Shown here in pieces: positions 1 to 64,000 of a stretch of 64,000 nucleotides of DNA. This DNA comes from a virus. The stretch is taken from IMG/VR virus record IMGVR_UViG_3300037575_000021, positions 31,314-95,313 of that record, one strand, 5' to 3'. The translations under genes were made by a program, and so were the position numbers. Under the pieces are notes generated by a model. It was not told the DNA's origin and ran no database searches. It worked only from the letters and a program-made list of their open reading frames with translations. Positions within the stretch are counted from its first letter, which is position 1; the number at the start of each line of letters is the position of its first letter.

Positions 1-47
1 CAACCCAGATCTTCAATCTAGTGCTCTACCTGCTGAGCTAAGGATAC
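1..47 (-). tRNA. tRNA-Phe (GAA), truncated by window edge
   Basis: The 5' part of a tRNA is visible on the minus strand: acceptor 5' strand, a canonical D arm with 4-bp GCTC/GAGC stem, and an anticodon arm whose 7-nt loop TTGAAGA gives anticodon GAA. The T arm and 3' end lie outside the window. It is the last member seen of a minus-strand tRNA cluster. Confidence 0.85.
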
Positions 48-53
48 AAAATA

Positions 54-127
54 TGGTGCCTAACCACAGAATCGAACTGCGAATAGCTGATTACAAAACA
101 GCCGTTATACCATTTAACTAGTCAGGC
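54..127 (-). tRNA. tRNA-Thr (TGT)
   Basis: Acceptor strands GCCTGAC and GTTAGGC pair over seven positions and the 3' end has encoded CCA. The anticodon loop TTTGTAA gives TGT. One U-U mismatch closes the anticodon stem. The T loop is of the normal TTCGATT type. Confidence 0.8.
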
Positions 128-142
128 ATTAAAACTTATAGG

Positions 143-217
143 GGTGGCCTCACGGATTCGAACCGAGGACATACCAGACTCACAATCTGATGCAATTGAC
201 CACTCTGCCAAGGCCAC
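143..217 (-). tRNA. tRNA-His (GTG)
   Basis: Acceptor GTGGCCT pairs with AGGCCAC, discriminator C as usual for His. Anticodon loop TTGTGAG gives GTG, and the T loop is TTCGAAT. The 3' end reads CCC rather than CCA, so CCA is probably added or repaired post-transcriptionally. Confidence 0.85.
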
Positions 218-285
218 ACCTATAAGCTCTAAATAAGAACTCCCACGTAAGTTTAAAACTAAGAGGCGGGAGCCGTGTTAATTAT

Positions 286-359
286 TGGTACTAGGTGATG
301 GTAACGCTCCACCGTCGCACCGTTATCAGCGGTGTGCTCTACTTTTGAGCTAACCCAGC
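286..359 (-). tRNA. tRNA-Ile (GAT) with atypical T loop
   Basis: Acceptor GCTGGGT pairs with ACCTAGT (including G-U pairs) and CCA is encoded. The D arm is canonical, and anticodon stem CACCG/CGGTG encloses loop CTGATAA, anticodon GAT. The T stem forms (GGTGG/CCATC), but its loop is AGCGTTA instead of TTCRANY, so the usual T54/C56 D-loop contacts are absent. It may be a degenerate or specialised tRNA. Confidence 0.65.
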
Positions 360-370
360 ATTATTCTTTA

Positions 371-515
371 TGGAGCGGGCCTATGGATGCACATAGGGAT
401 CGTCCCGCATAACCTCACCTCACGGTGGCATCTAAATGTCTGGTGGAAGGCACCTTTACAGTATGTAAGTGTCTCACCGTTATCTTCATAAGACCTTCAC
501 TTATCACCAGACAAA
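371..515 (-). ncRNA. Unassigned structured RNA segment between tRNAs
   Basis: About 145 nt between tRNA-Gln and tRNA-Ile does not fold into a canonical tRNA but is strongly structured. An 8-bp stem GTCTGGTG/CACCAGAC, spaced like a tRNA acceptor stem, encloses about 57 nt without a recognisable T loop. Further 3' there is a nested hairpin with GCGGG/CCCGC and CCTATG/CATAGG stems, ending in encoded TCCA. It could be a decayed tRNA pair or an RNA of different function cut out of the tRNA precursor. Confidence 0.35.
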
Positions 516-517
516 TA

Positions 518-594
518 TGGCAGGGGTGACACGATTCGAACGTGCGATCACGGGATCAAAACCCGATGCTTTAGGCCAGCTAAGCTACACCCCG
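518..594 (-). tRNA. tRNA-Gln (TTG)
   Basis: Anticodon loop TTTTGAT within a GC stem gives TTG. The T loop is TTCGAAT, discriminator G with encoded CCA, and pair 1-72 is weak, which is a glutamine identity feature. Confidence 0.85.
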
Positions 595-605
595 ATAAAA
601 CTGTT

Positions 606-679
606 TGGAGTCCAGTATAGGATTTTAACCTATCTCTCAAGGGTTGCAGCCAAGCGCATAGTCACTCTGCCAACTGGAC
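606..679 (-). tRNA. tRNA-Cys (GCA)
   Basis: Acceptor GTCCAGT pairs with ACTGGAC, followed by TCCA (discriminator U, a Cys identity element). The anticodon loop CTGCAAC gives GCA, although the anticodon stem holds two U-U mismatches. The T arm is ATAGG/CCTAT with loop TTAAAAT. Confidence 0.75.
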
Positions 680-687
680 ATAAACTT

Positions 688-784
688 TGGCGGAAGCGTA
701 GAGATTCGAACTCTAACACCCTTTCAAGGATCGACGGTTTTCAAGACCGCTGCCAGTACCCAGACTCTTTTGGCTTACACTTCC
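688..784 (-). tRNA. tRNA-Ser (TGA)
   Basis: The class II tRNA has a long variable arm, the anticodon loop CTTGAAA gives TGA, T loop TTCGAAT, acceptor GGAAGTG/CGCTTCC, discriminator G and encoded CCA. Confidence 0.9.
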
Positions 785-795
785 TAAATTTTAAA

Positions 796-873
796 TGGTA
801 GGCCAAGGCTGATTCGAACAGCTCCTTCTACCGTTTATGAGACGGTGGCTTTAACCTATTAAGCTATTGGCCC
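796..873 (-). tRNA. tRNA-Met (CAT), first copy
   Basis: Anticodon stem ACCGT/ACGGT encloses loop CTCATAA (CAT). Acceptor GGGCCAA pairs with TTGGCCT, discriminator A, CCA encoded. It lacks the three G-C pairs in the anticodon stem of an initiator, so it looks like an elongator. Its 5' end is 2 nt from the next tRNA's CCA. Confidence 0.85.
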
Positions 874-875
874 AT

Positions 876-951
876 TGGTTGTCATGAGTGGAATTGAACC
901 ACTATCCTCTTCCTTATGAGGGAAGCGCATAAACCATTCTGCCACATGACA
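876..951 (-). tRNA. tRNA with CAT anticodon, second copy (Met or lysidine Ile2)
   Basis: Acceptor TGTCATG pairs perfectly with CATGACA, followed by A and CCA. Anticodon stem CTTCC/GGAAG holds loop CTCATAA (CAT). It differs clearly from the neighbouring CAT tRNA, so one of the two may be a tRNA-Ile with a lysidine-modified anticodon; sequence alone does not decide. Confidence 0.8.
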
Positions 952-952
952 T

Positions 953-1195
953 TTAACTTCTGGAGACAACATTGGTTTGTTGCCAGTTAGACCAGACCTC
1001 TACGGACTTGATCTTAGTTGGAGAGTATCCACTATAATCAAAGGGATCTTTCGGGCCTTTATCGGCTTCCCTGAACTTAATATCAACCTCTACAGAACTG
1101 TATGGAACCTGTGCCTTAGTGGCAAAGTCATTTTTAATTAATTCAATCACATCTCCCTGTGTAAGAGTTGTGGACTTAACTGATTTTATTTCCAT
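953..1195 (-). CDS. Small protein encoded inside the tRNA cluster
   Basis: An 80-residue protein of unknown function starts at ATG behind a strong GAGGAGG site. Its 3' end lies one nucleotide from the 5' end of the CAT tRNA at 876-951, so mRNA and tRNAs are almost certainly on one precursor and tRNA 5' processing would trim the mRNA right after its stop. The product is soluble with mixed charge and no motif I recognise. Confidence 0.7.
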   Translation of the reverse strand: MEIKSVKSTTLTQGDVIELIKNDFATKAQVPYSSVEVDIKFREADKGPKDPFDYSGYSPTKIKSVEVWSNWQQTNVVSRS

Positions 1196-1221
1196 ACAAT
1201 CCTCCTCGAATTCTTAACTTT

Positions 1222-1306
1222 TGGTGCTCCCAGAGAGACTCGAACTCTCACACCCGAAGGTACTGGAATCTAAACCCAGCGCGTCTACCAATTCCACCAC
1301 AGGAGC
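1222..1306 (-). tRNA. tRNA-Leu (TAG)
   Basis: The class II tRNA has a variable arm with a TTCG tip, the anticodon loop TTTAGAT (TAG), T loop TTCGAGT, acceptor GCTCCTG/TGGGAGC, discriminator A and encoded CCA. Confidence 0.9.
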
Positions 1307-1307
1307 T

Positions 1308-1383
1308 TGGAGCATCTAGAGGGAATCGAACCCTACTCACTATGGCTTGGAAGGCCAAGGACTAAACCCGTTAGCTTAGATGC
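1308..1383 (-). tRNA. tRNA-Gly (TCC)
   Basis: Acceptor GCATCTA pairs with TAGATGC, with the glycine discriminator U and encoded CCA. Anticodon stem TTGGC/GCCAT holds loop CTTCCAA (TCC), and the T loop is TTCGATT. Its CCA abuts the 5' end of tRNA-Leu. Confidence 0.9.
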
Positions 1384-1390
1384 TTTTAAA

Positions 1391-1409
1391 GAGACCCAAG
1401 AAGGGTCTC
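1391..1409 (-). terminator. Hairpin terminator after the Ro60-like gene
   Basis: A perfect GAGACCC/GGGTCTC stem with a 5-nt loop is followed on the minus strand by TTTAAAA. It lies between the stop codon of the Ro60-like gene and the tRNA-Gly 5' end. A second inverted repeat (AGTCCCA/TGGGACT) overlaps the stop codon itself. Confidence 0.6.
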
Positions 1410-1427
1410 ATAAGTCCCAGTATGGGA

Positions 1428-2894
1428 CTAGAACGAATAACGTTCTTTGTTAACTGTCTCCAACATCATATCAATTGGCGTTACGTTCTTGCAAGACAAG
1501 ATTGAACGCATGATAGCTGGTGAGAAACCACTTACTAGTGCAGCCCCTTTGTCATTAACAGTCACAGAGCTGTTACCCTCACGAGCTTTAATGTTCCAGA
1601 AGATGATATCAGGTAGTTCATATCCAGCTTCTTGGTATGCACTACTTGCGTACTGTAAGGCTGTCTTATTCCACTTGCCAGCATCGTGACGACCACCGTA
1701 TCCGTAAGAGTTGCCACCTGTACATGAGTCAAACTCCATGTCACTTAAGATCAAGATCTTAGTTGGCATTTCCTCTTGAGGAACTCCTGCTCGTACTGCG
1801 TTGTCAAGCACTGTTTGGAACGCTTTGGCGATATCAGTATTCATACCCCAACCAGAACGTTTGCACTGAAGCATACGATCATACAGGCTCCCGTTCAACT
1901 TAACGAGTTGTGGGCTGCCAGAGAACGTTAAGAATGTATCCTTAAACTTACCTTCAAGTCGTTCTGAGATGTATAAGCCTAAGCTCACAGCTACATCCAT
2001 ACAGGTAACAGTACCGCTTCCGCCTGCAGAGCAACCCATAGATCCACTCACATCTACCATTGGTAGGATTCGTTCATCAGAACCTCCTAGGTAATCTGGT
2101 AAAGCATCCCACTGAGCATTAGCCGCTTGTGACTCACCACGTACCATAGACTTCATGATATCGTATGGGTAAACAGCTCCAGCGTTGATCTTAACTGACT
2201 TAGCAATTTCAGGATCTTTGCTAGTCAATGCATCTAAGTATGCACGGTAACGATCTTCGCAGTTACGTAAGAATGCTTTCTGATAACGTGCTGAAGCAAC
2301 TGAAGGTAGCTTCGAGAAATCGATAGAATCGAAATCCTTAGCTGATAACTTCTGCTCAACTGTATCAGACAAGTTCTTAAGGGCTACACGCCACATCTTA
2401 GGTGTGATGTATCGACCTGTAACTTCCTGAACGTGCTTACGAAGCCCGTTAGCAATTTTCTTCTGACGAGGCATCCACTTGGCACACAGACCATCTTTAG
2501 CCTCTAATGCTGTACGGATCATCTCGTATGCAGCATACTTTGTCTTTTGGTTGGTGAAGACCAATAGGTCATCCCAACGACCAACCTCAGGAATCAAATG
2601 CATGAAGCGTAGAACCTGCGAAGGATCTGTCTTGTCTAGGTACACTAGGAAATCACGGAAAAGTTGGCGTTCACCAGCTCCACCACGAACGTCTCGTGCC
2701 CATAGCATGATTCGGGTTGCTAAATCCTTGTCGCCAGCGTTGTAGGCTGAAGACATAAGATTTACGATATTCTTACCACGAGAGGCACCCACTGCTCCAA
2801 ATAGATCTACACATGGATCCATTGAAGATAGGTTAGTTTTGCCACCGTTGGCTGTGCGGCCTTCTGTATTAAAGGCCTCCATTAATGATGTCAT
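1428..2894 (-). CDS. Ro60-like TROVE/von Willebrand A protein
   Basis: The 488-residue protein has an N-terminal helical-repeat region (RDVRGGAGER near residues 68-76, IPEVGRWDDL near 101-110) and a C-terminal vWA domain. The metal-ion site D281-V-S-G-S is intact, with a second-site TD near residue 353 and LSDMEFD near 387. This is the architecture of Ro60/Rsr, a ring protein that binds Y RNAs and misfolded RNA; the related DUF2828 family looks similar, so family assignment should be confirmed. It starts at ATG behind GGAGGG. Four Y-RNA-like units lie immediately upstream on the same strand and tRNAs immediately downstream, which strongly supports an RNA-binding role. Confidence 0.85.
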   Translation of the reverse strand: MTSLMEAFNTEGRTANGGKTNLSSMDPCVDLFGAVGASRGKNIVNLMSSAYNAGDKDLATRIMLWARDVRGGAGERQLFRDFLVYLDKTDPSQVLRFMHLIPEVGRWDDLLVFTNQKTKYAAYEMIRTALEAKDGLCAKWMPRQKKIANGLRKHVQEVTGRYITPKMWRVALKNLSDTVEQKLSAKDFDSIDFSKLPSVASARYQKAFLRNCEDRYRAYLDALTSKDPEIAKSVKINAGAVYPYDIMKSMVRGESQAANAQWDALPDYLGGSDERILPMVDVSGSMGCSAGGSGTVTCMDVAVSLGLYISERLEGKFKDTFLTFSGSPQLVKLNGSLYDRMLQCKRSGWGMNTDIAKAFQTVLDNAVRAGVPQEEMPTKILILSDMEFDSCTGGNSYGYGGRHDAGKWNKTALQYASSAYQEAGYELPDIIFWNIKAREGNSSVTVNDKGAALVSGFSPAIMRSILSCKNVTPIDMMLETVNKERYSF

Positions 2895-2924
2895 GATTGA
2901 CCCTCCTATTTATATTGAGTTTAT

Positions 2925-2953
2925 ATGGTAACACATTTTGTGTTGGTTGTCAA
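2925..2953 (-). promoter_or_regulatory. Sigma-70 promoter of the Ro60-like gene
   Basis: TTGACA and TACCAT are separated by 17 bp on the minus strand, about 30 bp before the ATG. The -35 box begins 8 bp after the last Y-like RNA, so RNA and protein can be transcribed separately. Confidence 0.7.
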
Positions 2954-2960
2954 TAGGTTC

Positions 2961-3026
2961 TGAGCAATTTTTGCTTTTCAAGGCTTCCAATAGTTTTGAA
3001 AATAGTATTTTTGCTGAAGTTGCTCA
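2961..3026 (-). ncRNA. Y-like RNA unit 4 (no tRNA module)
   Basis: A 66-nt unit is closed by a perfect 7-bp stem TTGCTCA/TGAGCAA. It shares with units 1-3 the 5' internal motif CAGCAA and the 3' motif GCAAAAA, but has no T or D arm. It sits immediately upstream of the Ro60-like gene promoter. Identification rests on shared architecture with neighbouring units, not on a database match. Confidence 0.55.
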
Positions 3027-3044
3027 TTAGTTCTAAATTGTATC

Positions 3045-3108
3045 AGGGCAAATCCTAAACGTAGTTTGATTAAAAGTCAAATGTTTTGGGTATTGCTGTA
3101 GTTGCCCT
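3045..3108 (-). ncRNA. Y-like RNA unit 3, carrying a Lys-type anticodon arm
   Basis: A 64-nt unit is closed by the 7-bp stem AGGGCAA/TTGCCCT and followed by the CTGA seen after units 1-3. It has the 5' motif ACTACAGCAA. Its centre is a 5-bp stem with a 7-nt loop, TTTGACTTTTAATCAAA (3065-3081), matching a tRNA-Lys(UUU) anticodon arm. No acceptor, D or T arms are present, so it is not a tRNA. Confidence 0.6.
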
Positions 3109-3165
3109 TTAAGTATTTATCTAGTATAAGCCCTCGTGGGAAGACCTATAGTGGATAATTAAGTC

Positions 3166-3255
3166 AGGCTAATTTGTTTGCACCATTGCAATCTCCAAAG
3201 TTGGCTGGAAATAAAGGAATCGAACCTCTAAAGTTATGTTTGCTGTAGTTAGCCT
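3166..3255 (-). ncRNA. Y-like RNA unit 2, circularly permuted tRNA mimic
   Basis: A 90-nt unit is closed by AGGCTAA/TTAGCCT. Inside, in permuted order, are a T arm (AGAGG/CCTTT, loop TTCGATT), acceptor 3' strand ATTTCCA with G and CCA, a 4-nt linker, acceptor 5' strand TGGAGAT (pairs over 7 bp with one G-U) and a reduced D-arm-like hairpin TTGCA/TGCAA. The motifs ACTACAGCAA and GCAAACAA flank the module. No anticodon arm is present; the closing stem occupies that position. Confidence 0.75.
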
Positions 3256-3267
3256 TTAAATTGTTTC

Positions 3268-3403
3268 AGGTTCCTGTTGTTTGCGTCTGCTGCTCTACCA
3301 ACTGAGCTACCCCTTGTCAATGTAAGTTTAAGTGGTCAAGGGGGCTGGACTCGAACCAGCGACCAACAGTATCCATTAGCATTATTGTTGCTGCAAGGAA
3401 CCT
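3268..3403 (-). ncRNA. Y-like RNA unit 1, circularly permuted tRNA mimic
   Basis: A 136-nt RNA is closed by the 8-bp stem AGGTTCCT/AGGAACCT. It contains, in order, a T arm (GCTGG/CCAGC, loop TTCGAGT), acceptor CCCCTTG with A and CCA, a 16-nt linker (3317-3332), acceptor CAAGGGG and a fully canonical D arm. The acceptor strands pair perfectly over 7 bp but stand in reversed order, so the gene is a tRNA opened at the anticodon. Bacterial and phage Y RNAs encoded beside Ro60 are known to contain tRNA-like domains. It has its own strong promoter 23 bp upstream. Confidence 0.85.
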
Positions 3404-3425
3404 TTAAATCTTTATCTTGGTGCCC

Positions 3426-3453
3426 ATTATACATACTTTGATGTAAAAGTCAA
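3426..3453 (-). promoter_or_regulatory. Promoter of the Y-like RNA array
   Basis: TTGACT and TATAAT lie 16 bp apart on the minus strand, with no room upstream of unit 1 for a normal tRNA 5' half. This shows the permuted order is what is transcribed, rather than a broken normal tRNA. Confidence 0.8.
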
Positions 3454-3471
3454 GCACTTTTTAAATTAATT

Positions 3472-3557
3472 TGGCGGAAGATATAGGATTCGAACCTATG
3501 CACCGTTTCCGATGTACTCCTTAGCAGGGAGCTGCGTTACCACTCTGCCAATCTTCC
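3472..3557 (-). tRNA. tRNA-Ser (GCT)
   Basis: The class II tRNA has the anticodon loop CTGCTAA (GCT), a variable arm with a GAAA-type tip, T loop TTCGAAT, acceptor GGAAGAT/ATCTTCC, discriminator G and encoded CCA. Confidence 0.9.
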
Positions 3558-3565
3558 TGAAATCT

Positions 3566-3697
3566 CTATTCAGACTTCCCTTTCTTCTTGGTTGTATCCT
3601 TCGGCTTACGTCGATAGTTAACGCCAGCGTTAGATTTATCTCCCCAAGAATGGGAAAGGAATATGTACTCAAATTCTTTTTGGTATGGTCTTGACAT
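3566..3697 (-). CDS. Small basic protein between tRNA-Ser and tRNA-Asn
   Basis: A 43-residue reading frame starts at ATG behind GGAGG (3705-3709) and encodes a product beginning MSRPYQKEFEY and ending in a lysine-rich tail. Its stop lies 8 bp from the 5' end of tRNA-Ser. Function is unknown; the clear ribosome binding site and operon-like position support it being real. Confidence 0.6.
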   Translation of the reverse strand: MSRPYQKEFEYIFLSHSWGDKSNAGVNYRRKPKDTTKKKGKSE

Positions 3698-3790
3698 AAT
3701 TTATCCTCCGTCTGATTGTAATATGCATAAATAAACCTATTATCTATGATTATAGCCCTAATATATCTTTTTATACATATTAGGAATATT

Positions 3791-3866
3791 TGGCTGGCAT
3801 AGCTGGACTCGAACCAGCATACGTCTGATTAACAGTCAGGTCGCCTACCTAGTAGCGCATATGCCA
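3791..3866 (-). tRNA. tRNA-Asn (GTT)
   Basis: Acceptor TGGCATA pairs with TATGCCA, discriminator G, CCA encoded. Anticodon loop CTGTTAA gives GTT, and the T arm is GCTGG/CCAGC with loop TTCGAGT. Confidence 0.9.
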
Positions 3867-3884
3867 ATAAATCTTCTCCCCTGA

Positions 3885-4030
3885 AAAACTGGTGGGCTTT
3901 GCGCCCACCGAAAGCAATGTTCAAGAATAAACATTACAGAGGAGGGTACTCTTTAGCCCTCAAAGGCTTAAGGATAGACCCAGCTGTTCTGGATATATTC
4001 CTAAACCCTCTAAGATTTCCGAAGATATAT
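3885..4030 (-). ncRNA. Orphan structured small RNA with promoter and terminator
   Basis: A strong promoter (4037-4064) starts an RNA of about 145 nt that ends in hairpin GGTGGGCGCAAAGCCCACC followed by AGTTTTT. No credible reading frame lies in between. A long-range pair GAGGGT/ACCCTC (near 4005-4010 and 3942-3947) encloses hairpins CCAG/CTGG and AGCC/GGCT, suggesting a multibranch fold. The family is unknown to me. Confidence 0.6.
3888..3910 (-). terminator. Terminator of the orphan small RNA
   Basis: Stem GGTGGGC/GCCCACC with a short AAA-type loop is followed on the minus strand by AGTTTTTC. Confidence 0.75.
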
Positions 4031-4036
4031 ATATTA

Positions 4037-4064
4037 AGTATATCACAATTTTTGGATTTGTCAA
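4037..4064 (-). promoter_or_regulatory. Promoter of the orphan small RNA
   Basis: TTGACA and TATACT lie 16 bp apart on the minus strand. Upstream is an AT-rich segment that is repeated almost identically at the second promoter (4410-4438). Confidence 0.75.
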
Positions 4065-4085
4065 CCCCTAAATTGAAAATAATTT
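4053..4085. repeat. Promoter-region repeat, copy 1
   Basis: About 32 bp covering the -35 box and an AT-rich upstream stretch are repeated nearly perfectly at 4428-4460. They look like duplicated promoter plus UP-type element. Confidence 0.75.
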
Positions 4086-4129
4086 CACTTTTCCTTCATA
4101 TAAGGCTTTCGCCTTCTTTCCCCACCAAT

Positions 4130-4405
4130 AGGGATCCCCTCCGGGGAAGGTCTTACTATAAGGTATAACCATTAGTAATCCTTGCGGAGCTATTAGCTAT
4201 CCTAATAGGATCTACCTTATGGGTTAAACCCTTAAGTCTATATAACTAATTCAATTAATAATCTATTCAAATCAATAACTTAAAGGTAACAACCCTTAAG
4301 GTTTAACCTATTTGATCGATCATTTGTGATTGATTAAGTGAATTAAGCTTAGTCTAAATAGTCATCCTTAAATGGAGAGCCTTTAAGTAATAACCCATAA
4401 GTGTA
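4130..4405 (-). ncRNA. Putative leader or second noncoding RNA
   Basis: The second promoter points into about 340 bp without a credible gene, reaching the small-RNA promoter. The stretch is rich in short inverted repeats such as AACCTTAAGGGTT and CCTTATAGT-type elements, and holds a GAAA-loop hairpin AAGGC/GCCTT near 4103-4116. It may be one long structured transcript reading through into the small RNA. Boundaries are a guess. Confidence 0.35.
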
Positions 4406-4409
4406 TACC

Positions 4410-4438
4410 ATTATAGCATACAAACTAGGATTTGTCAA
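4410..4438 (-). promoter_or_regulatory. Near-consensus sigma-70 promoter
   Basis: TTGACA and TATAAT are exactly 17 bp apart on the minus strand, one of the best promoters in the window, yet no gene follows for over 500 bp. Confidence 0.8.
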
Positions 4439-4460
4439 CCCCTAAATTGAAAATAATTCA
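4428..4460. repeat. Promoter-region repeat, copy 2
   Basis: Second copy of the 32-bp -35 plus upstream element found at 4053-4085; the two copies differ mainly at the last base. Confidence 0.75.
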
Positions 4461-4511
4461 AAATTAATTCGATGTGAGCATGTTACATGGCTTTATCCTC
4501 CGTGTCAAGTC

Positions 4512-4540
4512 TTGACATCTACTGGGTTATCTGTTAGTCT
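4512..4540 (+). promoter_or_regulatory. Promoter of the rightward operon starting at 4570
   Basis: TTGACA and TAGTCT lie 17 bp apart, about 30 bp before the ATG of the first plus-strand gene. Confidence 0.6.
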
Positions 4541-4569
4541 CTTACCTCCTAACTAAGAGGAGGATTGGA

Positions 4570-4989
4570 ATGAGAACAGCTATTATAGTACTATTATTGA
4601 TAATGTCAAGCAATTTATTTGCATCAGATGACAACTTTGAGCTTCACCTAGGACTGAAGACATACCATGTTGACAGATCCCCTAATGAGGATGGGTGTCT
4701 CAACGAGAGTCATGATCTAATTGGTATCAAATACGAGTACTCGATAATGGGAACCTATAGGAATACCCATTGTCGGAGGTCGTTCTACGTAGGGGGATCC
4801 TACCAGATAACGGACAGGTGGGGTGTCGATGCAACCATTGTTAGTGGGTATCCTAAAAAGATGCATAAAATAGGTAGCTTGGTTGTATTCGCATTCCCAA
4901 CCTATACCGTGGGGAACGATAAGGCGGCGGTTAGGTTTATAGTAATCCCCCATATATTGACCGGAGCTGGTCTAATCATTAAATTTTAG
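4570..4989 (+). CDS. Secreted, probably outer-membrane or periplasmic protein (paralogue of 25064-25513)
   Basis: The 139-residue product has a clean N-terminal signal peptide (hydrophobic core then LFASDD) and a body of alternating short strands. It shares with the protein at 25064-25513 the landmarks NE[ST]H[DN]LIG and Y[RK]NT-x-C-x2-SFY[VL]G, including two conserved cysteines, so the two are paralogues. A small beta barrel or lipid-A-modifying type fold is possible but unproven. Start: ATG behind GAGGAGG. Confidence 0.8.
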   Translation: MRTAIIVLLLIMSSNLFASDDNFELHLGLKTYHVDRSPNEDGCLNESHDLIGIKYEYSIMGTYRNTHCRRSFYVGGSYQITDRWGVDATIVSGYPKKMHKIGSLVVFAFPTYTVGNDKAAVRFIVIPHILTGAGLIIKF

Positions 4990-4997
4990 GAGGTATT

Positions 4998-5255
4998 ATG
5001 AGTAAAGAGAGTGTTGGGGAGTTCCACGTAGAGGTTAAGAGATTCTACATACCCTTTAAGTTCAATCTTGAGTGTCCCTCATGTGGGTACATAAATGGGG
5101 TGGATCTAGAAGATCGCTATCTATCTTACCCGGTGGCAAACAAGGTTGTGGAAGATGCGGCTTGCTGTGAGGAATGTTGTGAGGAGATCCCTTACAATCT
5201 AACCCTTAAGATTGATGTTGAGGTTAGTAGTGAATGTGTTGTTGACAGTGAGTAG
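4998..5255 (+). CDS. Small cysteine-rich protein, probable zinc ribbon
   Basis: The 85-residue protein has CPSCG near residue 26 and a later CCEECCEE cluster, giving a plausible four-cysteine zinc site. It starts at ATG behind AGGAGGT. Partner and role are unknown; it lies directly after the secreted protein gene. Confidence 0.75.
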   Translation: MSKESVGEFHVEVKRFYIPFKFNLECPSCGYINGVDLEDRYLSYPVANKVVEDAACCEECCEEIPYNLTLKIDVEVSSECVVDSE

Positions 5256-5299
5256 TATCCTGTGGTAGCCTAGAGAAAACTAAGAGGAGGGTTTATTAA

Positions 5300-5773
5300 G
5301 TGAAAATAGTTAAAGGTAACCTAATCGATATGGCCTTCAATGGCGACTTCGATGTGATCATTCACGGTTGTAATTGCCAGTGCCGGATGAAGAGTGGTAT
5401 AGCTAGAGAGATTGCTGAACGCATTCCAGAGGCTGTGGAGGCTGATAATGAAACTTCGGTAGGGGATGCATCTAAATTGGGCGGCTTTACATTCGCCCAT
5501 GCCTTAGATGACTTTGGTTTACCAGTCTTTACGGTTATTAATGCCTATACCCAGCTTCGCTACGGGACAGACTCCCGGAAGGTTGACTATGATGCTGTTA
5601 GAGCAGTATTTAGGAAGGTAGCTAATAGGTTTGGGGGAGGGTATATACCTTTCCGTATAGGCTACCCTAAGATAGGTGCTGGCCTTGCTGGTGGCGACTG
5701 GGATATCATATCTAAGATTATAGATGAGGAACTTGAAGGGCTTGATCATACACTTGTGGAGTTTGACGGATGA
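5300..5773 (+). CDS. Macro domain protein (ADP-ribose binding or processing)
   Basis: The 157-residue protein is a single macro domain. It opens with a hydrophobic strand and GNLIDMA, has HGCNCQCRMKSGIA (residues 22-35, the ADP-ribose loop) and GYPKIGAGLAGGDW near residue 120 (the phosphate loop). Phage relatives act as ADP-ribose-1''-phosphate phosphatases or ADP-ribosyl hydrolases. It starts at GTG behind GAGGAGG. With the Prs-like and NAMPT-like genes 5-8 kb away it may belong to ADP-ribose and NAD metabolism. Confidence 0.88.
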   Translation: MKIVKGNLIDMAFNGDFDVIIHGCNCQCRMKSGIAREIAERIPEAVEADNETSVGDASKLGGFTFAHALDDFGLPVFTVINAYTQLRYGTDSRKVDYDAVRAVFRKVANRFGGGYIPFRIGYPKIGAGLAGGDWDIISKIIDEELEGLDHTLVEFDG

Positions 5774-5991
5774 TACAAGTGATACCTTACACCTATGAGA
5801 AAGATGAATATGGGTACACCAACGGAACTCCAGACCCACGGAAGGTTATAGCTAGGAAAGGAGATATGGTAGTCTCCCATGGGGTGTGCACAGAGACAGG
5901 TCATAATGTCTGTCTCCCTTGTGACCCTTGGCGGGAGTTCACCCGTGAGCACTGTGTTCGTTTTCCTGATGGGTGGTACTTGAAAGCATGA
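5770..5991 (+). CDS. Small protein of unknown function
   Basis: A 73-residue protein starts at an ATGA overlap with the macro-domain gene, so translation is probably coupled. It has three cysteines, including CLPC, and ends in an aromatic-rich segment. No family recognised. Confidence 0.7.
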   Translation: MIQVIPYTYEKDEYGYTNGTPDPRKVIARKGDMVVSHGVCTETGHNVCLPCDPWREFTREHCVRFPDGWYLKA

Positions 5992-6254
5992 GTGTACTTT
6001 ATAATAAGGTTTTCCATCACATAGATCTTGGGGAGGTTAATGTATCTGCCCTGTATGATGCCCTTAAGGATGCCCATAACATAGCCTTTAAGACTTGCCG
6101 GAGGGTTACCTTCCAGTGTGCTGGTGTGTATGTTCACATCACGAGGTATACGAAAGAGGAGGACTTCATGAGGATAGCGCGGAAGGTGGTTGGGAAATCC
6201 CAAAACGGGAGGAATGGTAGGCATGTTTATTGCCCAACATGGGAAAATGCTTGA
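5988..6254 (+). CDS. Small basic protein of unknown function
   Basis: The start chosen is ATG at 5988, overlapping the previous stop, giving 88 residues (MSVLYNK...). An in-frame upstream GTG is less likely. The product is basic with a zinc-binding-like arrangement of His and Cys residues at its end (HVYCPTW). No family recognised. Confidence 0.7.
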   Translation: MSVLYNKVFHHIDLGEVNVSALYDALKDAHNIAFKTCRRVTFQCAGVYVHITRYTKEEDFMRIARKVVGKSQNGRNGRHVYCPTWENA

Positions 6255-6278
6255 CATTTGACTAAAAGTGTGTATACT
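6251..6278 (+). promoter_or_regulatory. Promoter for membrane protein and RNR operon
   Basis: TTGACA and TATACT lie 16 bp apart, preceded by the extended element GTGTG that recurs at several phage promoters here. It reads into the gene at 6308 and nrdB/nrdA. Confidence 0.75.
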
Positions 6279-6307
6279 ACGCACGTTAAATTTAAAGGAG
6301 GAAAAGA

Positions 6308-6766
6308 ATGAGTGACTTTATAATGGGGTTGGCAGTACTTACTTGGGCGCTATCCCCTGCCATCTTTCTGGTGTGTGTCTTGATAAGTTGTGGATGGAAC
6401 TGGACTGTGGATTTCATCAATGATGATGTTTACCCTGAGTTTGCAGCTGAATGGCCAGAAAAGGTGATAGATATCTGTGAGAGTAATATAGGTATGCAGG
6501 CACTCTCTACGCTAACCTTAATAGCGTGCCTAGCATGTGTTCTCCTTGGACTTCCATTGTATTTATTAGAGTTTGATGGAACTCCTTACGAGTTCATAGT
6601 GGGCACTGGTGGCGTGTTTGACTGGGTAGCTTACCCTATATCTGTATTACTAGCATATACGGCATTTATTTTTTCAGCGAGGGCAATAGTCCGGTTGGCT
6701 AAGGCAACCAAGGAATTGAAGAATAAATTACAGAATCACATTAACGACCCGAACGGGCATAAATAA
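6308..6766 (+). CDS. Membrane protein with C-terminal HINDxxxH tail (family member 1)
   Basis: The 152-residue protein has three hydrophobic segments (roughly residues 5-27, 68-85 and 105-125), then a basic amphipathic helix and the ending LQNHINDPNGHK. This tail recurs in four other membrane proteins of the window. Start: ATG behind AAAGGAGG. It is co-transcribed with the RNR genes; function unknown. Confidence 0.8.
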   Translation: MSDFIMGLAVLTWALSPAIFLVCVLISCGWNWTVDFINDDVYPEFAAEWPEKVIDICESNIGMQALSTLTLIACLACVLLGLPLYLLEFDGTPYEFIVGTGGVFDWVAYPISVLLAYTAFIFSARAIVRLAKATKELKNKLQNHINDPNGHK

Positions 6767-6776
6767 GAGGAGTAAA

Positions 6777-7769
6777 ATGACAAGAGTAGTTCCAATTTGT
6801 CAAGAGAAAACTGATTCCTACGTAACACTCTATCCGGGGGCAGAGGATTTTGCAGACCTGCAGAATGAGAACTTCTGGCCTTGGACTGAGTACAACGTAG
6901 AGAAGGACATCCATGAGCTTCACACAGAATTCAGTGAGGCAGAGTTGCATGGAGTTATCACAACACTTAAGCTATTCACCCACTATGAGGTGGTTGCTGG
7001 TAGTGAATATTGGGGTGGTCGTTTTAAACGTATGTTCCCACGACCTGAGTTCCAGCGTATGGCATCAGCCTTTAGTAATATCGAGCTGAACAGTCACGCT
7101 AAGTTCTACAATGAGATTAACAACCTTCTAGGACTATCAACCGATGAGTTCTACACAGACTATGTGAATGATCCAGTGCTTAAGGCTCGTATGGATTTCA
7201 TTGAGGAAGTTGTGTGCCACGAGGATGATCTTATTTCTCTTGGTGCTTTCAGTATCGTTGAAGGGGCTATCCTTTATAGCAACTTCGCTTTCCTTAAGCA
7301 TTTCCAAGCTAACGGTAAGAACAAACTAACCAATGTGGTTGCTGGTATTAACCAGTCAGTTCTGGATGAGAACATCCACTCGATGGGTGGGGCATGGGCG
7401 TTTAAGACTTTGCTTGCTGAAAGACCTGATGCCGATAGGGTATATCTTGAGTCACAGTTTAAGCAAATCACGGATGCCATCCTAGATCACGAATCTCAGA
7501 TCATTGATATGATCTTCGAGAAGGGGACCATCCCGGGCGTAACAGCCACACAGTTAAAACACTTCGTTGAGTCTCGTTTAGACCTATGCCTTGAGCAGTT
7601 AGGTTTTGAGAAGGTGTACAAACCTAAGTACAACCCAATCGGTAAGTGGTTCTATGATAACATCACGGGTAGTCAGTTCCACGACTTCTTTGTGAAGGTT
7701 GGTAGTGAGTACAAACGTGGGTGGAATAAGAAAGCATTTGTTTGGAAGTTGCCTGAGGAGGAAGTATGA
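6777..7769 (+). CDS. nrdB: Ribonucleotide reductase class I, small (radical) subunit
   Basis: The 330-residue protein is the ferritin-like subunit that generates the radical for ribonucleotide reduction. Visible ligands include E162 and E198-N-I-H201. In the first helix pair E103/H107 precede tyrosine Y111, which sits four residues after His as the radical tyrosine does. E71 may be the remaining ligand. E103 to H107 is one residue wider than the usual ExxH. It starts behind GAGGAG and overlaps nrdA by ATGA. Confidence 0.95.
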   Translation: MTRVVPICQEKTDSYVTLYPGAEDFADLQNENFWPWTEYNVEKDIHELHTEFSEAELHGVITTLKLFTHYEVVAGSEYWGGRFKRMFPRPEFQRMASAFSNIELNSHAKFYNEINNLLGLSTDEFYTDYVNDPVLKARMDFIEEVVCHEDDLISLGAFSIVEGAILYSNFAFLKHFQANGKNKLTNVVAGINQSVLDENIHSMGGAWAFKTLLAERPDADRVYLESQFKQITDAILDHESQIIDMIFEKGTIPGVTATQLKHFVESRLDLCLEQLGFEKVYKPKYNPIGKWFYDNITGSQFHDFFVKVGSEYKRGWNKKAFVWKLPEEEV

Positions 7770-9478
7770 CAGATCAGTGGGAAGAATTAAGTAAAGAGCG
7801 CAAGAAGCTCCAGAGTGAAGGTCATCTTCCTGATTGGTTCACTACTCAGGGGTGGCAAGCCTTCAAAGAGAAGATGCTTTACCAATCGATAGGTTACCGT
7901 GGCCACTGTGAGCGTATTGCTCGTACACTGGCACAGTGGGCACCTAAGACTCCTGCACCTTTCTGGGTAGATCCAGATATGACGTGGGAGAAAGCATTCT
8001 TTAATGTTTTATGGTCTGGAAAGCTTGTACCAAGCTCGCCTGTGGCTTGTAACACAGGGACAGATCGTGGCTTTTCAGTTAGTTGCTCTGGTGGTTACGT
8101 TGGAGATTCTATCTCTAGCTTCTACGAGCGATTGGGTGAAGGGGCTAAATTATCTCAGACAGGTTTTGGGATTTCGAGTTATCTGGGAGATATCCGTGAA
8201 CGTGGAGCACCGTTCAGCAATGGCGAAGGAAAAGCATCGGGTATTCTCCCAGTCCTAGATGACTTCGTGACAATGGCAGGTAAGGTGTCACAGGGCGGAG
8301 CAAGACGTGGTGCATGGGCAGGTTATATCCCGATGGCCCATGGCGATTTCTACGAGAGTGCTATGTTCCTGAAGAACAACCCGGATGATTGTAATATCGG
8401 GTGGAATGTCTATGACGAGGATATCAATAAGCTGAACCAAGCAGATCCTGACATGACTGATCGTTTCCAAGAGACGATGCTTGTTAAGGCTATGACTGGT
8501 AAGGGTTACTTCATGTTCCCTGATAAGGCTAACCACTTGGCACCTCCAGCGTTGAAGCGTTACAAGACTCCTATTCGAGCAAGTAACCTTTGTACTGAGA
8601 TCATGTTGCCACAGGATGAGGACTACACCTTTACGTGTGTTCTATCGAGCCTGAACCTTGCAATGTTTGATGAGTTGACTCCTGAAGACATCTTCACATC
8701 TATTGTATTCTTGGATTGTGTTGCTGAGGATTTCATTCAGAAGGCCAAAGATGTGCACGAGTTAAGACGTGCAGTGGACTTCACTCGTGATTTCCGAGCA
8801 TTAGGTCTTGGGGCGCTGGGTTTCCACACGTACTTGCAGCGTAAGAGTATTGTTCTTGGTAGTGTTCAGAGCTTCCTTGAGAATACGAAGATCTTTAATA
8901 AGATCCGTACCAATGCTGACTATGCAACTGAGTGGTTAGCTGAGGTTCAGGGCGAACCATTACGCTGTGAAGGTTTAGGTGCTCGTAATGCAACACTGTT
9001 AGCTATCGCCCCTAACACAACATCCGCATTAGTGGGTGGCTCTGTTAGTCAGGGGATTGAGCCAGTGTTTAAGAACACTTACACACAAGGGACAGCTGCA
9101 GGTGAGATGCTCCGTATTAACCCAGCGTTGATTGAGTTAATGCAAGAGAAAGGGATCTACAATAATGATCACATCAAGGAAGTTCGTGATGCTGATGGTA
9201 GTGTCCAAGAGGTAGATTGGTTAACGGAACATGAGAAGGCAGTCTTTAGGACTTTCCCTGAAGTTCCTCAGGAAGCTTTAATTGATCTGGCATCTGCACG
9301 TACACAGATCGATCAGTGGCAGTCATTGAACCTAGCTTTCTCTTCGGATGCATCTGAGGAATACATTGCTTCAGTTTTCCAGAAAGCTTTCCTTGACAAG
9401 AACATCAAAGCTGTGTATTACTCGCGTATGAGCAAGGCCGCAAAGGCTAGCAGTGGTGAGTGTATCGCTTGTGAATGA
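7766..9478 (+). CDS. nrdA: Ribonucleotide reductase class I, large (catalytic) subunit
   Basis: The 570-residue protein is short for NrdA because it lacks the N-terminal ATP cone, so dATP inhibition is probably absent. Catalytic landmarks are VSCSGG (first redox cysteine), NLCTEIMLP (thiyl-radical cysteine), TCVLSSLNLA (second redox cysteine), the VYYSRM tyrosine pair and the C-terminal CIACE, a CxxC shuttle for redoxins. Start overlaps nrdB. The redoxin at 55088 is a candidate reductant. Confidence 0.95.
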   Translation: MTDQWEELSKERKKLQSEGHLPDWFTTQGWQAFKEKMLYQSIGYRGHCERIARTLAQWAPKTPAPFWVDPDMTWEKAFFNVLWSGKLVPSSPVACNTGTDRGFSVSCSGGYVGDSISSFYERLGEGAKLSQTGFGISSYLGDIRERGAPFSNGEGKASGILPVLDDFVTMAGKVSQGGARRGAWAGYIPMAHGDFYESAMFLKNNPDDCNIGWNVYDEDINKLNQADPDMTDRFQETMLVKAMTGKGYFMFPDKANHLAPPALKRYKTPIRASNLCTEIMLPQDEDYTFTCVLSSLNLAMFDELTPEDIFTSIVFLDCVAEDFIQKAKDVHELRRAVDFTRDFRALGLGALGFHTYLQRKSIVLGSVQSFLENTKIFNKIRTNADYATEWLAEVQGEPLRCEGLGARNATLLAIAPNTTSALVGGSVSQGIEPVFKNTYTQGTAAGEMLRINPALIELMQEKGIYNNDHIKEVRDADGSVQEVDWLTEHEKAVFRTFPEVPQEALIDLASARTQIDQWQSLNLAFSSDASEEYIASVFQKAFLDKNIKAVYYSRMSKAAKASSGECIACE

Positions 9479-9481
9479 TAA

Positions 9482-9498
9482 CGAGGCCTCCGGGCCTC
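9482..9498 (+). terminator. Weak hairpin after nrdA
   Basis: A GAGGCC/GGCCTC hairpin without a U tract lies between nrdA and the ribosome binding site of the next gene. It may stabilise mRNA ends or attenuate rather than terminate. Confidence 0.4.
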
Positions 9499-9513
9499 TT
9501 ACAGGAGGGAATA

Positions 9514-10011
9514 ATGAGCCTAGTCTACGTATTAAGTGACCTTCACTTAGGTCACAAAAACATTTGTAATTTCCGAACACAGTTCTCTACGGTAGAGGAA
9601 CATGATGAGTTTATCCTCGACAATTACCGCTCAGTTATCACCAAGAGGGATACTGTTATCTTTCTCGGGGATGTTGCCTTTACAAAGGAGCGCCTTGAGG
9701 ATGTTAAGTCCCTTGAAGGGAATAAGATCTTAGTGTGCGGTAATCATGACACTGAACGTGGGATTGATATGAAGTACTTGACAAATTGCGGAGCCTACAG
9801 TAAAGTGTACTCTATGTGGTCACGTAAAGGTTGCTGGTTAACTCATTGCCCAGTCCATCCTGATGAGTTACGTGGGAAGTTTAACATTCATGGGTATGTT
9901 CATAGTAATACCTTGGATGATTCACGTTACTTCAACGCATCTATGGAGAACATTGATTATAAGCCTAAGAAGTTCATTGACATCTTAGAGGAATTACGGG
10001 AGGCAAAATGA
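9514..10011 (+). CDS. Calcineurin-like metallophosphoesterase
   Basis: The 165-residue protein has the full set of metal-binding motifs: SDLHLGH near residue 7, GDVAF near 50, CGNHD near 75, then THCPVHP and NIHGYVHS. Phage members of this family are phosphoesterases with varied nucleotide substrates. Start chosen at ATG 9514 behind AGGAGGG; upstream codons would run into the hairpin. It overlaps the next gene's start, so the two are probably coupled. Confidence 0.9.
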   Translation: MSLVYVLSDLHLGHKNICNFRTQFSTVEEHDEFILDNYRSVITKRDTVIFLGDVAFTKERLEDVKSLEGNKILVCGNHDTERGIDMKYLTNCGAYSKVYSMWSRKGCWLTHCPVHPDELRGKFNIHGYVHSNTLDDSRYFNASMENIDYKPKKFIDILEELREAK

Positions 10012-10817
10012 AAAGTGAGTTTAAGGTACACATTGACGGGAAGCTTGTAGATTTCAACATGCTCACGTTTAATGGAGGGGAGGAGCATGTAAAATTATCT
10101 ACGAACTACATAGAGTACCATGCTGAGATCCAAGCATACATCCGAGATTCTGCAGGTATTATGCAATTAGCTCTAGTAAAGGATGCTATTGATGGTATTA
10201 ACTGCGATAAGATCCCAGTATCGCTTGTCTTACCTTATGTTCCTTACGCAAGGCAGGATAGGCGATGTGAGTGCGGGGAGGCGTTCAGCTTGAAAGTCTT
10301 TGCGCGGATACTTAACGGTATGAACTTTGATTCCGTTTTTATCAGTGACGCGCATAGTGATGTGGCACCCGCACTGATTGATAACTGCACTAATATCAAG
10401 CAGTCCACAATTTTCACCAATTCGAATGTTTTTGCCAATGGATTCCATTCAGATGATACCCTATTGTGCTCTCCAGATGGTGGAGCTTTGAAGAAAATCC
10501 ATTCAATCTCTAAGATCTTCAATAAAGATGTGATCGAAGCCACAAAAGTTCGTTGCACAAAGACTGGACAAATATTAGAGACTCGTGTACACTGCGATAG
10601 CCTTGAAGGTAAGAATGTGTGGATCATTGATGACATTTGTGATGGTGGTCGTACATTTGCTGAGTTGGCGAAGGTGCTGAAGCAGAAAGATGCTAAGCAG
10701 GTTAATCTTTGGGTTACCCACGGGATCTTTGCAAACGGTAAGCAGTACCTATACGATAACGGTGTAGATAATGTCTATGCCCGATATGATTGGACAAATG
10801 AAGGGGGTGTATTATGA
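10008..10817 (+). CDS. PRPP-synthetase-like enzyme, candidate ADPR-PP synthetase of a NARP1 pathway
   Basis: The 269-residue protein is shorter than cellular Prs (about 310). It has LPYVPYARQDRR (ATP-binding flap, about residue 75), DAHSDV and the PRPP-binding loop VWIIDDICDGGRTF (about 205-218). A NAMPT-like gene follows after one lipoprotein gene. In the phage NARP1 pathway such an enzyme pyrophosphorylates ADP-ribose, and the NAMPT-like partner joins it to nicotinamide to remake NAD+. An ordinary PRPP synthetase for an NMN route is the alternative. Confidence 0.85.
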   Translation: MKSEFKVHIDGKLVDFNMLTFNGGEEHVKLSTNYIEYHAEIQAYIRDSAGIMQLALVKDAIDGINCDKIPVSLVLPYVPYARQDRRCECGEAFSLKVFARILNGMNFDSVFISDAHSDVAPALIDNCTNIKQSTIFTNSNVFANGFHSDDTLLCSPDGGALKKIHSISKIFNKDVIEATKVRCTKTGQILETRVHCDSLEGKNVWIIDDICDGGRTFAELAKVLKQKDAKQVNLWVTHGIFANGKQYLYDNGVDNVYARYDWTNEGGVL

Positions 10818-11446
10818 AGAAAATTATTACAGTTTTAATGTTAGCAGTTGCTCTTGTGGGTTGTGGTAATGACTCAAGCTGGAGACTATACAGTAAGGCC
10901 ACACCAGAGGAGAAGGAAATCCTAAAGACATCCTTCTTCGACACTCATCCTAATATAGATCATTTAAATAGGTCGGTAGTCAAGGCTATAAACTCCCGTC
11001 AGGTAAGACCTACAAATGGTCACAAGTCTTTATGTGAGTTCAAAGAGTTAGTGTCCTTATCAACATCTCGAATGGAGGCAAGCAATAAGTATAAGATCAC
11101 CATTAAAGATGCATACAGGATGCTTTATAAAAAGGATTTCGATGAGGTATGTTACGGTAATGGAAATAAACCGGAGCTTGCACCTGAAGAGATTCACGAG
11201 GAGCAGATTGCTGAAGAAGTCCCCGCGCCTGAACGTGAGAGTGTGGTGACCATTGAGGAGGACATTGCAGTTCTGTCACCTGAGATGATGCACAACCTCA
11301 AGGGTGCAATTAAAAGCTGTCCACGAGCAAAAGATAAATATATGTCCTTGACAGAGCAAGGGGAGTTGCTTACAGTTAACTTCTACAAGAAGATGAGTGG
11401 AATTATCCACCGCTGTCAAGTAATGGAAATTGAAAAAGTATTATAA
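10814..11446 (+). CDS. Lipoprotein of unknown function
   Basis: The 210-residue protein has a signal peptide with lipobox LVGC at residues 14-17, so it is probably lipid-anchored. The middle is acidic and proline-containing (about residues 115-150), and the rest helical. It overlaps the Prs-like gene by ATGA and lies before the NAMPT-like gene, but nothing ties it to NAD metabolism besides position. Confidence 0.8.
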   Translation: MKKIITVLMLAVALVGCGNDSSWRLYSKATPEEKEILKTSFFDTHPNIDHLNRSVVKAINSRQVRPTNGHKSLCEFKELVSLSTSRMEASNKYKITIKDAYRMLYKKDFDEVCYGNGNKPELAPEEIHEEQIAEEVPAPERESVVTIEEDIAVLSPEMMHNLKGAIKSCPRAKDKYMSLTEQGELLTVNFYKKMSGIIHRCQVMEIEKVL

Positions 11447-11455
11447 GGAGGAAAT

Positions 11456-13183
11456 ATGCAAGCATTGAATTCAACAGATTTTTATAAGACTGGCCACGGA
11501 TCCATGATGGAAGAAGGTACGAATCTAATCTATTCGAACTTTACTCCACGTAGTTCTCGTTTGGCTCAAGTTATTCGAGACCAGTATGATGACTGCATCG
11601 TATGGTTTGGCCTTCAGGGCTTCTTAAAGGAAGTCTTCATGAAGGAATGGCGTAATGATTTCTTCGGCGCACCTAAAGAGTATGCCGTTGAACGTTACAA
11701 GCGCCGAATGGACACATCATTAGGCCCGGGCAAGGTTACCGTAGAACACATTGAAGCTTTGCATGATCTTGGCTATCTGCCACTAGTGATTAAGTCACTA
11801 CCAGAGGGTGCCCGTGTCCCTATTAAGGTTCCAGCGTTTACAATCTACAACACTCACCCTGATTTCCCGTGGCTAACAAACTATGTGGAGACACTATTGA
11901 GCTGTGAACTTTGGAAGCCATCTACAACTGCGACTATCGCGTTTGAGTACAAGAAGCTTCTAATGGAATACGCTGTTAAGACTGGCACACCTGAGGAGTT
12001 TGTAGCTGTTCAAGGTCATGACTTCTCGTTCCGTGGAATGTCTGGTCGTCACGATGCAGCATCAGCTGGTGGTGGTCACCTGTTAAGCTTTATCGGTACA
12101 GATACTATTCCAGCTATTGACCGCATGGAGCAATACTACAATGCTCACTCATCCGAGGAAATGATTGGTTGTTCTGTTCCAGCGACTGAGCACATGGTTA
12201 TGTGTCTTGGCCAGAAGGATACTGAAATCAATACCTTCAAGCGTTTGATTAAAGATGACTACCCAACAGGTATTATCTCAATCGTATCTGACACTTGGGA
12301 TTTCTTCAAAGTAATCACTGAATACACGGTTGAACTTAAGGATGATATCCTAGCACGTCAACCTGATGAGTGGGGCTTATGCAAGACGGTGTTCCGTCCT
12401 GACAGTGGTGATCCAGCTGATATTCTTTGTGGTATTGAGATTAAGGATTACACTGGAAGAGTTTCTGATCTAGATGAGGCAGAGGACTGGTTCCTAGACG
12501 AGCTGGTTGAGAAAGAACGTGAAGAGGCAGGCCACGGTGAACAGGGTGATCAAAGTCCGTATGGATACTTCAAGTTCGAAGGCAAGACCTATAAGTTGGT
12601 AGCAGAGATTTTCTGGAACCGCTACGATAAGCAATACTACTTTGCTGATGAATGGTCAGTTGATTCCTGTGAAGAGGTTGAACTGACACCTCAACAAAAA
12701 GGTGCTGTAGAGTGCTTATGGGAAGTATTCGGTGGAACTGAGACAGAGAAAGGCTACAAGATGCTTAACGATAAAGTTGGTTTAATCTATGGCGACTCTA
12801 TCACTTTAAAACGTGCCAAGGATATCATGGAGCGTTTAGAAGCTAAAGGTTTCGCATCTGGAAACGTTGTATTCGGTATTGGTTCATACACTTACCAGTA
12901 CGTGACTCGTGATACCTTCGGATTTGCTATGAAGGCAACCTACGCTGAAGTAGATGGGATGCCTCGTGAGTTGTTCAAGGATCCGATAACAGATTCTGGC
13001 GTTAAGAAATCAGCTAAAGGTTTATTGCGTGTAGAGCTTGACAATGGCAAATACGTTATGTATGATCAGCAAGATTGGTACGGGGAGTCCCACGGGGAAC
13101 TCAAAGAAGTGTTCCGAAACGGACAATTAGTTAAAGAAACTTCTTTACAAGAGATCCGAGATCGGTTAAACTCCTACCTGTAA
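11456..13183 (+). CDS. NAMPT-like nicotinamide (ADP-)ribosyltransferase
   Basis: The 575-residue protein has NAMPT core motifs: GHDFSFRGMSGRHD (187-200), SVPATEH with H246 matching the phospho-accepting histidine, SDTWDFFKV (278-286), FRPDSGDP (313-320), GDSI and FGIGSYTYQYVTRDT. It is about 100 residues longer than typical NAMPT, mostly from an acidic insertion after residue 330. With the Prs-like gene it fits either nicotinamide salvage to NMN or NARP1 direct synthesis of NAD+ from ADPR-PP. No NMN adenylyltransferase is visible, favouring NARP1. It is also the terminal gene before a strong terminator. Confidence 0.92.
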   Translation: MQALNSTDFYKTGHGSMMEEGTNLIYSNFTPRSSRLAQVIRDQYDDCIVWFGLQGFLKEVFMKEWRNDFFGAPKEYAVERYKRRMDTSLGPGKVTVEHIEALHDLGYLPLVIKSLPEGARVPIKVPAFTIYNTHPDFPWLTNYVETLLSCELWKPSTTATIAFEYKKLLMEYAVKTGTPEEFVAVQGHDFSFRGMSGRHDAASAGGGHLLSFIGTDTIPAIDRMEQYYNAHSSEEMIGCSVPATEHMVMCLGQKDTEINTFKRLIKDDYPTGIISIVSDTWDFFKVITEYTVELKDDILARQPDEWGLCKTVFRPDSGDPADILCGIEIKDYTGRVSDLDEAEDWFLDELVEKEREEAGHGEQGDQSPYGYFKFEGKTYKLVAEIFWNRYDKQYYFADEWSVDSCEEVELTPQQKGAVECLWEVFGGTETEKGYKMLNDKVGLIYGDSITLKRAKDIMERLEAKGFASGNVVFGIGSYTYQYVTRDTFGFAMKATYAEVDGMPRELFKDPITDSGVKKSAKGLLRVELDNGKYVMYDQQDWYGESHGELKEVFRNGQLVKETSLQEIRDRLNSYL

Positions 13184-13190
13184 GTTGATA

Positions 13191-13204
13191 GGCCCTTCGG
13201 GGCC
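13191..13204 (+). terminator. Rho-independent terminator after the NAMPT-like gene
   Basis: Stem GGCCC/GGGCC with TTCG loop, followed after a few bases by GTTTTAAA. Confidence 0.75.
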
Positions 13205-13235
13205 AACCGTTTTAAATAACAGAGGAGAAATAAAT

Positions 13236-13814
13236 ATGGCTGAAACAATTTTAATTTTCGGTTTAATTCTTATCTTTGGTCTTTGCTGGCTATCGGAGAT
13301 TGTCCGACTAGTTGAGCAGGACTATAAGTTCAAGTATAAAGATCGTAACTTTTATGGTATGACTGCTTGGACGTACACAATGAGCCACTCGACTATGGGA
13401 TTCTGTGGACTAGTGTGGGGATCGTTCCTGATGTATTTGACACTAGGAGGGGTATTTTCACTAGTATCCTACTTCTTGATTTCAATCATCTTAGGATGGG
13501 CTCAGGTATTCCTGACAGGGACTCTACCAACCGCTGAGTTAGCCATTGTAGGTATGGGTCTATCACTCTTACTGCTAATAGCTGTAGTTACCAATTACCT
13601 ATTTGTTGGCTTAAAGTACCTATGTACTGAGTACGCCTTACCTTACATCGGAGATAAAGCTCCAGTTTTGGCAGGTAAGGTCGGTGAAGTAACAGGTAAA
13701 ACAGTATGCCAGACAGGTGTAGCCAAAAAGATTAACTCTAAGTGGGAAGCTTTTAAGTTAGCTTACAAAACCCACAAAGAGAAGAACTGCCCAATTATTG
13801 ACACTGAATACTAA
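13236..13814 (+). CDS. Integral membrane protein
   Basis: Start chosen at ATG 13236 behind AGAGGAG, because upstream codons lie in the terminator. The 192-residue product has about four transmembrane segments (residues 3-22, 55-80, 82-100 and 110-130) and a basic cytoplasmic tail. It heads a four-gene cluster of membrane proteins. Function unknown. Confidence 0.75.
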   Translation: MAETILIFGLILIFGLCWLSEIVRLVEQDYKFKYKDRNFYGMTAWTYTMSHSTMGFCGLVWGSFLMYLTLGGVFSLVSYFLISIILGWAQVFLTGTLPTAELAIVGMGLSLLLLIAVVTNYLFVGLKYLCTEYALPYIGDKAPVLAGKVGEVTGKTVCQTGVAKKINSKWEAFKLAYKTHKEKNCPIIDTEY

Positions 13815-13824
13815 GGAGGTAGAT

Positions 13825-14016
13825 ATGCGTAAGCTTAAATATTTCCTGATCCTTATGACTATCCTAGGGATTGCTGTACTGATCAAACTACTTTGGTTTT
13901 TCAAATGGGTTCTATTAGCAGCTGTGGTACTTTACGTTTCTTACAAGGTGCACACAACCTACGTTAAACTGAAGGATCGCTGGCAAGCACGTAAGAAGAA
14001 GTGGGGTTGGGTATGA
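13825..14016 (+). CDS. Small membrane protein
   Basis: The 63-residue protein starts at ATG 13825 behind AAGGAGGT. It has two hydrophobic stretches (residues 5-25 and 28-44) and a strongly basic aromatic C terminus. It overlaps the next gene. Function unknown. Confidence 0.7.
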   Translation: MRKLKYFLILMTILGIAVLIKLLWFFKWVLLAAVVLYVSYKVHTTYVKLKDRWQARKKKWGWV

Positions 14017-14489
14017 TGTTAGATATTGGATCTATATTATTTATGGTGGTATTATTCTTACCAGTGTCCATCCCACTAGTGGTTGGTGTAATGTATGCCC
14101 TTAATTTCCTAATTAGTTATGTAACTGCAGGGGATTATGATGAGGTATTTATATGCAACACTGAGTGTTACGGATCTAAGAAGTTTAAGGGTATTAAGGT
14201 TTTCGGTAAAGATGTTGAAATGTTCACTGATTTTCAGGGCGCGGCTATTCTCATCTCTGTAATGATCTGCACCCTCTATTTTACAGGCGTACATAAGGCC
14301 AATCAGGAAGCCGGTGTGAATATTGTTTTCAATAATTTCACTGGAACTATGGGCTGCCTTATGTTATTATTCCTTGCCATCTGGGTAGTGTTATTCTTCC
14401 TACGTACAACCTACGTTACAGGTAAAAAGGTTAAACAGATTAAAAATCATCTAACGGATCATATTAATGATCCTAACGCCCACAACTGA
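14013..14489 (+). CDS. Membrane protein with C-terminal HINDxxxH tail (family member 2)
   Basis: ATGATG overlaps the preceding stop, so start is 14013 or 14016. The roughly 158-residue protein has an N-terminal hydrophobic segment, a cysteine-containing soluble loop, two further membrane segments and the ending LTDHINDPNAHN. The following gene has a related tail and both have a loop reading C-N-x-E/H with KxFxG, so they are likely tandem duplicates. Confidence 0.75.
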   Translation: MMLDIGSILFMVVLFLPVSIPLVVGVMYALNFLISYVTAGDYDEVFICNTECYGSKKFKGIKVFGKDVEMFTDFQGAAILISVMICTLYFTGVHKANQEAGVNIVFNNFTGTMGCLMLLFLAIWVVLFFLRTTYVTGKKVKQIKNHLTDHINDPNAHN

Positions 14490-14503
14490 AGGAGAAATAA
14501 AAT

Positions 14504-15061
14504 ATGTTTACAGAACTATTAGCTTCATTTATCACACTGGCATCTATGCTCTTAGGGCCTGCCATGGCAGTGCTATTTATTAGCTCACTCGTAGCGGAGT
14601 TACTTACAAGAGGAGTTACTGATGGTGATTATAAGGGCCTTTTCTTCGTCTGCAGTAACCACTTTGATAATAAGTGGACTTTCCGACTCTTCGGTAAGAC
14701 CTACATTGACGAGGTAAGCTCTATAGGTTACTTCATGTTGACGTTCTTAATGAATATTATCAGCATACCTTTCTGGGTATTCATGTCTGAGGAAGGTCTT
14801 GATCTTACTAATCCAGTATCTCTATTCCTTGCTGATATCCTATTAGTGGTTCTTATTGTAGCAGGTAACTACTACTTCGCTAAGGCGCTGTACAAGTTAG
14901 TCAAGAAGGTTCGAACTCTTAAGGAAGTCCTTAAGACTCACGTTAATGATAAGGATGCACACTCATCTTCATCTAAGTCTGGTGAAACTGTCTACCGCGA
15001 GACTGGTGATCGCGTGACAAAAGAAATGCGAGACGAATTCAAAAAGCGTTTCGATTACTAA
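14504..15061 (+). CDS. Membrane protein with C-terminal HVNDxxxH tail (family member 3)
   Basis: The 185-residue protein resembles the preceding gene product: N-terminal membrane helix, loop with FVCSNHF and RLFGKTY, two further membrane helices, then VLKTHVNDKDAH. It continues for about 35 polar residues after the motif, showing that the motif need not be C-terminal. Start: ATG behind AAGGAG. Confidence 0.8.
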   Translation: MFTELLASFITLASMLLGPAMAVLFISSLVAELLTRGVTDGDYKGLFFVCSNHFDNKWTFRLFGKTYIDEVSSIGYFMLTFLMNIISIPFWVFMSEEGLDLTNPVSLFLADILLVVLIVAGNYYFAKALYKLVKKVRTLKEVLKTHVNDKDAHSSSSKSGETVYRETGDRVTKEMRDEFKKRFDY

Positions 15062-15077
15062 TCTCTGATTAAACATT

Positions 15078-15096
15078 AAGGCCCTTCGGGGCCTTT
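15078..15096 (+). terminator. Rho-independent terminator
   Basis: AAGGCCC/GGGCCTT stem with TTCG loop and a following T-rich stretch. It closes the membrane-protein operon. Confidence 0.85.
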
Positions 15097-15111
15097 TCTC
15101 GTTTTAGGGTA

Positions 15112-15140
15112 TTGACTTTTATCATAGGATGCGCCATTAT
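15112..15140 (+). promoter_or_regulatory. Promoter of the PcfJ-like gene
   Basis: TTGACT and CATTAT lie 17 bp apart, directly after the terminator and 28 bp before the ATG. Confidence 0.6.
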
Positions 15141-15168
15141 TGCCTGATGAGAATTAAAGGAGGACTAT

Positions 15169-16518
15169 ATGCCAAGACCCGTACATGAAATGCCGCTTTT
15201 TGATCCCGGTATCGCAATAAGGGAGTCACTACGTGACGTACAGATACGTAACACCCATTTCAATAGTAAGGGGCACTATTGCCCGCCTATCCCACACAGA
15301 GAGTGCTATAACCTACGTGGTATTGATTTCCATGTCTATCCTATTGGCCCCGGGAGAGGTGTTCGCTTCATGGGTAGAGACTATGACCAGTTCTCCCTCT
15401 GGAAGCCCTCCGATTGGAGAGGGTTCCTTTATAGAGAGGTTGGGCTACCTACCTCACTTAACCTCAGGGTTAAGGATCATTGTATTTTTGCTGCCCGCAT
15501 CCTAAGAAGAAAGCCATCAACTTTAGTTAATGGATTTAATAAAGCTATGTTAGAGGTTTGGGTGGATCCTATTAGACCTCTAGTAGAGAAGTACTGCAGT
15601 ATGATTGGATACAGACGTGGCTGGGATGTTAATCTGGTTAGAGCACTGTGGGAAAGATTAGATGAAGTGAGTCAAGCGCTGGAGGATAATCAGGAGAGTT
15701 TAGTCCCTTTTATCCTTCAAGATCATGACCTTAAACAACTCAAGGACTCACTCAGTAAGAAAGGTTGGAAGAAGTTGTGCAATAACTCAATATCGAGAAA
15801 CCAACGATTAGCGATTGCAGACACTTGTGAGGTAGGGGAATATATTAACATACCCACGACATTATTAAGACAGATATTTAATAAGAACCACCCCATGATG
15901 AAGCCAGATATGGAGAGCATCGACTGGTTCCTTAATAACTACAAAGGGCACACAACCCTAGATCAGAGATCGGAAAGATTACGTATGATGACCATCTACA
16001 AGGATACCCAGAGAATGTCTGTACAACTTGGGGAGGATTTTAATCCAAAATGGTCTTATCGTAGGATATCGGAAAAGCACGAAGAGTTTACACGAGCTAT
16101 ACATAGGAGGCATTACTCCGATGATGTTTTCCCTTGGACTACACTCCTACCGGAGGAGGTTAAAAAGGTTGAGCATGAGGACTACACAGCTACCCTTTTA
16201 GATAATGCTCTAGCTATTCGTGAGGAGGGTGATTCCATGGGGCACTGTGTTGGATCCTATGCCGTAAGAAGTTCAAATGCTGATTATATGGTTTACTCCA
16301 TAACCAAGGGTGATGAACGTGTGAGTACATTAGGGATAAACGTTGACAACCACATCAGTAAGGAAGAACACAAACCGAGGGCACTGAGGGGTGGATATCG
16401 ATTCAATCAGCACTACGGTAAATATAATTCTTATGTTACTGATGAGGATGTTAAAACTCTTGAGTCAAAAGTCCTCATGAAGCTTAAAAGTATGAGCGAG
16501 GGATTTGAAGATGAATGA
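15169..16518 (+). CDS. PcfJ-like protein
   Basis: The 449-residue protein has a C-terminal region with the PcfJ signature: LAIREEGDSMGHCVGSY, then YSITKGDERVSTLGI, and after a spacer HYGKYN. PcfJ-like proteins occur on conjugative plasmids and phages; their biochemical role is not settled. The N-terminal 300 residues are basic and helix-rich. Start: ATG behind AAAGGAGG. The neighbour starts inside its last codons. Confidence 0.75.
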   Translation: MPRPVHEMPLFDPGIAIRESLRDVQIRNTHFNSKGHYCPPIPHRECYNLRGIDFHVYPIGPGRGVRFMGRDYDQFSLWKPSDWRGFLYREVGLPTSLNLRVKDHCIFAARILRRKPSTLVNGFNKAMLEVWVDPIRPLVEKYCSMIGYRRGWDVNLVRALWERLDEVSQALEDNQESLVPFILQDHDLKQLKDSLSKKGWKKLCNNSISRNQRLAIADTCEVGEYINIPTTLLRQIFNKNHPMMKPDMESIDWFLNNYKGHTTLDQRSERLRMMTIYKDTQRMSVQLGEDFNPKWSYRRISEKHEEFTRAIHRRHYSDDVFPWTTLLPEEVKKVEHEDYTATLLDNALAIREEGDSMGHCVGSYAVRSSNADYMVYSITKGDERVSTLGINVDNHISKEEHKPRALRGGYRFNQHYGKYNSYVTDEDVKTLESKVLMKLKSMSEGFEDE

Positions 16519-16810
16519 AGAGAAAGAAACTCTTGTTTTAGTCACTGGGGGCAGATCAGCTACCATTGTTGTTGATATGCTCGAAAAGGAAGGGTATGAT
16601 GTTAAAGTTATCGATGACCAATCCCACATAGAGGGACTTGAGTGCGAAGCTTTAATCTTCGATGATGATATCGGAGGGCCAAGTAAAACACAGGGTCAAC
16701 TCTGTGCAGAAATACTTAAATCCTCGGGGGAGACTTATATGTCACCACGAAGAGGATACCAACGTGGGAAAGGTAAACGTAAAAAGAAATGGGAGAGCCC
16801 TTACGGATGA
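16511..16810 (+). CDS. Small protein with Rossmann-like start and basic tail
   Basis: Start taken at ATG 16511, overlapping the PcfJ-like stop; a TTG two codons upstream is also possible. The 99-residue product has alternating strand/helix (LVLVTGG, DVKVIDD, ALIFDDD), like a small receiver or toprim-type fold, and a lysine/arginine-rich tail of about 20 residues. No family recognised. Confidence 0.65.
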   Translation: MNEEKETLVLVTGGRSATIVVDMLEKEGYDVKVIDDQSHIEGLECEALIFDDDIGGPSKTQGQLCAEILKSSGETYMSPRRGYQRGKGKRKKKWESPYG

Positions 16811-16870
16811 AGATTAGCAGGATTGACCTTATAGGTTTGAATGGCGCAACAGCTGAACATTACGAAGTTG

Positions 16871-16898
16871 TTGACAAACAGAAAGAAACGTGTATACT
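16871..16898 (+). promoter_or_regulatory. Promoter of the acyl carrier protein gene
   Basis: TTGACA and TATACT lie 16 bp apart with CGTG before the -10 box; the ACP start codon follows 29 bp downstream. Confidence 0.7.
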
Positions 16899-16926
16899 TA
16901 CAGAAAATCAAAAAGAGGAGGCCCAA

Positions 16927-17307
16927 ATGAATTTATTACAAAAAGCTCTACTGAAGATTGCTAAGTTCTGTGTAAACCGATTAGATAACTATGAGGTTTC
17001 GTACATCACAGATGAAGCAATGGGTGAGCTGGAAGACCGCGCCGAAGACATTATCCGTTCATACAATTATGGACCTAAATACGTCAATGTGATCTACGAA
17101 CAGTTAGGAATCACAAGTTATCAAATTAAAGACACTGATCGATTGGTTGAAGACCTAGGTGCTGACAGCCTAGATTTGATCGAGGTGATTATGGCTCTAG
17201 AGGAAGAGTACGGAATTGAAATCCCTCATGGATTTGAAGAGAACATGATGGGTGCCACCGTTGCGGATGTAGCTCGTATTGTTGAAGGCCTAGGAGGTGA
17301 AGAATGA
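16927..17307 (+). CDS. Acyl carrier protein-like protein
   Basis: Start chosen at ATG 16927, which has GAGGAGG and its own promoter; the frame is open upstream to 16807 but that stretch contains the promoter. Residues about 70-126 of the 126-residue product match an ACP: RLVEDLGADSLDLIEVIMAL, with the DSL serine that carries phosphopantetheine, and EEYGIEIP. The N-terminal 60 residues are extra. Carrier proteins are uncommon in phages, and no fatty-acid enzyme is nearby, so its acyl group and partner are unknown. Confidence 0.85.
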   Translation: MNLLQKALLKIAKFCVNRLDNYEVSYITDEAMGELEDRAEDIIRSYNYGPKYVNVIYEQLGITSYQIKDTDRLVEDLGADSLDLIEVIMALEEEYGIEIPHGFEENMMGATVADVARIVEGLGGEE

Positions 17308-17753
17308 TGGGGAGATGTACACAACTAGCTTGGAAGATTGCGGTTGATTCTCATGGTGATCAGATGTATGGGACTAAGCCCTATGTCCACCACCTACTTC
17401 AAGTGTTTGAAGGAATTAAGCGAAGCGCGAAAGCTTACAACCCTGCAGGTGTTATCTTAGATGAGGTTTGTGCTGTAGCCATCCTTCACGATGTTTTAGA
17501 GGATACCGATATGACAGCGGATAAGTTAGTCATTGCTGGATTACCGGGAAACGTAGTGAGTTCAATCATCACCTTGACAAAATACAAGGATGAGAGTTAT
17601 GATAGGTATATCTCAGGTATCAAGAAAGATACTATGGCTCTTATGGTCAAACGTGAGGACACTATGAAGAACCTTACTCAAAGCCAGAAAGAAGGTAACA
17701 ACAAGCGAATCATTAAGTATTCCAACCAATTGAAACTACTGTACGAGGTGTAA
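17304..17753 (+). CDS. HD-domain hydrolase, SpoT/MESH1-like
   Basis: The 149-residue protein has the start of an HD fold: HGDQMYGTKPYVHHL (metal-binding His) and VAILHDVLEDT (the HD pair and ED). These match (p)ppGpp hydrolases of the SpoT/MESH1 type. Synthetase motifs are absent. It may remove host alarmone during infection, though another nucleotide substrate is possible. Start overlaps the ACP gene stop. Confidence 0.8.
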   Translation: MMGRCTQLAWKIAVDSHGDQMYGTKPYVHHLLQVFEGIKRSAKAYNPAGVILDEVCAVAILHDVLEDTDMTADKLVIAGLPGNVVSSIITLTKYKDESYDRYISGIKKDTMALMVKREDTMKNLTQSQKEGNNKRIIKYSNQLKLLYEV

Positions 17754-17754
17754 T

Positions 17755-17964
17755 TTGGATCTAAAACGTATCAATGACCATTACAACACAATTGCCAGTA
17801 AGGTCGCTGGCAGTACATCCCGCTCACAAGCGGAAAATAAATTACAGAACCACGTACACAAGCATGACCTGCCAGATATCTTTCGTGTTGTTCACAAAGG
17901 TAATGGATTCGAGGTTAGCGTTGATACGGAGTTCCAACGAGGAGTGGAGAGGTTGAAAGGGTAA
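17755..17964 (+). CDS. Small protein of unknown function
   Basis: A 69-residue frame starts at TTG one base after the HD gene, with GAGGTG at suitable spacing, and overlaps the next start. It is basic and soluble. The TTG start lowers confidence, but tight packing supports it. Confidence 0.55.
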   Translation: MDLKRINDHYNTIASKVAGSTSRSQAENKLQNHVHKHDLPDIFRVVHKGNGFEVSVDTEFQRGVERLKG

Positions 17965-18536
17965 TGGAAGTTATAGCTTTACTTTTAGTATTGGCCATAC
18001 CAATAGGTATACCCATCGCATTTGCCATCTTGTGTGAGAGAGATAGGATGGCTAACTCACCAAAATCCCCTGAGGAGCCAAGGGAGATATTTCTACCACC
18101 AACATCTTTCAGAAAAGATATAGGTGAACCGATCTATTTCCTAGGTGAGAGAATTACCGAAGAGATTGAACTCTTCGAGTGGGCAACTAGAGAGTTGGAT
18201 AATTGGGGTTACTCGTTGATAGATCACATGAGTAGATCGTCAAGTGCCATCTTTAAGCGGAACCATACAATGCACATGAGCCGCCATTGGTTTTTGGAAT
18301 TCAAGGATATACCTTTTGGTTTTAATTGGTTTATCCAGAGAGATAATTCTCGTTACAATGATGGAGCGGAATATACCTGTAATGGACTAACAGCTGATGA
18401 GGCTGAGTACCTTTACACCAAGTTCGAGGAATTGAAATCAGTTGAGGGTAATTTCGCTATGGCACGATCTCGGAGAACCCACAGGCTCAAGATTAATAAG
18501 TCTTATGGGCTAGAGGATCCTGATGGAGCTTGGTGA
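17964..18536 (+). CDS. Membrane-anchored protein of unknown function
   Basis: The 190-residue protein has one N-terminal transmembrane helix (residues 3-22) and a soluble aromatic-rich domain with many His and Trp residues (HMSRHWF, FGFNWFI). No family recognised. Start overlaps the previous stop. Confidence 0.7.
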   Translation: MEVIALLLVLAIPIGIPIAFAILCERDRMANSPKSPEEPREIFLPPTSFRKDIGEPIYFLGERITEEIELFEWATRELDNWGYSLIDHMSRSSSAIFKRNHTMHMSRHWFLEFKDIPFGFNWFIQRDNSRYNDGAEYTCNGLTADEAEYLYTKFEELKSVEGNFAMARSRRTHRLKINKSYGLEDPDGAW

Positions 18537-18596
18537 TATACTTTACGTGATTATACTTATGAGTTTAATGTTAATAATTTTTACGAACCCAGATCA

Positions 18597-18794
18597 ATGG
18601 TAGATTATAAAGAACCACCTTGGAATTTAAAAACTGAGGGAAGTACAACAACATTCGGAGCCCCTAGGTTTGCTTATTGCTTTTCCTACAAAGGGACTCG
18701 TTTCTGCAGCGAACTAACGTGGCACACTGAGTCGTTGGCCTTGTCTGCAGGTGAGAGGATTATTAAGGAGAAATTTGATGAAGGTGGGGACTAA
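18597..18794 (+). CDS. Possible small protein
   Basis: A 65-residue frame fills the 18597-18794 gap, ending inside the next gene. No clear ribosome binding site precedes its ATG, and no family is recognised. Confidence 0.45.
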   Translation: MVDYKEPPWNLKTEGSTTTFGAPRFAYCFSYKGTRFCSELTWHTESLALSAGERIIKEKFDEGGD

Positions 18795-18972
18795 GGTTAC
18801 TTACCGGGTGTTCAGATCTTACCTTAAGATCAAGAAAATTGAACAAGATAAAGCTCTCTTAGAGCCAGATACGTTAGACCCACTGGAGGAATTCCTTAAG
18901 AAGCCTTTCTGGGCTAAACTGGATACTCTTAACATATACAAGAGGGCACAACGGAAGAGGAAAGTAATATGA
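18778..18972 (+). CDS. Small basic protein
   Basis: Start at ATG 18778 with AAGGAGAA upstream gives 64 residues, rich in Lys and Arg, with a VTYRVFRSYLKIKKI strand-like beginning. It overlaps genes on both sides. Function unknown. Confidence 0.65.
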   Translation: MKVGTKVTYRVFRSYLKIKKIEQDKALLEPDTLDPLEEFLKKPFWAKLDTLNIYKRAQRKRKVI

Positions 18973-19238
18973 TTGTTAAAGGTGTACAAAAGGCTGAGGT
19001 TGAGGTCTCTGTTAATGTGAGAGAATTTCTCGATGCTTTAAGTCACAAGCTCGTAGGGGTGTCCCTAAACGCCCTTCAGGTAAACGAGGAGGGGAAGCTT
19101 CAAAAGGAAGAATTATCTAATTACCACAGGGGTGAGTACGATTGGGTTGATTGTGAATATCAAAACCCTACCCGTATTCGTAGGGTTAAACTCTTACAGG
19201 ATCTTTATGAGGAGGCCAAGGATGCAGGGCTTAAGTAA
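18969..19238 (+). CDS. Small protein of unknown function
   Basis: The 89-residue protein begins with a beta-strand repeat (EVEVSVNV) and ends in a charged helix. Start at ATG overlaps the preceding stop, with AGAGGAAAG upstream. No family recognised. Confidence 0.7.
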   Translation: MIVKGVQKAEVEVSVNVREFLDALSHKLVGVSLNALQVNEEGKLQKEELSNYHRGEYDWVDCEYQNPTRIRRVKLLQDLYEEAKDAGLK

Positions 19239-19608
19239 GGGGGTAAAGGTCGCAGATGTAGTGGATATCTATGCACTATCTGCACCAAAGAATGAGCGCG
19301 AGACTGAGATCCGACGTTACTACGAAGATCGTCTTGTAGCCGAGAGTAATACTAAAGGGTGCGGGTGGTATGGATCCAATGGATCAGTCGGTAAGGTTCA
19401 AGCTTTAAAGTTGACATCTGTAGACGGTAGTGTACAATACTTTCTGATGAGTGATGAAGTGGACATTAATATTGAAAAGCACACACCGGAGGATGTTGAG
19501 AGGCTCGCAAGAGAAGAAAAACGCAAAGCTCTTAGGAAGTTAACTCCTCAAGATATCGAGGCCCTAGGTCTTGATGCTCTAGAGGATGAATTAAAACAGG
19601 AGATTTAA
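19222..19608 (+). CDS. Protein of unknown function
   Basis: ATG 19222 behind GAGGAGG is preferred to an earlier in-frame ATG inside the upstream gene. The 128-residue product has a beta-rich middle and a highly charged helical C terminus (about residues 90-128). No family recognised. Confidence 0.7.
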   Translation: MQGLSKGVKVADVVDIYALSAPKNERETEIRRYYEDRLVAESNTKGCGWYGSNGSVGKVQALKLTSVDGSVQYFLMSDEVDINIEKHTPEDVERLAREEKRKALRKLTPQDIEALGLDALEDELKQEI

Positions 19609-19611
19609 AAA

Positions 19612-20016
19612 ATGAGGATGAGAGGGAAGCTCCCTATCTTCAGTTACAGGGACACGTTCAGCCTTGACTCTACCCTAGCACCAATCATAGCTGCAGGGTT
19701 AAGGAAGTTCAAGGATACCATCTCCAGCACTGAGTGGGGAGGCTATCCCAACGGGTTCGATACTGAGGAAGAGTGGCACGAAGTACTGGATAAGATGATC
19801 TGGTCTTTCGAGAATGCCGACTTTGAGATTGGTCTTCCACCTGAATATTGGGAAGAGACTAAGGGTATGAGTCTCGTGGATACACTTAACCGGGGTAAGA
19901 CACCTAACCAAAAAGCTATCTGGGATGAGTACATGAAGAACTGTGAAGCTCATCAAGAGAGACTGGTGGAGGGGTTTGACCTGTTCGCTAAACACTTCCA
20001 GAGCTTGTGGTGGTAG
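19612..20016 (+). CDS. Acidic protein of unknown function
   Basis: The 134-residue acidic, tryptophan-rich protein (SSTEWGGYPNG, YWEETKG, FQSLWW) has no signal peptide. It starts at ATG behind AGGAG. It resembles in composition conserved phage accessory proteins, but I cannot name a family. Confidence 0.75.
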   Translation: MRMRGKLPIFSYRDTFSLDSTLAPIIAAGLRKFKDTISSTEWGGYPNGFDTEEEWHEVLDKMIWSFENADFEIGLPPEYWEETKGMSLVDTLNRGKTPNQKAIWDEYMKNCEAHQERLVEGFDLFAKHFQSLWW

Positions 20017-20017
20017 G

Positions 20018-20362
20018 ATGAAGACAATCATAGCTGGTGGTAGAGACTACTACCTAACAGAAAGTGATATAAGCAAGCTCGATACCTTACACATCACCGA
20101 GGTGGTTGAGGGAGGTGCTCCGGGAGTTGATAGATGTGCATTCCGATATGCACACAAGAAAGGACTGAAGTGCACAACCTTCAATGCTATGTGGCAAGAG
20201 GAAGGGAGAGCTGCAGGGCCTCTCCGAAACAGGAAGATGGCAAACTACGCAGAGGCTGTTGTGCTATTCCCGGGAGGAAGGGGCACACAGTCGATGTACA
20301 ACGAAGCCGTTAAGGCTGGATTAAAGATTTACGATTACAGACAAACAACAGAGGAGAAGTAA
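20018..20362 (+). CDS. SLOG/DprA-like nucleotide-binding protein (DUF2493, YspA type)
   Basis: Start at ATG 20018. The 114-residue product has the YspA/DUF2493 pattern: IIAGGRDY at the N terminus, VEGGAPGVDR (glycine loop), then RNRKMANYAEAVVLFPGGRGTQ. This is a SLOG-superfamily Rossmann-like fold thought to bind nucleotides or ADP-ribose derivatives. It may fit the ADP-ribose and NAD theme, but substrate is unknown. Confidence 0.82.
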   Translation: MKTIIAGGRDYYLTESDISKLDTLHITEVVEGGAPGVDRCAFRYAHKKGLKCTTFNAMWQEEGRAAGPLRNRKMANYAEAVVLFPGGRGTQSMYNEAVKAGLKIYDYRQTTEEK

Positions 20363-20364
20363 AT

Positions 20365-20718
20365 ATGTTAAACACTTACGTACTACACGCAAACAATCAG
20401 GTTGCTCACAAACAATGTGGCTCAGCAACATTCCGTATGGTAGTTGGCCCAGACAACACCATGTCTATGTCTATGGCGGTATGCTCTAAGAACGATCAAT
20501 TCTCACGTAAACTTGGTCGTGGCATTTCAGCTGATCGATTAACATTCGGTAAGGAAGTTGTTAAGGGTTATTACCACCCATCTCTAGCTATGCGATTCAA
20601 CGTAGAGCTGGCACTTATGGACTTCCTAAAGGCCAATGAGGATAGTAAGAACACACCTGAGTATCGCTTAGTTGAAAAAGCTAAGCTGGCACTTGACGGT
20701 TACACAACTTACACCTAA
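20365..20718 (+). CDS. Protein of unknown function
   Basis: The 117-residue, mildly basic protein has no motif recognised (MLNTYVLHANNQVAHKQCG...). It uses the codon style of well-expressed neighbours, starts behind GAGGAG and ends at a strong terminator. Confidence 0.75.
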   Translation: MLNTYVLHANNQVAHKQCGSATFRMVVGPDNTMSMSMAVCSKNDQFSRKLGRGISADRLTFGKEVVKGYYHPSLAMRFNVELALMDFLKANEDSKNTPEYRLVEKAKLALDGYTTYT

Positions 20719-20722
20719 TATC

Positions 20723-20742
20723 AGGCCCTTCGGGGCCTTTTC
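20723..20742 (+). terminator. Rho-independent terminator
   Basis: AGGCCC/GGGCCT stem with TTCG loop followed by TTTTCT. Confidence 0.85.
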
Positions 20743-20759
20743 TGTATGGAGATCCAGAA

Positions 20760-20885
20760 ATGGGAATAGATATTGAGGGCGGCATGATTGTAGGTGCCGA
20801 GGGGCATGAGATCAATAAGCCAGATGGGGGGGGATCACCTAGAGCCCCTGTGTGTGAACTACAGGAATACATACAGAAGTTTTAA
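20760..20885 (+). CDS. Small protein beginning MGIDIEGGMIVG
   Basis: A 41-residue frame has GGAGAT eight bases before its ATG. The opening EGGMIVG is a recurrent start among short phage proteins in my recollection. It lies alone between a terminator and a promoter, so it may be a gene remnant. Confidence 0.5.
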   Translation: MGIDIEGGMIVGAEGHEINKPDGGGSPRAPVCELQEYIQKF

Positions 20886-20901
20886 AGATACCACTGTGAC
20901 C

Positions 20902-20928
20902 TTGACAAACTGCAAGGTTAAGTATTAT
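20902..20928 (+). promoter_or_regulatory. Promoter of the 20967-22807 operon
   Basis: TTGACA and TATTAT lie 15 bp apart, slightly short spacing, 38 bp before the GTG start of the first gene. Confidence 0.5.
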
Positions 20929-20966
20929 GATGGTAGCATACGTAAGAAATACGGAGGGAGACCACA

Positions 20967-21218
20967 GTGAAATGGCTTAAGAAACTACTCAACATCCACG
21001 ATTGTGAGTTCGAGGACTACAAACCAATGGAGCCCATTGGCATTACCATGGGGTGGAGCATGAAGCCCACCGTTGAGTACAAATCCTTCGAGAGATGTAA
21101 GCATTGCCACAAAGAAAAGGTGAAGACAGGATGGATCTTCCATAAAGACCATACCCTCCACCCAGAGAACTATGACGAAGAGGGCAAACCTCTAAGCAAA
21201 TTTAAACCGACTAAGTAG
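20967..21218 (+). CDS. Small putative zinc-binding protein
   Basis: The 83-residue protein starts at GTG behind GGAGGG. It has ERCKHCHKEK followed by several histidines (IFHKDHTLH), a possible zinc site. No family recognised. Confidence 0.7.
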   Translation: MKWLKKLLNIHDCEFEDYKPMEPIGITMGWSMKPTVEYKSFERCKHCHKEKVKTGWIFHKDHTLHPENYDEEGKPLSKFKPTK

Positions 21219-21226
21219 GAGGCACC

Positions 21227-21418
21227 ATGAGCGATGACTCAGAGTACAATGATGGATATCACCAAGGGTGTGAAGATACCTCTCAGGAATACAAAGGGAT
21301 TGTATCTAGCATCCTAGATGATCAAATAAAAGATATTGAGCTTAAAATAGATGAGCTAAAAGTGTCGGCTTATCACCTTACTCAAGTTAAGAACCAAATA
21401 CTAGGGAGCATGGAATGA
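21227..21418 (+). CDS. Small acidic coiled-coil protein
   Basis: The 63-residue protein has a heptad-like helix over residues 28-60 (LDDQIKDIELKIDEL). Start: ATG behind AGGAGG. Function unknown. Confidence 0.7.
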   Translation: MSDDSEYNDGYHQGCEDTSQEYKGIVSSILDDQIKDIELKIDELKVSAYHLTQVKNQILGSME

Positions 21419-21756
21419 ACTTCAAAGAAGCAATACGTGAATGGTTTGATGATAAGCGATTTCCTATTAGGACAGAGCCTATCCTCAACCTGATACACCA
21501 GTGCTTTGAGGAACTGACCAGTAAGCGTAAAGTATGGATGATCACTACTACAGTTAACGATTACAATCAATATGGTGAGTATATCGGAGCTATATACATA
21601 ACAAAGCCAACCTTTAGTGAGATTAAGTCACTAAATATCTTCACGTCTAGGTATGATCTGGATGACTGTATTAGTAAGCTACTGGAGGAGGGTGAAGTTA
21701 TGCGGGGAGATACCACTTACTACCTAGATGAAGTAGAACAAGGAGAATCACTATGA
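21415..21756 (+). CDS. Protein of unknown function
   Basis: The 113-residue protein overlaps genes on both sides by four bases, indicating translational coupling. It is mixed alpha/beta and acidic at the end. No family recognised. Confidence 0.7.
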   Translation: MNFKEAIREWFDDKRFPIRTEPILNLIHQCFEELTSKRKVWMITTTVNDYNQYGEYIGAIYITKPTFSEIKSLNIFTSRYDLDDCISKLLEEGEVMRGDTTYYLDEVEQGESL

Positions 21757-22208
21757 CAGAACAAACACACAAACAAGAATTAACCATCACCGTAGATGTG
21801 CCTGATGGGTACAAGGCTGTTGATTATCGAGCACCTAGAGAGGGAGAGCTATACCTCACTGGTTGTGGGCGTGCACACACAGCATCTGATGACTATAGGA
21901 GCACCCGTTTCCCCATCCTTAAGAAGGAGATATCCCGAACCATCACTATCCCCGAGATAGAGATCAAGGTTGAAGATGCTCAGATATTATACCATCTAAT
22001 CAACCTATCCTTTAATGATAAACAGCGAGTTCTCTCCAATTACGGTGTGGATATCACAGGGGTATATACTACCGGAGGGATCTACAAAACTGTGGGCGAG
22101 AGGTTAAGCCGCATTCTGGAAGAATCCTACGGGATCGATTTGGCCTGCGGAGGAAACGCTCGGACTAGAATCCTCACAATAGAGGAATTGGAGAACTCTA
22201 ATGATTGA
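21753..22208 (+). CDS. Conserved-type phage protein of unknown function
   Basis: The 151-residue protein begins with a strand and VPDGYKAVDYRAPREGE, a DGYxxVDYR-type segment I associate with small phage proteins of unknown role, then an acidic helical C-terminal region. Start: ATG behind AAGGAG. Confidence 0.7.
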   Translation: MTEQTHKQELTITVDVPDGYKAVDYRAPREGELYLTGCGRAHTASDDYRSTRFPILKKEISRTITIPEIEIKVEDAQILYHLINLSFNDKQRVLSNYGVDITGVYTTGGIYKTVGERLSRILEESYGIDLACGGNARTRILTIEELENSND

Positions 22209-22506
22209 ACACGGAAAGGAAGCACTAGAGTCTGCCCTAGCCACAGAGTCAAACATCAAGTTTAGACGTGACCTATTGGATATCCAGAACTCCCCTGACC
22301 TGATAGAAAAGGCTGAGTTCTACCTATCCAACTATCAACTAGCTCTATCAAGTGCCTTCAGCATCTACTACACTACTGAAGGTGATAAGGCTAGGAAGTC
22401 TAGGATACTCCTGAACCGAGTCCATGTTATCTCTGTCCTAGAGGCTATACTCGAAGAAGCTAAACGACCATACAAAGACCCAGAATTTGGGTGCCTAGCA
22501 CCATAA
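22201..22506 (+). CDS. Helical protein of unknown function
   Basis: The 101-residue, predominantly helical protein overlaps the previous gene by 8 bp, with GGAG before its ATG. No family recognised. Confidence 0.65.
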   Translation: MIEHGKEALESALATESNIKFRRDLLDIQNSPDLIEKAEFYLSNYQLALSSAFSIYYTTEGDKARKSRILLNRVHVISVLEAILEEAKRPYKDPEFGCLAP

Positions 22507-22522
22507 CCAAGAGGAGAACCAA

Positions 22523-22807
22523 ATGACAGAACATGATGTAACCCAAGACACAATAGGTCTAGGTGAGCCGGGTGTACCTCCAAACCTCTATAATGCATTG
22601 CTTAAGGAGAATGAAGCACTAGAGTTGGGTCTACTAGGTCTCACTCGGATCCTCGCGCAGGTTGGCTTTATCATTGCTACCAAAGAGATCAAGGATGAGG
22701 ATGATGAAGCTATACTTAAGCTTATCAACGAGGGAGGCAAGGAGGTAAAAGAGCAACTCATTAGTTTCCAAGCCGAATGTGATAAACTTCGAGGTAAGAC
22801 TGAGTAG
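22523..22807 (+). CDS. Acidic helical protein of unknown function
   Basis: The 94-residue acidic protein is the last gene of the rightward block. It has a long helix from residue 28 on. Start: ATG behind AGAGGAG. Confidence 0.7.
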   Translation: MTEHDVTQDTIGLGEPGVPPNLYNALLKENEALELGLLGLTRILAQVGFIIATKEIKDEDDEAILKLINEGGKEVKEQLISFQAECDKLRGKTE

Positions 22808-22829
22808 CCCTGTGAGGCTCCCTGAGGGC

Positions 22830-23110
22830 CTCTCTACTCACCCACACAATCACCTTACCCAAACCTTAAAACCTCTCCTGTAGCCATACAGGCCCACCTA
22901 GCGCCATCCCCGCACCTATACCTACCAAAATATCCCACCAACAAGTATAAATACTGTAAAGAAATAACCCATATTAGCATCCCCTTAATTTAGCAACCCC
23001 TAATTCACTACACCCTAATGTTCATCAACCATACAGGTCATTTCCTGTCCGATATTCCCCCACCAATTTCAGACCCTTCTGTACCCATCTAATAGTAAAT
23101 TCCATAATTA
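22830..23110 (+). terminator. Possible Rho-dependent termination (rut-like) tract
   Basis: The plus strand here is rich in C and very poor in G over almost 300 bases, directly after the last rightward gene, while no strong hairpin terminator is visible. This is the composition Rho prefers on RNA. Confidence 0.4.
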
Positions 23111-23440
23111 AATACCGTAAAGGGCCTGAGAGGCTCTGTACGTCCCTCTACGAGGTGTTCATACCTCTAGGAGTCCCAATACATCAACCCTGTAGAAAAT
23201 ATCCATAGGAGTCCCTGTGGGGCTTCTGTGCGTTTGTGGGAAAATATCTGTGTGGGTGGACTTAAAGGGCCATACCGATTTGTGTTTTCCTGTAAAGTTG
23301 CTCCCGAGGTGCTTAACACAGCGCCTGCCACCCATCTGTCAAGCGAATAATCTCAAAATATCCATAAAGTATAACAACCCTCTAGCCTTAGAACCACGGG
23401 GCATAACGGCAATAAGTGTGCCAATAATTAGGGTACGTAC

Positions 23441-23464
23441 TTCCGATAATTAATATTATCGGAA
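23441..23464. repeat. 24-bp palindrome
   Basis: Perfect 10-bp arms TTCCGATAAT/ATTATCGGAA flank TAAT. It could be an operator, a cruciform or a site for an origin protein. Confidence 0.7.
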
Positions 23465-23593
23465 ATTGGTAGAGACTTTTTAGGAATAAGTACAATAATC
23501 GTTATAACTCATAGGTTTATGCTAATGATTATCACTATCAGGGAAAATAATTAAGAAAAGGCTTGACAAAGAGAATTCGATGTGTTTAACCCG

Positions 23594-23645
23594 AAGGGTA
23601 ACAGAAAGGGTAACCCCAAGGGTAACACAAAGGGTACACAAGGGG
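23594..23645 (+). repeat. 12-bp direct repeats (iteron-like)
   Basis: Four and a half copies of AAGGGTAACACA-like units have their GGG at 23596, 23608, 23620 and 23632, an exact 12-bp period. A 23-codon frame through them would encode RVT-type tetrapeptide repeats, so a short peptide gene is an alternative to iterons. Confidence 0.65.
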
Positions 23646-23971
23646 GAATAACACAAAGCCCTCGACCATTGGCATGGTCTCGGTCTATGCCCTGTGTGTA
23701 TGTATAGTTATACCTTAAGGTGATGCTGAAGGGTCATGCTAGCAGGGCCTAGGCTTATGATAATAAGCCGTTAAGATAAGCACCCACCATATAAGGCCCT
23801 TTCATGTAAGCGCCTATTGTAAGTGTCTTATGGTAGGTGTATTGAGTAGGGTTATTTATTTGATTAGGGCTTGACACTAAAGGCCCCAACCCGTAAGCTA
23901 GTCACTGTAAGATAGGGAAGGTAGGCTCATACTGTAGGGTTAGACTGTAACGTATAAGTAATACTTTATTG

Positions 23972-24023
23972 ATTATAGCATGGAATTATATAAAAGTCAA
24001 TGATAATAACAACCATTATCATT
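23972..24023 (-). promoter_or_regulatory. Strong promoter with Fur-box-like operator, no gene downstream
   Basis: TTGACT (23995-24000) and TATAAT (23972-23977) lie 17 bp apart on the minus strand. Touching the -35 box is an inverted repeat AATGATAAT-N7-ATTATCATT (23999-24023), similar to an iron-regulator binding site. Transcription would enter the noncoding region. Confidence 0.6.
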
Positions 24024-24181
24024 AGCATTTTCTTCCAAACCACTACACCAAGCCTTAACAGTTGTCAATACCTAAATGTTTATACAGTACCGTTGTTTAA
24101 GCTCCTGTAAGGCGCTCTGAGAGGTGTTTGGGACTACCCCCTTGTAATGGTATTCCTTAAGGGAGAACTCCCTACAGACCT

Positions 24182-24436
24182 TTAGTATTCATACATAGGG
24201 GCAGTGTACCCCCAAAAAATGTACACATCAGCTTTATAGCTCTCTTGCTCTAGTAGGTTTAGCACCTTCAGTACGCAATACTTTTCTAGAGCTTCTTCAT
24301 AATCTACTTTTGCAGTGTATCCCCTACTTTCTAGTTGCTTTTTAATTTCTAGTAGTAGGGTGGTCGCTTGCTCTTGGTTTTGATCTCCTGCTTGCTTGAA
24401 GGTCATTAGAAAAGCTTTTAAATCTTGTTCTTCCAT
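24182..24436 (-). CDS. Acidic protein of unknown function
   Basis: The 84-residue, helical, acidic protein ends in an aromatic YIFWGY segment. Only a weak AAGGGCG precedes the ATG. Promoter-like TTTACT-16-TATAAT with the recurrent AAACAAAATGTTT element lies upstream. Confidence 0.65.
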   Translation of the reverse strand: MEEQDLKAFLMTFKQAGDQNQEQATTLLLEIKKQLESRGYTAKVDYEEALEKYCVLKVLNLLEQESYKADVYIFWGYTAPMYEY

Positions 24437-24516
24437 GTTTTCGCCCTTGGTTGTTTTCTTAACTGTATGACTAACATTATACAGACAAAAACCACAAAGT
24501 AAACATTTTGTTTAAA

Positions 24517-24615
24517 TTAAATCATACCTAGAGCAAGGGCAGCACCTAGGGCGCTTATTACCATTCCAGCTATAAAGAAAAGGGTTATAAGCAGTATTAA
24601 GACTGAGTGTTTCAT
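24517..24615 (-). CDS. Micro membrane protein (32 residues)
   Basis: A 32-residue frame is almost entirely one hydrophobic helix (MKHSVLILLITLFF...). It begins 6 bp after the preceding gene's stop but has no clear ribosome binding site. It is one of four such frames within 1.3 kb. Confidence 0.5.
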   Translation of the reverse strand: MKHSVLILLITLFFIAGMVISALGAALALGMI

Positions 24616-24621
24616 AGTGGG

Positions 24622-25053
24622 CTATTCGTCGTGATACCTTGGTAAATGGTAACATTCAATAATGTGATGCTCTCCTCTTTCATCCATAACCAAGTAAACG
24701 TCAGCATGGTCTCTAAAACCTGTATAAACCACAGTATCCAATTCCTCAGGCTCTATGAAGATTACCCCACCAATATTGAGAGATACTTGGTCTGTCTCTT
24801 TGTCATAGAACCATTCGTCGTGACCATCAAAGCCATAAACCTCTACGGTGTCTATGCTTATTCCATTTAGGGGTATTCCCTCTTCTTCCTCATATTCTGT
24901 ACCTACAGAGCACTCGTCTATTAGTTCAGATAGGGAAAGTCTAGTTTCTTGCTTTGGGGTGTAAACCTTGACATGTTTCCCTTTTGATTCATCCCAAAAA
25001 TGGGCTAATGTGTTAGTGCTTATTACTAGGGTAATCAATGCTAGTGATTTCAT
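24622..25053 (-). CDS. Secreted acidic protein of unknown function
   Basis: The 143-residue protein has a signal peptide ending LAHFWD. The mature part is acidic with His/Asp clusters (EWFYDKET, GEHHIIECYHLPRYHDE) that could bind metal. It follows the paralogous secreted protein gene. Start: ATG behind GGAAAC. Confidence 0.7.
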   Translation of the reverse strand: MKSLALITLVISTNTLAHFWDESKGKHVKVYTPKQETRLSLSELIDECSVGTEYEEEEGIPLNGISIDTVEVYGFDGHDEWFYDKETDQVSLNIGGVIFIEPEELDTVVYTGFRDHADVYLVMDERGEHHIIECYHLPRYHDE

Positions 25054-25063
25054 GGTGTTTCCT

Positions 25064-25513
25064 TCAGAATTCTAGGTTTAGTGGTACATGGAAGCTCACA
25101 CCGACTAGAGACTTAGGGATGTACATAAAACGGGTGCTTAAGTAGGTGCTTACGGGTACAGTGTAGGACAAATGGGGGAAGGCTAGTATTCTTTCATGGT
25201 TATATTTTACGTACCCAGTGGCTAGGGCTAGGCCTGCCTTAAGTTCACCATATTTACTTTTATGGAGTCCATATTCTTTACCTAGGTAGAATGACTCCTC
25301 GCATACTGTGTTTTTATACCTTCCGAATGAGTACCCATTGTAAGTGACGCCTATTAGGTTGTGGGTCTCGTTGAAGCAATCATCTCCTATTTCTTCTTTT
25401 ACATAACTTCTATGACCTGACCATAAGCCTAGGTCAATTCCAAACCCCTCTAATTCATAAGATAGGGATGGTAGTGAGAATAGTGAAGCTAGAACAAATA
25501 GGTAGTATTTCAT
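25064..25513 (-). CDS. Secreted beta-barrel-like protein (paralogue of 4570-4989)
   Basis: The 149-residue protein has a signal peptide (LPSLSYE) and shares NETHNLIG, YKNTVCEESFYLG and the final hydrophobic strands with the protein at 4570-4989. Two conserved cysteines may form a disulfide. Its ATG overlaps the stop of the micro protein at 25513-25617, so the two are coupled. Confidence 0.78.
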   Translation of the reverse strand: MKYYLFVLASLFSLPSLSYELEGFGIDLGLWSGHRSYVKEEIGDDCFNETHNLIGVTYNGYSFGRYKNTVCEESFYLGKEYGLHKSKYGELKAGLALATGYVKYNHERILAFPHLSYTVPVSTYLSTRFMYIPKSLVGVSFHVPLNLEF

Positions 25514-25617
25514 TATTGCTTACCTTTGTTTAAGTGTCTGTATAGAAGTTCGCCTAAAAAACAACCTAATCCGAAAACTATCAGCGCCAATGCTAATACT
25601 ACTGAGACTAAGGCCAT
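25513..25617 (-). CDS. Micro membrane protein (34 residues)
   Basis: ATG behind AGAGGAA encodes a single hydrophobic helix with a short basic tail; the stop overlaps the next gene's ATG as TAATG. Confidence 0.65.
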   Translation of the reverse strand: MALVSVVLALALIVFGLGCFLGELLYRHLNKGKQ

Positions 25618-25629
25618 GTTTAATTCCTC

Positions 25630-25704
25630 TTATTGGAATACTGCCAATGCAGCGAATCCAGCAAAGCTAAAAGAGATAATTTCACCAATGATTAGTAATT
25701 CCAT
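25630..25704 (-). CDS. Micro membrane protein (24 residues)
   Basis: ATG behind AAGGGAG encodes 24 residues, mostly hydrophobic (MELLIIGEIIS...). It lies 12 bp before the next micro frame. Confidence 0.6.
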   Translation of the reverse strand: MELLIIGEIISFSFAGFAALAVFQ

Positions 25705-25717
25705 GGTATCTACTCCC

Positions 25718-25792
25718 TTAAGCTGCTAGGCAAAGTGCACAAGTAACGATCACTGGAAGGTAGATGAATTTGAAAGCGAATGAAGTGGCCAT
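25718..25792 (-). CDS. Micro membrane protein (24 residues)
   Basis: ATG with AAGGA upstream encodes 24 residues with a hydrophobic C-terminal half and two cysteines. It is the first gene after the promoter at 25832-25859. Confidence 0.6.
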   Translation of the reverse strand: MATSFAFKFIYLPVIVTCALCLAA

Positions 25793-25831
25793 GTGGGCGA
25801 TTCCTTTTGTTTGTTGAATGTCTATAATTCA

Positions 25832-25859
25832 ATAATAAAGCATCCTACTTTAAAGTCAA
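25832..25859 (-). promoter_or_regulatory. Promoter of the micro-protein operon
   Basis: TTGACT and TATTAT lie 16 bp apart, preceded by AAACAAAATGTTT, an element also present upstream of the gene at 24182. ACTTTAAAGT forms a small palindrome at the -35 edge. Confidence 0.7.
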
Positions 25860-25877
25860 ACATTTTGTTTAATATTA

Positions 25878-26108
25878 TTATGATTTTTTAAGGTTTATTT
25901 GGAACTTCTCTAATGTCTCCAATTCTTTAGGGCTTACTGTCATAATGTGGCCATTTACTAGGGCTATCCAGTAGCACCTATCAATCAATCCTTTGACTCT
26001 TTGGCAGATATTGGAGGTGTACCCCAAATCCTTACCAAAATTGGTCACTTTCCCATGTCCTTGGTAATTCTTGTTAAGGTAAGCCTGTACCCTCATTAGT
26101 CGAATCAT
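25878..26108 (-). CDS. Small basic protein, possibly DNA-binding
   Basis: The 76-residue basic protein has a helix-turn-helix-like middle (GKDLGYTSNICQRVKGLI). Start: ATG behind GAGGT. No family named. Confidence 0.6.
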   Translation of the reverse strand: MIRLMRVQAYLNKNYQGHGKVTNFGKDLGYTSNICQRVKGLIDRCYWIALVNGHIMTVSPKELETLEKFQINLKKS

Positions 26109-26130
26109 ATTTAATACCTCAAATAAAAAA

Positions 26131-26164
26131 GGGGCTGGTAGTTGTCAGGGAGAGAACCAGCCCC
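26131..26164 (-). terminator. Rho-independent terminator of the ComEA-like gene
   Basis: Nine-bp stem GGGGCTGGT/ACCAGCCCC followed by TTTTTT on the minus strand. Confidence 0.85.
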
Positions 26165-26197
26165 TAAGTAATGGCCCACATGGCCAAACCTTAAAAT

Positions 26198-26473
26198 TTA
26201 TTTAAACTTAATACGGTCTTTATTAGCTTCGATTGTTTTAGGCCCAATGCGGTAAACCTTATCAAAATCCTCAAAAGTTTTAAAAGGACCATTCTTTTCA
26301 CGGTATTGCACGATTGCCTTAGCAGTCTTAGGGCCAATACGCTCTAGTGTGTCTAATTGCTCAACCGTTGCCGTGTTTACATTTACTGGGCCATCCTCAG
26401 CAAATACAGGGTTAAAGATTAGGCTTGATAGCACAAGCACAAGGCCAGAAAGTAATACATTAAGTTTTTTCAT
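26198..26473 (-). CDS. Secreted ComEA-like helix-hairpin-helix protein
   Basis: The 91-residue protein has a signal peptide cleaved near VFAED and a complete ComEA-type double helix-hairpin-helix: VNVNTATVEQLDTLERIGPK, then AIVQYRE and FDKVYRIGPKTIE. ComEA binds incoming DNA in the periplasm. A phage-encoded exported copy might affect DNA entry, superinfection or competence; that is inference. Confidence 0.88.
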   Translation of the reverse strand: MKKLNVLLSGLVLVLSSLIFNPVFAEDGPVNVNTATVEQLDTLERIGPKTAKAIVQYREKNGPFKTFEDFDKVYRIGPKTIEANKDRIKFK

Positions 26474-26580
26474 GGTTTAGTTTCCTATTTTGGTTTGAAT
26501 TGGGCCAGTTTCCCGCCCCGTCACTTTCAATATAGGACACCCCAAAGTTAAAGCAAGTAAATTTGTTTAAATTTTTAAAA

Positions 26581-27195
26581 TTATTTATCAATTAGCTTTG
26601 TCACTAGCTCTGTATGCTCAAAAGCTAGTTCTCCCGTGAGCTTATGCATATTACTGTTAGGGGTTAATAACACTAGCGTGCATAGCCAATCGGTGCCCTG
26701 AGAGTTAGGCCCTAGGTTCTTGGTCAATTCCCTACAGTATTTTTCGTTGTACTCAGGCTCTATTGAGTTAGTCCTATGGAATCCAAACAGGCTAGTTCTA
26801 TACGCTTCCCTTTCTTTAAAGTTTGTGTATATCACTAGGCAGCTAGAAAGGCATTGACCCTCAGGGGCAACCCTTACAGGTAGACCAGTATTAGAGAGTA
26901 GTTCAGCTATTCGCCTAGCCTCGTTTATTGACCCTCCTATTGAGTCTATTTGTATTACATCTATTTCACTGGTTAGGCCCTTCTCTAACTTATCCTTAAT
27001 CCTCTTATATGTTCCTTTCTTTATTTCACCTATGGGGATATTAAGAATGTTGCCATTCCCTCTAAAGTCTGGCTCTAATTTCTCAGGTGTGAAGTAAGGA
27101 ACTTTAAACCGACCCCCTTTATATTCAGGGAAAGGATTAACTATTATCACCCCAACGAATAGAGCCGCTAGTAAGTTCTCTAAGGTCTCGTTCAT
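26581..27195 (-). CDS. ClpP/SppA-fold exported protease-like protein
   Basis: The 204-residue protein has an N-terminal membrane or signal segment, then a ClpP-crotonase-type core: DVIQIDSIGGSINEARRIAELL and a cysteine-flanked QCLSSCLVIY carrying the probable nucleophile serine, then FGFHR. This resembles the COG3904-type periplasmic family. The active-site His/Asp are not assigned with certainty. Confidence 0.75.
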   Translation of the reverse strand: MNETLENLLAALFVGVIIVNPFPEYKGGRFKVPYFTPEKLEPDFRGNGNILNIPIGEIKKGTYKRIKDKLEKGLTSEIDVIQIDSIGGSINEARRIAELLSNTGLPVRVAPEGQCLSSCLVIYTNFKEREAYRTSLFGFHRTNSIEPEYNEKYCRELTKNLGPNSQGTDWLCTLVLLTPNSNMHKLTGELAFEHTELVTKLIDK

Positions 27196-27837
27196 CTGGT
27201 ACTGCCTCTAATTTCCGAACCCTTTAATGATAGCCTATTAGCCTATATTGACTAAAAATTAAGCAAAATGACAAGGGATTGACATTAATTAGCGCCCTAT
27301 GACTAAAGTCAGATAAAAATACATAAAAAGTGTCAAAAAGGTGTTGCAAGTTAGAACGAGCCACTTTATAGTTACAAACAACAAAACGGAATAAGGAACT
27401 AATCCAAGCAATACGGAAATTATAAGAAGTACGGAAGCGGTCTAGCCCAATCGATAAACTAATTAAGAACAAATACCAAATAAAAATAGTTCGCAGTTAG
27501 TTTTAATTTCCAAACTTAAAAACGCTTATCAATTAGCTTTGTGTTTCAAGAATGCGAATGACTATCATTTATCTTTCTAGATGCAAACGCTTCTCACTCA
27601 GGAACCATTCCTGATCCTGTATAAAAACGGAAGTCAAACTCTCAGATGAAAAAGTCAATTGGGTTCGAAAATTTACGTCAACTTTTCAAATGAAAAAGCC
27701 AATTGGGTTCAAAAATTCTCAAATGTTAAAACCACCCATCTGGTTATTATAGATGAGCAAGAGCCTCCATTATTGCTTTCCCTTCTGCCACTCTTCCACC
27801 GTATCTATAATAAGGTGATTTGGTGGGGTGTCAAGCT
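27196..27837. other. AT-rich intergenic stretch upstream of the ClpP-like gene
   Basis: No credible gene is seen. A minus-strand frame exists but has no ribosome binding site and unlikely composition. Promoter-like elements and a repeat pair at 27644-27720 are the only structure noted. Confidence 0.5.
27644..27720. repeat. Two imperfect 44-bp repeats
   Basis: Two copies of a unit with AATGAAAAAG-CCAATTGG-GTTCAAAAATT start 44 bp apart. They have the same layout as the 46-bp repeats at 32351-32566 but a different core. Confidence 0.65.
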
Positions 27838-28224
27838 TTAAAGGTAGATAATCTCTTGATTATATTCAATTGTTCTAGTTATAGGATTATATAGGAAATT
27901 GCTTGTTAGTGGGTTGGTGCCTAGTTCAGTCTCTATACATCCGTATAGGTCAGAAAATTCTAGCAAGGGCTCTAATAGCTTATCATGCTTAGGCCTCCAA
28001 AACATATTCCTTTCCCTATCATTACATAGTAAGGTGAAAAAGTCCACACCTTCGGATATAAAGGTAAATGTGCCCATTCCGCTAACGTACTCTAGGCGTC
28101 TCTTGGGGAACCTTCCAGCCCAGTACTTAAAGACATCTAGTAGGGCACTGTCTAATTGCCTCATTATGTCCTTGTGTAGCCTCTCATTCTGGGCTTTGAT
28201 ATTCTGTAGGATTGCTTCCTTCAT
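27838..28224 (-). CDS. Protein of unknown function
   Basis: Start chosen at ATG 28224 behind AGGGGGTG. The 128-residue protein is alpha/beta with basic RFPKRRLEY. It overlaps the upstream gene by four bases. No family recognised. Confidence 0.7.
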   Translation of the reverse strand: MKEAILQNIKAQNERLHKDIMRQLDSALLDVFKYWAGRFPKRRLEYVSGMGTFTFISEGVDFFTLLCNDRERNMFWRPKHDKLLEPLLEFSDLYGCIETELGTNPLTSNFLYNPITRTIEYNQEIIYL

Positions 28225-28493
28225 AGTGCACCCCCTAGGCAAGCTGAAGAGATAAGGCCCCTAAATGAATCGGTTTGGCCATAGCCTGACCATGCTAGAA
28301 GGTGCTCTTTAATGTTTCTCCCTGTCTGGTCTACAATGATTAAACCTTGTGTTGTATTGCGTACAGCTAGGAAGGCATGACCTTTGCGGTTAAGTACATG
28401 TTCAATTCCCTGTTTTCTAGCCTTCACAATAGCTTTAAGAAGGTTAGCCTTAACGGTTCTGTTCATGTGGGAGCGGTTGAAAGCAAAAGCCAT
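28221..28493 (-). CDS. Small basic protein of unknown function
   Basis: The 90-residue basic protein (HMNRTVKANLLKAIVKARK) has no recognised family. It is the first gene downstream of a hairpin-spacer promoter. Start: ATG behind AAAGGA. Confidence 0.7.
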   Translation of the reverse strand: MAFAFNRSHMNRTVKANLLKAIVKARKQGIEHVLNRKGHAFLAVRNTTQGLIIVDQTGRNIKEHLLAWSGYGQTDSFRGLISSACLGGAL

Positions 28494-28532
28494 GATTTTA
28501 GTCCTTTGTTGGTTTGTTTAGCTTATGGGGTA

Positions 28533-28561
28533 ATGATAAAGGCCCACTAGGGGCCTGTCAA
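28533..28561 (-). promoter_or_regulatory. Hairpin-spacer promoter A
   Basis: TTGACA and TATCAT are 17 bp apart and the spacer is the inverted repeat GGCCCCTAGTGGGCC. It starts 10 bp after the stop of the gene at 28571 and faces the gene ending at 28221. Confidence 0.75.
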
Positions 28562-28570
28562 TAGTTTATT

Positions 28571-28855
28571 TTAGATTTTGTTTAAATCTTCTAGGTCTAA
28601 TTCAATGCATATATGTGTGGTGCTTGCCTCTACCCACTTATCAGTGCAACGCATACCACGGGGTAAGGTGTGCTCTAGCTTCCGTACAAGGTGTTTGTAC
28701 TTATAGCTAATGGGTTGGCCTGCCATTTGCTTGATGGCGCGCTTACGTTGTCTAGAGTACTCAGCAAAAGGGTTATATTGCCCCCTGTGAAGGTGTAGGT
28801 GCAATAAGTGGGTTTGAGAGGCTTTTGATTGTTTCATGCTCATAATAGGAACCAT
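28571..28855 (-). CDS. Small basic protein of unknown function
   Basis: About 94 residues from ATG 28855, rich in His, Arg and Lys with a histidine run HLLHLHLH near the start. No ribosome binding site stands out, and a start a few codons later is possible. Confidence 0.6.
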   Translation of the reverse strand: MVPIMSMKQSKASQTHLLHLHLHRGQYNPFAEYSRQRKRAIKQMAGQPISYKYKHLVRKLEHTLPRGMRCTDKWVEASTTHICIELDLEDLNKI

Positions 28856-28888
28856 CAACTAATTGGACTTTATGTTTAAGAGGGGGTA

Positions 28889-28917
28889 ATAATAAAGGCC
28901 CCTTCGGGCCTTGTCAA
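28889..28917 (-). promoter_or_regulatory. Hairpin-spacer promoter B
   Basis: TTGACA and TATTAT are 17 bp apart; the spacer is AGGCCC-GAAG-GGGCCTT. The TGA inside TTGACA is the stop codon of the upstream gene, so stop codon, terminator-like hairpin and promoter are fully merged. Confidence 0.75.
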
Positions 28918-29240
28918 GGGTTTATCTCCCTTAACCTAAAACTAGGGCGCGGGTCGTTTAACTTCCATCCTGAATTATTACCGCCAACTTTAAACAAGGC
29001 CCTTTTGGGGGCTGCATTAATCATTTGGTACTTACTGCGCCCTATAACCCCTTTGTGGGACTCAATCCCAAGCGCTACCCCGTGATCGATATAGACAATA
29101 GTATAGGTAGTCTCGTTAAAACTTCCTACATTATTTGCATAAATACGCCCAACCTCTAAATCCCTAGCCGTATCAAATTGGGAATAATATTCCTCAAATG
29201 TGCACAAGCCGTCTAGTGCGTTACTATAAGTGAACCGCAT
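28914..29240 (-). CDS. Protein of unknown function
   Basis: The 108-residue protein starts at ATG with GAGGATT upstream. Mixed alpha/beta with a basic C terminus; no family recognised. Its stop codon is part of a promoter. Confidence 0.68.
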   Translation of the reverse strand: MRFTYSNALDGLCTFEEYYSQFDTARDLEVGRIYANNVGSFNETTYTIVYIDHGVALGIESHKGVIGRSKYQMINAAPKRALFKVGGNNSGWKLNDPRPSFRLREINP

Positions 29241-29241
29241 T

Positions 29242-29493
29242 TTAGAAATCCTCTATATTGAGGGCACTGTATGACAATTGGTAGCAAGTGCCTTGTGAAT
29301 CGTCTAGGTCGTTGGTCTCTGAATGGCCTATATTTTGATAGTCATTAGGGACTAAAGAACTAGCGCCCTCTTTGCTTAGGGCCTTTTCGTACTCCTGCCA
29401 TGTTTCCACCTCTTTAGGCGTTAACTGACTGGTGTTACCGTCAAAGATTGCATTTAGGTATTTTTTAGGGACTACACGTTTTAGAATTGCCAT
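29242..29493 (-). CDS. Small acidic protein of unknown function
   Basis: The 83-residue acidic protein has GAGG upstream of its ATG and follows the 48-residue gene by 7 bp. No family recognised. Confidence 0.65.
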   Translation of the reverse strand: MAILKRVVPKKYLNAIFDGNTSQLTPKEVETWQEYEKALSKEGASSLVPNDYQNIGHSETNDLDDSQGTCYQLSYSALNIEDF

Positions 29494-29500
29494 GGCTCTA

Positions 29501-29647
29501 TTATCCTCTGTGATTCACGTCACAATTATTTTCATTCCACTCATAAGTGGATTTTGGGGTTTGGGTTGGTTTGTTAGCTTTGCGGTCTCTAGCTCGCTTT
29601 AGGGCGGCTTCTTGACGTTTGGTAGCTTTTGATTTGAAAATGCACAT
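29501..29647 (-). CDS. Small very basic protein (48 residues)
   Basis: ATG encodes MCIFKSKATKRQEAAL... followed by an arginine/lysine-rich helix and an acidic end. It lies between hairpin-spacer promoter C and the gene at 29242. No strong ribosome binding site is visible. Confidence 0.55.
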   Translation of the reverse strand: MCIFKSKATKRQEAALKRARDRKANKPTQTPKSTYEWNENNCDVNHRG

Positions 29648-29685
29648 TGTTTGGTTCTCGTTGGTTCGTTTCAAAGTATGTACAC

Positions 29686-29714
29686 ATAATAAAGGCCCAC
29701 TAGGGGCCTGTCAA
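29686..29714 (-). promoter_or_regulatory. Hairpin-spacer promoter C
   Basis: TTGACA and TATTAT are 17 bp apart and the spacer is identical to that of promoter A. It starts 9 bp after the stop of the gene at 29723. Confidence 0.75.
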
Positions 29715-29722
29715 TAGATTAT

Positions 29723-30238
29723 TTAAAATAATTTAACTATTTTATTTTTCATATCTTCCCCTAAGTGGGTTAGTCCGTAGGAGCCATTAGAGGCCTTTCT
29801 TTCAATATAGCCTCGACTCTCAAGAAGTGCCGCCCCTGTCTTGCTATGTATACCGAAGGCTTTTTCTGGGGCAAGGATGCAGGCTATACCACGGTAGCCG
29901 TAATCAGTGGCGAATTCTGAAGCAGTTAGGCGCTTTTCATTGCCCTTTTCTGGTTTTATATCACTTATGGGTGTCTGTCCCTCATCATCTACAATTTGTT
30001 CAAGGGTAATAAAACCCCTGTTAGTGACTACACCAGCACAAACACCAGTTAAACTAAAACATGATTTCATGGTGTCGATAACCTCTAAGAGGTCAAAGGC
30101 CCCTGTAGTGTTTCCCCCTTCGTCAGTCACACAGTCCACAGTTGAAGGGGTAGTGTATACCGCATTTTCCTCTAGGGCTTCGTTATAGGTGCCATAGTCG
30201 CCAGTGTTAAACATTGAAATGTTGTAATAGGTGCTCAT
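29723..30238 (-). CDS. Protein of unknown function, possible winged helix at the C terminus
   Basis: The 171-residue acidic protein ends with a SKTGAALLESRGYIERKA-SYGLT segment that resembles a winged-helix end. Start: ATG behind GGAGGG, 11 bp after the 48-residue gene upstream. Confidence 0.65.
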   Translation of the reverse strand: MSTYYNISMFNTGDYGTYNEALEENAVYTTPSTVDCVTDEGGNTTGAFDLLEVIDTMKSCFSLTGVCAGVVTNRGFITLEQIVDDEGQTPISDIKPEKGNEKRLTASEFATDYGYRGIACILAPEKAFGIHSKTGAALLESRGYIERKASNGSYGLTHLGEDMKNKIVKLF

Positions 30239-30249
30239 GGTTTACCCTC

Positions 30250-30396
30250 CTACAGGTAACGGTTTTGTTTGTTCTTACGGTTATCACGGAAAAGCTTAGC
30301 AGCTTTACGTTGTTTCTTGCTCAAGTTTTTATGATTATTTGGATTATAATCTTCGTTCTCAATTTCTACAGTGTTTAAGTTTTGAGCGTTTTTCAT
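30250..30396 (-). CDS. Small basic protein (48 residues)
   Basis: ATG behind AAAGGTGA encodes a protein with an Asn-rich first half and a basic helical second half (KNLSKKQRKAAKLF). Its stop lies just before the next gene's GGAGGG. Function unknown. Confidence 0.6.
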   Translation of the reverse strand: MKNAQNLNTVEIENEDYNPNNHKNLSKKQRKAAKLFRDNRKNKQNRYL

Positions 30397-30424
30397 ATAG
30401 TCACCTTTTTGGTTAGTGGTTTGT

Positions 30425-30694
30425 TTAGTGTGTTGTTATTTTAAGGAAGTTATCCTCAAGTGTTAACACTTTACCGTTATTTAATTCTAGTGTTTTTGCT
30501 TTTGATTGCTTCATAAGAGAAGCAACCCGAAAGACTGCGCCCAGTAGGTTATCAGTGTCAACGCCTTGACAATCTAGGTCAAAAACTGCCGTTTCCATTA
30601 GGCCCTTGGCGGTCTCTAGCTCGATCTTGGCGCACTCTAAAGAGTACGCCTTTTCGGCTTCTTTTTGGGCTTTTCTTTTACCGAAACCAAACAT
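30425..30694 (-). CDS. Small helical protein of unknown function
   Basis: The 89-residue helical protein begins MFGFGKRKAQKEAEKAY. Its ATG overlaps the stop region of the upstream acidic gene. No family recognised. Confidence 0.65.
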   Translation of the reverse strand: MFGFGKRKAQKEAEKAYSLECAKIELETAKGLMETAVFDLDCQGVDTDNLLGAVFRVASLMKQSKAKTLELNNGKVLTLEDNFLKITTH

Positions 30695-31404
30695 TATGCC
30701 GCCGCCTTATATTCATCTTCGCTTACTTCATAGCTAAGGCAATCAAAAGCAGCCTTTTGGATGCAGTGGTCTAGGGTAATGGATTGGCCACATGCTTGGC
30801 GTCCCCAATACTCATTATTTAGTGTCACTTCGTCTTTCAACCAGTACACAATGTCAGGGCATAGGAACCACTGATAAACCTCTGGGTAATGCTCATAACA
30901 ATCTAGACTTTCTAACTCGTCAATAATGTCCTGCACCTCTTGGCGCTCATCATATAATTCGTCTGAAACTTCAGATAAAAATTCTTCGTAGTCCTCTATA
31001 TATGTAGAGAAATCAATAGGGCCAGCCTTGCGGCGTTCTTCGTAAGACTCGACCCATAACTGGTGCAAATCGTCCTCATTATCAGGGTCAGGCATAGAGT
31101 CAAGTTTTTCTTGATACTCTTCTATTTTCTCGTCTCTTTCTTCCTCTGTTAGTTGGAAGTGCTCACCCTCTAGCTCAATTTCACCCCAGCTTTCATCTAG
31201 CCCACAATCTTCACGGGTAAAAGGTGCATCCTGCCCATGCTCTGTGTGTTCCATGCTTAAGATAAATTCAACCTCTGTGGTCATGTTGTAGCATTGGCGG
31301 GTTCTTACAAATTCATCGGCTATTTCTTGACGTTGGGAGCCATTTAGCTTATCGAAAGATTCAACATAAAGAACTGGCTTATTTGGTAGGTTGATTTTAA
31401 ACAT
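30694..31404 (-). CDS. Very acidic protein of unknown function
   Basis: The 236-residue protein is extremely rich in Asp and Glu, especially residues 60-170. Such acidity occurs in DNA-mimic antirestriction proteins, but nothing specific supports that here. Start: ATG behind AAAGGT, after hairpin-spacer promoter D. Confidence 0.7.
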   Translation of the reverse strand: MFKINLPNKPVLYVESFDKLNGSQRQEIADEFVRTRQCYNMTTEVEFILSMEHTEHGQDAPFTREDCGLDESWGEIELEGEHFQLTEEERDEKIEEYQEKLDSMPDPDNEDDLHQLWVESYEERRKAGPIDFSTYIEDYEEFLSEVSDELYDERQEVQDIIDELESLDCYEHYPEVYQWFLCPDIVYWLKDEVTLNNEYWGRQACGQSITLDHCIQKAAFDCLSYEVSEDEYKAAA

Positions 31405-31442
31405 TTTGTTTACCTTTTAGGCTTTGCTTTGAATGTGTTTGT

Positions 31443-31471
31443 ATTGTGGCCCCTTAGTTGGGGCCTGTCAA
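31443..31471 (-). promoter_or_regulatory. Hairpin-spacer promoter D
   Basis: TTGACA and CACAAT are 17 bp apart with inverted repeat GCCCC-AACTAA-GGGGC in the spacer. It follows the stop of the gene at 31486. Confidence 0.65.
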
Positions 31472-31485
31472 GGGTTTATTTTAAA

Positions 31486-32070
31486 TTATTTTTCAATTTC
31501 TAAATGATCCCATTGCTCAGGGCAGCCTTTTATATTATCCCAACTAGATTGGTAATCATACTCATTTTCTAAGATTTTGTAGATATGTTTCATAAATTCT
31601 TTACAAGCAATAATCCAAAGGGATTCTGTAAAGTTCTCACTAACCCAACCGTAGGTATTTCTTGAGTCTTCAAAATCAAACACAGTACAATTTTCATGTT
31701 GATAGTGCCCTGAATGTGACACTTTAAAAGTAATTGAGTAGAAATCTTGTTGGCTTAATCGTTGTAATCGTTCCGCTAGTTGGTGCAATTCCTCCCATTC
31801 TGGGTACTCTTTTTTGATGCTAGCTAGTGCCCCCTTTTTGTACACGTAATTACCTGTAAAGTGTGCCCCGTCCCCTTGCGACCAAAAACCAGAAAAGTTT
31901 ATATTAACTTTTGAGAATCCTATACGCTCTAAAGCCTCTTTTATATTTTCAATAGTGCACCAGTACCAATCCTCAGTAAGAGCGAATTTTTCTTGATTGG
32001 CTTCAAAGTATGCTTTTTGTTCTGATTTTGATAATTCAGAGAATTTATAAAAAGTGCGAGTGAGTGGCAT
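31486..32070 (-). CDS. Phage protein of unknown function with FWSQGDGA motif
   Basis: The 194-residue protein includes NFSGFWSQGDGAHFTG (about residues 58-73), a motif I associate with a widespread uncharacterised phage protein, and an aromatic acidic C-terminal half. Start: ATG behind GGGGG. Confidence 0.7.
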   Translation of the reverse strand: MPLTRTFYKFSELSKSEQKAYFEANQEKFALTEDWYWCTIENIKEALERIGFSKVNINFSGFWSQGDGAHFTGNYVYKKGALASIKKEYPEWEELHQLAERLQRLSQQDFYSITFKVSHSGHYQHENCTVFDFEDSRNTYGWVSENFTESLWIIACKEFMKHIYKILENEYDYQSSWDNIKGCPEQWDHLEIEK

Positions 32071-32108
32071 AGCGGCCCCCTTTGGGCTTTGTGGTTAAGA
32101 TGGTGATA

Positions 32109-32136
32109 AGTCTACATGATAGGGTTTAACTGTCAA
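32109..32136 (-). promoter_or_regulatory. Promoter of the gene at 31486
   Basis: TTGACA and TAGACT lie 16 bp apart. Immediately upstream an inverted repeat AATACTTT/AAAAGTATT could be an operator. Confidence 0.55.
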
Positions 32137-32350
32137 TACTTTTACAAAGTATTTTAAAATAATTTATAAACCAATTAGCCATATATAGAAGGAAGACTTT
32201 AATAAAAATAATTTCAGAAAGTACTTGCATTGTGTGGTGGCCCATGTACAATGGGAACCATAGAGGAAACGAGCGGGAACACAGAAACCGGAGTACAAGG
32301 GTCAACCCTGCCTGTCGTTCTGGTTCTATAGGGAGAGTGATGCCAAGATC

Positions 32351-32566
32351 TGAAATGAAAATGCTAGACCGTTTCAAAAATTTTAACGTCAAAGTTTGAA
32401 ATGAAAATGCTAGACCGTTTCAAAAATTTTAACGTCAAAGTTTGAAATGAAAATGCTAGACCGTTTCAAAAATTTTAACGTCAAAGTTTGAAATGAAAAT
32501 GCTAGACCATTTCAAAAATTTTAACGTCAAAGTTTGAAATGAAAATGCTAGACCATTTCAAAAATC
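32351..32566. repeat. Five tandem 46-bp repeats
   Basis: Copies begin at 32351, 32397, 32443, 32489 and 32535 (last partial). Each has an internal inverted repeat TTTGAAA/TTTCAAA. The first three read ACCG and the last two ACCA at one position, so the array grew by duplication. They are contiguous with no spacers, so this is not CRISPR. Confidence 0.9.
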
Positions 32567-32572
32567 TAAGAG

Positions 32573-33073
32573 CTATTGCAACGGAAACCACGAAGGGGTG
32601 CTGTAAAACCCTGTATTTATAGGCTTTTCTCGTGATTGCCACTCTCTAAGCTTAGCAATAATGTACAGACGGTAACCATTAATCGATAGCTTTTGTTTGT
32701 ACTCATCGGGCATAGCCTGTGGTGGCTGTATAAACCATTTGTCTGGGATATTCAATGGAGACTGACTAAGAATGTCAAGAACAGTCGTAGCCGTCTTGTG
32801 GTGCTTTCCTGTAGCTCTGTAAAAATTATCACAAAGTTGTTTGAGGCAAATGTACAGCCAGTCGTAGTGAGCTTTAGAAATTCTAACCCACTTGGCACTG
32901 GGGTGATTAGTGTGAGTACTCTTATAGATACCTTCAGGTGCTTTGGATTTATCAAGAACATGGTGAGCTGTGCTAAGTAGTTGTGCATACTCAACAATCA
33001 TTTTACGGGTGTGGACGATACAATGCTCATTGGCACAGGTGATGGGATTCATACTTGTAAAGAATACGTTCAT
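32573..33073 (-). CDS. Conserved phage protein (ANEHCIVHTRKMI type)
   Basis: The 166-residue protein has CANEHCIVHTRKMIVEYAQLLSTAHH near the start and NHPSAKWVR then YDWLY. This pattern is widespread in phages and slightly resembles pyrimidine-dimer glycosylase-type proteins; function is unproven. Start: ATG behind AGAGGT. Tandem repeats begin right after its stop. Confidence 0.7.
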   Translation of the reverse strand: MNVFFTSMNPITCANEHCIVHTRKMIVEYAQLLSTAHHVLDKSKAPEGIYKSTHTNHPSAKWVRISKAHYDWLYICLKQLCDNFYRATGKHHKTATTVLDILSQSPLNIPDKWFIQPPQAMPDEYKQKLSINGYRLYIIAKLREWQSREKPINTGFYSTPSWFPLQ

Positions 33074-33158
33074 AGTTACCTCTTGTGATCAGTTGAGAGG
33101 ATAATACTTTATCATTACGTTTCTGTCAAGCACGAAGTGAGGTAACGAGAAACGAAAA

Positions 33159-33186
33159 AGCCCCGAAGGATTTCTCCAACGGGGCT
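33159..33186 (-). terminator. Rho-independent terminator
   Basis: Stem AGCCCCG/CGGGGCT followed by TTTT on the minus strand, closing the 33244-40096 leftward block. Confidence 0.85.
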
Positions 33187-33243
33187 AACGATTACTTAAG
33201 CTTATGCCTCTCTATCATCCTGTGCAACCTAATAACTGTTGAT

Positions 33244-33492
33244 CTACGGGGGGAGTTTATAACTCTCATCGTAGTGCCCTCCATAGCTGCACGGATAGTT
33301 GCCAGTCCATACCTTTTCATCACCTACCATATATGAGCAAGGCCCTGTATTAGAGACCTTCCCAGTTTTCATAGCCCTTCGAAGCCTCTTGTCCCACTCA
33401 TAACTTGTGTGTCCAAGCCTAATCCAACATCCGGGATCAAGGAGTGGCCCGATAAAGGCTAGAATAGCAGTAATTATGTCATATCTGCACAT
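33244..33492 (-). CDS. Small cysteine-containing protein
   Basis: The 82-residue protein has a hydrophobic start that may act as a membrane or signal segment (IITAILAFIGPLL) and later GPCSYM and YPCSYGGHYDE, probably disulfide-bonded. Start: ATG behind AGGAGGT. Confidence 0.65.
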   Translation of the reverse strand: MCRYDIITAILAFIGPLLDPGCWIRLGHTSYEWDKRLRRAMKTGKVSNTGPCSYMVGDEKVWTGNYPCSYGGHYDESYKLPP

Positions 33493-33549
33493 ACATACCT
33501 CCTAACGTCAAAAGCGGGGATGAAAATCCCCGCCCGTTTCAAAATTTTA

Positions 33550-34161
33550 CTACTTAATTTTGGTGTCCATTCGATACTCAAGGTCAACTTCTTGAGCGTT
33601 AGGTGTGTGAGCATCCTTATCATTGATATGGGTTTTCACTGCCTTGCTGAACTTGGTTAGAGCTTTCTGACCATCACGAAGTAGACGAGCCATAACTACT
33701 GAACCTACAACACCGATCACTGTTAGTACAAGCATTGGTGCTAGAGAGATTAACTTCAGCACTCCACAACCTGCAAGGAGCAGTATAATCAGAAGGAATG
33801 CGGCTGACACCTCACCCATTTGGTTGTATACCTTAAAGTCTTCATCTTTAAATTGACTATTATCAGCAAAGGCTTGAGCTTTCTTTTTAGAAAAGAACAT
33901 AGCGGCTCCATCCTCAGTCCAACACCTACGGTCATCAGGCGTTAGGTAGACTTTATCTCCTTCCCTATCGATTCCACGAACCGAATAAACACGTAGTAAG
34001 TTGAGCAGTAAAATTGGGAAAGAGCTTTCACCACGGTCAATGTAGTACCACAATGCCCATAGTAAACGGTTACCAGCGGCGGTTAACACAACTAGAGCTG
34101 ATCCTAACATCGCAACGTTCAGTAGCATGTCAGTAATTGCTGAGTCAATACCTAAGTTCAT
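33550..34161 (-). CDS. Membrane protein with HINDxxxH tail (family member 4)
   Basis: The 203-residue protein has membrane helices near residues 12-35, 118-135 and 138-158, and then KAVKTHINDKDAH followed by 20 polar residues. Start: ATG behind GAGGGG. Neighbours are a lipoprotein and other membrane proteins. Confidence 0.8.
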   Translation of the reverse strand: MNLGIDSAITDMLLNVAMLGSALVVLTAAGNRLLWALWYYIDRGESSFPILLLNLLRVYSVRGIDREGDKVYLTPDDRRCWTEDGAAMFFSKKKAQAFADNSQFKDEDFKVYNQMGEVSAAFLLIILLLAGCGVLKLISLAPMLVLTVIGVVGSVVMARLLRDGQKALTKFSKAVKTHINDKDAHTPNAQEVDLEYRMDTKIK

Positions 34162-34223
34162 CTTTTATCCCCTCTGTTGTTAAAAGATGGGGCTATATTA
34201 CCCCACCGATTTTAGTTTGTCAA

Positions 34224-34790
34224 CTATTTTCCTGAAGAAATTGTCACAGAAGATTTACCTGCTTTAATTGCACGATTGGTCTTGTAGTTAACATCCACAG
34301 GGTAAGGGTATACAGTCACCTTGGTTTCAACGTAGATAGGCTCAATACTACCCATCTCACCTGCACACATCACCCATGTTGCACTGGTATTCTTACTGGC
34401 AAAGATACTATTAGGCTCAGCCTGTTCGATTGTGCCCACAGCATATCCATGATTAGCACTCATATACTCACGGGTAACTTTTAAAGGGTTTGTTAAGCTC
34501 GTATCGTAAGGGATACCGAAGCCAATGCTCGGGCAATCACCTTCGATTTCACCCGTATTAGAACGCCATACAGAGTGTGTAGCCGCCTTAGAGTTACGGA
34601 TATTGTACAAACTGATCACCAAATGGCGCTCAAGGCTCCAATTATACGCTGGAACTGGTTGTGATTTAGCCACTTGAGACTGAATTCGGTCTGTTGTTTG
34701 GCGATCCTTGGTCTCTTGGCTAACTGTACGCTCCTGACAACCTGCTAGGGCTAGTGTAGACGCTAATACCAATGCTAATAACTTTTTCAT
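34224..34790 (-). CDS. Lipoprotein of unknown function
   Basis: The 188-residue protein has signal peptide and lipobox LAGC (residues 15-18). The mature part holds three more cysteines and strand-rich sequence. Start: ATG behind GGAGGA. Confidence 0.8.
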   Translation of the reverse strand: MKKLLALVLASTLALAGCQERTVSQETKDRQTTDRIQSQVAKSQPVPAYNWSLERHLVISLYNIRNSKAATHSVWRSNTGEIEGDCPSIGFGIPYDTSLTNPLKVTREYMSANHGYAVGTIEQAEPNSIFASKNTSATWVMCAGEMGSIEPIYVETKVTVYPYPVDVNYKTNRAIKAGKSSVTISSGK

Positions 34791-34798
34791 GTGTCCTC

Positions 34799-35080
34799 CT
34801 ATTGAACTGCGTTTGCTTGAATACGTAGAATACGGATCTGAGAATCAATCTCAGCGGCCTTGTGTGGATTCTGGAACTTCATTTCTTCCAGCTCAGCAAT
34901 CTGTGCCTGAAAAGTATTAACACGTTGCTTCATCCCCTCTTTGTACTGGAATGAGTTTTCATACACCACTCGCTCCATAACGGTGTTGCCGAACATACCT
35001 AGAGCGCTTAGGCCCCAAGTCAGTGCACTTAGTAGGACTACAATACCTACTGCACCTAATAGTAATTTAGCTGAACTCAT
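34799..35080 (-). CDS. Membrane-anchored coiled-coil protein
   Basis: The 93-residue protein has one N-terminal transmembrane helix (residues 5-28), then a coiled coil over residues 50-90. Its size and topology could suit a spanin-like or stator-like membrane partner, but no lysis neighbour proves it. Start: ATG behind GGAGG, overlapping the previous gene. Confidence 0.7.
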   Translation of the reverse strand: MSSAKLLLGAVGIVVLLSALTWGLSALGMFGNTVMERVVYENSFQYKEGMKQRVNTFQAQIAELEEMKFQNPHKAAEIDSQIRILRIQANAVQ

Positions 35081-35511
35081 TTATCCTCCCGTTTGTAACC
35101 TAGTTTATAAAGTACCTCGAAGACATCGCCCAATCTGGCCTCAGATTGCAGATTATCAAAGATGTTATCAAGGCTGTCGTGAGTCCAATCATTCAACATC
35201 TGATCCACACCCTTCTCTTGGTCTGTACGTGTATCAGCTACACTCAGATTCTCATGAGGGACTGCAAAGGCCTTCCCATCCACTAAGAAAATGTACAGTC
35301 CATCACGTATGGCAACAATCTCACTGGTGTAGATTGGGCCATTACCCTCACTGAAGTGCACGGTCTGGCCCACCTTAAAGGTTTTACCAAGGTCGTGCTT
35401 TACTTTGTCTGGTAATGTAACTTCATTGTAGCGACTACCCGCTTGGATAGCCCCTGTGTCTTCTTCCCTCTTGGAGAAGATATTATCCCGGTAGAATTCG
35501 TTTGCTTTCAT
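35077..35511 (-). CDS. Protein of unknown function
   Basis: The 144-residue protein has a beta-rich middle (FKVGQTVHFSEGNGPIYTSE) and a helical acidic end. Start: ATG behind AGGAGG. No family recognised. Confidence 0.7.
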   Translation of the reverse strand: MKANEFYRDNIFSKREEDTGAIQAGSRYNEVTLPDKVKHDLGKTFKVGQTVHFSEGNGPIYTSEIVAIRDGLYIFLVDGKAFAVPHENLSVADTRTDQEKGVDQMLNDWTHDSLDNIFDNLQSEARLGDVFEVLYKLGYKREDK

Positions 35512-35519
35512 TCATCCTC

Positions 35520-35918
35520 CTAAAAATCAAAGAACCAGTCATTGCTTGGTGGCAGGTTCTTATTCCATTCTTCAGCCTCAGCCAGTGTACGGAACACACG
35601 GTTGGTATCATTTTCGTAGGTTTTTACATCCTCACCTTCTGGGCCAACCTGTGGCTGATCTAAAATGCCAGCGTCAGAGAGGTATCGATAGTGTTCTCGA
35701 TTACAATCGCTAGCTAGTGATACATACGCAATCTTCCAACGACTCTGGTATTCAGTGCTATCAAGTAACCCCCATTCCTCAGTTATTAGATAAGGGGTAG
35801 ATGTCAGTTTAACCTTCTCTACGTATTTACCGCCGTAGCAGAAGTAAACTACATCTTTTCGTTTCAGATCTTTAAAACCAAGAGGTTTCATTTTGATTGG
35901 GAAGTTTAGAATACTCAT
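35520..35918 (-). CDS. Protein of unknown function
   Basis: Start chosen at ATG 35918 behind GAGAGGT rather than farther upstream in frame. The 132-residue product has an N-terminal KMKPLGFKDLKRKDVVYF segment and aromatic C terminus NDWFFDF. No family recognised. Confidence 0.7.
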   Translation of the reverse strand: MSILNFPIKMKPLGFKDLKRKDVVYFCYGGKYVEKVKLTSTPYLITEEWGLLDSTEYQSRWKIAYVSLASDCNREHYRYLSDAGILDQPQVGPEGEDVKTYENDTNRVFRTLAEAEEWNKNLPPSNDWFFDF

Positions 35919-35983
35919 GTTTGTACCTCTCTGTGTGATTGATAGGGGAATCATGGCACAACCAATCACCCCTGTCAACACTT

Positions 35984-37075
35984 TTATTCGTAATCCCTTA
36001 CAGCAATCCCCACTGGGAACTCAGGCATGTTGAATTCCGTCAATACTTGGAACTTAACAGTTAGAGGCTTACCGATGTATTCCTCTTTGTAGTCCCAAAC
36101 ATGTTGACGTGCTTCGTGCGTACCCTTAAGAACGCATGTGAATGTTTTCTTATCAACGTGAGTACTGTCAGGACATGAGCATACAAATACACCTCGACCA
36201 TCCTTATCCTGAACAACATCAACGATCATGTACTCATCATCCTTGAACTCTTTGTGTTTCAATAGGTCTTGAGATCGGTGATCAAACTTATAGAGGCTGT
36301 CCCAGTTACGAACCATAACACCTTCATAGCCTGCAGTTGCGTATTTGCCGTGGTAGTCCATGATGTCTAGCTCACCGTGACCATAGTTAGTCTCAACGTA
36401 GTGAAGATAACGACTATCAACCTCATCACAAATGAATTCCATATCATTAATACGCTTAGTAAGGGTAACACCCTCTTCAGCTATATCGAATACATGGAAC
36501 TCTAAGGTCAGCTTATCTGGTTCTGGCTTCTTAGCCGCACTGATGATGCGATTAAGGTCATGACCATGCAGATAAAGCTCACCATCAAGCTTAGTATACC
36601 CGAAAACCTGTGCCACTGCCAGAGCCTCTGAGATGGGCTCCATTAGGTGGTCAGGTACAGGGTAGTACTTTGCCCCTCGGGACTTGAAAACTAAGCCCTC
36701 ATCCTCATACGTTGCGATACAGCGTACACCATCCAGCTTGGGCTGGATTGCACAGGGGAATTTCACCTTATGTGCATACTTTTCGTAGGGATGAGCAAGC
36801 ATTGGGTTAAGTAGTGGTTGAATATTGTCAGGATCTTCACAGTAGGACTTATCCTTTTGCTTATTCCACTTCGACTTAGCCTCTAGCTCAGCCTGTTGCT
36901 CTGGCGTGGTCTCATTTGATCGACCCACATTCTTAGCCTCAGCTGTTGTAACCCGTTGTTGCTTCTTCCCGTCTACCAGTCCATGGGTGACGTATATATC
37001 AGCACCCTCTGTATGGACACTCCATTCTTTTGTTCGACCTTTGGAGTCTAGGCCATATAGTTTTGGTAACTCCAT
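35984..37075 (-). CDS. ATP-dependent DNA ligase
   Basis: The 363-residue protein begins with a WGR-like segment (LYGLDSKGRTKEWSVHTEG, residues 6-24), followed by the nucleotidyltransferase core: IQPKLDGVR with the AMP-accepting lysine (about residue 112), FKSRGA, LDGELYLHG, GYEGVMVRN and LLKHKEF. The OB domain is at the end. It seals nicks during phage replication. The gene start has only a weak ribosome binding site. Confidence 0.93.
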   Translation of the reverse strand: MELPKLYGLDSKGRTKEWSVHTEGADIYVTHGLVDGKKQQRVTTAEAKNVGRSNETTPEQQAELEAKSKWNKQKDKSYCEDPDNIQPLLNPMLAHPYEKYAHKVKFPCAIQPKLDGVRCIATYEDEGLVFKSRGAKYYPVPDHLMEPISEALAVAQVFGYTKLDGELYLHGHDLNRIISAAKKPEPDKLTLEFHVFDIAEEGVTLTKRINDMEFICDEVDSRYLHYVETNYGHGELDIMDYHGKYATAGYEGVMVRNWDSLYKFDHRSQDLLKHKEFKDDEYMIVDVVQDKDGRGVFVCSCPDSTHVDKKTFTCVLKGTHEARQHVWDYKEEYIGKPLTVKFQVLTEFNMPEFPVGIAVRDYE

Positions 37076-37312
37076 CTATACTATTCCGCTTCTTCCTAGG
37101 ATATTCATAATCATATCCCATTCTTTAATGATTACAAAGATATAGAGGAATGCACACAGATCTAGAAACCCACCAAGCCCTGATTGATCTAGGTTACGGG
37201 TTGTGAACATCGAAATGATCCGTACTACAAAATTACGTGCTCCGAACATAAACATATATGCCAGCCACAATAGGCACCCCCAATAGATAACCACATTATA
37301 ATAATCACCCAT
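37076..37312 (-). CDS. Small membrane protein
   Basis: The 78-residue protein has about two hydrophobic segments (residues 6-30 and 50-64). Its stop adjoins the ligase start and its ATG overlaps the upstream gene end. Function unknown. Confidence 0.68.
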   Translation of the reverse strand: MGDYYNVVIYWGCLLWLAYMFMFGARNFVVRIISMFTTRNLDQSGLGGFLDLCAFLYIFVIIKEWDMIMNILGRSGIV

Positions 37313-37842
37313 TAGTGGCCCTCCTCATCATTAATGTGCTCAGTAATCTGAGTTTTTAGTTTGGTTACAGCCTTTTTACCATCGAACAATGCTCGAAGTA
37401 GGAATGGGAAGGCCACGATACATGCGCCCACAAGAACCACGAAAGGTATTGTGATTGCAATTTTAACAGCTAGGGGAAGTGTACAGCTTAGGATCAATGG
37501 TACTGACCATCCCACAAGTAGAGTTGAGCGCTCCACAATCTCATACCCTGACTTATCACGCCTAGCAAATACTAGCTCCGCTTTTGCCTCTTCCATTGTA
37601 TAGGTACTGCGCCTAGTGGTATCACTCATCCAATAATACCCGTAGAAGCGTGTATTATCTTCAATAACATACTTCCGCTTACCCATGAGTAAAGAACCCA
37701 GCTTACTAAAGAATAATTTTGGTAATTTATCTCTTCGATCCGCAAATTTAATGAGACCGGCAAATAATACATCTAGTAGAATGAGTGCGAGAACACCCAT
37801 AATTGATACAAAAGTTAAAATACCTACATCCATCATAGTCAT
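37312..37842 (-). CDS. Membrane protein ending in HINDEEGH (family member 5)
   Basis: The 176-residue protein has an N-terminal membrane helix, a soluble part and two more helices (about residues 105-150), then LKTQITEHINDEEGH at the very end. Start: ATG behind AAGGAG. Confidence 0.8.
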   Translation of the reverse strand: MTMMDVGILTFVSIMGVLALILLDVLFAGLIKFADRRDKLPKLFFSKLGSLLMGKRKYVIEDNTRFYGYYWMSDTTRRSTYTMEEAKAELVFARRDKSGYEIVERSTLLVGWSVPLILSCTLPLAVKIAITIPFVVLVGACIVAFPFLLRALFDGKKAVTKLKTQITEHINDEEGH

Positions 37843-37843
37843 A

Positions 37844-38509
37844 TTAACTTAACTCCTTATAGTTGAGGCGATCATAGCGACAATCGAACAGTGAGTAGTC
37901 CATGTGGTAGATAGTCTCTTCTCCGTCCACACCGAAGACATGAATCTCTGGCTTTGGTGGACTAAGGACATCACCAACTAAACCACATTTCTGGAACTCA
38001 CGGACATGCCCTGCAACCCTTTTAGCATATGCTCTAGCTGCGGCCCCTGCACCGTTGTAACGTGCCACTAGTGAACGCCATGGTTGATCTTTCTTCTGAA
38101 CACTCTTAAGCTTCTTAAGTGCTAATTGAATAGCGTAGTGATCATCCATTACTAGATCTCTTGCAATCGTAGCTCGTGCCCTCCATAGATTGGTCTCACC
38201 CTCTAACCACATTCCTGTGGTGAGTAGGATTTGAGTCACACCATAACTGCCGCGCACCTTGTATTCTGAACCGTCACCGCGTTCATGGGTTGAGTAGTCA
38301 TTCGGGTTGTCTCGTACAATATAAGACCCCACAAATGACTCCTCTTTGACAATAGCCGCAAGTGTAAGTCCTAAGTCCTCACTGTAACCAACCTCATAAG
38401 CTAGCTTCAGAATGTTTTCCTGCTCAGGTGTGTAAACCCGGCACTCAGTTTCCTTAGCGAAGCTAAAGGTTGTTACCATGGCAAGCATAAGGGCTACGAT
38501 TGATCTCAT
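37844..38509 (-). CDS. Secreted SLT-type lytic transglycosylase
   Basis: The 221-residue protein has a signal peptide (TFSFAKE) and a lysozyme-like fold with catalytic glutamate in AAIVKEESF (about residue 58), RGSYGVTQIL and VARYNGAGAAARAYA, the SLT landmarks. It cleaves peptidoglycan in the periplasm. As a secreted enzyme in a membrane-protein operon it may serve lysis or infection-time wall remodelling. Start: ATG behind AGGAGG. Confidence 0.85.
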   Translation of the reverse strand: MRSIVALMLAMVTTFSFAKETECRVYTPEQENILKLAYEVGYSEDLGLTLAAIVKEESFVGSYIVRDNPNDYSTHERGDGSEYKVRGSYGVTQILLTTGMWLEGETNLWRARATIARDLVMDDHYAIQLALKKLKSVQKKDQPWRSLVARYNGAGAAARAYAKRVAGHVREFQKCGLVGDVLSPPKPEIHVFGVDGEETIYHMDYSLFDCRYDRLNYKELS

Positions 38510-38752
38510 CTAATCCTCCTCTTTTGGTTTCTTTTTAGTCTTGATGAAAGAGGCTCCATTATGGCACACAATTTCACGTTTGTCACTAAAAAGTTTAATA
38601 TGTTCTATCCCTTGGTTCTGATCACATACACGCTTGGCGTTGTAAATGTCACGACCAGAGATTGAAAACTCCTTGTAGTATATGTTAGCACTGATCCACA
38701 CGAGAGTGGATAGCAAGAAAACACAAAAACCTAACGCTACAGAGTTCTTCAT
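38510..38752 (-). CDS. Small membrane-anchored protein
   Basis: ATG 38752 follows AAGGAGGT at good spacing and is preferred to the earlier in-frame ATG. The 80-residue protein has one N-terminal transmembrane helix, two cysteines and a basic-then-acidic tail. Function unknown. Confidence 0.7.
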   Translation of the reverse strand: MKNSVALGFCVFLLSTLVWISANIYYKEFSISGRDIYNAKRVCDQNQGIEHIKLFSDKREIVCHNGASFIKTKKKPKEED

Positions 38753-38766
38753 AATACCTCCTTGTT

Positions 38767-39000
38767 TCATCGATACACTCGTACATAGGTGACAGCCTGA
38801 GTAGAACCATCTTTATAAACTCTAAACTCACAGTCCAAGACCTTACCTTCCCAAATCTGAAAGACATACTCTTGAACTGGGCCATCAATTAAACCACCTG
38901 TTACTTGTGCTGTTTTAGATCTTTCCTTTACACGCTTCTCAAGTTCGGTGTGGAAAGCACTGATTTGCTCGTTTTCTTCGGTTGTAAACACACTAATCAT
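38767..39000 (-). CDS. Small protein of unknown function
   Basis: ATG 39000 behind GGAGGGT gives 77 residues with a helical first half and strand-rich end. It overlaps the upstream gene. No family recognised. Confidence 0.68.
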   Translation of the reverse strand: MISVFTTEENEQISAFHTELEKRVKERSKTAQVTGGLIDGPVQEYVFQIWEGKVLDCEFRVYKDGSTQAVTYVRVYR

Positions 39001-39247
39001 TCTCACCCTCCTTTAAGCGGGACGCTGTTGGTGTATAGTCAATAAGTTCCTTAGGTAGTTGATGCCACTGGTTATCCTGCATGAACTTAGCTATCTCAGT
39101 ACGAGCCTTGTTAAAGTCCTCTTCATGGAACAACTCGTTAGTTGAGTTATCCTCACGTTTGATGTACGTGTTGAAGAAGAACTGCCCTAGTCGCTGGCCT
39201 GCTCCTACTTGATAATAGCGGTGTACAACTTCATCGATCAACGGCAT
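38993..39247 (-). CDS. Small protein of unknown function
   Basis: The 84-residue helical protein has an ATG behind AGGAGG. A GGTGGT/ACCACA hairpin lies just before this ribosome binding site and might regulate it. No family recognised. Confidence 0.68.
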   Translation of the reverse strand: MPLIDEVVHRYYQVGAGQRLGQFFFNTYIKREDNSTNELFHEEDFNKARTEIAKFMQDNQWHQLPKELIDYTPTASRLKEGEND

Positions 39248-39336
39248 ATTTCCTCCTGTGGTTTTTTACCACCAAACAACATTTTAGTTACTTAAGGGCT
39301 ATACCTTAAGGTTTGTTTAAATTTAAGTTGGTATTT

Positions 39337-39365
39337 AGTTTAGTAGATACCAACCCTTATGTCAA
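39337..39365 (-). promoter_or_regulatory. Leftward promoter
   Basis: TTGACA and TAAACT lie 17 bp apart, driving the 39247-33244 gene set. Confidence 0.65.
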
Positions 39366-39447
39366 CACTTAAATGATTAAGCTTATTGATTGCTAAAATG
39401 TGAACTTAAAGCTCCTTTAACAATCAGCAAAACCATAGAGTTATTAC

Positions 39448-39476
39448 TTTATAGCATACTTTTCTTAACTTGTCAA
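39448..39476 (-). promoter_or_regulatory. Second leftward promoter
   Basis: TTGACA and TATAAA lie 17 bp apart; the -35 box overlaps the end of the gene at 39465. Only about 200 bp of noncoding leader separates it from the next gene. Confidence 0.65.
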
Positions 39477-39695
39477 TACTCTTTGTCGTAAATCGTCAAG
39501 AACTTCATTCAATACAGCGTACTGGGAGCCCTGTAAGGACTTAATAATAGAGATCCCAGACTCAGCGTGCTTCATATCAACTGTCCACATAGTAGTAGAC
39601 ACCCCACTGGTTGAATTAAGAGGTGAGATGCTATACTCAACCTCCCCTAGTCCATCTACTGTCATGATAGCTGAGGCATTCATCACGTTTGTCAT
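39465..39695 (-). CDS. Small protein of unknown function
   Basis: The 76-residue protein is soluble and strand-rich. Start: ATG behind GGAG, overlapping the YqeY stop by four bases. No family recognised. Confidence 0.68.
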   Translation of the reverse strand: MTNVMNASAIMTVDGLGEVEYSISPLNSTSGVSTTMWTVDMKHAESGISIIKSLQGSQYAVLNEVLDDLRQRVLTS

Positions 39696-40096
39696 TTAAT
39701 TTTCTCCTTGATTATCATTTGCGCCATCTTCATATCGACACGATCACCGTGGTTTTTCTTAAGGTAACCCATTACAGGCCCCATCCCTTTTGATAAATCC
39801 TGACCATCAATGATGTTTTCTAACTCACTGATGGTGTAGGTTTTAGGTAAGTACAGCTTGAGGATAGCTAATTCCTTAGACTCATCTAAGCTTAGACCAC
39901 CCTTAGCATTAGCTGTATCCTCTAGACCTTTAATGAATTTCTTCACAAGAGCTACAGTTGAGTAGTTCTTAGCCTGTTTACTCTTGAGGATGTTATCAGC
40001 CTCACCCACTAACGTAGTAAGAAGTGTAGCCTTAACGCTGTCCTTCTCACGACGTGCAACCATACGGTCTTTCTTAATCTGCTCTAATAGCTCCAT
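39692..40096 (-). CDS. YqeY family protein
   Basis: The 134-residue protein matches YqeY (GatB/YqeY): LLEQIKKDRMVARREKD at the start, LYLPKTYTISELENII and SKGMGPVMGYLKK-HGDRVDMKMAQMIIKEK at the end. This domain forms the tail of the GatB tRNA amidotransferase subunit and binds tRNA-like substrates; standalone YqeY is uncharacterised. Length is nearly standard. Start: ATG with GAGG. Confidence 0.85.
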   Translation of the reverse strand: MELLEQIKKDRMVARREKDSVKATLLTTLVGEADNILKSKQAKNYSTVALVKKFIKGLEDTANAKGGLSLDESKELAILKLYLPKTYTISELENIIDGQDLSKGMGPVMGYLKKNHGDRVDMKMAQMIIKEKIK

Positions 40097-40147
40097 TTAT
40101 TTACCTCGCTTTTCTGTTTTGATCATTAACTCCTAAAAGTTATAGCC

Positions 40148-40176
40148 AGAATACATACAAATTATTTTAAAGTCAA
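40148..40176 (-). promoter_or_regulatory. Leftward promoter of the yqeY operon
   Basis: TTGACT and TATTCT lie 17 bp apart, back to back with the rightward promoter at 40180. Confidence 0.6.
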
Positions 40177-40179
40177 CAC

Positions 40180-40208
40180 TTGACGGGAGATTATTTTGTG
40201 TGTATAGT
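40180..40208 (+). promoter_or_regulatory. Rightward promoter of the replication block
   Basis: TTGACG and TATAGT lie 17 bp apart with GTGTG before the -10 box. The start codon follows 44 bp later. Confidence 0.65.
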
Positions 40209-40251
40209 ACTTCCATCTTAATCGGAAACCATCTAGAGGAGTGTAAGTAGT

Positions 40252-40917
40252 ATGTATATTTATGATATGACAGCGGATAAGTTCTTTATCAATTGTATAA
40301 CAACCTCATCGAGGGATATTAAGCTTAACTCTCACGGGAAGATCTCCCACTATAAAGCGGCTGAGCTTAAACAAGTGCCACCACCACCAAGGGTACTTGA
40401 ACACCTCTCTTCCCTTAGTTCCTTTGAAGAGTTCCAACCTTTTCGTAAAGTCGCTGGATGTATAGATGAAGGCTTCAAGGTGTGGAGTCAATGGTTCATT
40501 GACAGTCTACGGTTAACAAAAAGCACTGAGCCTGAGTGTGAACGAATTAAAGAATGGTGTGATGCCATCGATATGATTGAGGACATCCTACTTAATACAC
40601 CGGACAAAGGTGTACAGTTTAAGATGGATGACGTAGAGGCCTTTAATGCTAGCCTTAGTGGTGAGAAAGCTTGGAATGATCCTTATGATCCTGTTCGCCA
40701 ACAAACCGTTCTCGATGTAACTTGGCATGAAACCCCCGTCGAGGTTAATAATGAGGTTCGAGATCTCTGGGGTGATAGGGAACTAGGTAATGACAACTAC
40801 ATCGCCAAGGTGACAGTTGATGAAGAACTATTCGAGGATTACCCATACATCTGCATGTATTTACTGTCAAAAGGTATTGACAAAGGTACGGATGTTTGGG
40901 TACACTTCTGGTGGTAA
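40252..40917 (+). CDS. Protein of unknown function
   Basis: The 221-residue acidic protein (MYIYDMTADKFFIN...) is mostly helical, with no recognised motif. It heads the rightward replication block; an AGGAG lies upstream. Confidence 0.7.
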   Translation: MYIYDMTADKFFINCITTSSRDIKLNSHGKISHYKAAELKQVPPPPRVLEHLSSLSSFEEFQPFRKVAGCIDEGFKVWSQWFIDSLRLTKSTEPECERIKEWCDAIDMIEDILLNTPDKGVQFKMDDVEAFNASLSGEKAWNDPYDPVRQQTVLDVTWHETPVEVNNEVRDLWGDRELGNDNYIAKVTVDEELFEDYPYICMYLLSKGIDKGTDVWVHFWW

Positions 40918-40961
40918 TTATGAACAGTATTCAAGATCAATGGAAAGAGGAGGTTAGCTCT

Positions 40962-41309
40962 ATGAAAATCACAGTTGGCTTAATAGCCTTAATCGTATTC
41001 ACCGTCTTCGCTGATGACTCTAATGCATTCGGCCTACGGGAGATGGAATTACAGGACTACGCTAATTATCTTGAGCAACCCCTCGTGTGCTCAGGTATTA
41101 GTCAAATGGATGAAGATGTAGCCAAGCTATCTAAAGAGATCAACAATGATCTTAAGATGAGGGCCAAGAAAGTAAAAGATAATACCACACCTGTTGAGTA
41201 CCAGTACGTCATTCGCACAGTGCGTGGTAAGGCCTATAACCGCCTACGTTACTTCTATGAAGATGACCTAGGTAAGTGTAAAGCAATGTACACAGAAACT
41301 TTCATTTAA
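40962..41309 (+). CDS. Secreted protein of unknown function
   Basis: ATG 40962 is chosen because it has GAGGAGG and begins a proper signal peptide (MKITVGLIALIVFTVFADDSN); an earlier in-frame ATG at 40920 would hide it. The mature protein of about 95 residues is helical with two cysteines. Function unknown. Confidence 0.7.
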   Translation: MKITVGLIALIVFTVFADDSNAFGLREMELQDYANYLEQPLVCSGISQMDEDVAKLSKEINNDLKMRAKKVKDNTTPVEYQYVIRTVRGKAYNRLRYFYEDDLGKCKAMYTETFI

Positions 41310-41312
41310 CAC

Positions 41313-41342
41313 TTGACTTTTGTATTGAAGTGTGCATATAAT
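41313..41342 (+). promoter_or_regulatory. Promoter
   Basis: TTGACT and TATAAT lie 18 bp apart, with the shared CACTTGAC... AAGTGTG framing. It drives genes from 41373 on into the helicase. Confidence 0.75.
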
Positions 41343-41372
41343 AATGAGAACCTTGATGTTAAAGGAGGTGTT

Positions 41373-41564
41373 ATGAGCGGTATGAGCGGTATGGGTGAAT
41401 GGGATGCAGTGGAATCATTCGTTATGGACTGTGTGAATGATCCATCTATCCTATCAGAAGAAAACATGGTGGAGATGCCTAAAGATATTGAAACCAAAGA
41501 ACAATTCGATGAGTGGATTGAACATGTAGATTCAGAACTTGAGGAGACTAGAGGATTTGAATGA
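41373..41564 (+). CDS. Small acidic protein
   Basis: ATG 41373 behind AAAGGAGGT gives 63 residues with a repeated MSGMSGMG start and an acidic helical body. Overlaps the next gene. Function unknown. Confidence 0.68.
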   Translation: MSGMSGMGEWDAVESFVMDCVNDPSILSEENMVEMPKDIETKEQFDEWIEHVDSELEETRGFE

Positions 41565-41782
41565 CTGATGCAGATGAACAGGATTACATCTGCATTGAAG
41601 CTGAACAAGATACTGAGGTATGGTTGGAGACTGAGTGGGATTACCTAGATGAAATAGGAATCGCAATTCTAAATCCGTCTGGCCATTCAACAGCGTCCTT
41701 GACAAGGCAACAATTAGATGTTCTAATCGAAAGGCTCACTGAGTTGAGCAAGAAGAAGAACCCAAAACTAGTGTTACATTAG
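41561..41782 (+). CDS. Small acidic protein of unknown function
   Basis: The 73-residue protein starts at an ATGA overlap with the previous gene and ends 9 bp before the helicase exon. No family recognised. Confidence 0.68.
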   Translation: MTDADEQDYICIEAEQDTEVWLETEWDYLDEIGIAILNPSGHSTASLTRQQLDVLIERLTELSKKKNPKLVLH

Positions 41783-41791
41783 GAGTCAGCA

Positions 41792-42685
41792 TTGGGCTAT
41801 GTAAAAGAAGAGTACCAGAAAAAGGTTAAACCAGTGACTCCTAGAGAGACACTAGAAGAGGTTTTAACCTACCCAATCAAAGGTTTCGCTGACCGTGGTA
41901 TAACAACCAAAACAGCACAACACTTCGGAGTACGTACTAAACTAAGTAGTGCAGATGGAGTGACACCAATAGCTATCTATTTCCCATACACGGAAATACA
42001 AGAAGATGGCTCAAGAAAAACAGTAGGCTTTAAGAAAAGAGACCTCACTAAAAATAAGAAAGATCGTGGGTATTTCACCACCATAGGTAATGTGGCCAAG
42101 GAATCTGTGGACTTATTCGGTACAGATTGTGGTAACACAACAGGTGGTAAAAAGATCATGATAACGGAGGGAGAATTTGATTCCATGATTGTGTATCAAG
42201 TTCTCAAAGAGAAGTATTCTAAATCCAACCCAACGGTAGTATCTATCGGGTTTGGTACGGCTAATGCTGTTGGACATCTAGGTCAGAAGCATGTACAGAA
42301 GTTCTTACGTAAATTCAAAGAGACAATCGTAGGGTTTGATAACGATTGTGCTACACCTGAGGAACGTAAGAAGGGAATCATGAAAGGTCAGGAAGCAACC
42401 CACGCTGTGTATGGCTTAATGCCAGACATTATGGTGGCACACTTACCTGAGAACCAAGACCCATGCGATATGTTCAAACGTGAAGGTTCAGAGCAGTTGT
42501 ACTGGGCATTCATGTCACCTAAGAAGTTTACACCTGAAGGTTTCATTCAGTTTAGTGATATCCGTGAGAAGTCAATAGAGTTGCCAACTATTGGGCGACC
42601 TTGGCCATGGCCCACTATGACGAAGAAAACCCTAGGTAGGCGTGAAGGTGAGGGGTATTACATCGGTGCTGGTGTTAAGATGGGT
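41792..42685 (+). CDS. TOPRIM-helicase (primase-helicase type), exon 1
   Basis: Exon 1 (298 codons, TTG start behind AGGAG) encodes a TOPRIM domain: ITEGEFDSM (about residue 126) and VGFDND (about residue 189), then the beginning of a DnaB-type helicase ending in GAGVKMG, the first half of the Walker A motif. No N-terminal zinc finger is seen, as in Twinkle-like rather than T7 gp4 proteins. Exon 2 at 43396 begins with KST, so splicing of the intron at 42686-43395 restores GAGVKMGKST and a 590-residue protein. Unspliced mRNA stops at the first intron codon. Confidence 0.92.
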
Positions 42686-43395
42686 TGACTTTGGCCCATG
42701 TAAAAGGTATTGAATTCAGGGGACACCTAGAACAGGCAATCCTGAGCGAAATTTAGATTAGTAGGAGGCGGTGTGAGACCCATCCAAATAGAAAACTGTG
42801 AGCACTATTCTGTAACTGAGTGCGGTAAAGTCAAAAATACAAACACAGGAAGACAGCTTAAGTACGATCTTTCTAGTGGAGGGTATAGAAGGGTGACCCT
42901 GTGGTCATCTGACCAAAGACGTATAAGAATAGCGGTTCATAGGTTAGTAGCTATGACCTATCTGTGCAACCCTGATGGGAAGCCCATGGTTAATCACAAA
43001 GATGGCGATAAGCTTAACAACCATAAAAACAACCTTGAGTGGGTTACCTGTAAAGAGAACACTACCCATGCCTTTAAAGAGGGATTACGGAAAGGCCCTA
43101 ATCGGCTGCCTGATAATGTTGTGATTGGTGTTAAGAAGGATAGAGAGGCGGGTATATTGACAGCCTCCCAAATTCGCCAAAAGTATGGGCTATCTAGAAG
43201 CCGGTACAGTGATATAAATAGGTACTATAAAGATCTAATCTGAAGACGTGCAACGACTATCCCGGAAGGGAGTACACCCAAGCGGGTGGAAGCGGTACCC
43301 ACCGAAAGGTGATGATATAGTCTGATCTGCATGGGGACATGCAGCAGTTCATAAGAGAACGGCTCAGGAATTAGCGACCCTGAGTGAACATAATG
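42686..43395 (+). mobile_element. Group I intron in the helicase Walker A motif
   Basis: The 710-nt element has the expected ends: last exon base U and last intron base G. Exon ATGGGT pairs with internal guide GCCCAT (42695-42699 region) including the U-G wobble at the splice site. Core elements seen are GGCAATCCTGAGC (42735-42747, Q-type), ACGACTATCC (near 43254) and GATGATATAGTC (near 43311, S-type), which pair as P7. It carries an HNH gene between guide and core. Confidence 0.9.
42773..43243 (+). CDS. HNH homing endonuclease with NUMOD domains
   Basis: The 156-residue protein starts at GTG behind AGGAGG. It has an N-terminal NUMOD4-like segment (YSVTECGKVKN), the HNH core VHRLVAMTYL...VNHKDGDKLNN...NLEWVT (residues 56-92) and a C-terminal NUMOD1-like helix (GILTASQIRQKYGLSR). 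It probably cleaves intronless helicase alleles, moving the intron. Confidence 0.92.
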   Translation: MRPIQIENCEHYSVTECGKVKNTNTGRQLKYDLSSGGYRRVTLWSSDQRRIRIAVHRLVAMTYLCNPDGKPMVNHKDGDKLNNHKNNLEWVTCKENTTHAFKEGLRKGPNRLPDNVVIGVKKDREAGILTASQIRQKYGLSRSRYSDINRYYKDLI

Positions 43396-44274
43396 AAAAG
43401 CACATTCCTCGATCAGTTGTGTGAGTTCATTATCACCAATGAAAGGGACGTAGATGGCAACCCACAGAAGGTAGCACTCTTCAAGTTTGAGGAGCAGCCT
43501 GATGAGACCCTGAAGAAGTTAGCTGGTAAGTTCTATCGTAAGGATTTCTCTAACCCTGAAAAGATATTGTTTATCGATCAAGAGGGTAACGAGGTAGATA
43601 TTTGGGGCAACCCTATACTGGATAGCTCTACGTTCTACACTCAAGGTGATCTGATGCAGGCAGTGGATGATGTAGGCCCTAACGTTATCCTATATAACAA
43701 CTATGGTCGATGCCACTGGGATGAACTGAAAGGTGCTATCCGACATGCTGTACTGGTTGAGAAGGTGAAGGATATCTTTATTGATCCTATCACACGATTG
43801 ACTGCAGGGATGAATGCCTCAGAGGCCAACACTGAACTAGAGACCTTCTCGGATGAGATCAGTAAGATGGCTAAGGACTTAGGGTTCACCTTCTACTGCT
43901 TCTGTCACTTGAAGGCTCCAGAGAAAGGGGCACCACATGAGCAGGGCGGGAAGGTTTTCTCCAGTCAGTTCCGTGGATCCCGAGCTATGATGCAGAGCTG
44001 TTACTACACTTGCGGTATCGAGGGCAACAAAGACCCAGAGCTACCAGTCAAGGAGCAGAACACTCGCTACCTGAGCATACTGGATGACCGTAAACACGGT
44101 AGAACCTGTAAGTTCCCAGTCTTCTACGATGAGGATACTGGCAGCTTCCTAGAGCCTCCTGAGGGCTTCCTAGAGAGCGATTGCCAAACACTGGCCCAAT
44201 TCTATAGCGGAGGGTCAAGTATCCATCATGAGGAATTTGAGGAGCATACAGCACCATTTCAACCAGATTTCTAA
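43396..44274 (+). CDS. Helicase, exon 2
   Basis: Exon 2 (292 residues after splicing) begins with KSTFLDQLCEFIIT, the second half of Walker A, and continues with the RecA/DnaB-type helicase core: FIDPITRL (Walker B type), FYCFCHLK and a SSQFRGSRAMMQS arginine-containing segment. A free ATG (43384) just before the exon is in the intron and is unlikely to be used on its own. The DNA polymerase gene follows. Confidence 0.92.
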   Translation, partial: KSTFLDQLCEFIITNERDVDGNPQKVALFKFEEQPDETLKKLAGKFYRKDFSNPEKILFIDQEGNEVDIWGNPILDSSTFYTQGDLMQAVDDVGPNVILYNNYGRCHWDELKGAIRHAVLVEKVKDIFIDPITRLTAGMNASEANTELETFSDEISKMAKDLGFTFYCFCHLKAPEKGAPHEQGGKVFSSQFRGSRAMMQSCYYTCGIEGNKDPELPVKEQNTRYLSILDDRKHGRTCKFPVFYDEDTGSFLEPPEGFLESDCQTLAQFYSGGSSIHHEEFEEHTAPFQPDF

Positions 44275-44283
44275 GAGGAGTAG

Positions 44284-46827
44284 ATGATGGATGGTTATTG
44301 GGTACTAGATACCGAGGGTGATGACCTATTAGACGGTATTACTAAGTTCCATTGTATTGTTTTTAAACGGTACAAGAAGGATGAATGGGTTATCTTATTA
44401 GATCCTAACCATCCTGAATACAAGGAAGCTCTCCTGTTCATTGAGAACAGTGATATCAAGGCCAGAGTATTACCTCTGGATCACCTTGATGATTTCCTAA
44501 GCTGGTCTGATGTTAAGTCTGTAGCGTGTCACAACCTACATGGCTATGATGTGCCAGCCTTTAAGAAGCTTAAACTGGTTGAGGATTTCGATATGTGCCC
44601 TCAGTCAATCAATGGTCACGAGATTAAGATGATCGATACACTGTCAGTTAGTCGTGCGTTGTGGCCTGATAGACCTCTACCGAGGAATTGTCCTACTCAT
44701 GTTCTCAATCCGGTGACGGGTAAGAAGGATATGGTAGGCCCACACGGCTTGATGGCATGGGGTTACCGAGTGGCCAACATGAAACCTACAGTTCATGACT
44801 GGAGGGATCAACCATTGGTGACTTACCTTGATCGTTGTATTGAGGACGTTAAGATCAATGACCTAACACTGACAGCTCTGTTCAATGAAGCAGGTAAAGC
44901 TGCTAAGGGGGGTAGTTGGTCTGAAGCACTTAAGTTGAACAATAAATGTGACTGGCTGATGGAGAAGCAGTTCCGTGACGGTATCTTATTCGATCAAGAG
45001 TTCGCTGTAGAACTTCGTGATCGTATCGATCAGATGATGGAGGATATCGAGAGGGAGATTGAGCCAAGGCTACCACCAAGGGAAATGCCTAAAAGTCAAC
45101 GCCCTAACTTCCCAGCTAATCCTTTCAAGGGTGATGGGACTATCAGTGCTGATGGCTGGAAGTGGCTTAAGCGTCTTGGTTATGAGGTGGATGATGAAGC
45201 TCTTAATTTCAAGCCACCACCTAAGACAGCTTTCAAGAACAACGGGGATCTATCAGCTAATGGTCGTAAATACTGCATCAATAATGGTGTTGTTGATGAC
45301 GAGAAGATGCCTGACTTTATCCGTGAATGTTTGAAGAAGGGTGTAGAATTTAAACCACTACCTGATGATGAGATGGAGAAAGCACGTAAGGATCTACAGA
45401 ATAAGGTAGAGCCTAGCTGGTTAGTACCGATGAAGATTGCTAACCAAAAGGATATCAAGGAGTACTTGGTTGAACACGAAGGATGGAGGCCTACTATTTG
45501 GGGCACAAAAGATTCTACTCGTGATGCATTCAAGAAAGAATATCCTAAAGAAGTTCAGATGCAAAAGCTAAGAGACTACATACAGGAAGTTAGAAACTCT
45601 GTGTACATGGATCAGATTGCAGATGAGATGGATATCAACTTCTGCGATGATATCGAGGATCGTATTGTCGATAAGCTTAAGCGTCAGGCTAGATATCTAG
45701 TCACAACCCCTAAGTTTAAAGATGAGAAGGGTGACCTGTGCCCATCCATTGAGCTGTTGGATGGTGAGTTGGCCAAGGCAATCGTTAAGTGGCTATCACT
45801 TCGTAACCGTAGGTCTGTTATTCAGACTAAGGATGAGAAGAAAGATACAGGTTGGTTGAACAACCCACGTCTAGCAGTTGATGGTCGTATTGGTCAGGGC
45901 TTCGGTGGTGTGACAAACACAAACCGTTATAAGCACAGGGAGATCGTTAACCTTCCAAAGGCAGACCCATCAGTCTTGCTTGGCCATGAGATGCGTAGTT
46001 GCTTCATAGCACCAAAGGGTTACAAGATCCTAGGTTACGATGGATCTAACCTTGAGCAGTTCGTAGCAGCTAGTTATGCCTTTAAGTATGACAATGGTGA
46101 CTATGCTCGTAAACTTGGTTGGGGATTAGCCGAGGGTGAAGAACCTATCGATGCCCACACCGAGAACGCTAAGGCGTACTCACGAGCAGCTGGTAGGGAG
46201 GTGACACGTTCATCAGGTAAGAACATTACTTATGCTGTTCTCTACGGAGCACAGGCTAAGAAGATTGCCAAGATGTTAGGTATCTCCCGTAGGAATGCAC
46301 AGAAAGTAATTGATGCGTTCTGGGACTCGAACATGGGCCTTAAGAAGTTAAGGGATAACTTAGAGACGTACTGGACTTCAACAGATAAGCGATACATCCG
46401 TGGTATTGATGGTCGTAAGATCTACACCCGTAGTAAGCACAGCTTGGTTAATGCACTCTTCCAGAGTTGCGGTAGTTTAATCATGATGTTGTCTGGGTGC
46501 TTTATGTATGACATGTTAGCAAGACGTGGACTACTTAAAGACGGTAAGGTTATTCGTCTGGCCTTCGTGCACGATGAATACCAGTATCAGGTTCATGAGT
46601 CTTTGATCGAGACCAAGGTGTTTGATACCAAAGAGGAGGCTAAAGCTTATAGCGATGGTCGCCTATGGTCAAACCCAACAGAAGTAAACGGTAAGTGGGA
46701 GAAATATTATTGTATTGTTGGTGAGCTGGGAGATAAGAGTCTTCAGATGGCTGGCAAACACTATGATATGGCCCTCCCATTTAATGCAGCCTACGATGTA
46801 GGTAATAATTTAGCAGAAACTCACTAA
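44284..46827 (+). CDS. DNA polymerase, family A (T7 type) with 3'-5' exonuclease
   Basis: The 847-residue protein opens with the exonuclease motif VLDTEGD and later conserved Asp residues (HNLHGYDVPAF, DVKIND). Polymerase motifs are LGYDGSNLEQF (motif A), RSSGKNITYAVLYGAQ (motif B) and FVHDEYQYQV (motif C). It is the replicative polymerase. T7 polymerase needs thioredoxin for processivity; whether the host's binds here is not visible. Start at 44284 or the next ATG, behind GAGGAG. Confidence 0.95.
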   Translation: MMDGYWVLDTEGDDLLDGITKFHCIVFKRYKKDEWVILLDPNHPEYKEALLFIENSDIKARVLPLDHLDDFLSWSDVKSVACHNLHGYDVPAFKKLKLVEDFDMCPQSINGHEIKMIDTLSVSRALWPDRPLPRNCPTHVLNPVTGKKDMVGPHGLMAWGYRVANMKPTVHDWRDQPLVTYLDRCIEDVKINDLTLTALFNEAGKAAKGGSWSEALKLNNKCDWLMEKQFRDGILFDQEFAVELRDRIDQMMEDIEREIEPRLPPREMPKSQRPNFPANPFKGDGTISADGWKWLKRLGYEVDDEALNFKPPPKTAFKNNGDLSANGRKYCINNGVVDDEKMPDFIRECLKKGVEFKPLPDDEMEKARKDLQNKVEPSWLVPMKIANQKDIKEYLVEHEGWRPTIWGTKDSTRDAFKKEYPKEVQMQKLRDYIQEVRNSVYMDQIADEMDINFCDDIEDRIVDKLKRQARYLVTTPKFKDEKGDLCPSIELLDGELAKAIVKWLSLRNRRSVIQTKDEKKDTGWLNNPRLAVDGRIGQGFGGVTNTNRYKHREIVNLPKADPSVLLGHEMRSCFIAPKGYKILGYDGSNLEQFVAASYAFKYDNGDYARKLGWGLAEGEEPIDAHTENAKAYSRAAGREVTRSSGKNITYAVLYGAQAKKIAKMLGISRRNAQKVIDAFWDSNMGLKKLRDNLETYWTSTDKRYIRGIDGRKIYTRSKHSLVNALFQSCGSLIMMLSGCFMYDMLARRGLLKDGKVIRLAFVHDEYQYQVHESLIETKVFDTKEEAKAYSDGRLWSNPTEVNGKWEKYYCIVGELGDKSLQMAGKHYDMALPFNAAYDVGNNLAETH

Positions 46828-46833
46828 AAACAC

Positions 46834-46861
46834 TTGACTTTCATACGAAAGTGTGTATAAT
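46834..46861 (+). promoter_or_regulatory. Promoter of the SSB gene
   Basis: TTGACT and TATAAT lie 16 bp apart. The spacer includes ACTTTC/GAAAGT inverted repeats, and GTGTG precedes the -10 box. Confidence 0.8.
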
Positions 46862-46869
46862 AGGTGGGC

Positions 46870-46922
46870 TTAATTGACAGAAGTTATGGAGGGAAAGCCT
46901 CCCTCTATATCAATTATAACAT
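46870..46922 (+). promoter_or_regulatory. Structured 5' leader of the SSB mRNA
   Basis: AATTGA and TCAATT bracket an inner hairpin GGAGG/CCTCC with a GAAAG loop. A folded leader before an SSB gene could be a self-binding translational operator, as known for T4 gene 32. Confidence 0.45.
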
Positions 46923-46944
46923 AACCAAAGAGGAAAGTAAACTA

Positions 46945-47667
46945 ATGAGCAAGAATTTTGAATACAATGCAGCGGAAGGTAAAGAACGTGCTAACGGTAA
47001 GATCAAGAACGGTGTGTTCGCTTACTGCAAACTCCACTACGCTGATTTCAAATACGAAAGCAAGACCGAGAAGGAATACGGTGTAGACTTTATCGTTGAT
47101 AAAGCAACTGCTAAAGCCTTCAAGAAGAAGTTCCCTAAGAACAAGGTTCGTGAAGTAGATACTCCAGATTTCGAAGGCATCTACAAGATTCCTGCTCCAT
47201 TCCCAGAACAGGATGAGCAGTTCGTTCTTAAGCTACGTGCTCGTGCACAGCTGGCTCGTGACAACGCAGATGCTGGTCTTAAAGCTGGCGACATGGTTCC
47301 ATACAGCTGGAGCAACCGTCCTAAAGCTTATGAGATGGAAGATGGTAAGGTTCGTGACATCACCATGGATGAGAACAAGATCCCAGCCAATGGCTCTAAG
47401 GGTCACCTATCCTACACTGTTCTTGAGAACACTTACGGTTCTTTCATTCAGTTAGGTAACATCCTGATCACTGATCTGATCCCTTACGCTCCTAAAGCTA
47501 AGGCAACATCGAACGAGTGGGGTGAAATCATCCAAGATGAAACCACTACTGAGTTTGATAACGCACCAGAAGCTCCACAGGAGTCTGAAATACAAGAGGA
47601 AGCTGATGACGTTCCTTTTGAGGCTGATGTAGCTGAAGATCAAGATGGTGAAGATCCTTTCGCTTAA
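46945..47667 (+). CDS. Single-stranded DNA-binding protein
   Basis: ATG 46945 behind AGAGGAAAG is preferred to an earlier in-frame start in the leader. The 240-residue protein resembles T7 gp2.5: an OB-fold region (residues about 18-185), then a long acidic C-terminal tail ending DGEDPFA, with the terminal aromatic residue used to contact replisome partners. Position between polymerase and exonuclease fits. Confidence 0.85.
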   Translation: MSKNFEYNAAEGKERANGKIKNGVFAYCKLHYADFKYESKTEKEYGVDFIVDKATAKAFKKKFPKNKVREVDTPDFEGIYKIPAPFPEQDEQFVLKLRARAQLARDNADAGLKAGDMVPYSWSNRPKAYEMEDGKVRDITMDENKIPANGSKGHLSYTVLENTYGSFIQLGNILITDLIPYAPKAKATSNEWGEIIQDETTTEFDNAPEAPQESEIQEEADDVPFEADVAEDQDGEDPFA

Positions 47668-47674
47668 TTGATAG

Positions 47675-47690
47675 AGCCCCTTCGGGGGCT
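47675..47690 (+). terminator. Hairpin after SSB
   Basis: AGCCCC/GGGGCT stem with TTCG loop, but only TTAC follows, so partial termination or mRNA protection is likely. Confidence 0.55.
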
Positions 47691-47706
47691 TACACGAGGA
47701 GGTAAG

Positions 47707-47976
47707 ATGTTTTTAATTGGTGATGAGCTGAGTGTAAAGCTGAAGCTTGTTGAGATAGAGACAGAAGAGGATGAAGTACGTGGCGATCTATACAGATTTA
47801 TTGTTGTAGGTTCAGACGGTGAAGATTCCATCTATATGTACAAGGATGAGATAGAGAAGGCTAACCCAGAAGCAGAGATGTTAATCCTCTTAGAGCGCCA
47901 AGAGGAAATTGCTAAAAGGTTGAAGACTCTGGAGGATAGATTGGCGGGGGAAGATGTTCAAGAAGATAATAATTGA
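47707..47976 (+). CDS. Small acidic protein
   Basis: ATG 47707 behind GAGGAGG gives 89 acidic residues with a coiled-coil end (LLERQEEIAKRLKTLEDRL). It overlaps the exonuclease gene by 23 bp. Function unknown. Confidence 0.7.
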   Translation: MFLIGDELSVKLKLVEIETEEDEVRGDLYRFIVVGSDGEDSIYMYKDEIEKANPEAEMLILLERQEEIAKRLKTLEDRLAGEDVQEDNN

Positions 47977-48994
47977 TGGTGATACTCCGGTTCTACGTGC
48001 AGCCATAGACGTTCAAGAGACTTACGTCCTTGTGACAAACAAGGAAAGTGGTAAGACTCAGAGGTATAAATCCCGCATGGAATTCTATGGACACTGGAAG
48101 AAGAAGAATGGGGGAGCATTAGCAGCCATTAACGAGAAGTATGGTAAGACCTACACCTCTGAAGACTTTGATTATGAGGATGTTGTTAAGGTACGTGACG
48201 GGATAGATCCAATTGAAGAGGGTGTTAAACACTTTGATTTCTTTATCGGTAAGATCAAACGTGCTGACTTAGCAGTTGATTATGAGATTGTCCTAGGCGG
48301 TGGTGAGTGTTACCGTCATGAATATGCTAAGATCCTTGAGTACAAGGGAACCCGTGTAGATAAGCCGTTAATGTTTGCTGAAGTTAAAGAGGCAATCATT
48401 AAGAAGTATGGCAAACGGGTGACAATAGTTTCTGGTATGGAAGCTGATGATTATCTTGGCATCAAGGGCTACGAGAACTTCAAGGAGTACAAGAAGTCAG
48501 GATCATGGGACTACCTATTAGCCTACATCGATAAAGATATTGATATGGTTATTAGTCCAAGTATTGACCCTTATGATTTGAAGGGTGGAATTCACTACAC
48601 AACACCAAGTGAAGGTGCATTATGTTTTGCATCCCAGCTATTGAGTGGTGATACGGTGGATAACATTCAGGGACTTCCTAAGTTCACGGATGACATAACA
48701 ACCAAGTATGGTCTTCGTAGGGGTAGAGGGATAGGGAAAGCAACAGCCTTGACCTACCTTAAAGATCAAACAACACAAGAAGTTTTCCGTAGAGTTTGTG
48801 AGGCATATCACTCATACTACGGCTCAGAGAAATTACCAATGGTGTCTTGGCCAGGAGATATCCTCAAGTACAATTGGTTAGATTATCTGAAAGAGAATGC
48901 AATCCTGTTGTGGATGCAACGTGAAGAGAATGAACGATTCGATATGGAAGAGTTCTTAACAAAAATAGGTATCGATCTCGATGAGTTCAAGTAA
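47954..48994 (+). CDS. 5'-3' exonuclease (T7 gp6 type)
   Basis: The 346-residue protein is a FEN-type nuclease: IIIDGDTP at the start, GMEADDYLG (about residue 160), IDKDIDM (about 190) and GDTVDNIQGLP followed by GRGIGKATAL, the helix-hairpin-helix. It degrades DNA from 5' ends, for primer removal and host DNA breakdown. Confidence 0.92.
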   Translation: MFKKIIIDGDTPVLRAAIDVQETYVLVTNKESGKTQRYKSRMEFYGHWKKKNGGALAAINEKYGKTYTSEDFDYEDVVKVRDGIDPIEEGVKHFDFFIGKIKRADLAVDYEIVLGGGECYRHEYAKILEYKGTRVDKPLMFAEVKEAIIKKYGKRVTIVSGMEADDYLGIKGYENFKEYKKSGSWDYLLAYIDKDIDMVISPSIDPYDLKGGIHYTTPSEGALCFASQLLSGDTVDNIQGLPKFTDDITTKYGLRRGRGIGKATALTYLKDQTTQEVFRRVCEAYHSYYGSEKLPMVSWPGDILKYNWLDYLKENAILLWMQREENERFDMEEFLTKIGIDLDEFK

Positions 48995-49379
48995 TACACA
49001 GCAAAGACGCACCGAAACATTTATATCTTTTCTTTGTGCAACCCTACTGACGTGGGCTATAATTAGTGGCCCAGTCTGGTTGTCAGGGACAAGTCAGTTT
49101 ATATCTTTTGTCTTCCTTTGTCTTGGTGTGGTAGGGGCTGTAATAGCTCTAATAGGTGCCGATAAATTTATCCAAGGGATTAAGACTGGAAGGGAGCCTA
49201 AGAAGGTTAGTATTTTTATGGTAACCCTGAGAATAGTTGTTCAAGCGGTTTGTATAACGATGTTAATCCTTAATGGGCACCTTGTAATAGGTTACCTCTG
49301 GTTAGCTCTGGCGATAACAGGTAGCATAGTGGGCCTTTGGGTTCTACTATTATCTGGTAACTGGAGACTAACACTTTGA
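48981..49379 (+). CDS. Membrane protein with four helices
   Basis: The 132-residue protein starts inside the exonuclease gene's last codons. Four hydrophobic segments are seen (about residues 13-32, 38-60, 80-100 and 105-125) with a short polar N terminus. Size and topology would allow a holin, but there is no supporting lysis context. Confidence 0.75.
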   Translation: MSSSNTQQRRTETFISFLCATLLTWAIISGPVWLSGTSQFISFVFLCLGVVGAVIALIGADKFIQGIKTGREPKKVSIFMVTLRIVVQAVCITMLILNGHLVIGYLWLALAITGSIVGLWVLLLSGNWRLTL

Positions 49380-49987
49380 GCTACCTATTATCAATAGACC
49401 AAAGCTTAGCCAAGTGTGCTTATGTCTTTTGGAAAGACGGTAAAGTAGTACTGAAGGGGGTGATCCGTACAGGGTCATCCTCAGCTAAGACCAAATCAAA
49501 AGGTGTTGAATATTTCGATACCGTGGATGAGCAAATAGATCGTATCTGTAGAGATATTGAGAAAGAGTTAATCAAATACGAGAAAGACTATGTAGGTCAA
49601 CAAATGACTGAAGTGCCTATCGTATTTGAAGGATTATCTTTCGGATCTGTTGGGGATGCTACTAGGAACCTTGCTGGACTCTACTTTGTTATGAGGAACC
49701 ATTTCTTTTATAGTGGTCTTTCAACCTTTGAAGATATGTACACTATTGCGCCAACATCTCTTAAAGCGTTTGCAAGGGATTACTTACCTGAAGAAGACCG
49801 CTTGACAGATGGTGGGAAAAAGGTTAAGATGGATAAGAAGTTAATGGTAAAAGCCTGTCTAAACTCAGCTGGTGACGATTTCCTAAACGGATATAATATG
49901 AGCACTGGTAAAGATGACTTGGCTGATGCCTACTTCTTAGGTTTGAAATGGTTGGAGGAAAATAGTGAGTCTTTGGTCGAAGATTAA
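49376..49987 (+). CDS. RuvC-like Holliday junction resolvase
   Basis: The 203-residue protein starts at TTG behind GGAG, overlapping the membrane gene stop. Catalytic acids are visible in LLSIDQSLAKCAY (residue 7), IVFEGLSFG (about 83) and GKDDLADAYFLGL (about 181-193), as in the RuvC fold. It would resolve branched DNA before packaging, the job gp3 does in T7. Confidence 0.85.
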   Translation: MSYLLSIDQSLAKCAYVFWKDGKVVLKGVIRTGSSSAKTKSKGVEYFDTVDEQIDRICRDIEKELIKYEKDYVGQQMTEVPIVFEGLSFGSVGDATRNLAGLYFVMRNHFFYSGLSTFEDMYTIAPTSLKAFARDYLPEEDRLTDGGKKVKMDKKLMVKACLNSAGDDFLNGYNMSTGKDDLADAYFLGLKWLEENSESLVED

Positions 49988-50453
49988 AAATAAGTTAAAC
50001 GTAAATCGTAAGTACCTTTCAGGTCAAGAGGACTTCTGGGTTAACGGTGAGAAGAAGGATCTTAAATGGTTTACCATGGAGGAGAACAAACACTTTGTTT
50101 TCCACAAACACATTGGTAAGTTCCAAACAACAGCTGACTTCAAGTTAACCTACTACTGGAAGAAGAATGGCTCTAAGCGAGCAACTACTATCTACATCCC
50201 TCTAGGTTTCCTATGGGATGGGGCAAGCATCCCTGAGATGTTCCAAGGCCTGATCGGTGGTAAGTTCGATCCTGAGTTTGTATTCGCCAGTATGATTCAT
50301 GACAAAGCAGTTAAGATGAATCTAGATCACTACCCTGAAAGTCGAATCTTCTATGAGATTCTTAAAACCCGTCGAGGGCATCTAAGCATCCCTTGGTGGA
50401 AAGAGAAGGCTATGTACCTCGCGGTTTATAGCTGGAGTATTTATACAGGATGA
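49965..50453 (+). CDS. DUF1353 protein
   Basis: The 162-residue protein starts at GTG inside the resolvase gene. It contains the DUF1353 pattern: IPLGFLWDGASIP, followed by FASMIHDKAV and the basic C-terminal part. The family is common in phages; biochemical role unknown. Confidence 0.8.
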   Translation: MSLWSKIKNKLNVNRKYLSGQEDFWVNGEKKDLKWFTMEENKHFVFHKHIGKFQTTADFKLTYYWKKNGSKRATTIYIPLGFLWDGASIPEMFQGLIGGKFDPEFVFASMIHDKAVKMNLDHYPESRIFYEILKTRRGHLSIPWWKEKAMYLAVYSWSIYTG

Positions 50454-50457
50454 AGTA

Positions 50458-50709
50458 ATGACTCAACAAGTTAATGAAATCCTTCAGGGTTTCACACAGG
50501 ATCAGATCGACACATTGTTTATAGCTATCTCTCATTGTGTTGGTAAAGATGTCTACGCACTATCTGAGATGCTGAAGCCACACATCAGCGCTCCTGAGGA
50601 GGAATTGTGGGATGAGTGTACCTACAAGGCTTGCGACAAGTCTGCATTCAATGATAGGGATGTACTGGTTGTAGATATCCATTTAGGTGGGCACCTAGCA
50701 GCACTATAG
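50458..50709 (+). CDS. Small protein of unknown function
   Basis: The 83-residue protein is acidic and helical in its first part. ATG lies 5 bp after the DUF1353 gene. No family recognised. Confidence 0.68.
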   Translation: MTQQVNEILQGFTQDQIDTLFIAISHCVGKDVYALSEMLKPHISAPEEELWDECTYKACDKSAFNDRDVLVVDIHLGGHLAAL

Positions 50710-50726
50710 CAAATAGGAGGAAAGAT

Positions 50727-51014
50727 ATGGCTAACTATGGAGGATGGGCATTTGCTCAACCAAAAATATGGACTCGTGAGAAGATACAAGAAAGGTATGG
50801 AGAGATTGCTCACTTCTTAAAGGGTGGCCATATCGAGTACTCTAAGACGCAGGGATATGTCCACGGGGCTTTCCAAGGGAAACTCGTCTCGGAAGATGCT
50901 AAGCAACTTACCGATATGGATGTATTGATCCTGATGGATCGTGGGAACCTCTGCTTTGGTGGTTATTGCTACCTTAAAGATGGTTCATTCAGCGGTAAGT
51001 ATTACACAGATTAA
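50727..51014 (+). CDS. Small protein of unknown function
   Basis: The 95-residue protein begins MANYGGWAFAQPKIW and has a glycine/aromatic-rich end. ATG behind AGGAGG. No family recognised. Confidence 0.7.
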   Translation: MANYGGWAFAQPKIWTREKIQERYGEIAHFLKGGHIEYSKTQGYVHGAFQGKLVSEDAKQLTDMDVLILMDRGNLCFGGYCYLKDGSFSGKYYTD

Positions 51015-51022
51015 GGAGTAGT

Positions 51023-51436
51023 ATGAAAGTAGAATTCAAAGGGGTTCCCCCTCAATACATGACAAATGGTGCAGCTGGGGCCGATCTAGCTTGCTTCGTG
51101 GATACAGTTATAGAACCCGGGCAAGAGGTCTTAGTCCCCACAGGGACCAAAGTAGCTATCCCAGAGGGTCACTTCGGGATGCTGGTCCCCCGCAGCTCTA
51201 CATGTCGAAAGAAACTATTAGAACTAACTAACAGTGTTGGTATTATAGATTCTGACTATAGAGGTGAGCTTATGTTCTCCTACCGGAATATAGGCCGTCA
51301 GGATGTCCATATCGGTGCAGGAGAGCGAATTGGGCAGTTAGTTATCCTACCCTACGTGAAGGCTGATCTGGTGCTCGTAGAGGAGCTTACAGACACCGAG
51401 AGAGGGGAAGGCGGATTCGGATCCACTGGACAATAA
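51023..51436 (+). CDS. dut: dUTPase
   Basis: The 137-residue trimeric-type dUTP pyrophosphatase has all five motifs: AGADLAC, PRSSTC, VGIIDSDYRGE (catalytic Asp), GERIGQLV and RGEGGFGSTG. It removes dUTP and supplies dUMP. Start: ATG behind AAGGAG. Confidence 0.96.
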   Translation: MKVEFKGVPPQYMTNGAAGADLACFVDTVIEPGQEVLVPTGTKVAIPEGHFGMLVPRSSTCRKKLLELTNSVGIIDSDYRGELMFSYRNIGRQDVHIGAGERIGQLVILPYVKADLVLVEELTDTERGEGGFGSTGQ

Positions 51437-51446
51437 GGAAGATAAT

Positions 51447-52691
51447 GTGGTTTTATCAGATGATATTAAGTTAGAAATCATCCAAATGGATAGCGAGGGG
51501 CTCGGATCCCGAAAGATCGCTAAGGAATTAAACATCGGGAAGTCTACTGTTGGTGACTTCCTACGTAAAAAGACCTATCAGAAATGGTGGGCAGAATATG
51601 AAGCAGGTGCTCAGGAGCCTCAGGAGACCTCTGAGGAGGAGATCATCGACGAGCTATGTGATAGCCCTGATGAGCATGTAGCTAACTTAGCTAAGCGTCT
51701 ACGCACAGCTCAGCGGTCTAATACACAACTCCGTAGAGTGATTAATGGATCTGTTGACCAGACTGATCACTTCGAGGATATGATTAAGGCAGTTGAAGCA
51801 GCTACACGCAACCTTGGTGGTGGTATAGTTGTCAAGAATGACTATAAGAAAGCTAAAGGTTCTACCCTAGCAACTGCTGAGATCCTATTCAGTGACTACC
51901 AGATCGGTAAGATTGGTCAGTATTACAACAGTGAGTTGGCCCACAAGGCTATGGCCAAGTACTCTAAGTCAATCCTTGAGGAATTAGCTAATGAAGAGTA
52001 CACCTTCGAGCGTATCATCTTAGCAAGCCTTGGTGATACAGTTGAGGATCACTTGAAGCATGGAGTCCAATCAGCTACATCAACCGATAGTGGGTTGGCA
52101 GAACAGATGGCTAACGCTATTGAGTACATGTGGACTTACCTGATCCAACCTCTAGGTGTGTTAGAGATCCCAATGGAAGTGTACTGCATTGCAGGTAACC
52201 ACGGATCATCTCAGCACAAAGGGATGGATATGTTCAAGGCTGGACTATACAGCTACGACTATGTGATCTACAAAGCTCTTGAGGGCTACTGTAAGGTTCG
52301 TGGTTGGGATCATATCACCTTCGTTATTCCTGAGGGTGTGTTTGGCTACACAGAGATTTATGGTCGTGGTGTAGTTTATGAACATGGCTACTTCAACAGT
52401 TGTACTGAGAAGTCCCTACAGGATCAGAAAGCCAAGCGAAGCCAACAACTAAAACGACACATTGAGTATTTCCGTTGTGGAGATATGCATCACGTATGTG
52501 ATTACAATTGTGGTCAAGAGGTTGTTAACGGGGCTTTCTTCGGTGTTGACAATGGTGGTGAGGAGTACAGTGGTATCTTAGGGTTTAACTCTATCCCAGC
52601 ACAGAAGATGATGGTGCACACAAGAGAGGCCTCTATTGGTCGTAACACCATTAAAAGGAATATCAACATTCAAGTAGCGGATGGTTATTAA
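51447..52691 (+). CDS. Helix-turn-helix plus metallophosphoesterase protein
   Basis: The 414-residue protein starts at GTG behind AAGGAAG. Residues 20-42 form a helix-turn-helix (GLGSRKIAKELNIGKSTVG). The rest is a calcineurin-type phosphoesterase with degenerate motifs: EILFSDYQIG, SLGDTVED, CIAGNHGSSQH, YEHGYF and GDMHH. It could be a DNA-directed nuclease related to SbcD/Mre11-type phage proteins. Confidence 0.8.
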   Translation: MVLSDDIKLEIIQMDSEGLGSRKIAKELNIGKSTVGDFLRKKTYQKWWAEYEAGAQEPQETSEEEIIDELCDSPDEHVANLAKRLRTAQRSNTQLRRVINGSVDQTDHFEDMIKAVEAATRNLGGGIVVKNDYKKAKGSTLATAEILFSDYQIGKIGQYYNSELAHKAMAKYSKSILEELANEEYTFERIILASLGDTVEDHLKHGVQSATSTDSGLAEQMANAIEYMWTYLIQPLGVLEIPMEVYCIAGNHGSSQHKGMDMFKAGLYSYDYVIYKALEGYCKVRGWDHITFVIPEGVFGYTEIYGRGVVYEHGYFNSCTEKSLQDQKAKRSQQLKRHIEYFRCGDMHHVCDYNCGQEVVNGAFFGVDNGGEEYSGILGFNSIPAQKMMVHTREASIGRNTIKRNINIQVADGY

Positions 52692-53146
52692 TGTGTTATA
52701 TTGATGGCGGTGAGGTAGGAGGTAATGAGTTCCTATCTCCTTGGGATAAGCGCAGGCAGTTAGATCTGTTTGGGCCTGACCCATCCCTGATTGATCCCAA
52801 AGTGATAGAGGATTTTGAGAAGTACCTTAAGGACACTCTGGATAATCATACCAATGCGACAGGTGTAGGGCCATTGGAAACCCCAAGACCTGTTGAGATT
52901 GATGCTCATTATTCTCTTGAGTACTTCCTTCAGGATGATGAAGTAGAGAAAAGGTACATCCGTATGGATCCTTACCGAGTTGCTAAGACTTGGAGATTAT
53001 CTCAAAGGGATTCCACAGGGGGATTGTTCCACATCCTTAAGACTCTGGCGAGGAATAAGGTAGGGAACACAATGGAACGTGAGATTAAAGCTATCTACAA
53101 AACGATTAAGCGGGTAGCTGAGATTGAAGGAGTTGACTTAGAATGA
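52691..53146 (+). CDS. DUF3310-like protein (T7 gp1.7-like, tentative)
   Basis: The 151-residue protein's C-terminal half (MDPYRVAKTWRL, then GLFHILKTLARNKVGNTMEREIKAIYKTIKR) loosely follows the DUF3310 pattern found with T7 gp1.7 nucleotide kinase. The match is weak by eye. Start at ATG overlaps the previous stop. Confidence 0.55.
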   Translation: MCYIDGGEVGGNEFLSPWDKRRQLDLFGPDPSLIDPKVIEDFEKYLKDTLDNHTNATGVGPLETPRPVEIDAHYSLEYFLQDDEVEKRYIRMDPYRVAKTWRLSQRDSTGGLFHILKTLARNKVGNTMEREIKAIYKTIKRVAEIEGVDLE

Positions 53147-53313
53147 GTCACGTTGAAACAATAAAACAGAAAGCACTTGATATCATCAATGACTGGATCT
53201 ATGACTACGATTCTTGGGATGGTGATGATCTTAGTGAGGAAGAGATGGATGAGATCTGGGAAACCCTAGATAACGTTACCATCAAAGTAGATGTGGAGGT
53301 ACATGATGAGTGA
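53143..53313 (+). CDS. Small acidic protein (56 residues)
   Basis: A 56-residue frame links its neighbours by ATGA overlap upstream and overlap with the next gene downstream. It is rich in Asp, Glu and Trp. The tight overlaps support it being translated; function unknown. Confidence 0.68.
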   Translation: MSHVETIKQKALDIINDWIYDYDSWDGDDLSEEEMDEIWETLDNVTIKVDVEVHDE

Positions 53314-53740
53314 ACCAAGAGCTGTAGTATCAGCAATCTTTGAAATCCAAGCGCCAATGGTTAGCTTTGAAGAGTTTATGGATCAGGTAGCTGAGGTGGT
53401 TAACCCTGATGCTGTGAATATAACCTACGTAAGGGTTCCAGATCTTAATGGCGATGAGGTAGATGAGATCGAATACATCGAGTTTAAAGATGATCGGTTC
53501 CGTCTAGATAAAGCTGTTGATCGAGCAAGTGGAGAGGTTGTTTACCTTCTAGGGTTTGACCTAGCAGATAACCCTGACTATGATCATTGTTACTCTATCA
53601 GTGAAACAACATCGGTTGAGATAGAGAAAGAGGTTACTAATATTCTTGGGGAAGAGATTACAGCTCTTTTCGCAGATGTTCAGATTGCTTCATTCATCTA
53701 CTCGAATGGGACTGATAAACCAACACCTTGGAAGTTTTAA
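53306..53740 (+). CDS. Acidic protein of unknown function
   Basis: ATG 53306 has GGAGGT at best spacing among three in-frame ATGs. The 144-residue acidic protein is alpha/beta with no recognised motif. Confidence 0.68.
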   Translation: MSEPRAVVSAIFEIQAPMVSFEEFMDQVAEVVNPDAVNITYVRVPDLNGDEVDEIEYIEFKDDRFRLDKAVDRASGEVVYLLGFDLADNPDYDHCYSISETTSVEIEKEVTNILGEEITALFADVQIASFIYSNGTDKPTPWKF

Positions 53741-53741
53741 T

Positions 53742-54062
53742 ATGGATGTATTGATCCGGTTATATAAAGATCCAAGTCTACTGTCAACCATGATGAAGAA
53801 GATCATCGCCTCAAGGGATCAGTACTGTATTGATCCCCAAGGGGTTGTTCGAATCAAAAGTAATGGTCAATGGGTTCCTTATTTTGAACTGATTGATCGT
53901 GAAGAGTTGTATGATTTCGATCTATACCATAGGGCTGCAAACATCCTATTCATCTATAACCATCAGTGGGATGAGAACCTATCTCTTCCAGAGTGTCCAA
54001 GATACTTAGTGGAGATGAAGGCCCACTCAATCCATTCAGCACTAGCTGAGGATTTTGAATGA
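53742..54062 (+). CDS. Protein of unknown function
   Basis: ATG 53742 immediately follows the previous stop (TAATATG); earlier in-frame codons lie inside that gene. The 106-residue product is mixed alpha/beta. It overlaps RNase H by ATGA. Confidence 0.68.
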   Translation: MDVLIRLYKDPSLLSTMMKKIIASRDQYCIDPQGVVRIKSNGQWVPYFELIDREELYDFDLYHRAANILFIYNHQWDENLSLPECPRYLVEMKAHSIHSALAEDFE

Positions 54063-54502
54063 GCACTGTAACCATCTACACAGATGGTGCTTGCAAAGGT
54101 AAGACAAAGATTGGTGGGTGGGGAGCCCACCTAGAATTCAACGGTAAGACCAAAGAGATCTTCGGTGGTGAAAGAGATACCACAAACAATAAGATGGAAC
54201 TTACCGCTGTTATAGAGGCTCTCCGTTGCCTTAAAAGGGCTTGCAAGATCGATCTATGGACAGACTCAGAGTATGTCAAGAGTGGCATTACAGAGTGGGT
54301 ACATAACTGGAAGAAGAGAGGATGGAAAACAGCCTCCGGTAGTCCGGTTAAAAACAAAGAACTCTGGGTTGCTTTAGAGAGCGAGTGTAGTAAGCACAAT
54401 ATTAGTTGGCACTGGGTTAAAGGTCACAGTGGTGACGTTGGGAATGAGAAGGCTGATGATTTAGCCAACAAAGGAGTGGAACAGATTTTAAATGCAACAT
54501 GA
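54059..54502 (+). CDS. rnhA: Ribonuclease HI
   Basis: The 147-residue protein has the RNase HI catalytic set: TIYTDGACKG (D), NKMELTAVIEAL (E), WTDSEYV (D) and VKGHSGDVGNEKADDLA (His loop and D). It removes RNA primers. It ends inside the next gene's start. Confidence 0.95.
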   Translation: MSTVTIYTDGACKGKTKIGGWGAHLEFNGKTKEIFGGERDTTNNKMELTAVIEALRCLKRACKIDLWTDSEYVKSGITEWVHNWKKRGWKTASGSPVKNKELWVALESECSKHNISWHWVKGHSGDVGNEKADDLANKGVEQILNAT

Positions 54503-55091
54503 TTACAAACGAGTAAAGCAAACCCTTGAACGACTTAAGATATGGGGTTATCAGGGATGTCTAGCAGGTGGTTACCTGAGAGATGTGGATGCAGGTAAGG
54601 ATCCAAAAGATATGGATTTCTTCTTGATCAATGAAACGCTTATAAATATCCAAGGGTATAAGTTAGACAGGGTTGTCGGAGATGAAGATACATCCTCGTT
54701 CCTTCCTGTTGCCAGAGGTAAGCGCCTTGATCGTTATGACGGCATGGAGATGAGGGAAGATGTAGTTGTTCTCTATCAACGTCCTGATAAAGAAACAGAT
54801 TTCATAGCCACACGTAACACTTGCTTCGGAGATCTAGTAGGTAATTTTGATATTAGCGCCTGTCAAATTATTGCTAAACTAGAAGATAATAAGGTTAATG
54901 TGTATGCAACTGAATCATATAAACGATTTGTAGAGACAGGTGTACCTGAACTATTCAGTCCTATCAAAACAAGTCAAGGACATATTGATCGTGTAGCGGA
55001 GAAGTATGGGTCAGTAGAAAGTATTGACAAGACTGATGAAGTTCTGGTACTATATGGCGAACTAACTGAAGGAGGTATTAAGAAATTATGA
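54492..55091 (+). CDS. Pol-beta-type nucleotidyltransferase (CCA enzyme / poly(A) polymerase head-like)
   Basis: The 199-residue protein has CLAGGYLRDVDAGKDPKDMDFFL (residues 23-45): the glycine-rich loop, RD pair and DxD catalytic acids of the class II tRNA nucleotidyltransferase and poly(A) polymerase head. The usual neck and tail domains are missing or reduced. CCA repair of phage tRNAs is one possibility; nucleotide addition in defence or counter-defence is another. Confidence 0.75.
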   Translation: MQHDYKRVKQTLERLKIWGYQGCLAGGYLRDVDAGKDPKDMDFFLINETLINIQGYKLDRVVGDEDTSSFLPVARGKRLDRYDGMEMREDVVVLYQRPDKETDFIATRNTCFGDLVGNFDISACQIIAKLEDNKVNVYATESYKRFVETGVPELFSPIKTSQGHIDRVAEKYGSVESIDKTDEVLVLYGELTEGGIKKL

Positions 55092-55315
55092 GTATTATTC
55101 TAGCAAGCGCACCTTGGTGTGGAAACTGTGGCCCAGCCAAGCTCCTGCTTACACAAGCTGGTATTGAATTTGAAGAGTTCGATATCTCAAGTGATGATGA
55201 TGAAGCACAGATCATGGGTCAGGTTAAGAATCTTCCAACCTTGCTGGTTAACGGTGAAATAGTAGCTGTAGGTGGGCAAGAGATCAAAGAATGGATAGCG
55301 GAGCAGAAGTCGTGA
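55088..55315 (+). CDS. Glutaredoxin/thioredoxin-like redoxin
   Basis: The 75-residue protein is a minimal thioredoxin fold: active site APWCGNCGPAK (residues 8-18), cis-proline NLPTLLV and GGQEIKEW. It is the likely reductant for the phage ribonucleotide reductase. ATGA overlap with the nucleotidyltransferase gene. Confidence 0.9.
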   Translation: MSIILASAPWCGNCGPAKLLLTQAGIEFEEFDISSDDDEAQIMGQVKNLPTLLVNGEIVAVGGQEIKEWIAEQKS

Positions 55316-55491
55316 GTCTACCTGATGAAAGAAAACTAGAGCTTCAGCAATACCTCATAGATGTTTGTGAGGAGAAGTTGGAGGACGTTATGCCAGAAGT
55401 TATGGCAGCCTTAGAAAACGGTGAGTTATCTAAAGAAGAGGGTGAATATCTTTCCGGTCTCTCATACTACGCAAAGGTTAAGGAACAATAA
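55312..55491 (+). CDS. Small acidic protein
   Basis: GTG 55312, overlapping the redoxin stop with GGAG upstream, gives 59 acidic helical residues. Overlaps the next ATG. Function unknown. Confidence 0.62.
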   Translation: MSLPDERKLELQQYLIDVCEEKLEDVMPEVMAALENGELSKEEGEYLSGLSYYAKVKEQ

Positions 55492-55691
55492 TGGCGATAA
55501 TCGCAGTAAGTTTTATAAGTGAAAGTTCTGATCATTATCTGGTAGTAGCTACTGGTGGCCTTCCTGAGGTTAAGGAAGAAATTGAGAAGCTACCTGAAGA
55601 GTTAGATTACCTATACGTTCAGAACGTTGTGATCAAGGATTCAGATATGGATCCTAGAGAAGTAGAAGATTTTATCAATGGAGGTTGTTAA
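55491..55691 (+). CDS. Small acidic protein
   Basis: The 66-residue protein begins with strand MAIIAVSFISES and is acidic after that. Overlaps the previous stop (TAATG). Function unknown. Confidence 0.65.
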   Translation: MAIIAVSFISESSDHYLVVATGGLPEVKEEIEKLPEELDYLYVQNVVIKDSDMDPREVEDFINGGC

Positions 55692-55693
55692 CT

Positions 55694-55843
55694 ATGAGTG
55701 TTAAATTACGTGGTACAGGTCGTTCAGGTGGGAACCAACCTATCAGTCAGATCAGCAACAAAGAATTAAATAAGCGTTTAGAATCTGCCACTGGTGCAGC
55801 CAAAGTTAAGATCTTAAATGAGTTAACTAAGCGAGGTGCTTAA
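55694..55843 (+). CDS. Small basic protein (49 residues)
   Basis: ATG 2 bp after the previous gene, with GAGG-like sequence upstream, encodes a basic protein (MSVKLRGTGRSGGNQ...) ending in a helix. Its stop overlaps the next ATG. Confidence 0.62.
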   Translation: MSVKLRGTGRSGGNQPISQISNKELNKRLESATGAAKVKILNELTKRGA

Positions 55844-56016
55844 TGGCCCTTACTGAAGAAAGAAAGCAAGAGCTGAGAGAGATAATAGAAGGATGCGCCT
55901 TAGATCATATCCATGTAACCATGGCACACCATGATTATTGGGATGATGATATAACAGATGAGGCGGAACTTGACTTCATCTTCGATGAGCTACCGGCAGT
56001 GGAGGTTATAGTATGA
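55843..56016 (+). CDS. Small acidic protein (57 residues)
   Basis: The frame starts as TAATGG over the previous stop and ends as ATGA over the next start, so three genes are coupled. Acidic with an HHDYWDDD cluster. Function unknown. Confidence 0.62.
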   Translation: MALTEERKQELREIIEGCALDHIHVTMAHHDYWDDDITDEAELDFIFDELPAVEVIV

Positions 56017-56477
56017 CTGATGATTTAGAACAAGAATTAGAGAACCAGTTTGGGCAAACAATCGATGTAGAGTTTGACCCCGAGACAGAAGTAAATGATC
56101 TCGAAGACAAGATGCGCGCCTTGAACTATACGGTTACTAAATACATATCGATGTATGATGTTAAACGAACAGGACTTGTTTGGAATAAACTCACAGATAA
56201 GCAGAAGAAAGATCTGTTGTGGGAAGCAGGCCTAGACGTTAGGCACTACAGATACATCACTCACAAGGATGCACACATAACACTTGAAGGTTTGAGAAAG
56301 GAGTGTGTACGGTTTATTTGTGAGGAACGAAGTGATAAGAAATGGATCGATACAGGGTTGGCATCTGATGATGCTTACTTAAAATACAAGAACGACCCAT
56401 CCTTCACTCGAAATATTAAGCAAATGGAAAATTGCTACCTTAATTGGGATCACCAAGTGAGCGCGCTTAAGGAATAG
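56013..56477 (+). CDS. Acidic protein of unknown function
   Basis: The 154-residue protein is acidic at the start and charged-helical after; last gene of the rightward block. No family recognised. Confidence 0.7.
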   Translation: MTDDLEQELENQFGQTIDVEFDPETEVNDLEDKMRALNYTVTKYISMYDVKRTGLVWNKLTDKQKKDLLWEAGLDVRHYRYITHKDAHITLEGLRKECVRFICEERSDKKWIDTGLASDDAYLKYKNDPSFTRNIKQMENCYLNWDHQVSALKE

Positions 56478-56480
56478 GAG

Positions 56481-56496
56481 AGCCCCATAAGGGGCT
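56481..56496. terminator. Bidirectional hairpin terminator
   Basis: AGCCCC/GGGGCT stem with ATAA loop sits between converging genes ending at 56477 and 56514; U tracts are weak on both sides. Confidence 0.6.
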
Positions 56497-56513
56497 TGTA
56501 CCCTCCAGAGTTC

Positions 56514-56792
56514 TTAGCTAAGGAAGTTAAGAACTTTTGCAACAATATTCTTGGGCTTGCTTTCGGCGATCTTAGCAACAAGAGCCTGATCAAGCTCAGG
56601 AGATCCTGTCAACTTAGCCTTCTTATTACTTGAGGCTAGCCAATCAACTACCTTCCCTACTTTACCCCACTTCTGAGTGTCCAAGTTGTTAACAGCAACA
56701 GCGGCAACACCCTTCAGCATAATGAAAGCAGTCAAAGCAGTAGCTCCAGCGTACTCGCTAAGAGCAAATTCAATAATAGTATTTAGATCCAT
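56514..56792 (-). CDS. Small protein with hydrophobic N terminus
   Basis: The 92-residue protein has a hydrophobic helix around residues 14-35 and a basic amphipathic remainder. It directly follows an M15 peptidase gene, so a lysis role such as holin or antiholin is conceivable but unproven. Confidence 0.65.
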   Translation of the reverse strand: MDLNTIIEFALSEYAGATALTAFIMLKGVAAVAVNNLDTQKWGKVGKVVDWLASSNKKAKLTGSPELDQALVAKIAESKPKNIVAKVLNFLS

Positions 56793-56802
56793 GGTTTAAC
56801 TC

Positions 56803-57234
56803 CTATGGGTTGAAGAAATATAATTTATTTTTACCAGTTGGTTTTGTATCAACATGCAACCATGTAACCTTATTCTCTATTCGAGTAATGTAAGGTACAG
56901 GTGCCACCTCTTCCTCATACTTAATCAGAGCCTGCCTTAGTGCCTCTGCAGTCCAACCCTTAACCTTTAGATCAAGGGCACAACCCTTAGAGTGCATAGA
57001 TGTCTCTGAGTAATACTCTGAGGACTTAGTTCTTAAGCCGCTCTGCTTGAGGTTACCACCCCAGACCCAGTTATTAATTGTAACTGAGGCCCCACCACAG
57101 AACCCTTTTAGCCAATCGGCAAACTTAAGAACATTCTCATCAAACATAGCCCATATTAGATCCTCGTGAAGCTCGTCACAAAGCTCAGGAGGGGCTAACT
57201 CCTCGATACTGAAGTGTTTACACTTATAAACCAT
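56803..57234 (-). CDS. M15-family peptidase (endolysin-like)
   Basis: The 143-residue protein has zinc-site motifs of M15 D-Ala-D-Ala carboxypeptidase/endopeptidases: TSMHSKGCALDLKV (His and Asp) and WLHVD (His-x-Asp). No signal peptide, as for a canonical endolysin released by a holin. It probably cuts peptide cross-links at lysis. Confidence 0.85.
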   Translation of the reverse strand: MVYKCKHFSIEELAPPELCDELHEDLIWAMFDENVLKFADWLKGFCGGASVTINNWVWGGNLKQSGLRTKSSEYYSETSMHSKGCALDLKVKGWTAEALRQALIKYEEEVAPVPYITRIENKVTWLHVDTKPTGKNKLYFFNP

Positions 57235-57270
57235 AAAAGTTCCTTGTGGGACCAGAGAGGCCCCTTAAAG

Positions 57271-58413
57271 TTAGTTAGTAATAGGCCTTATCTTCACTCT
57301 AGCTTGAGCAAAGGCTGGCATGTTCCCCGTAGTAGGGGCTGTTGCATTTAGGTTGTAGCTAGTATAGGTATTAACATCACACTCATAGTCAGTGGCATCG
57401 CCACCTTCCTCGTAGAGGAAGACTCTAGCGTAACCAGATGATCTGTGCCCTGTCAGTGTAATGTCAAAAGCACCACCCCTAACAATAGGCCCAACCACAC
57501 TAGCAGCCTCAGGGTCAGAAACCCCGTTGATGCTTATCGCTCCAGCGTCTGAAGCGGCTGTAGCAAGAGCTGAGGTAGACTTAGGTGCCACATAGTCGTA
57601 ACCATGGACTGACAACGGGTAAGTCTCTGCGTTGAAATCTACAGAGAACAGTGAGTTAGTGTCACCACTACCATCTACTGCATAGATAACACTAGCCTTA
57701 GCAATGTCATAGGCGTTGTTATCGGAGCCAGCATCAATACCATCGTTGTTACTACCAGTGTTTTGAACACCAGCATCTATGAAGATCGTATTAGTGATAG
57801 GGCCGCAGGTACGAATACCTCGACAGTTCCTAATGATACTACGATCTATTGTAGAGCTTGTGGTTGCCCTCATAGCTCCGTAGAAGCTTCGGTAACAGTT
57901 CTCGATAAGACAATTAGTAACAGCTAGTCCAGATGAGGAAGCGGAGATAGCTCCACAGTGTTGGAGGGTTGCATCCCCAGATAGTATCCAGTTGTTAATT
58001 GTTGTCCATTTGGTTGCACTAACCAAAACCCTATCTAAGGCAACACCTTCAAGTGCTCTAATAATACCAGCCCCGAAAGACTCAGCATCTACAGTCACCT
58101 CATCGTCACGAATACCCATCAAAGCAGTATTTGCAGTGTTGGATTCCTCGGTAAGGATGAAGGGATTGTTATTAGATATTTGGGCCATCAATATTACATT
58201 GTTGCCCACACTTGGTGTTAGGCCATCGAAGTTTAAGTACTCTGTACAAGGAACCCCAGAGGAGTTCCTTAAGTTAACAGTTACTGGGCCATTGTTAAGT
58301 ACTGAGCTACCACCACTATCTGTCCTAATGGCATCTAGGACATCTGCCCAGACAGAGAAAGTTGTAGTTCCATCTGTGAGGGTGGCATCTGTGTCATAAA
58401 TAAAAGTAGCCAT
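57271..58413 (-). CDS. Beta-helical fibre- or adhesin-associated protein
   Basis: The 380-residue protein is rich in Ser, Thr, Asn and short strands; residues about 100-220 repeat in the style of a right-handed parallel beta-helix (NNWILSGD, NCLIENCYRS, RSIIRNCRG, NTIFIDAG). The end looks like a separate small beta domain. ATG overlaps the stop of the large upstream gene. Role inferred from context. Confidence 0.65.
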   Translation of the reverse strand: MATFIYDTDATLTDGTTTFSVWADVLDAIRTDSGGSSVLNNGPVTVNLRNSSGVPCTEYLNFDGLTPSVGNNVILMAQISNNNPFILTEESNTANTALMGIRDDEVTVDAESFGAGIIRALEGVALDRVLVSATKWTTINNWILSGDATLQHCGAISASSSGLAVTNCLIENCYRSFYGAMRATTSSTIDRSIIRNCRGIRTCGPITNTIFIDAGVQNTGSNNDGIDAGSDNNAYDIAKASVIYAVDGSGDTNSLFSVDFNAETYPLSVHGYDYVAPKSTSALATAASDAGAISINGVSDPEAASVVGPIVRGGAFDITLTGHRSSGYARVFLYEEGGDATDYECDVNTYTSYNLNATAPTTGNMPAFAQARVKIRPITN

Positions 58414-60857
58414 TATTGTACCTCTATGATGTTAGATATAATATCTGAACCGTATACGGCGGTAACAACATCCACAGTAATAGTTGTGGTTGCTACAGCT
58501 TTACCACCATGAGAGGCTGTTACAGTGAACGTATTGTTCCCTACAGTTGCACTCTTATAGGTTAAGATATTACCATTGATTGTATAATCACCTGCTTCAG
58601 CTATTGTGTAAGTTACAGGATCACCGTCAGCGTTGTTAGCTAGACCTAGTGTTAGGCTACCATTCACATGTTGTGGAACTTGCAAGGTCTGAGGTTGTAG
58701 TCCTAATGCAACAGGGTCATTAAGGTACTCACTCCAGTTTGCAGGAAGCTCGTAACGGTAAATGTCAAGGTTACCAGAAGGTGTACCCCAGTTATTGGTT
58801 ACATAGATACGGTTACCTGCTAGGTTAATACTTGCAGTAGCCTCATCCCAGTAATCGCCCTGATAGAAGTTGTACATTCTACCAATACGCCAGATCTTAG
58901 GATTCTCTGTACCGATGTCCTTGATCTGCATCATGAACAACTGGTGATCAGCCCATTCCTCAGCTCCATTACTGTAGGTAGATACTAAGATCCATCCCTT
59001 ACAGCTTAATGGCATCTGAGCAAAGTGGAACCCTGTGTAGGATAGATTTGCATGATTAGCAAAGTCTATAGTACCCGGGCCTGCATCATCACCAACAGTA
59101 GCATTACTACCTAAGGCGTAACCTTTGTTAGCGCCGCTGATGTATGTTGCTGATAGGACATCCCTACGGTTATCTTGGTAAACAAATAACTCACGACCAT
59201 CTTCAGCAAAAGCCCAACCTGAGTGAGTCTCACTAATGGAGATCTTAAGAGGTTCTTCTGTTGCATGATCGAAGTCAAGAGGCCACAAGTGAGCACCGTC
59301 AAACCAAGTACCTATTGTGCTCTCATTCCATCCAGCGTATGATCTACCTGTATGGATAACAACACCAGTTCCCAGAGGGCTAATCTCAACCATGTTGGGT
59401 CTCTTAGGGAAGGCATCATCATCCTTAAAGGCATCCATATTGGTTCCAGCAAGATCTGAAGGATACAATGTGTGAAGGGTGTCAGTGGAGATCTGGTAGT
59501 GCAAGATAGCAGCAACTTGGAAAGTAGTTCCATCGTAGTATGCCGCCATGAATGCCCAGTGATCAGAGTCTAGAGAACAATCACCTTCTTGGTCATTGTA
59601 GATCTTCTTAACTTGACCATTAGCTGCAGCTGGCCATGTGATATCTGTAGCGAAATCTCTGATTAGAGTTCTGCTTGGGTTAGATCTATCAACATTATTG
59701 TTCTGGGTTACATCAATATGGTTAAATGTAGTACCCTGGACGTAGTAGATCCTATTAGGGAAGTTACCTGTTTTATCCCAACGCATCTCATGAGCCATAC
59801 CTAAAGTACGAATATCTTCACCAGAGTCATTGTAAGCTAGGTAAGCTATTGGATTACCTGTTGCAGTATCTAGGATAGTAGAACTTGTAGAGTTCGTTCC
59901 GAAGGAGATCAGCTTAGTCCCATCAGAGTTCTCTTGAGTCCAACGTGAGTAACCGTTAACAGCATCGGTAGGAGTCTGTTGCATATCAGTTGATGCATCA
60001 GTCATTCTGGTTACGTATGTGCCTGTTGTTGGATCAACAAAAGGAGCTAACTTGTTAGGTGCCCCAGCACCGTAATCGACAGTGATAACAGTTTGATCAG
60101 TCTCTTCTTCTAGGATGTAGTTGTTTGATACCAGAGAGTCATAAGTCGTTACAACAACAACTGAAGTATCTGTGCCACCGTTACCATCATCAGCTGTAAC
60201 GTTTAGAGTCTGTGTTCCTAGAGTGCTAGTGTTGAATATACCTCTGTTAGCCTGAGCACCAGATGCATAATCTGAAGACCCTGTAACTGTGTAGGTGAGG
60301 GTATCTCCATCAACGTCCACTAGTGGCCCTAGGGTAATAGTTAGAGGAGTATTCTGAATAGCTGATAGGTTTTGGTTATTAATCACTGGAGGATTATTAA
60401 CAGGTGTAGGATCAGGAGCTGGTTCAGAACCTCCTGAGGTACGCCACCCCGTTCCTAACTCAGTGTCAAGAAGTTGGATAATCGCTGTTGCTGTTAATGT
60501 TGATGTCTTCCAGCTAGTTCCAATCTCATTATCGATCTTGGTAATAATCTGAGCACCAGTATCTGTACCACCAGTTTTAACATGCCAGTCCTCATCACTG
60601 AAGTATTCAGCTAACGCCTCATTCAGATCCTTACCTTGATAGTAAAGAGCCGACTTAGGTACTGGTATAGGATCTGGGTTTTGAGGATCATACGTATTCA
60701 TGTACTCCTCAAGAGATTCCCTCTCCAAAGCTTCAGAGAATTCTTCAGGGACTGGAACAAGGGATGTATTAGATTGGAGTAGAATATCCTCTACATCTTC
60801 ATCTATTTGATAGGATACTACTTTTCCCTTAACCCTATCATAGTACAATCTTATCAT
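58413..60857 (-). CDS. Large fibre/adhesin protein with cadherin-like domains
   Basis: The 814-residue protein has an N-terminal neck, a cadherin-like domain around residues 155-235 (PPVINNQNLSAIQNTP, then DVDGDTLTYTV), a middle with beta-propeller-like repeats (about 250-690) and a second cadherin-like or Ig-like domain at the end (DPVTYTI, NNTFTVTASHGG). Domains of this sort bind carbohydrate or calcium. Probably part of the tail fibre or a host-binding structure. Confidence 0.72.
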   Translation of the reverse strand: MIRLYYDRVKGKVVSYQIDEDVEDILLQSNTSLVPVPEEFSEALERESLEEYMNTYDPQNPDPIPVPKSALYYQGKDLNEALAEYFSDEDWHVKTGGTDTGAQIITKIDNEIGTSWKTSTLTATAIIQLLDTELGTGWRTSGGSEPAPDPTPVNNPPVINNQNLSAIQNTPLTITLGPLVDVDGDTLTYTVTGSSDYASGAQANRGIFNTSTLGTQTLNVTADDGNGGTDTSVVVVTTYDSLVSNNYILEEETDQTVITVDYGAGAPNKLAPFVDPTTGTYVTRMTDASTDMQQTPTDAVNGYSRWTQENSDGTKLISFGTNSTSSTILDTATGNPIAYLAYNDSGEDIRTLGMAHEMRWDKTGNFPNRIYYVQGTTFNHIDVTQNNNVDRSNPSRTLIRDFATDITWPAAANGQVKKIYNDQEGDCSLDSDHWAFMAAYYDGTTFQVAAILHYQISTDTLHTLYPSDLAGTNMDAFKDDDAFPKRPNMVEISPLGTGVVIHTGRSYAGWNESTIGTWFDGAHLWPLDFDHATEEPLKISISETHSGWAFAEDGRELFVYQDNRRDVLSATYISGANKGYALGSNATVGDDAGPGTIDFANHANLSYTGFHFAQMPLSCKGWILVSTYSNGAEEWADHQLFMMQIKDIGTENPKIWRIGRMYNFYQGDYWDEATASINLAGNRIYVTNNWGTPSGNLDIYRYELPANWSEYLNDPVALGLQPQTLQVPQHVNGSLTLGLANNADGDPVTYTIAEAGDYTINGNILTYKSATVGNNTFTVTASHGGKAVATTTITVDVVTAVYGSDIISNIIEVQ

Positions 60858-60881
60858 TAAATTCTACCTGTGAGGATGTGA

Positions 60882-60897
60882 AGGCCCCGAAGGGCCT
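60882..60897 (-). terminator. Hairpin after the large fibre gene
   Basis: AGGCCC/GGGCCT stem with TTCG loop directly follows the stop at 60903; the U tract is weak, so read-through to 58413 is likely. Confidence 0.5.
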
Positions 60898-60902
60898 AAT
60901 TA

Positions 60903-63900
60903 TTAAGCGTAAGCTGTAACGTTACGAACCATAATGTCACCAGCCGCATCTGGCTCGATCCTCATAGTTCCACCGAATGGGTTGATATCTTCAGGCAATG
61001 TTGCTGTGAACATTTGAGCATCATCAGCCATGATAGTTAATGATGTCCCTACAGCGATAACCTCATAAGTTCTCCATGGCTCGTTACCACCAGTGTCACC
61101 ACTTGTGTTACCAAAACCTGAAAGACCGCCTAAGTTGTGTGTAGTTCCTGCTCTATCAACGTATTCCACCCAACCGTTACTGCCAGTTCGTGGGTAACAG
61201 TACATTCTGATCACACCAACACCGCCACCTGTACCATCACAACCGATACGGATACGTGGGTAAGCTGCATAGTCGTTAGCTTGATCCATAACCTTAAGAT
61301 CGAACTTAACCGATCCCTTGGTAGCACTTGTCCACCAGTCAGCTACGCCAATAACAGTTCCATTTAGAGTTGCCTCATTACCAGCAACCGTCATAGATCC
61401 AGACCAGTTAGATGTATCTGTAAAGGTATCAGTGAATACAGGGCTACCTACTAGGTAAGTCACTGAGTTAGAGGTTCCAACGTTGTTTTGTGGATCCGTT
61501 GCACTTACTGTCAAGCTTCTGTTACCATTAGCCAGCCCTTGGGCTGTTAGGTCGATAGATGTCACACTCCCTGAGAAGGTTGCACCTATAGGGCTTCCAC
61601 TATCTAGCAATTGAAGTGTTAGATCGCCATTAGCGTAGATGTTATCTGAAACAGTGATGTTCAAAGTATCTGTAGCCAAAGCAACACTGATTGTTGGAGC
61701 TGTTGAATCAAGAGGTGTCACCGTTAGGGTTGCACCATTAGAGGCTTGATCACCAACATCGTTAGTGGCCACAATAGTGTACACTGCTCCGTTGTCTGCT
61801 GTAGCCGCCGCAAAGGTGTATGAGAGGCCTGTGGCACCAACTATATCAACACCATCCTTCTTCCATTGCAAGCTGTTGTAGCCCTGTATGGAAGCTGTGA
61901 AGGTCACCTGATCACCATCGATAACACTGGCACTCACAGGGTGAGTATCAATCTGAGGAAGAACAGTAGGAACTCCATTAGGTCTGATGTAAACTGGGTA
62001 ACTTAAACTACTCTCACCAGTAACACTATCAGTTGCTGTCACAGCAAACCAGTGGTCAAATCCATTGATTAAACCTGTGATTGTAAGCTCAGTGGTTCCA
62101 GCTGCTACAGCTCGACCATTGATCATGTTGCCATTGGTTGGATTGTAGTCGTATACTGTGTAACCAGTGATGTTAGCTTGGTGATTATCTGCAGGTAATT
62201 CCCAACGGATTGTAGCCTGAGCGTCACCATTGATACCAACAAGACCCATAGGAGGTACTGTATTACCCATGTAGCCCCAAACGTAAGACGTTAGGGTCTC
62301 ACCAGCGGCACAGAATCCACGGTTCCCTAGAAGCGTTCCATCTACGCCTGCTACACGGTTAAGGTAATCACTACCGCTGTACTCAGGGCCAGTCCAAGAG
62401 TAAGTAGACATCATCTCTTGCATGTAAGACTGGAATGGGAAATCCCACATAGGGATGTTAGTCTCTTGATCGTAGCCTGCATCACCCCAGAACGTTCCTG
62501 ACTTACCTTTCAGTGTCATAACCTCTGCAGCGTGTGTATCAGCTAACTCATGAGTTGGTTCAAAACGAGGAACGTATTTGAATCCAGCTGTAATGCCAAC
62601 GTTTGTAGTTCCAGCTTCATGCTGATCACCGTAGCCTGTTTTAATCAGGTTGAAGGCACCTACGTTAGTTAGGTTGTTATTAAGCATACCATACTTAGTA
62701 ACGGTACGACTTGTGCCACCATCATAAGGAATAGGTGAGTCACCGACTGTGATGTTAGTTACACCATTAGGAACGCTTGTGTTAACCGGGTCAGTATCAT
62801 CCCAGATACAGCTAACTAATCCACGGAAGTTGTTATAACCACCTGCATGGATCAACGTATCATCTGTTATGTGTTGAGGCCTAATCTTAGAGAAAGTACA
62901 TTTCTGGAATAGGTTGAATCCCCAAGTGTAAAGATAGATGTTGTGAGGTCTTGCATCGTAACTTACTAGATCGTAAGCCTCTACGTCTGCAGCACCACCA
63001 CCGCTGTTAACTTGGTAATCGAACTGGGCTACCAATTGCTCACTGTTAAGGTGTAGGCATCTTTCAACAAAACCACGAGAACCCTCAGGTGTTACACTCG
63101 TAGATGTTACAGGTGTTCCAAAAGCACCAGCTTTATAACCACTACTCACGAATCTATCAACATCATCAATAGCAATACAGTTATCCATACGGAAGTCCAT
63201 AGTGTTATACATGGTGTGAGATCCTTTAGGATCATTAGCAGGCTTTCTGTCAGACCTATCGTAACGTGCTAGGTTTCTACGGAAGATACATTTAGTCGAT
63301 TCGTTGATAGAGATCTTGTAACGACCACCACCATAAGCGAAACAATTCTCAAAGACCATGTAGTCACAAATTCTAGCGTATAGTGGGATATCATCCTCAC
63401 CAACACCACCACAGTTTATAACCTTAATGTGGTGAGGTCTTGTAGTTAGCTTATCGTTTGGATCACCGTTGATAGCCAGTGTACTTCCACCTTGGAAGAA
63501 TAGACCTTTGAATGTGATGTAAGAGGCTTCGTTCTTACCTCCACTCCACAAGTTAAATGCAACACCTGCAGTACCACCATCAAAGATAGCCTTGGTAGGG
63601 TTCTCAGCCATAACACAAGTTAGTTTAGCTGCATTACCTGACTTAGGGTATTTATCTAGTGTAGTCTCGTTGTTACGACCTATACGGTTATTACCATCGA
63701 GATAGGTGCCATCGCGGAAAACGATAGTGTCCCCAGCTTTGTGAGCTGCCTCAGCATCAACCCAAGTAGTATAAGTTTCCAGTGGCCCAACATATAGGAT
63801 ATCTCCTTGAACTTTACCAACGTGAACAAGGAAAGTCTTACGACCAACCCCGTTAGTATTACTACAACGTAGGCCTACGTGGAATGACTCACCAGCTAAA

Positions 63901-64000
63901 CCAGTTGTATCCCAAGTAACAGCACCAGTTGTTGGATTGACCTGAACATCATCGTGCCCGAAGTCTTTGTACCATCTAACAGATCCAGCTGCAGTTGGGT
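60903..64000 (-). CDS. Giant fibre/adhesin protein, truncated at the window edge
   Basis: The frame is open from the stop at 60903 to the right edge, over 1,030 residues, so the start lies outside the window. Visible from N to C: an Ig/cadherin-like segment (VNPTTGAVTWDT), GDILYVG and DGTYLDGNN typical of pectate-lyase-like beta-helix entry, a beta-helix, an FN3 domain (RWELPADNHQANITGYTVYD), an Ig domain (LQWKKDGVDIVGATG), another Ig-like domain and a C-terminal lectin-like sandwich. Probably tail-fibre or tailspike type. Confidence 0.78.
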   Translation of the reverse strand, partial: PTAAGSVRWYKDFGHDDVQVNPTTGAVTWDTTGLAGESFHVGLRCSNTNGVGRKTFLVHVGKVQGDILYVGPLETYTTWVDAEAAHKAGDTIVFRDGTYLDGNNRIGRNNETTLDKYPKSGNAAKLTCVMAENPTKAIFDGGTAGVAFNLWSGGKNEASYITFKGLFFQGGSTLAINGDPNDKLTTRPHHIKVINCGGVGEDDIPLYARICDYMVFENCFAYGGGRYKISINESTKCIFRRNLARYDRSDRKPANDPKGSHTMYNTMDFRMDNCIAIDDVDRFVSSGYKAGAFGTPVTSTSVTPEGSRGFVERCLHLNSEQLVAQFDYQVNSGGGAADVEAYDLVSYDARPHNIYLYTWGFNLFQKCTFSKIRPQHITDDTLIHAGGYNNFRGLVSCIWDDTDPVNTSVPNGVTNITVGDSPIPYDGGTSRTVTKYGMLNNNLTNVGAFNLIKTGYGDQHEAGTTNVGITAGFKYVPRFEPTHELADTHAAEVMTLKGKSGTFWGDAGYDQETNIPMWDFPFQSYMQEMMSTYSWTGPEYSGSDYLNRVAGVDGTLLGNRGFCAAGETLTSYVWGYMGNTVPPMGLVGINGDAQATIRWELPADNHQANITGYTVYDYNPTNGNMINGRAVAAGTTELTITGLINGFDHWFAVTATDSVTGESSLSYPVYIRPNGVPTVLPQIDTHPVSASVIDGDQVTFTASIQGYNSLQWKKDGVDIVGATGLSYTFAAATADNGAVYTIVATNDVGDQASNGATLTVTPLDSTAPTISVALATDTLNITVSDNIYANGDLTLQLLDSGSPIGATFSGSVTSIDLTAQGLANGNRSLTVSATDPQNNVGTSNSVTYLVGSPVFTDTFTDTSNWSGSMTVAGNEATLNGTVIGVADWWTSATKGSVKFDLKVMDQANDYAAYPRIRIGCDGTGGGVGVIRMYCYPRTGSNGWVEYVDRAGTTHNLGGLSGFGNTSGDTGGNEPWRTYEVIAVGTSLTIMADDAQMFTATLPEDINPFGGTMRIEPDAAGDIMVRNVTAYA

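What the first reader, a model, noticed from the sequence alone, without database searches (positions are those of the whole stretch)
42686..43395. Group I intron splitting the helicase Walker A motif
The intron lies exactly between G and K of GAGVKMG|KST, one of the most conserved sites in helicases. An in-frame stop begins at the intron's first base. Splicing is therefore essential for replication and could be a control point.
Basis: partly seen in the sequence, partly recalled or inferred. Interest (0 to 1): 0.6.

Follow-up and report, generated by a model that had tools for sequence, protein, structure and literature searches.

The report
Mobile intron inside phage helicase P-loop
A self-splicing intron that carries its own DNA-cutting enzyme gene sits inside the ATP-binding loop of a phage's DNA-replication helicase; this is a familiar kind of genetic parasite in a good hiding place, and its relatives sit at three neighbouring spots in the same loop in other phages.

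Summary
A primase/helicase gene (PHROG 239) is interrupted at 42685|43396 by a 710-nt group IA2 intron, 42686-43395. It splits Walker A as GAGVKMG|KST, and a TGA starts at the intron's first base. P1, P3-P9.2 and the terminal G are all present. P3 covaries in 118 of 119 cells across 17 related introns. Contigs with about 93% identical flanking DNA lack the insert exactly at this point. The P6a loop holds a 156-aa HNH endonuclease related to 1u3e. The intron core is 83-84% identical to introns in phages whose helicase is only about 34% identical, so it moved horizontally.

Around it, introns occupy three sites within 12 nt of the same Walker A codons, and one relative has an intein at GK|S. Cores group with phage lineage rather than exact site, which suggests shifts between neighbouring sites.

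'Essential' is a fair inference. 'Control point' has no support, because early in-frame stops are normal in such introns. This is a new member of a known kind; splicing and cleavage are untested.

The parts
41792..42685 (+). Exon 1 of primase/helicase: TOPRIM-type primase part up to GAGVKMG of Walker A (start codon TTG 41792 is the ORF caller's)
   Evidence: PHROG 239 E 1.2e-62, profile positions 86-370; ORF
42686..43395 (+). Group IA2 intron, 710 nt, begins TGA and ends in G
   Evidence: RF00028 32.8 bits; empty site in L008-L010; covariation
42680..42685 (+). 5' exon strand of P1, AUGGGU (U at -1)
   Evidence: pairs 6 of 6 with 42694-42699, with U.G at the splice site
42694..42699 (+). Internal guide sequence GCCCAU (P1)
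42706..42712 (+). P3 5' strand GGUAUUG, pairs with 43293-43299
42715..42746 (+). P4-P5 (P4 42715-42720 with 42741-42746; P5 inside)
42752..42761 (+). P6a 5' strand, pairs with 43235-43244
42763..42768 (+). AGGAGG, probable ribosome-binding site of the HNH ORF
   Evidence: inference
42773..43243 (+). HNH homing endonuclease ORF (156 aa, GTG start), inserted in the P6a loop; its last codons form the P6a 3' strand
   Evidence: Pfam HNH_3 7.9e-7 and NUMOD4 1.4e-5; PHROG 59 3.3e-39; PDB 1u3e chain M 1e-13
43235..43244 (+). P6a 3' strand, overlapping the HNH stop codon
43255..43259 (+). P7 5' strand GACUA, pairs with 43318-43322 (guanosine-binding helix)
43260..43288 (+). P7.1 and P7.2 linked by GUA: the IA2 hallmark
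   Evidence: criterion from PMC3428280
43293..43299 (+). P3 3' strand CGGUACC
43300..43311 (+). P8 hairpin
43318..43322 (+). P7 3' strand UAGUC
43327..43384 (+). P9, P9.1 and P9.2 hairpins
43396..44274 (+). Exon 2 of primase/helicase, beginning KST of Walker A
   Evidence: PHROG 239 E 2.4e-65, profile positions 371-611, continuing directly from exon 1

Best explanation
This is a mobile, self-splicing group IA2 intron with an HNH homing endonuclease gene in its P6a loop, inserted in the Walker A codons of a phage primase/helicase gene. In the RNA, P1 pairs the last six exon bases (AUGGGU) with the guide GCCCAU. A guanosine bound at P7 attacks after the U, the freed exon attacks after the terminal G, and the exons join to restore GAGVKMGKST. 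In DNA, the HNH protein cuts or nicks intronless helicase genes in co-infecting phages, and repair copies the intron in. The Walker A site is favoured because its sequence is conserved across phages and because only an exact deletion would restore the helicase. Shown: anatomy, covariation, exact empty site, horizontal relationship. Inferred: splicing in the cell, cleavage, selection for the site.
For: Complete core and terminal G. P3 covariation 118/119 cells, shuffle maximum 103. P1 complementarity with U.G at the splice site in the intron and its relatives, changing in step with the exon at other sites. Exact empty site in three contigs with about 93% identical flanking DNA. Spliced frame open for 590 codons, and PHROG 239 continues from position 370 to 371 across the join. 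HNH related to 1u3e and to PHROG 59. Intron core 83-84% identical to introns in phages with only 34% identical helicases, but 65% identical to the intron in its nearest intron-bearing helicase relative. RT-PCR and sequencing showed splicing of HNH-carrying introns in the related phage CB7 (PMC7344957).
Against: The Rfam score is below the gathering threshold. No RNA or cleavage data exist for this phage. The HNH target cannot be tested here. One intron in phage CB7 and one in Aeh1 are reported not to splice.
Confidence: 0.93

Rival explanations
1. The insertion does not splice: the gene is split, and exon 1 (primase) and exon 2 (helicase) are made as separate proteins that assemble, as reported for Aeh1 NrdA with mobE.
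For: In-frame stop at the junction. Exon 2 has an in-frame ATG at 43393 and a GTG at 43384 inside the intron end. Non-splicing insertions are reported in Aeh1 and CB7.
Against: All core helices are kept and P3 covaries, so the ribozyme is under selection. The split would remove the P-loop glycines from the motor fragment. The same-site relatives read here (L018, L002) have no start codon at the equivalent place. I saw no strong ribosome-binding site before 43393.
Confidence: 0.04
2. Splicing of this intron is a deliberate control point that times helicase production and replication.
For: The helicase cannot be made without splicing, and T4 intron splicing is reported to depend on translation (PMC11878797).
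Against: Very close phages lack the intron, 117 of 125 unique loci surveyed have an intact Walker A, and the intron arrived horizontally. No conserved sensor element was seen.
Confidence: 0.05
3. The intron with its HNH serves as a weapon against co-infecting intronless relatives rather than being a pure parasite.
For: Precedent: the phiPA3 intron endonuclease against phiKZ (PMC12908238). Intronless relatives with about 93% identical flanks exist.
Against: Untested. It adds to homing rather than excluding it.
Confidence: 0.25

Closest known systems
Pf-WMP3 DNA polymerase group IA2 intron with I-PfoP3I (PMC3428280)
   Same: IA2 with P7.1 and P7.2 linked by G-U-A, no P2, HNH ORF starting in P6a, AGGAGG ribosome-binding site
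   Different: Host gene is the DNA polymerase; there the ORF runs into P7, here it ends in the P6a 3' strand
I-HmuI-type HNH nicking endonuclease (PDB 1u3e; SPO1 intron)
   Same: N-terminal and HNH regions align over residues 11-105, E 1e-13
   Different: No detected match in the C-terminal part; target and strand preference unknown
HNH introns of Pectobacterium phage CB7 (PMC7344957), whose primase/helicase is related
   Same: Intron-borne HNH genes in replication and packaging genes of a related large phage, splicing shown by RT-PCR
   Different: CB7 introns are in terminase, polymerase and nrd genes; its helicase CB7_80 has an intein
Group I introns at the same Walker A in L002 (phage KZY1), L004 (phage W70), L005 (HSd1), L006 (HP1)
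   Same: Same gene family, same ribozyme class
   Different: L002 uses the same site; the others sit 10-12 nt upstream; none is annotated as an intron in its record
P-loop inteins, such as the mycobacteriophage TerL-a and TerL-b inteins (PMC5050341)
   Same: Mobile element inserted in Walker A codons, adjacent sites used
   Different: Those splice as protein; this one splices as RNA

Membership tests
Group I intron | P1 with U.G at the 5' splice site formed by exon and guide sequence | tested here: met
   AUGGGU/GCCCAU
Group I intron | P3-P8 and P4-P6 core with P7 guanosine-binding helix | tested here: met
   RF00028 alignment, fold, P3 covariation; P7 by complementarity only, its strands nearly invariant
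Group I intron | Intron ends in G | tested here: met
   43395 is G
Group I intron | Rfam RF00028 gathering score | tested here: not met
   32.8 bits against 50; a threshold, not a structural feature, and the 0.5-kb ORF probably lowers the score
Group I intron | Guanosine-initiated self-splicing | not testable with these tools
   needs RNA
Subgroup IA2 | P7.1 and P7.2 linked by GUA between P7 and P3 | tested here: met
   43260-43288; criterion in PMC3428280
HNH homing endonuclease | HNH_3 domain with conserved N-H and N residues | tested here: met
   HNH_3 29.1 bits against cut-off 24.8; NUMOD4 25.6 against 23.4; 1u3e
HNH homing endonuclease | Cuts or nicks the intronless allele near the insertion site | not testable with these tools
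   needs a cleavage assay
Mobile (homing) intron | Intron-plus and intron-minus alleles at one exact site, and horizontal spread | tested here: met

The most novel reading that the evidence does not exclude
Group I introns in this helicase P-loop repeatedly shift between neighbouring insertion sites (0, 2 and 12 nt) while keeping their ribozyme core, by swapping the P1 guide module, so one motif acts as a multi-site landing pad. The clearest case is L195 (KMG|KS) against L005 (GAG-GT|G): 99% identical 3' domains and 94% identical helicases, with both boundaries moved by exactly 10 nt.
Probability: 0.45. Interest if true: 0.5.

Novelty: new member of a known kind. Interest (0 to 1): 0.33.

Why it matters
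It adds a clean case of an intron in the catalytic P-loop of a replicative helicase, with a near-identical intronless allele available for homing tests. The surrounding survey shows the same dozen bases holding introns at three sites, with HNH or LAGLIDADG ORFs or none, and an intein in one relative. It is a natural system for asking how RNA and protein splicing elements compete for one conserved motif and how an intron changes its insertion site.

Tried and rejected
Rfam at gathering score gave no intron hit, so the permissive search was used. Co-conversion in the 3' exon flank: 5 of the first 9 bases of exon 2 differ from L008, but an equal cluster occurs at -120, so it is not significant alone. 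P10 (CUUU with exon +2 to +5 AAAG) looks possible in the window, but by inspection the same-site relatives do not keep it, so it is not claimed. An independent helicase translated from the exon 2 in-frame ATG was considered and rejected: no equivalent start in L018 or L002 and no strong ribosome-binding site seen. A second helicase copy: none found in the 95-kb record, but the record may be incomplete. Erwinia phage VL73 (L003) first looked like a Walker A intron but inserts elsewhere in the gene. Literature searches for introns in a helicase Walker A found none described; the library is open-access only, and staphylococcal phages are reported to have introns in helicase genes at unstated sites (PMC5526547).

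Full report
Observation. The window is part of a 95,313-base uncultured virus record. At 41792-44274 a primase/helicase gene is split. Exon 1 matches PHROG 239 at profile positions 86-370 and exon 2 at 371-611, so the family profile runs straight across the join. Removing 42686-43395 gives one open frame of 590 codons with GAGVKMGKST intact.

Proof that it is an insertion. Three IMG/VR contigs (L008-L010) have helicase-region DNA about 93% identical to the window and encode a 97% identical helicase. They lack the insert exactly at 42685|43396. Their sequence there reads GGT AAG TCA ACT; the window reads GGT | AAA AGC ACA, the same amino acids.

Proof that it is a group I intron. Rfam RF00028 aligns end to end (32.8 bits, E 2.5e-6; gathering score 50). 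P1 is AUGGGU with GCCCAU, U.G at the splice site. An unconstrained fold of the core with the ORF loop removed gives P1, P3, P4, P5, P6a, P7.1, P7.2, P8, P9, P9.1 and P9.2; P7 is the expected pseudoknot, GACUA with UAGUC. P7.1 and P7.2 joined by GUA place it in IA2 by the criterion in PMC3428280. Across 17 related introns P3 pairs in 118 of 119 cells with up to four pair types per position; the best of 2000 shuffles reached 103. The intron ends in G.

The endonuclease. The ORF 42773-43243 encodes 156 aa with NUMOD4 and HNH_3 and matches the HNH homing endonuclease 1u3e over residues 11-105. An AGGAGG lies just upstream, and the last codons form the 3' strand of P6a.

Mobility. The window intron's core is 84% identical to L006 and 83% to L117, whose helicases are only 34% identical to the window's. 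It is 65% identical to the intron in the intron-bearing locus with the nearest helicase, L011 at 64%. The intron therefore did not descend with the gene. Stretches similar to parts of the intron region are found in hundreds of phage records (670 records). The same P1 pairing pattern occurs in 79 viral stretches, most of them outside this helicase.

A crowded motif. In this helicase family introns occupy three sites within 12 nt: GAG|VKMGKS (L004, L011, L019, L296), two bases into the V codon (L005, L006, L119), and KMG|KS (window, L002, L018, L069, L117, L125, L127, L172, L195, and the exon 1 side in L207). P1 changes to match each site. L063 instead has an intein at GK|S with Hint and homing-endonuclease domains. 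In the loci returned by the helicase queries, 117 unique Walker A motifs are intact and 8 interrupted, 7 by introns and 1 by the intein. These counts depend on the patterns used and on my de-duplication. A few loci needed hand correction: L004, L019 and L115 were first scored intact and are excluded from the 117.

Site shifts. A tree of intron cores has three starred pairs, each joining introns from different sites: L195/L005, L069/L004 and L172/L296. Core similarity follows helicase similarity (Mantel r 0.39, p 0.0002) and not site (r 0.09, p 0.23). For L195/L005 the 3' domains are 99% identical and the helicases 94%, yet both boundaries differ by exactly 10 nt. Shift of an existing intron or recombination between introns could each give this. 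The sample is small (17 introns, about 200 columns), so this is a lead, not a result.

Function. The best account is a selfish homing intron that protects itself by sitting where only perfect removal is tolerated; this logic is stated in reviews (PMC2988022; PMC12908238). Early in-frame stops are regarded as helping introns fold rather than as regulation (PMC3984707), and every Walker A intron here has one within about 10 codons. Splicing is probably needed to make the helicase. Nothing found supports a regulatory role. Whether the HNH also harms competitors is open. Splicing and cleavage remain untested in this phage, although HNH introns in the related phage CB7 do splice (PMC7344957).

Noticed in passing
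G000:C1:27865-28704 (minus strand, outside the window; locus L051): A second group I intron (RF00028, E 3.4e-9) with an HNH-like ORF, apparently interrupting the terminase large subunit gene not far from its own P-loop region (read by eye).
   Followed up: partly
L063:4026-4998: An intein with Hint and LAGLIDADG-type domains inserted between K and S of the same helicase Walker A.
   Followed up: yes
L195:4405-5129 and L005:2380-2664: Introns with 99% identical 3' domains in 94% identical helicases, but inserted 10 nt apart with different P1/P2 modules and only one carrying an ORF.
   Followed up: partly
L019 (intron between exon 1 end near 2910 and exon 2 start near 4276): The GAG|VKMGKS intron here carries a LAGLIDADG_2 endonuclease instead of HNH: two endonuclease families at one motif.
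   Followed up: yes
L004 about 3182-3978, L005 about 3172-4005, L006 about 3175-3427: A second interruption of the same helicase gene downstream, near the conserved QFxGSRAMM motif, probably another intron site.
   Followed up: no
window 57-3866, minus strand: A cluster of ten predicted tRNA genes.
   Followed up: no
window 43384-43398: The last three intron bases, ATG at 43393, are in frame with exon 2 and would give MKST...; no equivalent start in L018 or L002.
   Followed up: partly
PQ867851.1, PQ867849.1 and OP778610.1 (L002, L005, L004): Public records annotate the intron-split helicase as separate primase/helicase, hypothetical or HNH genes with no intron feature.
   Followed up: yes
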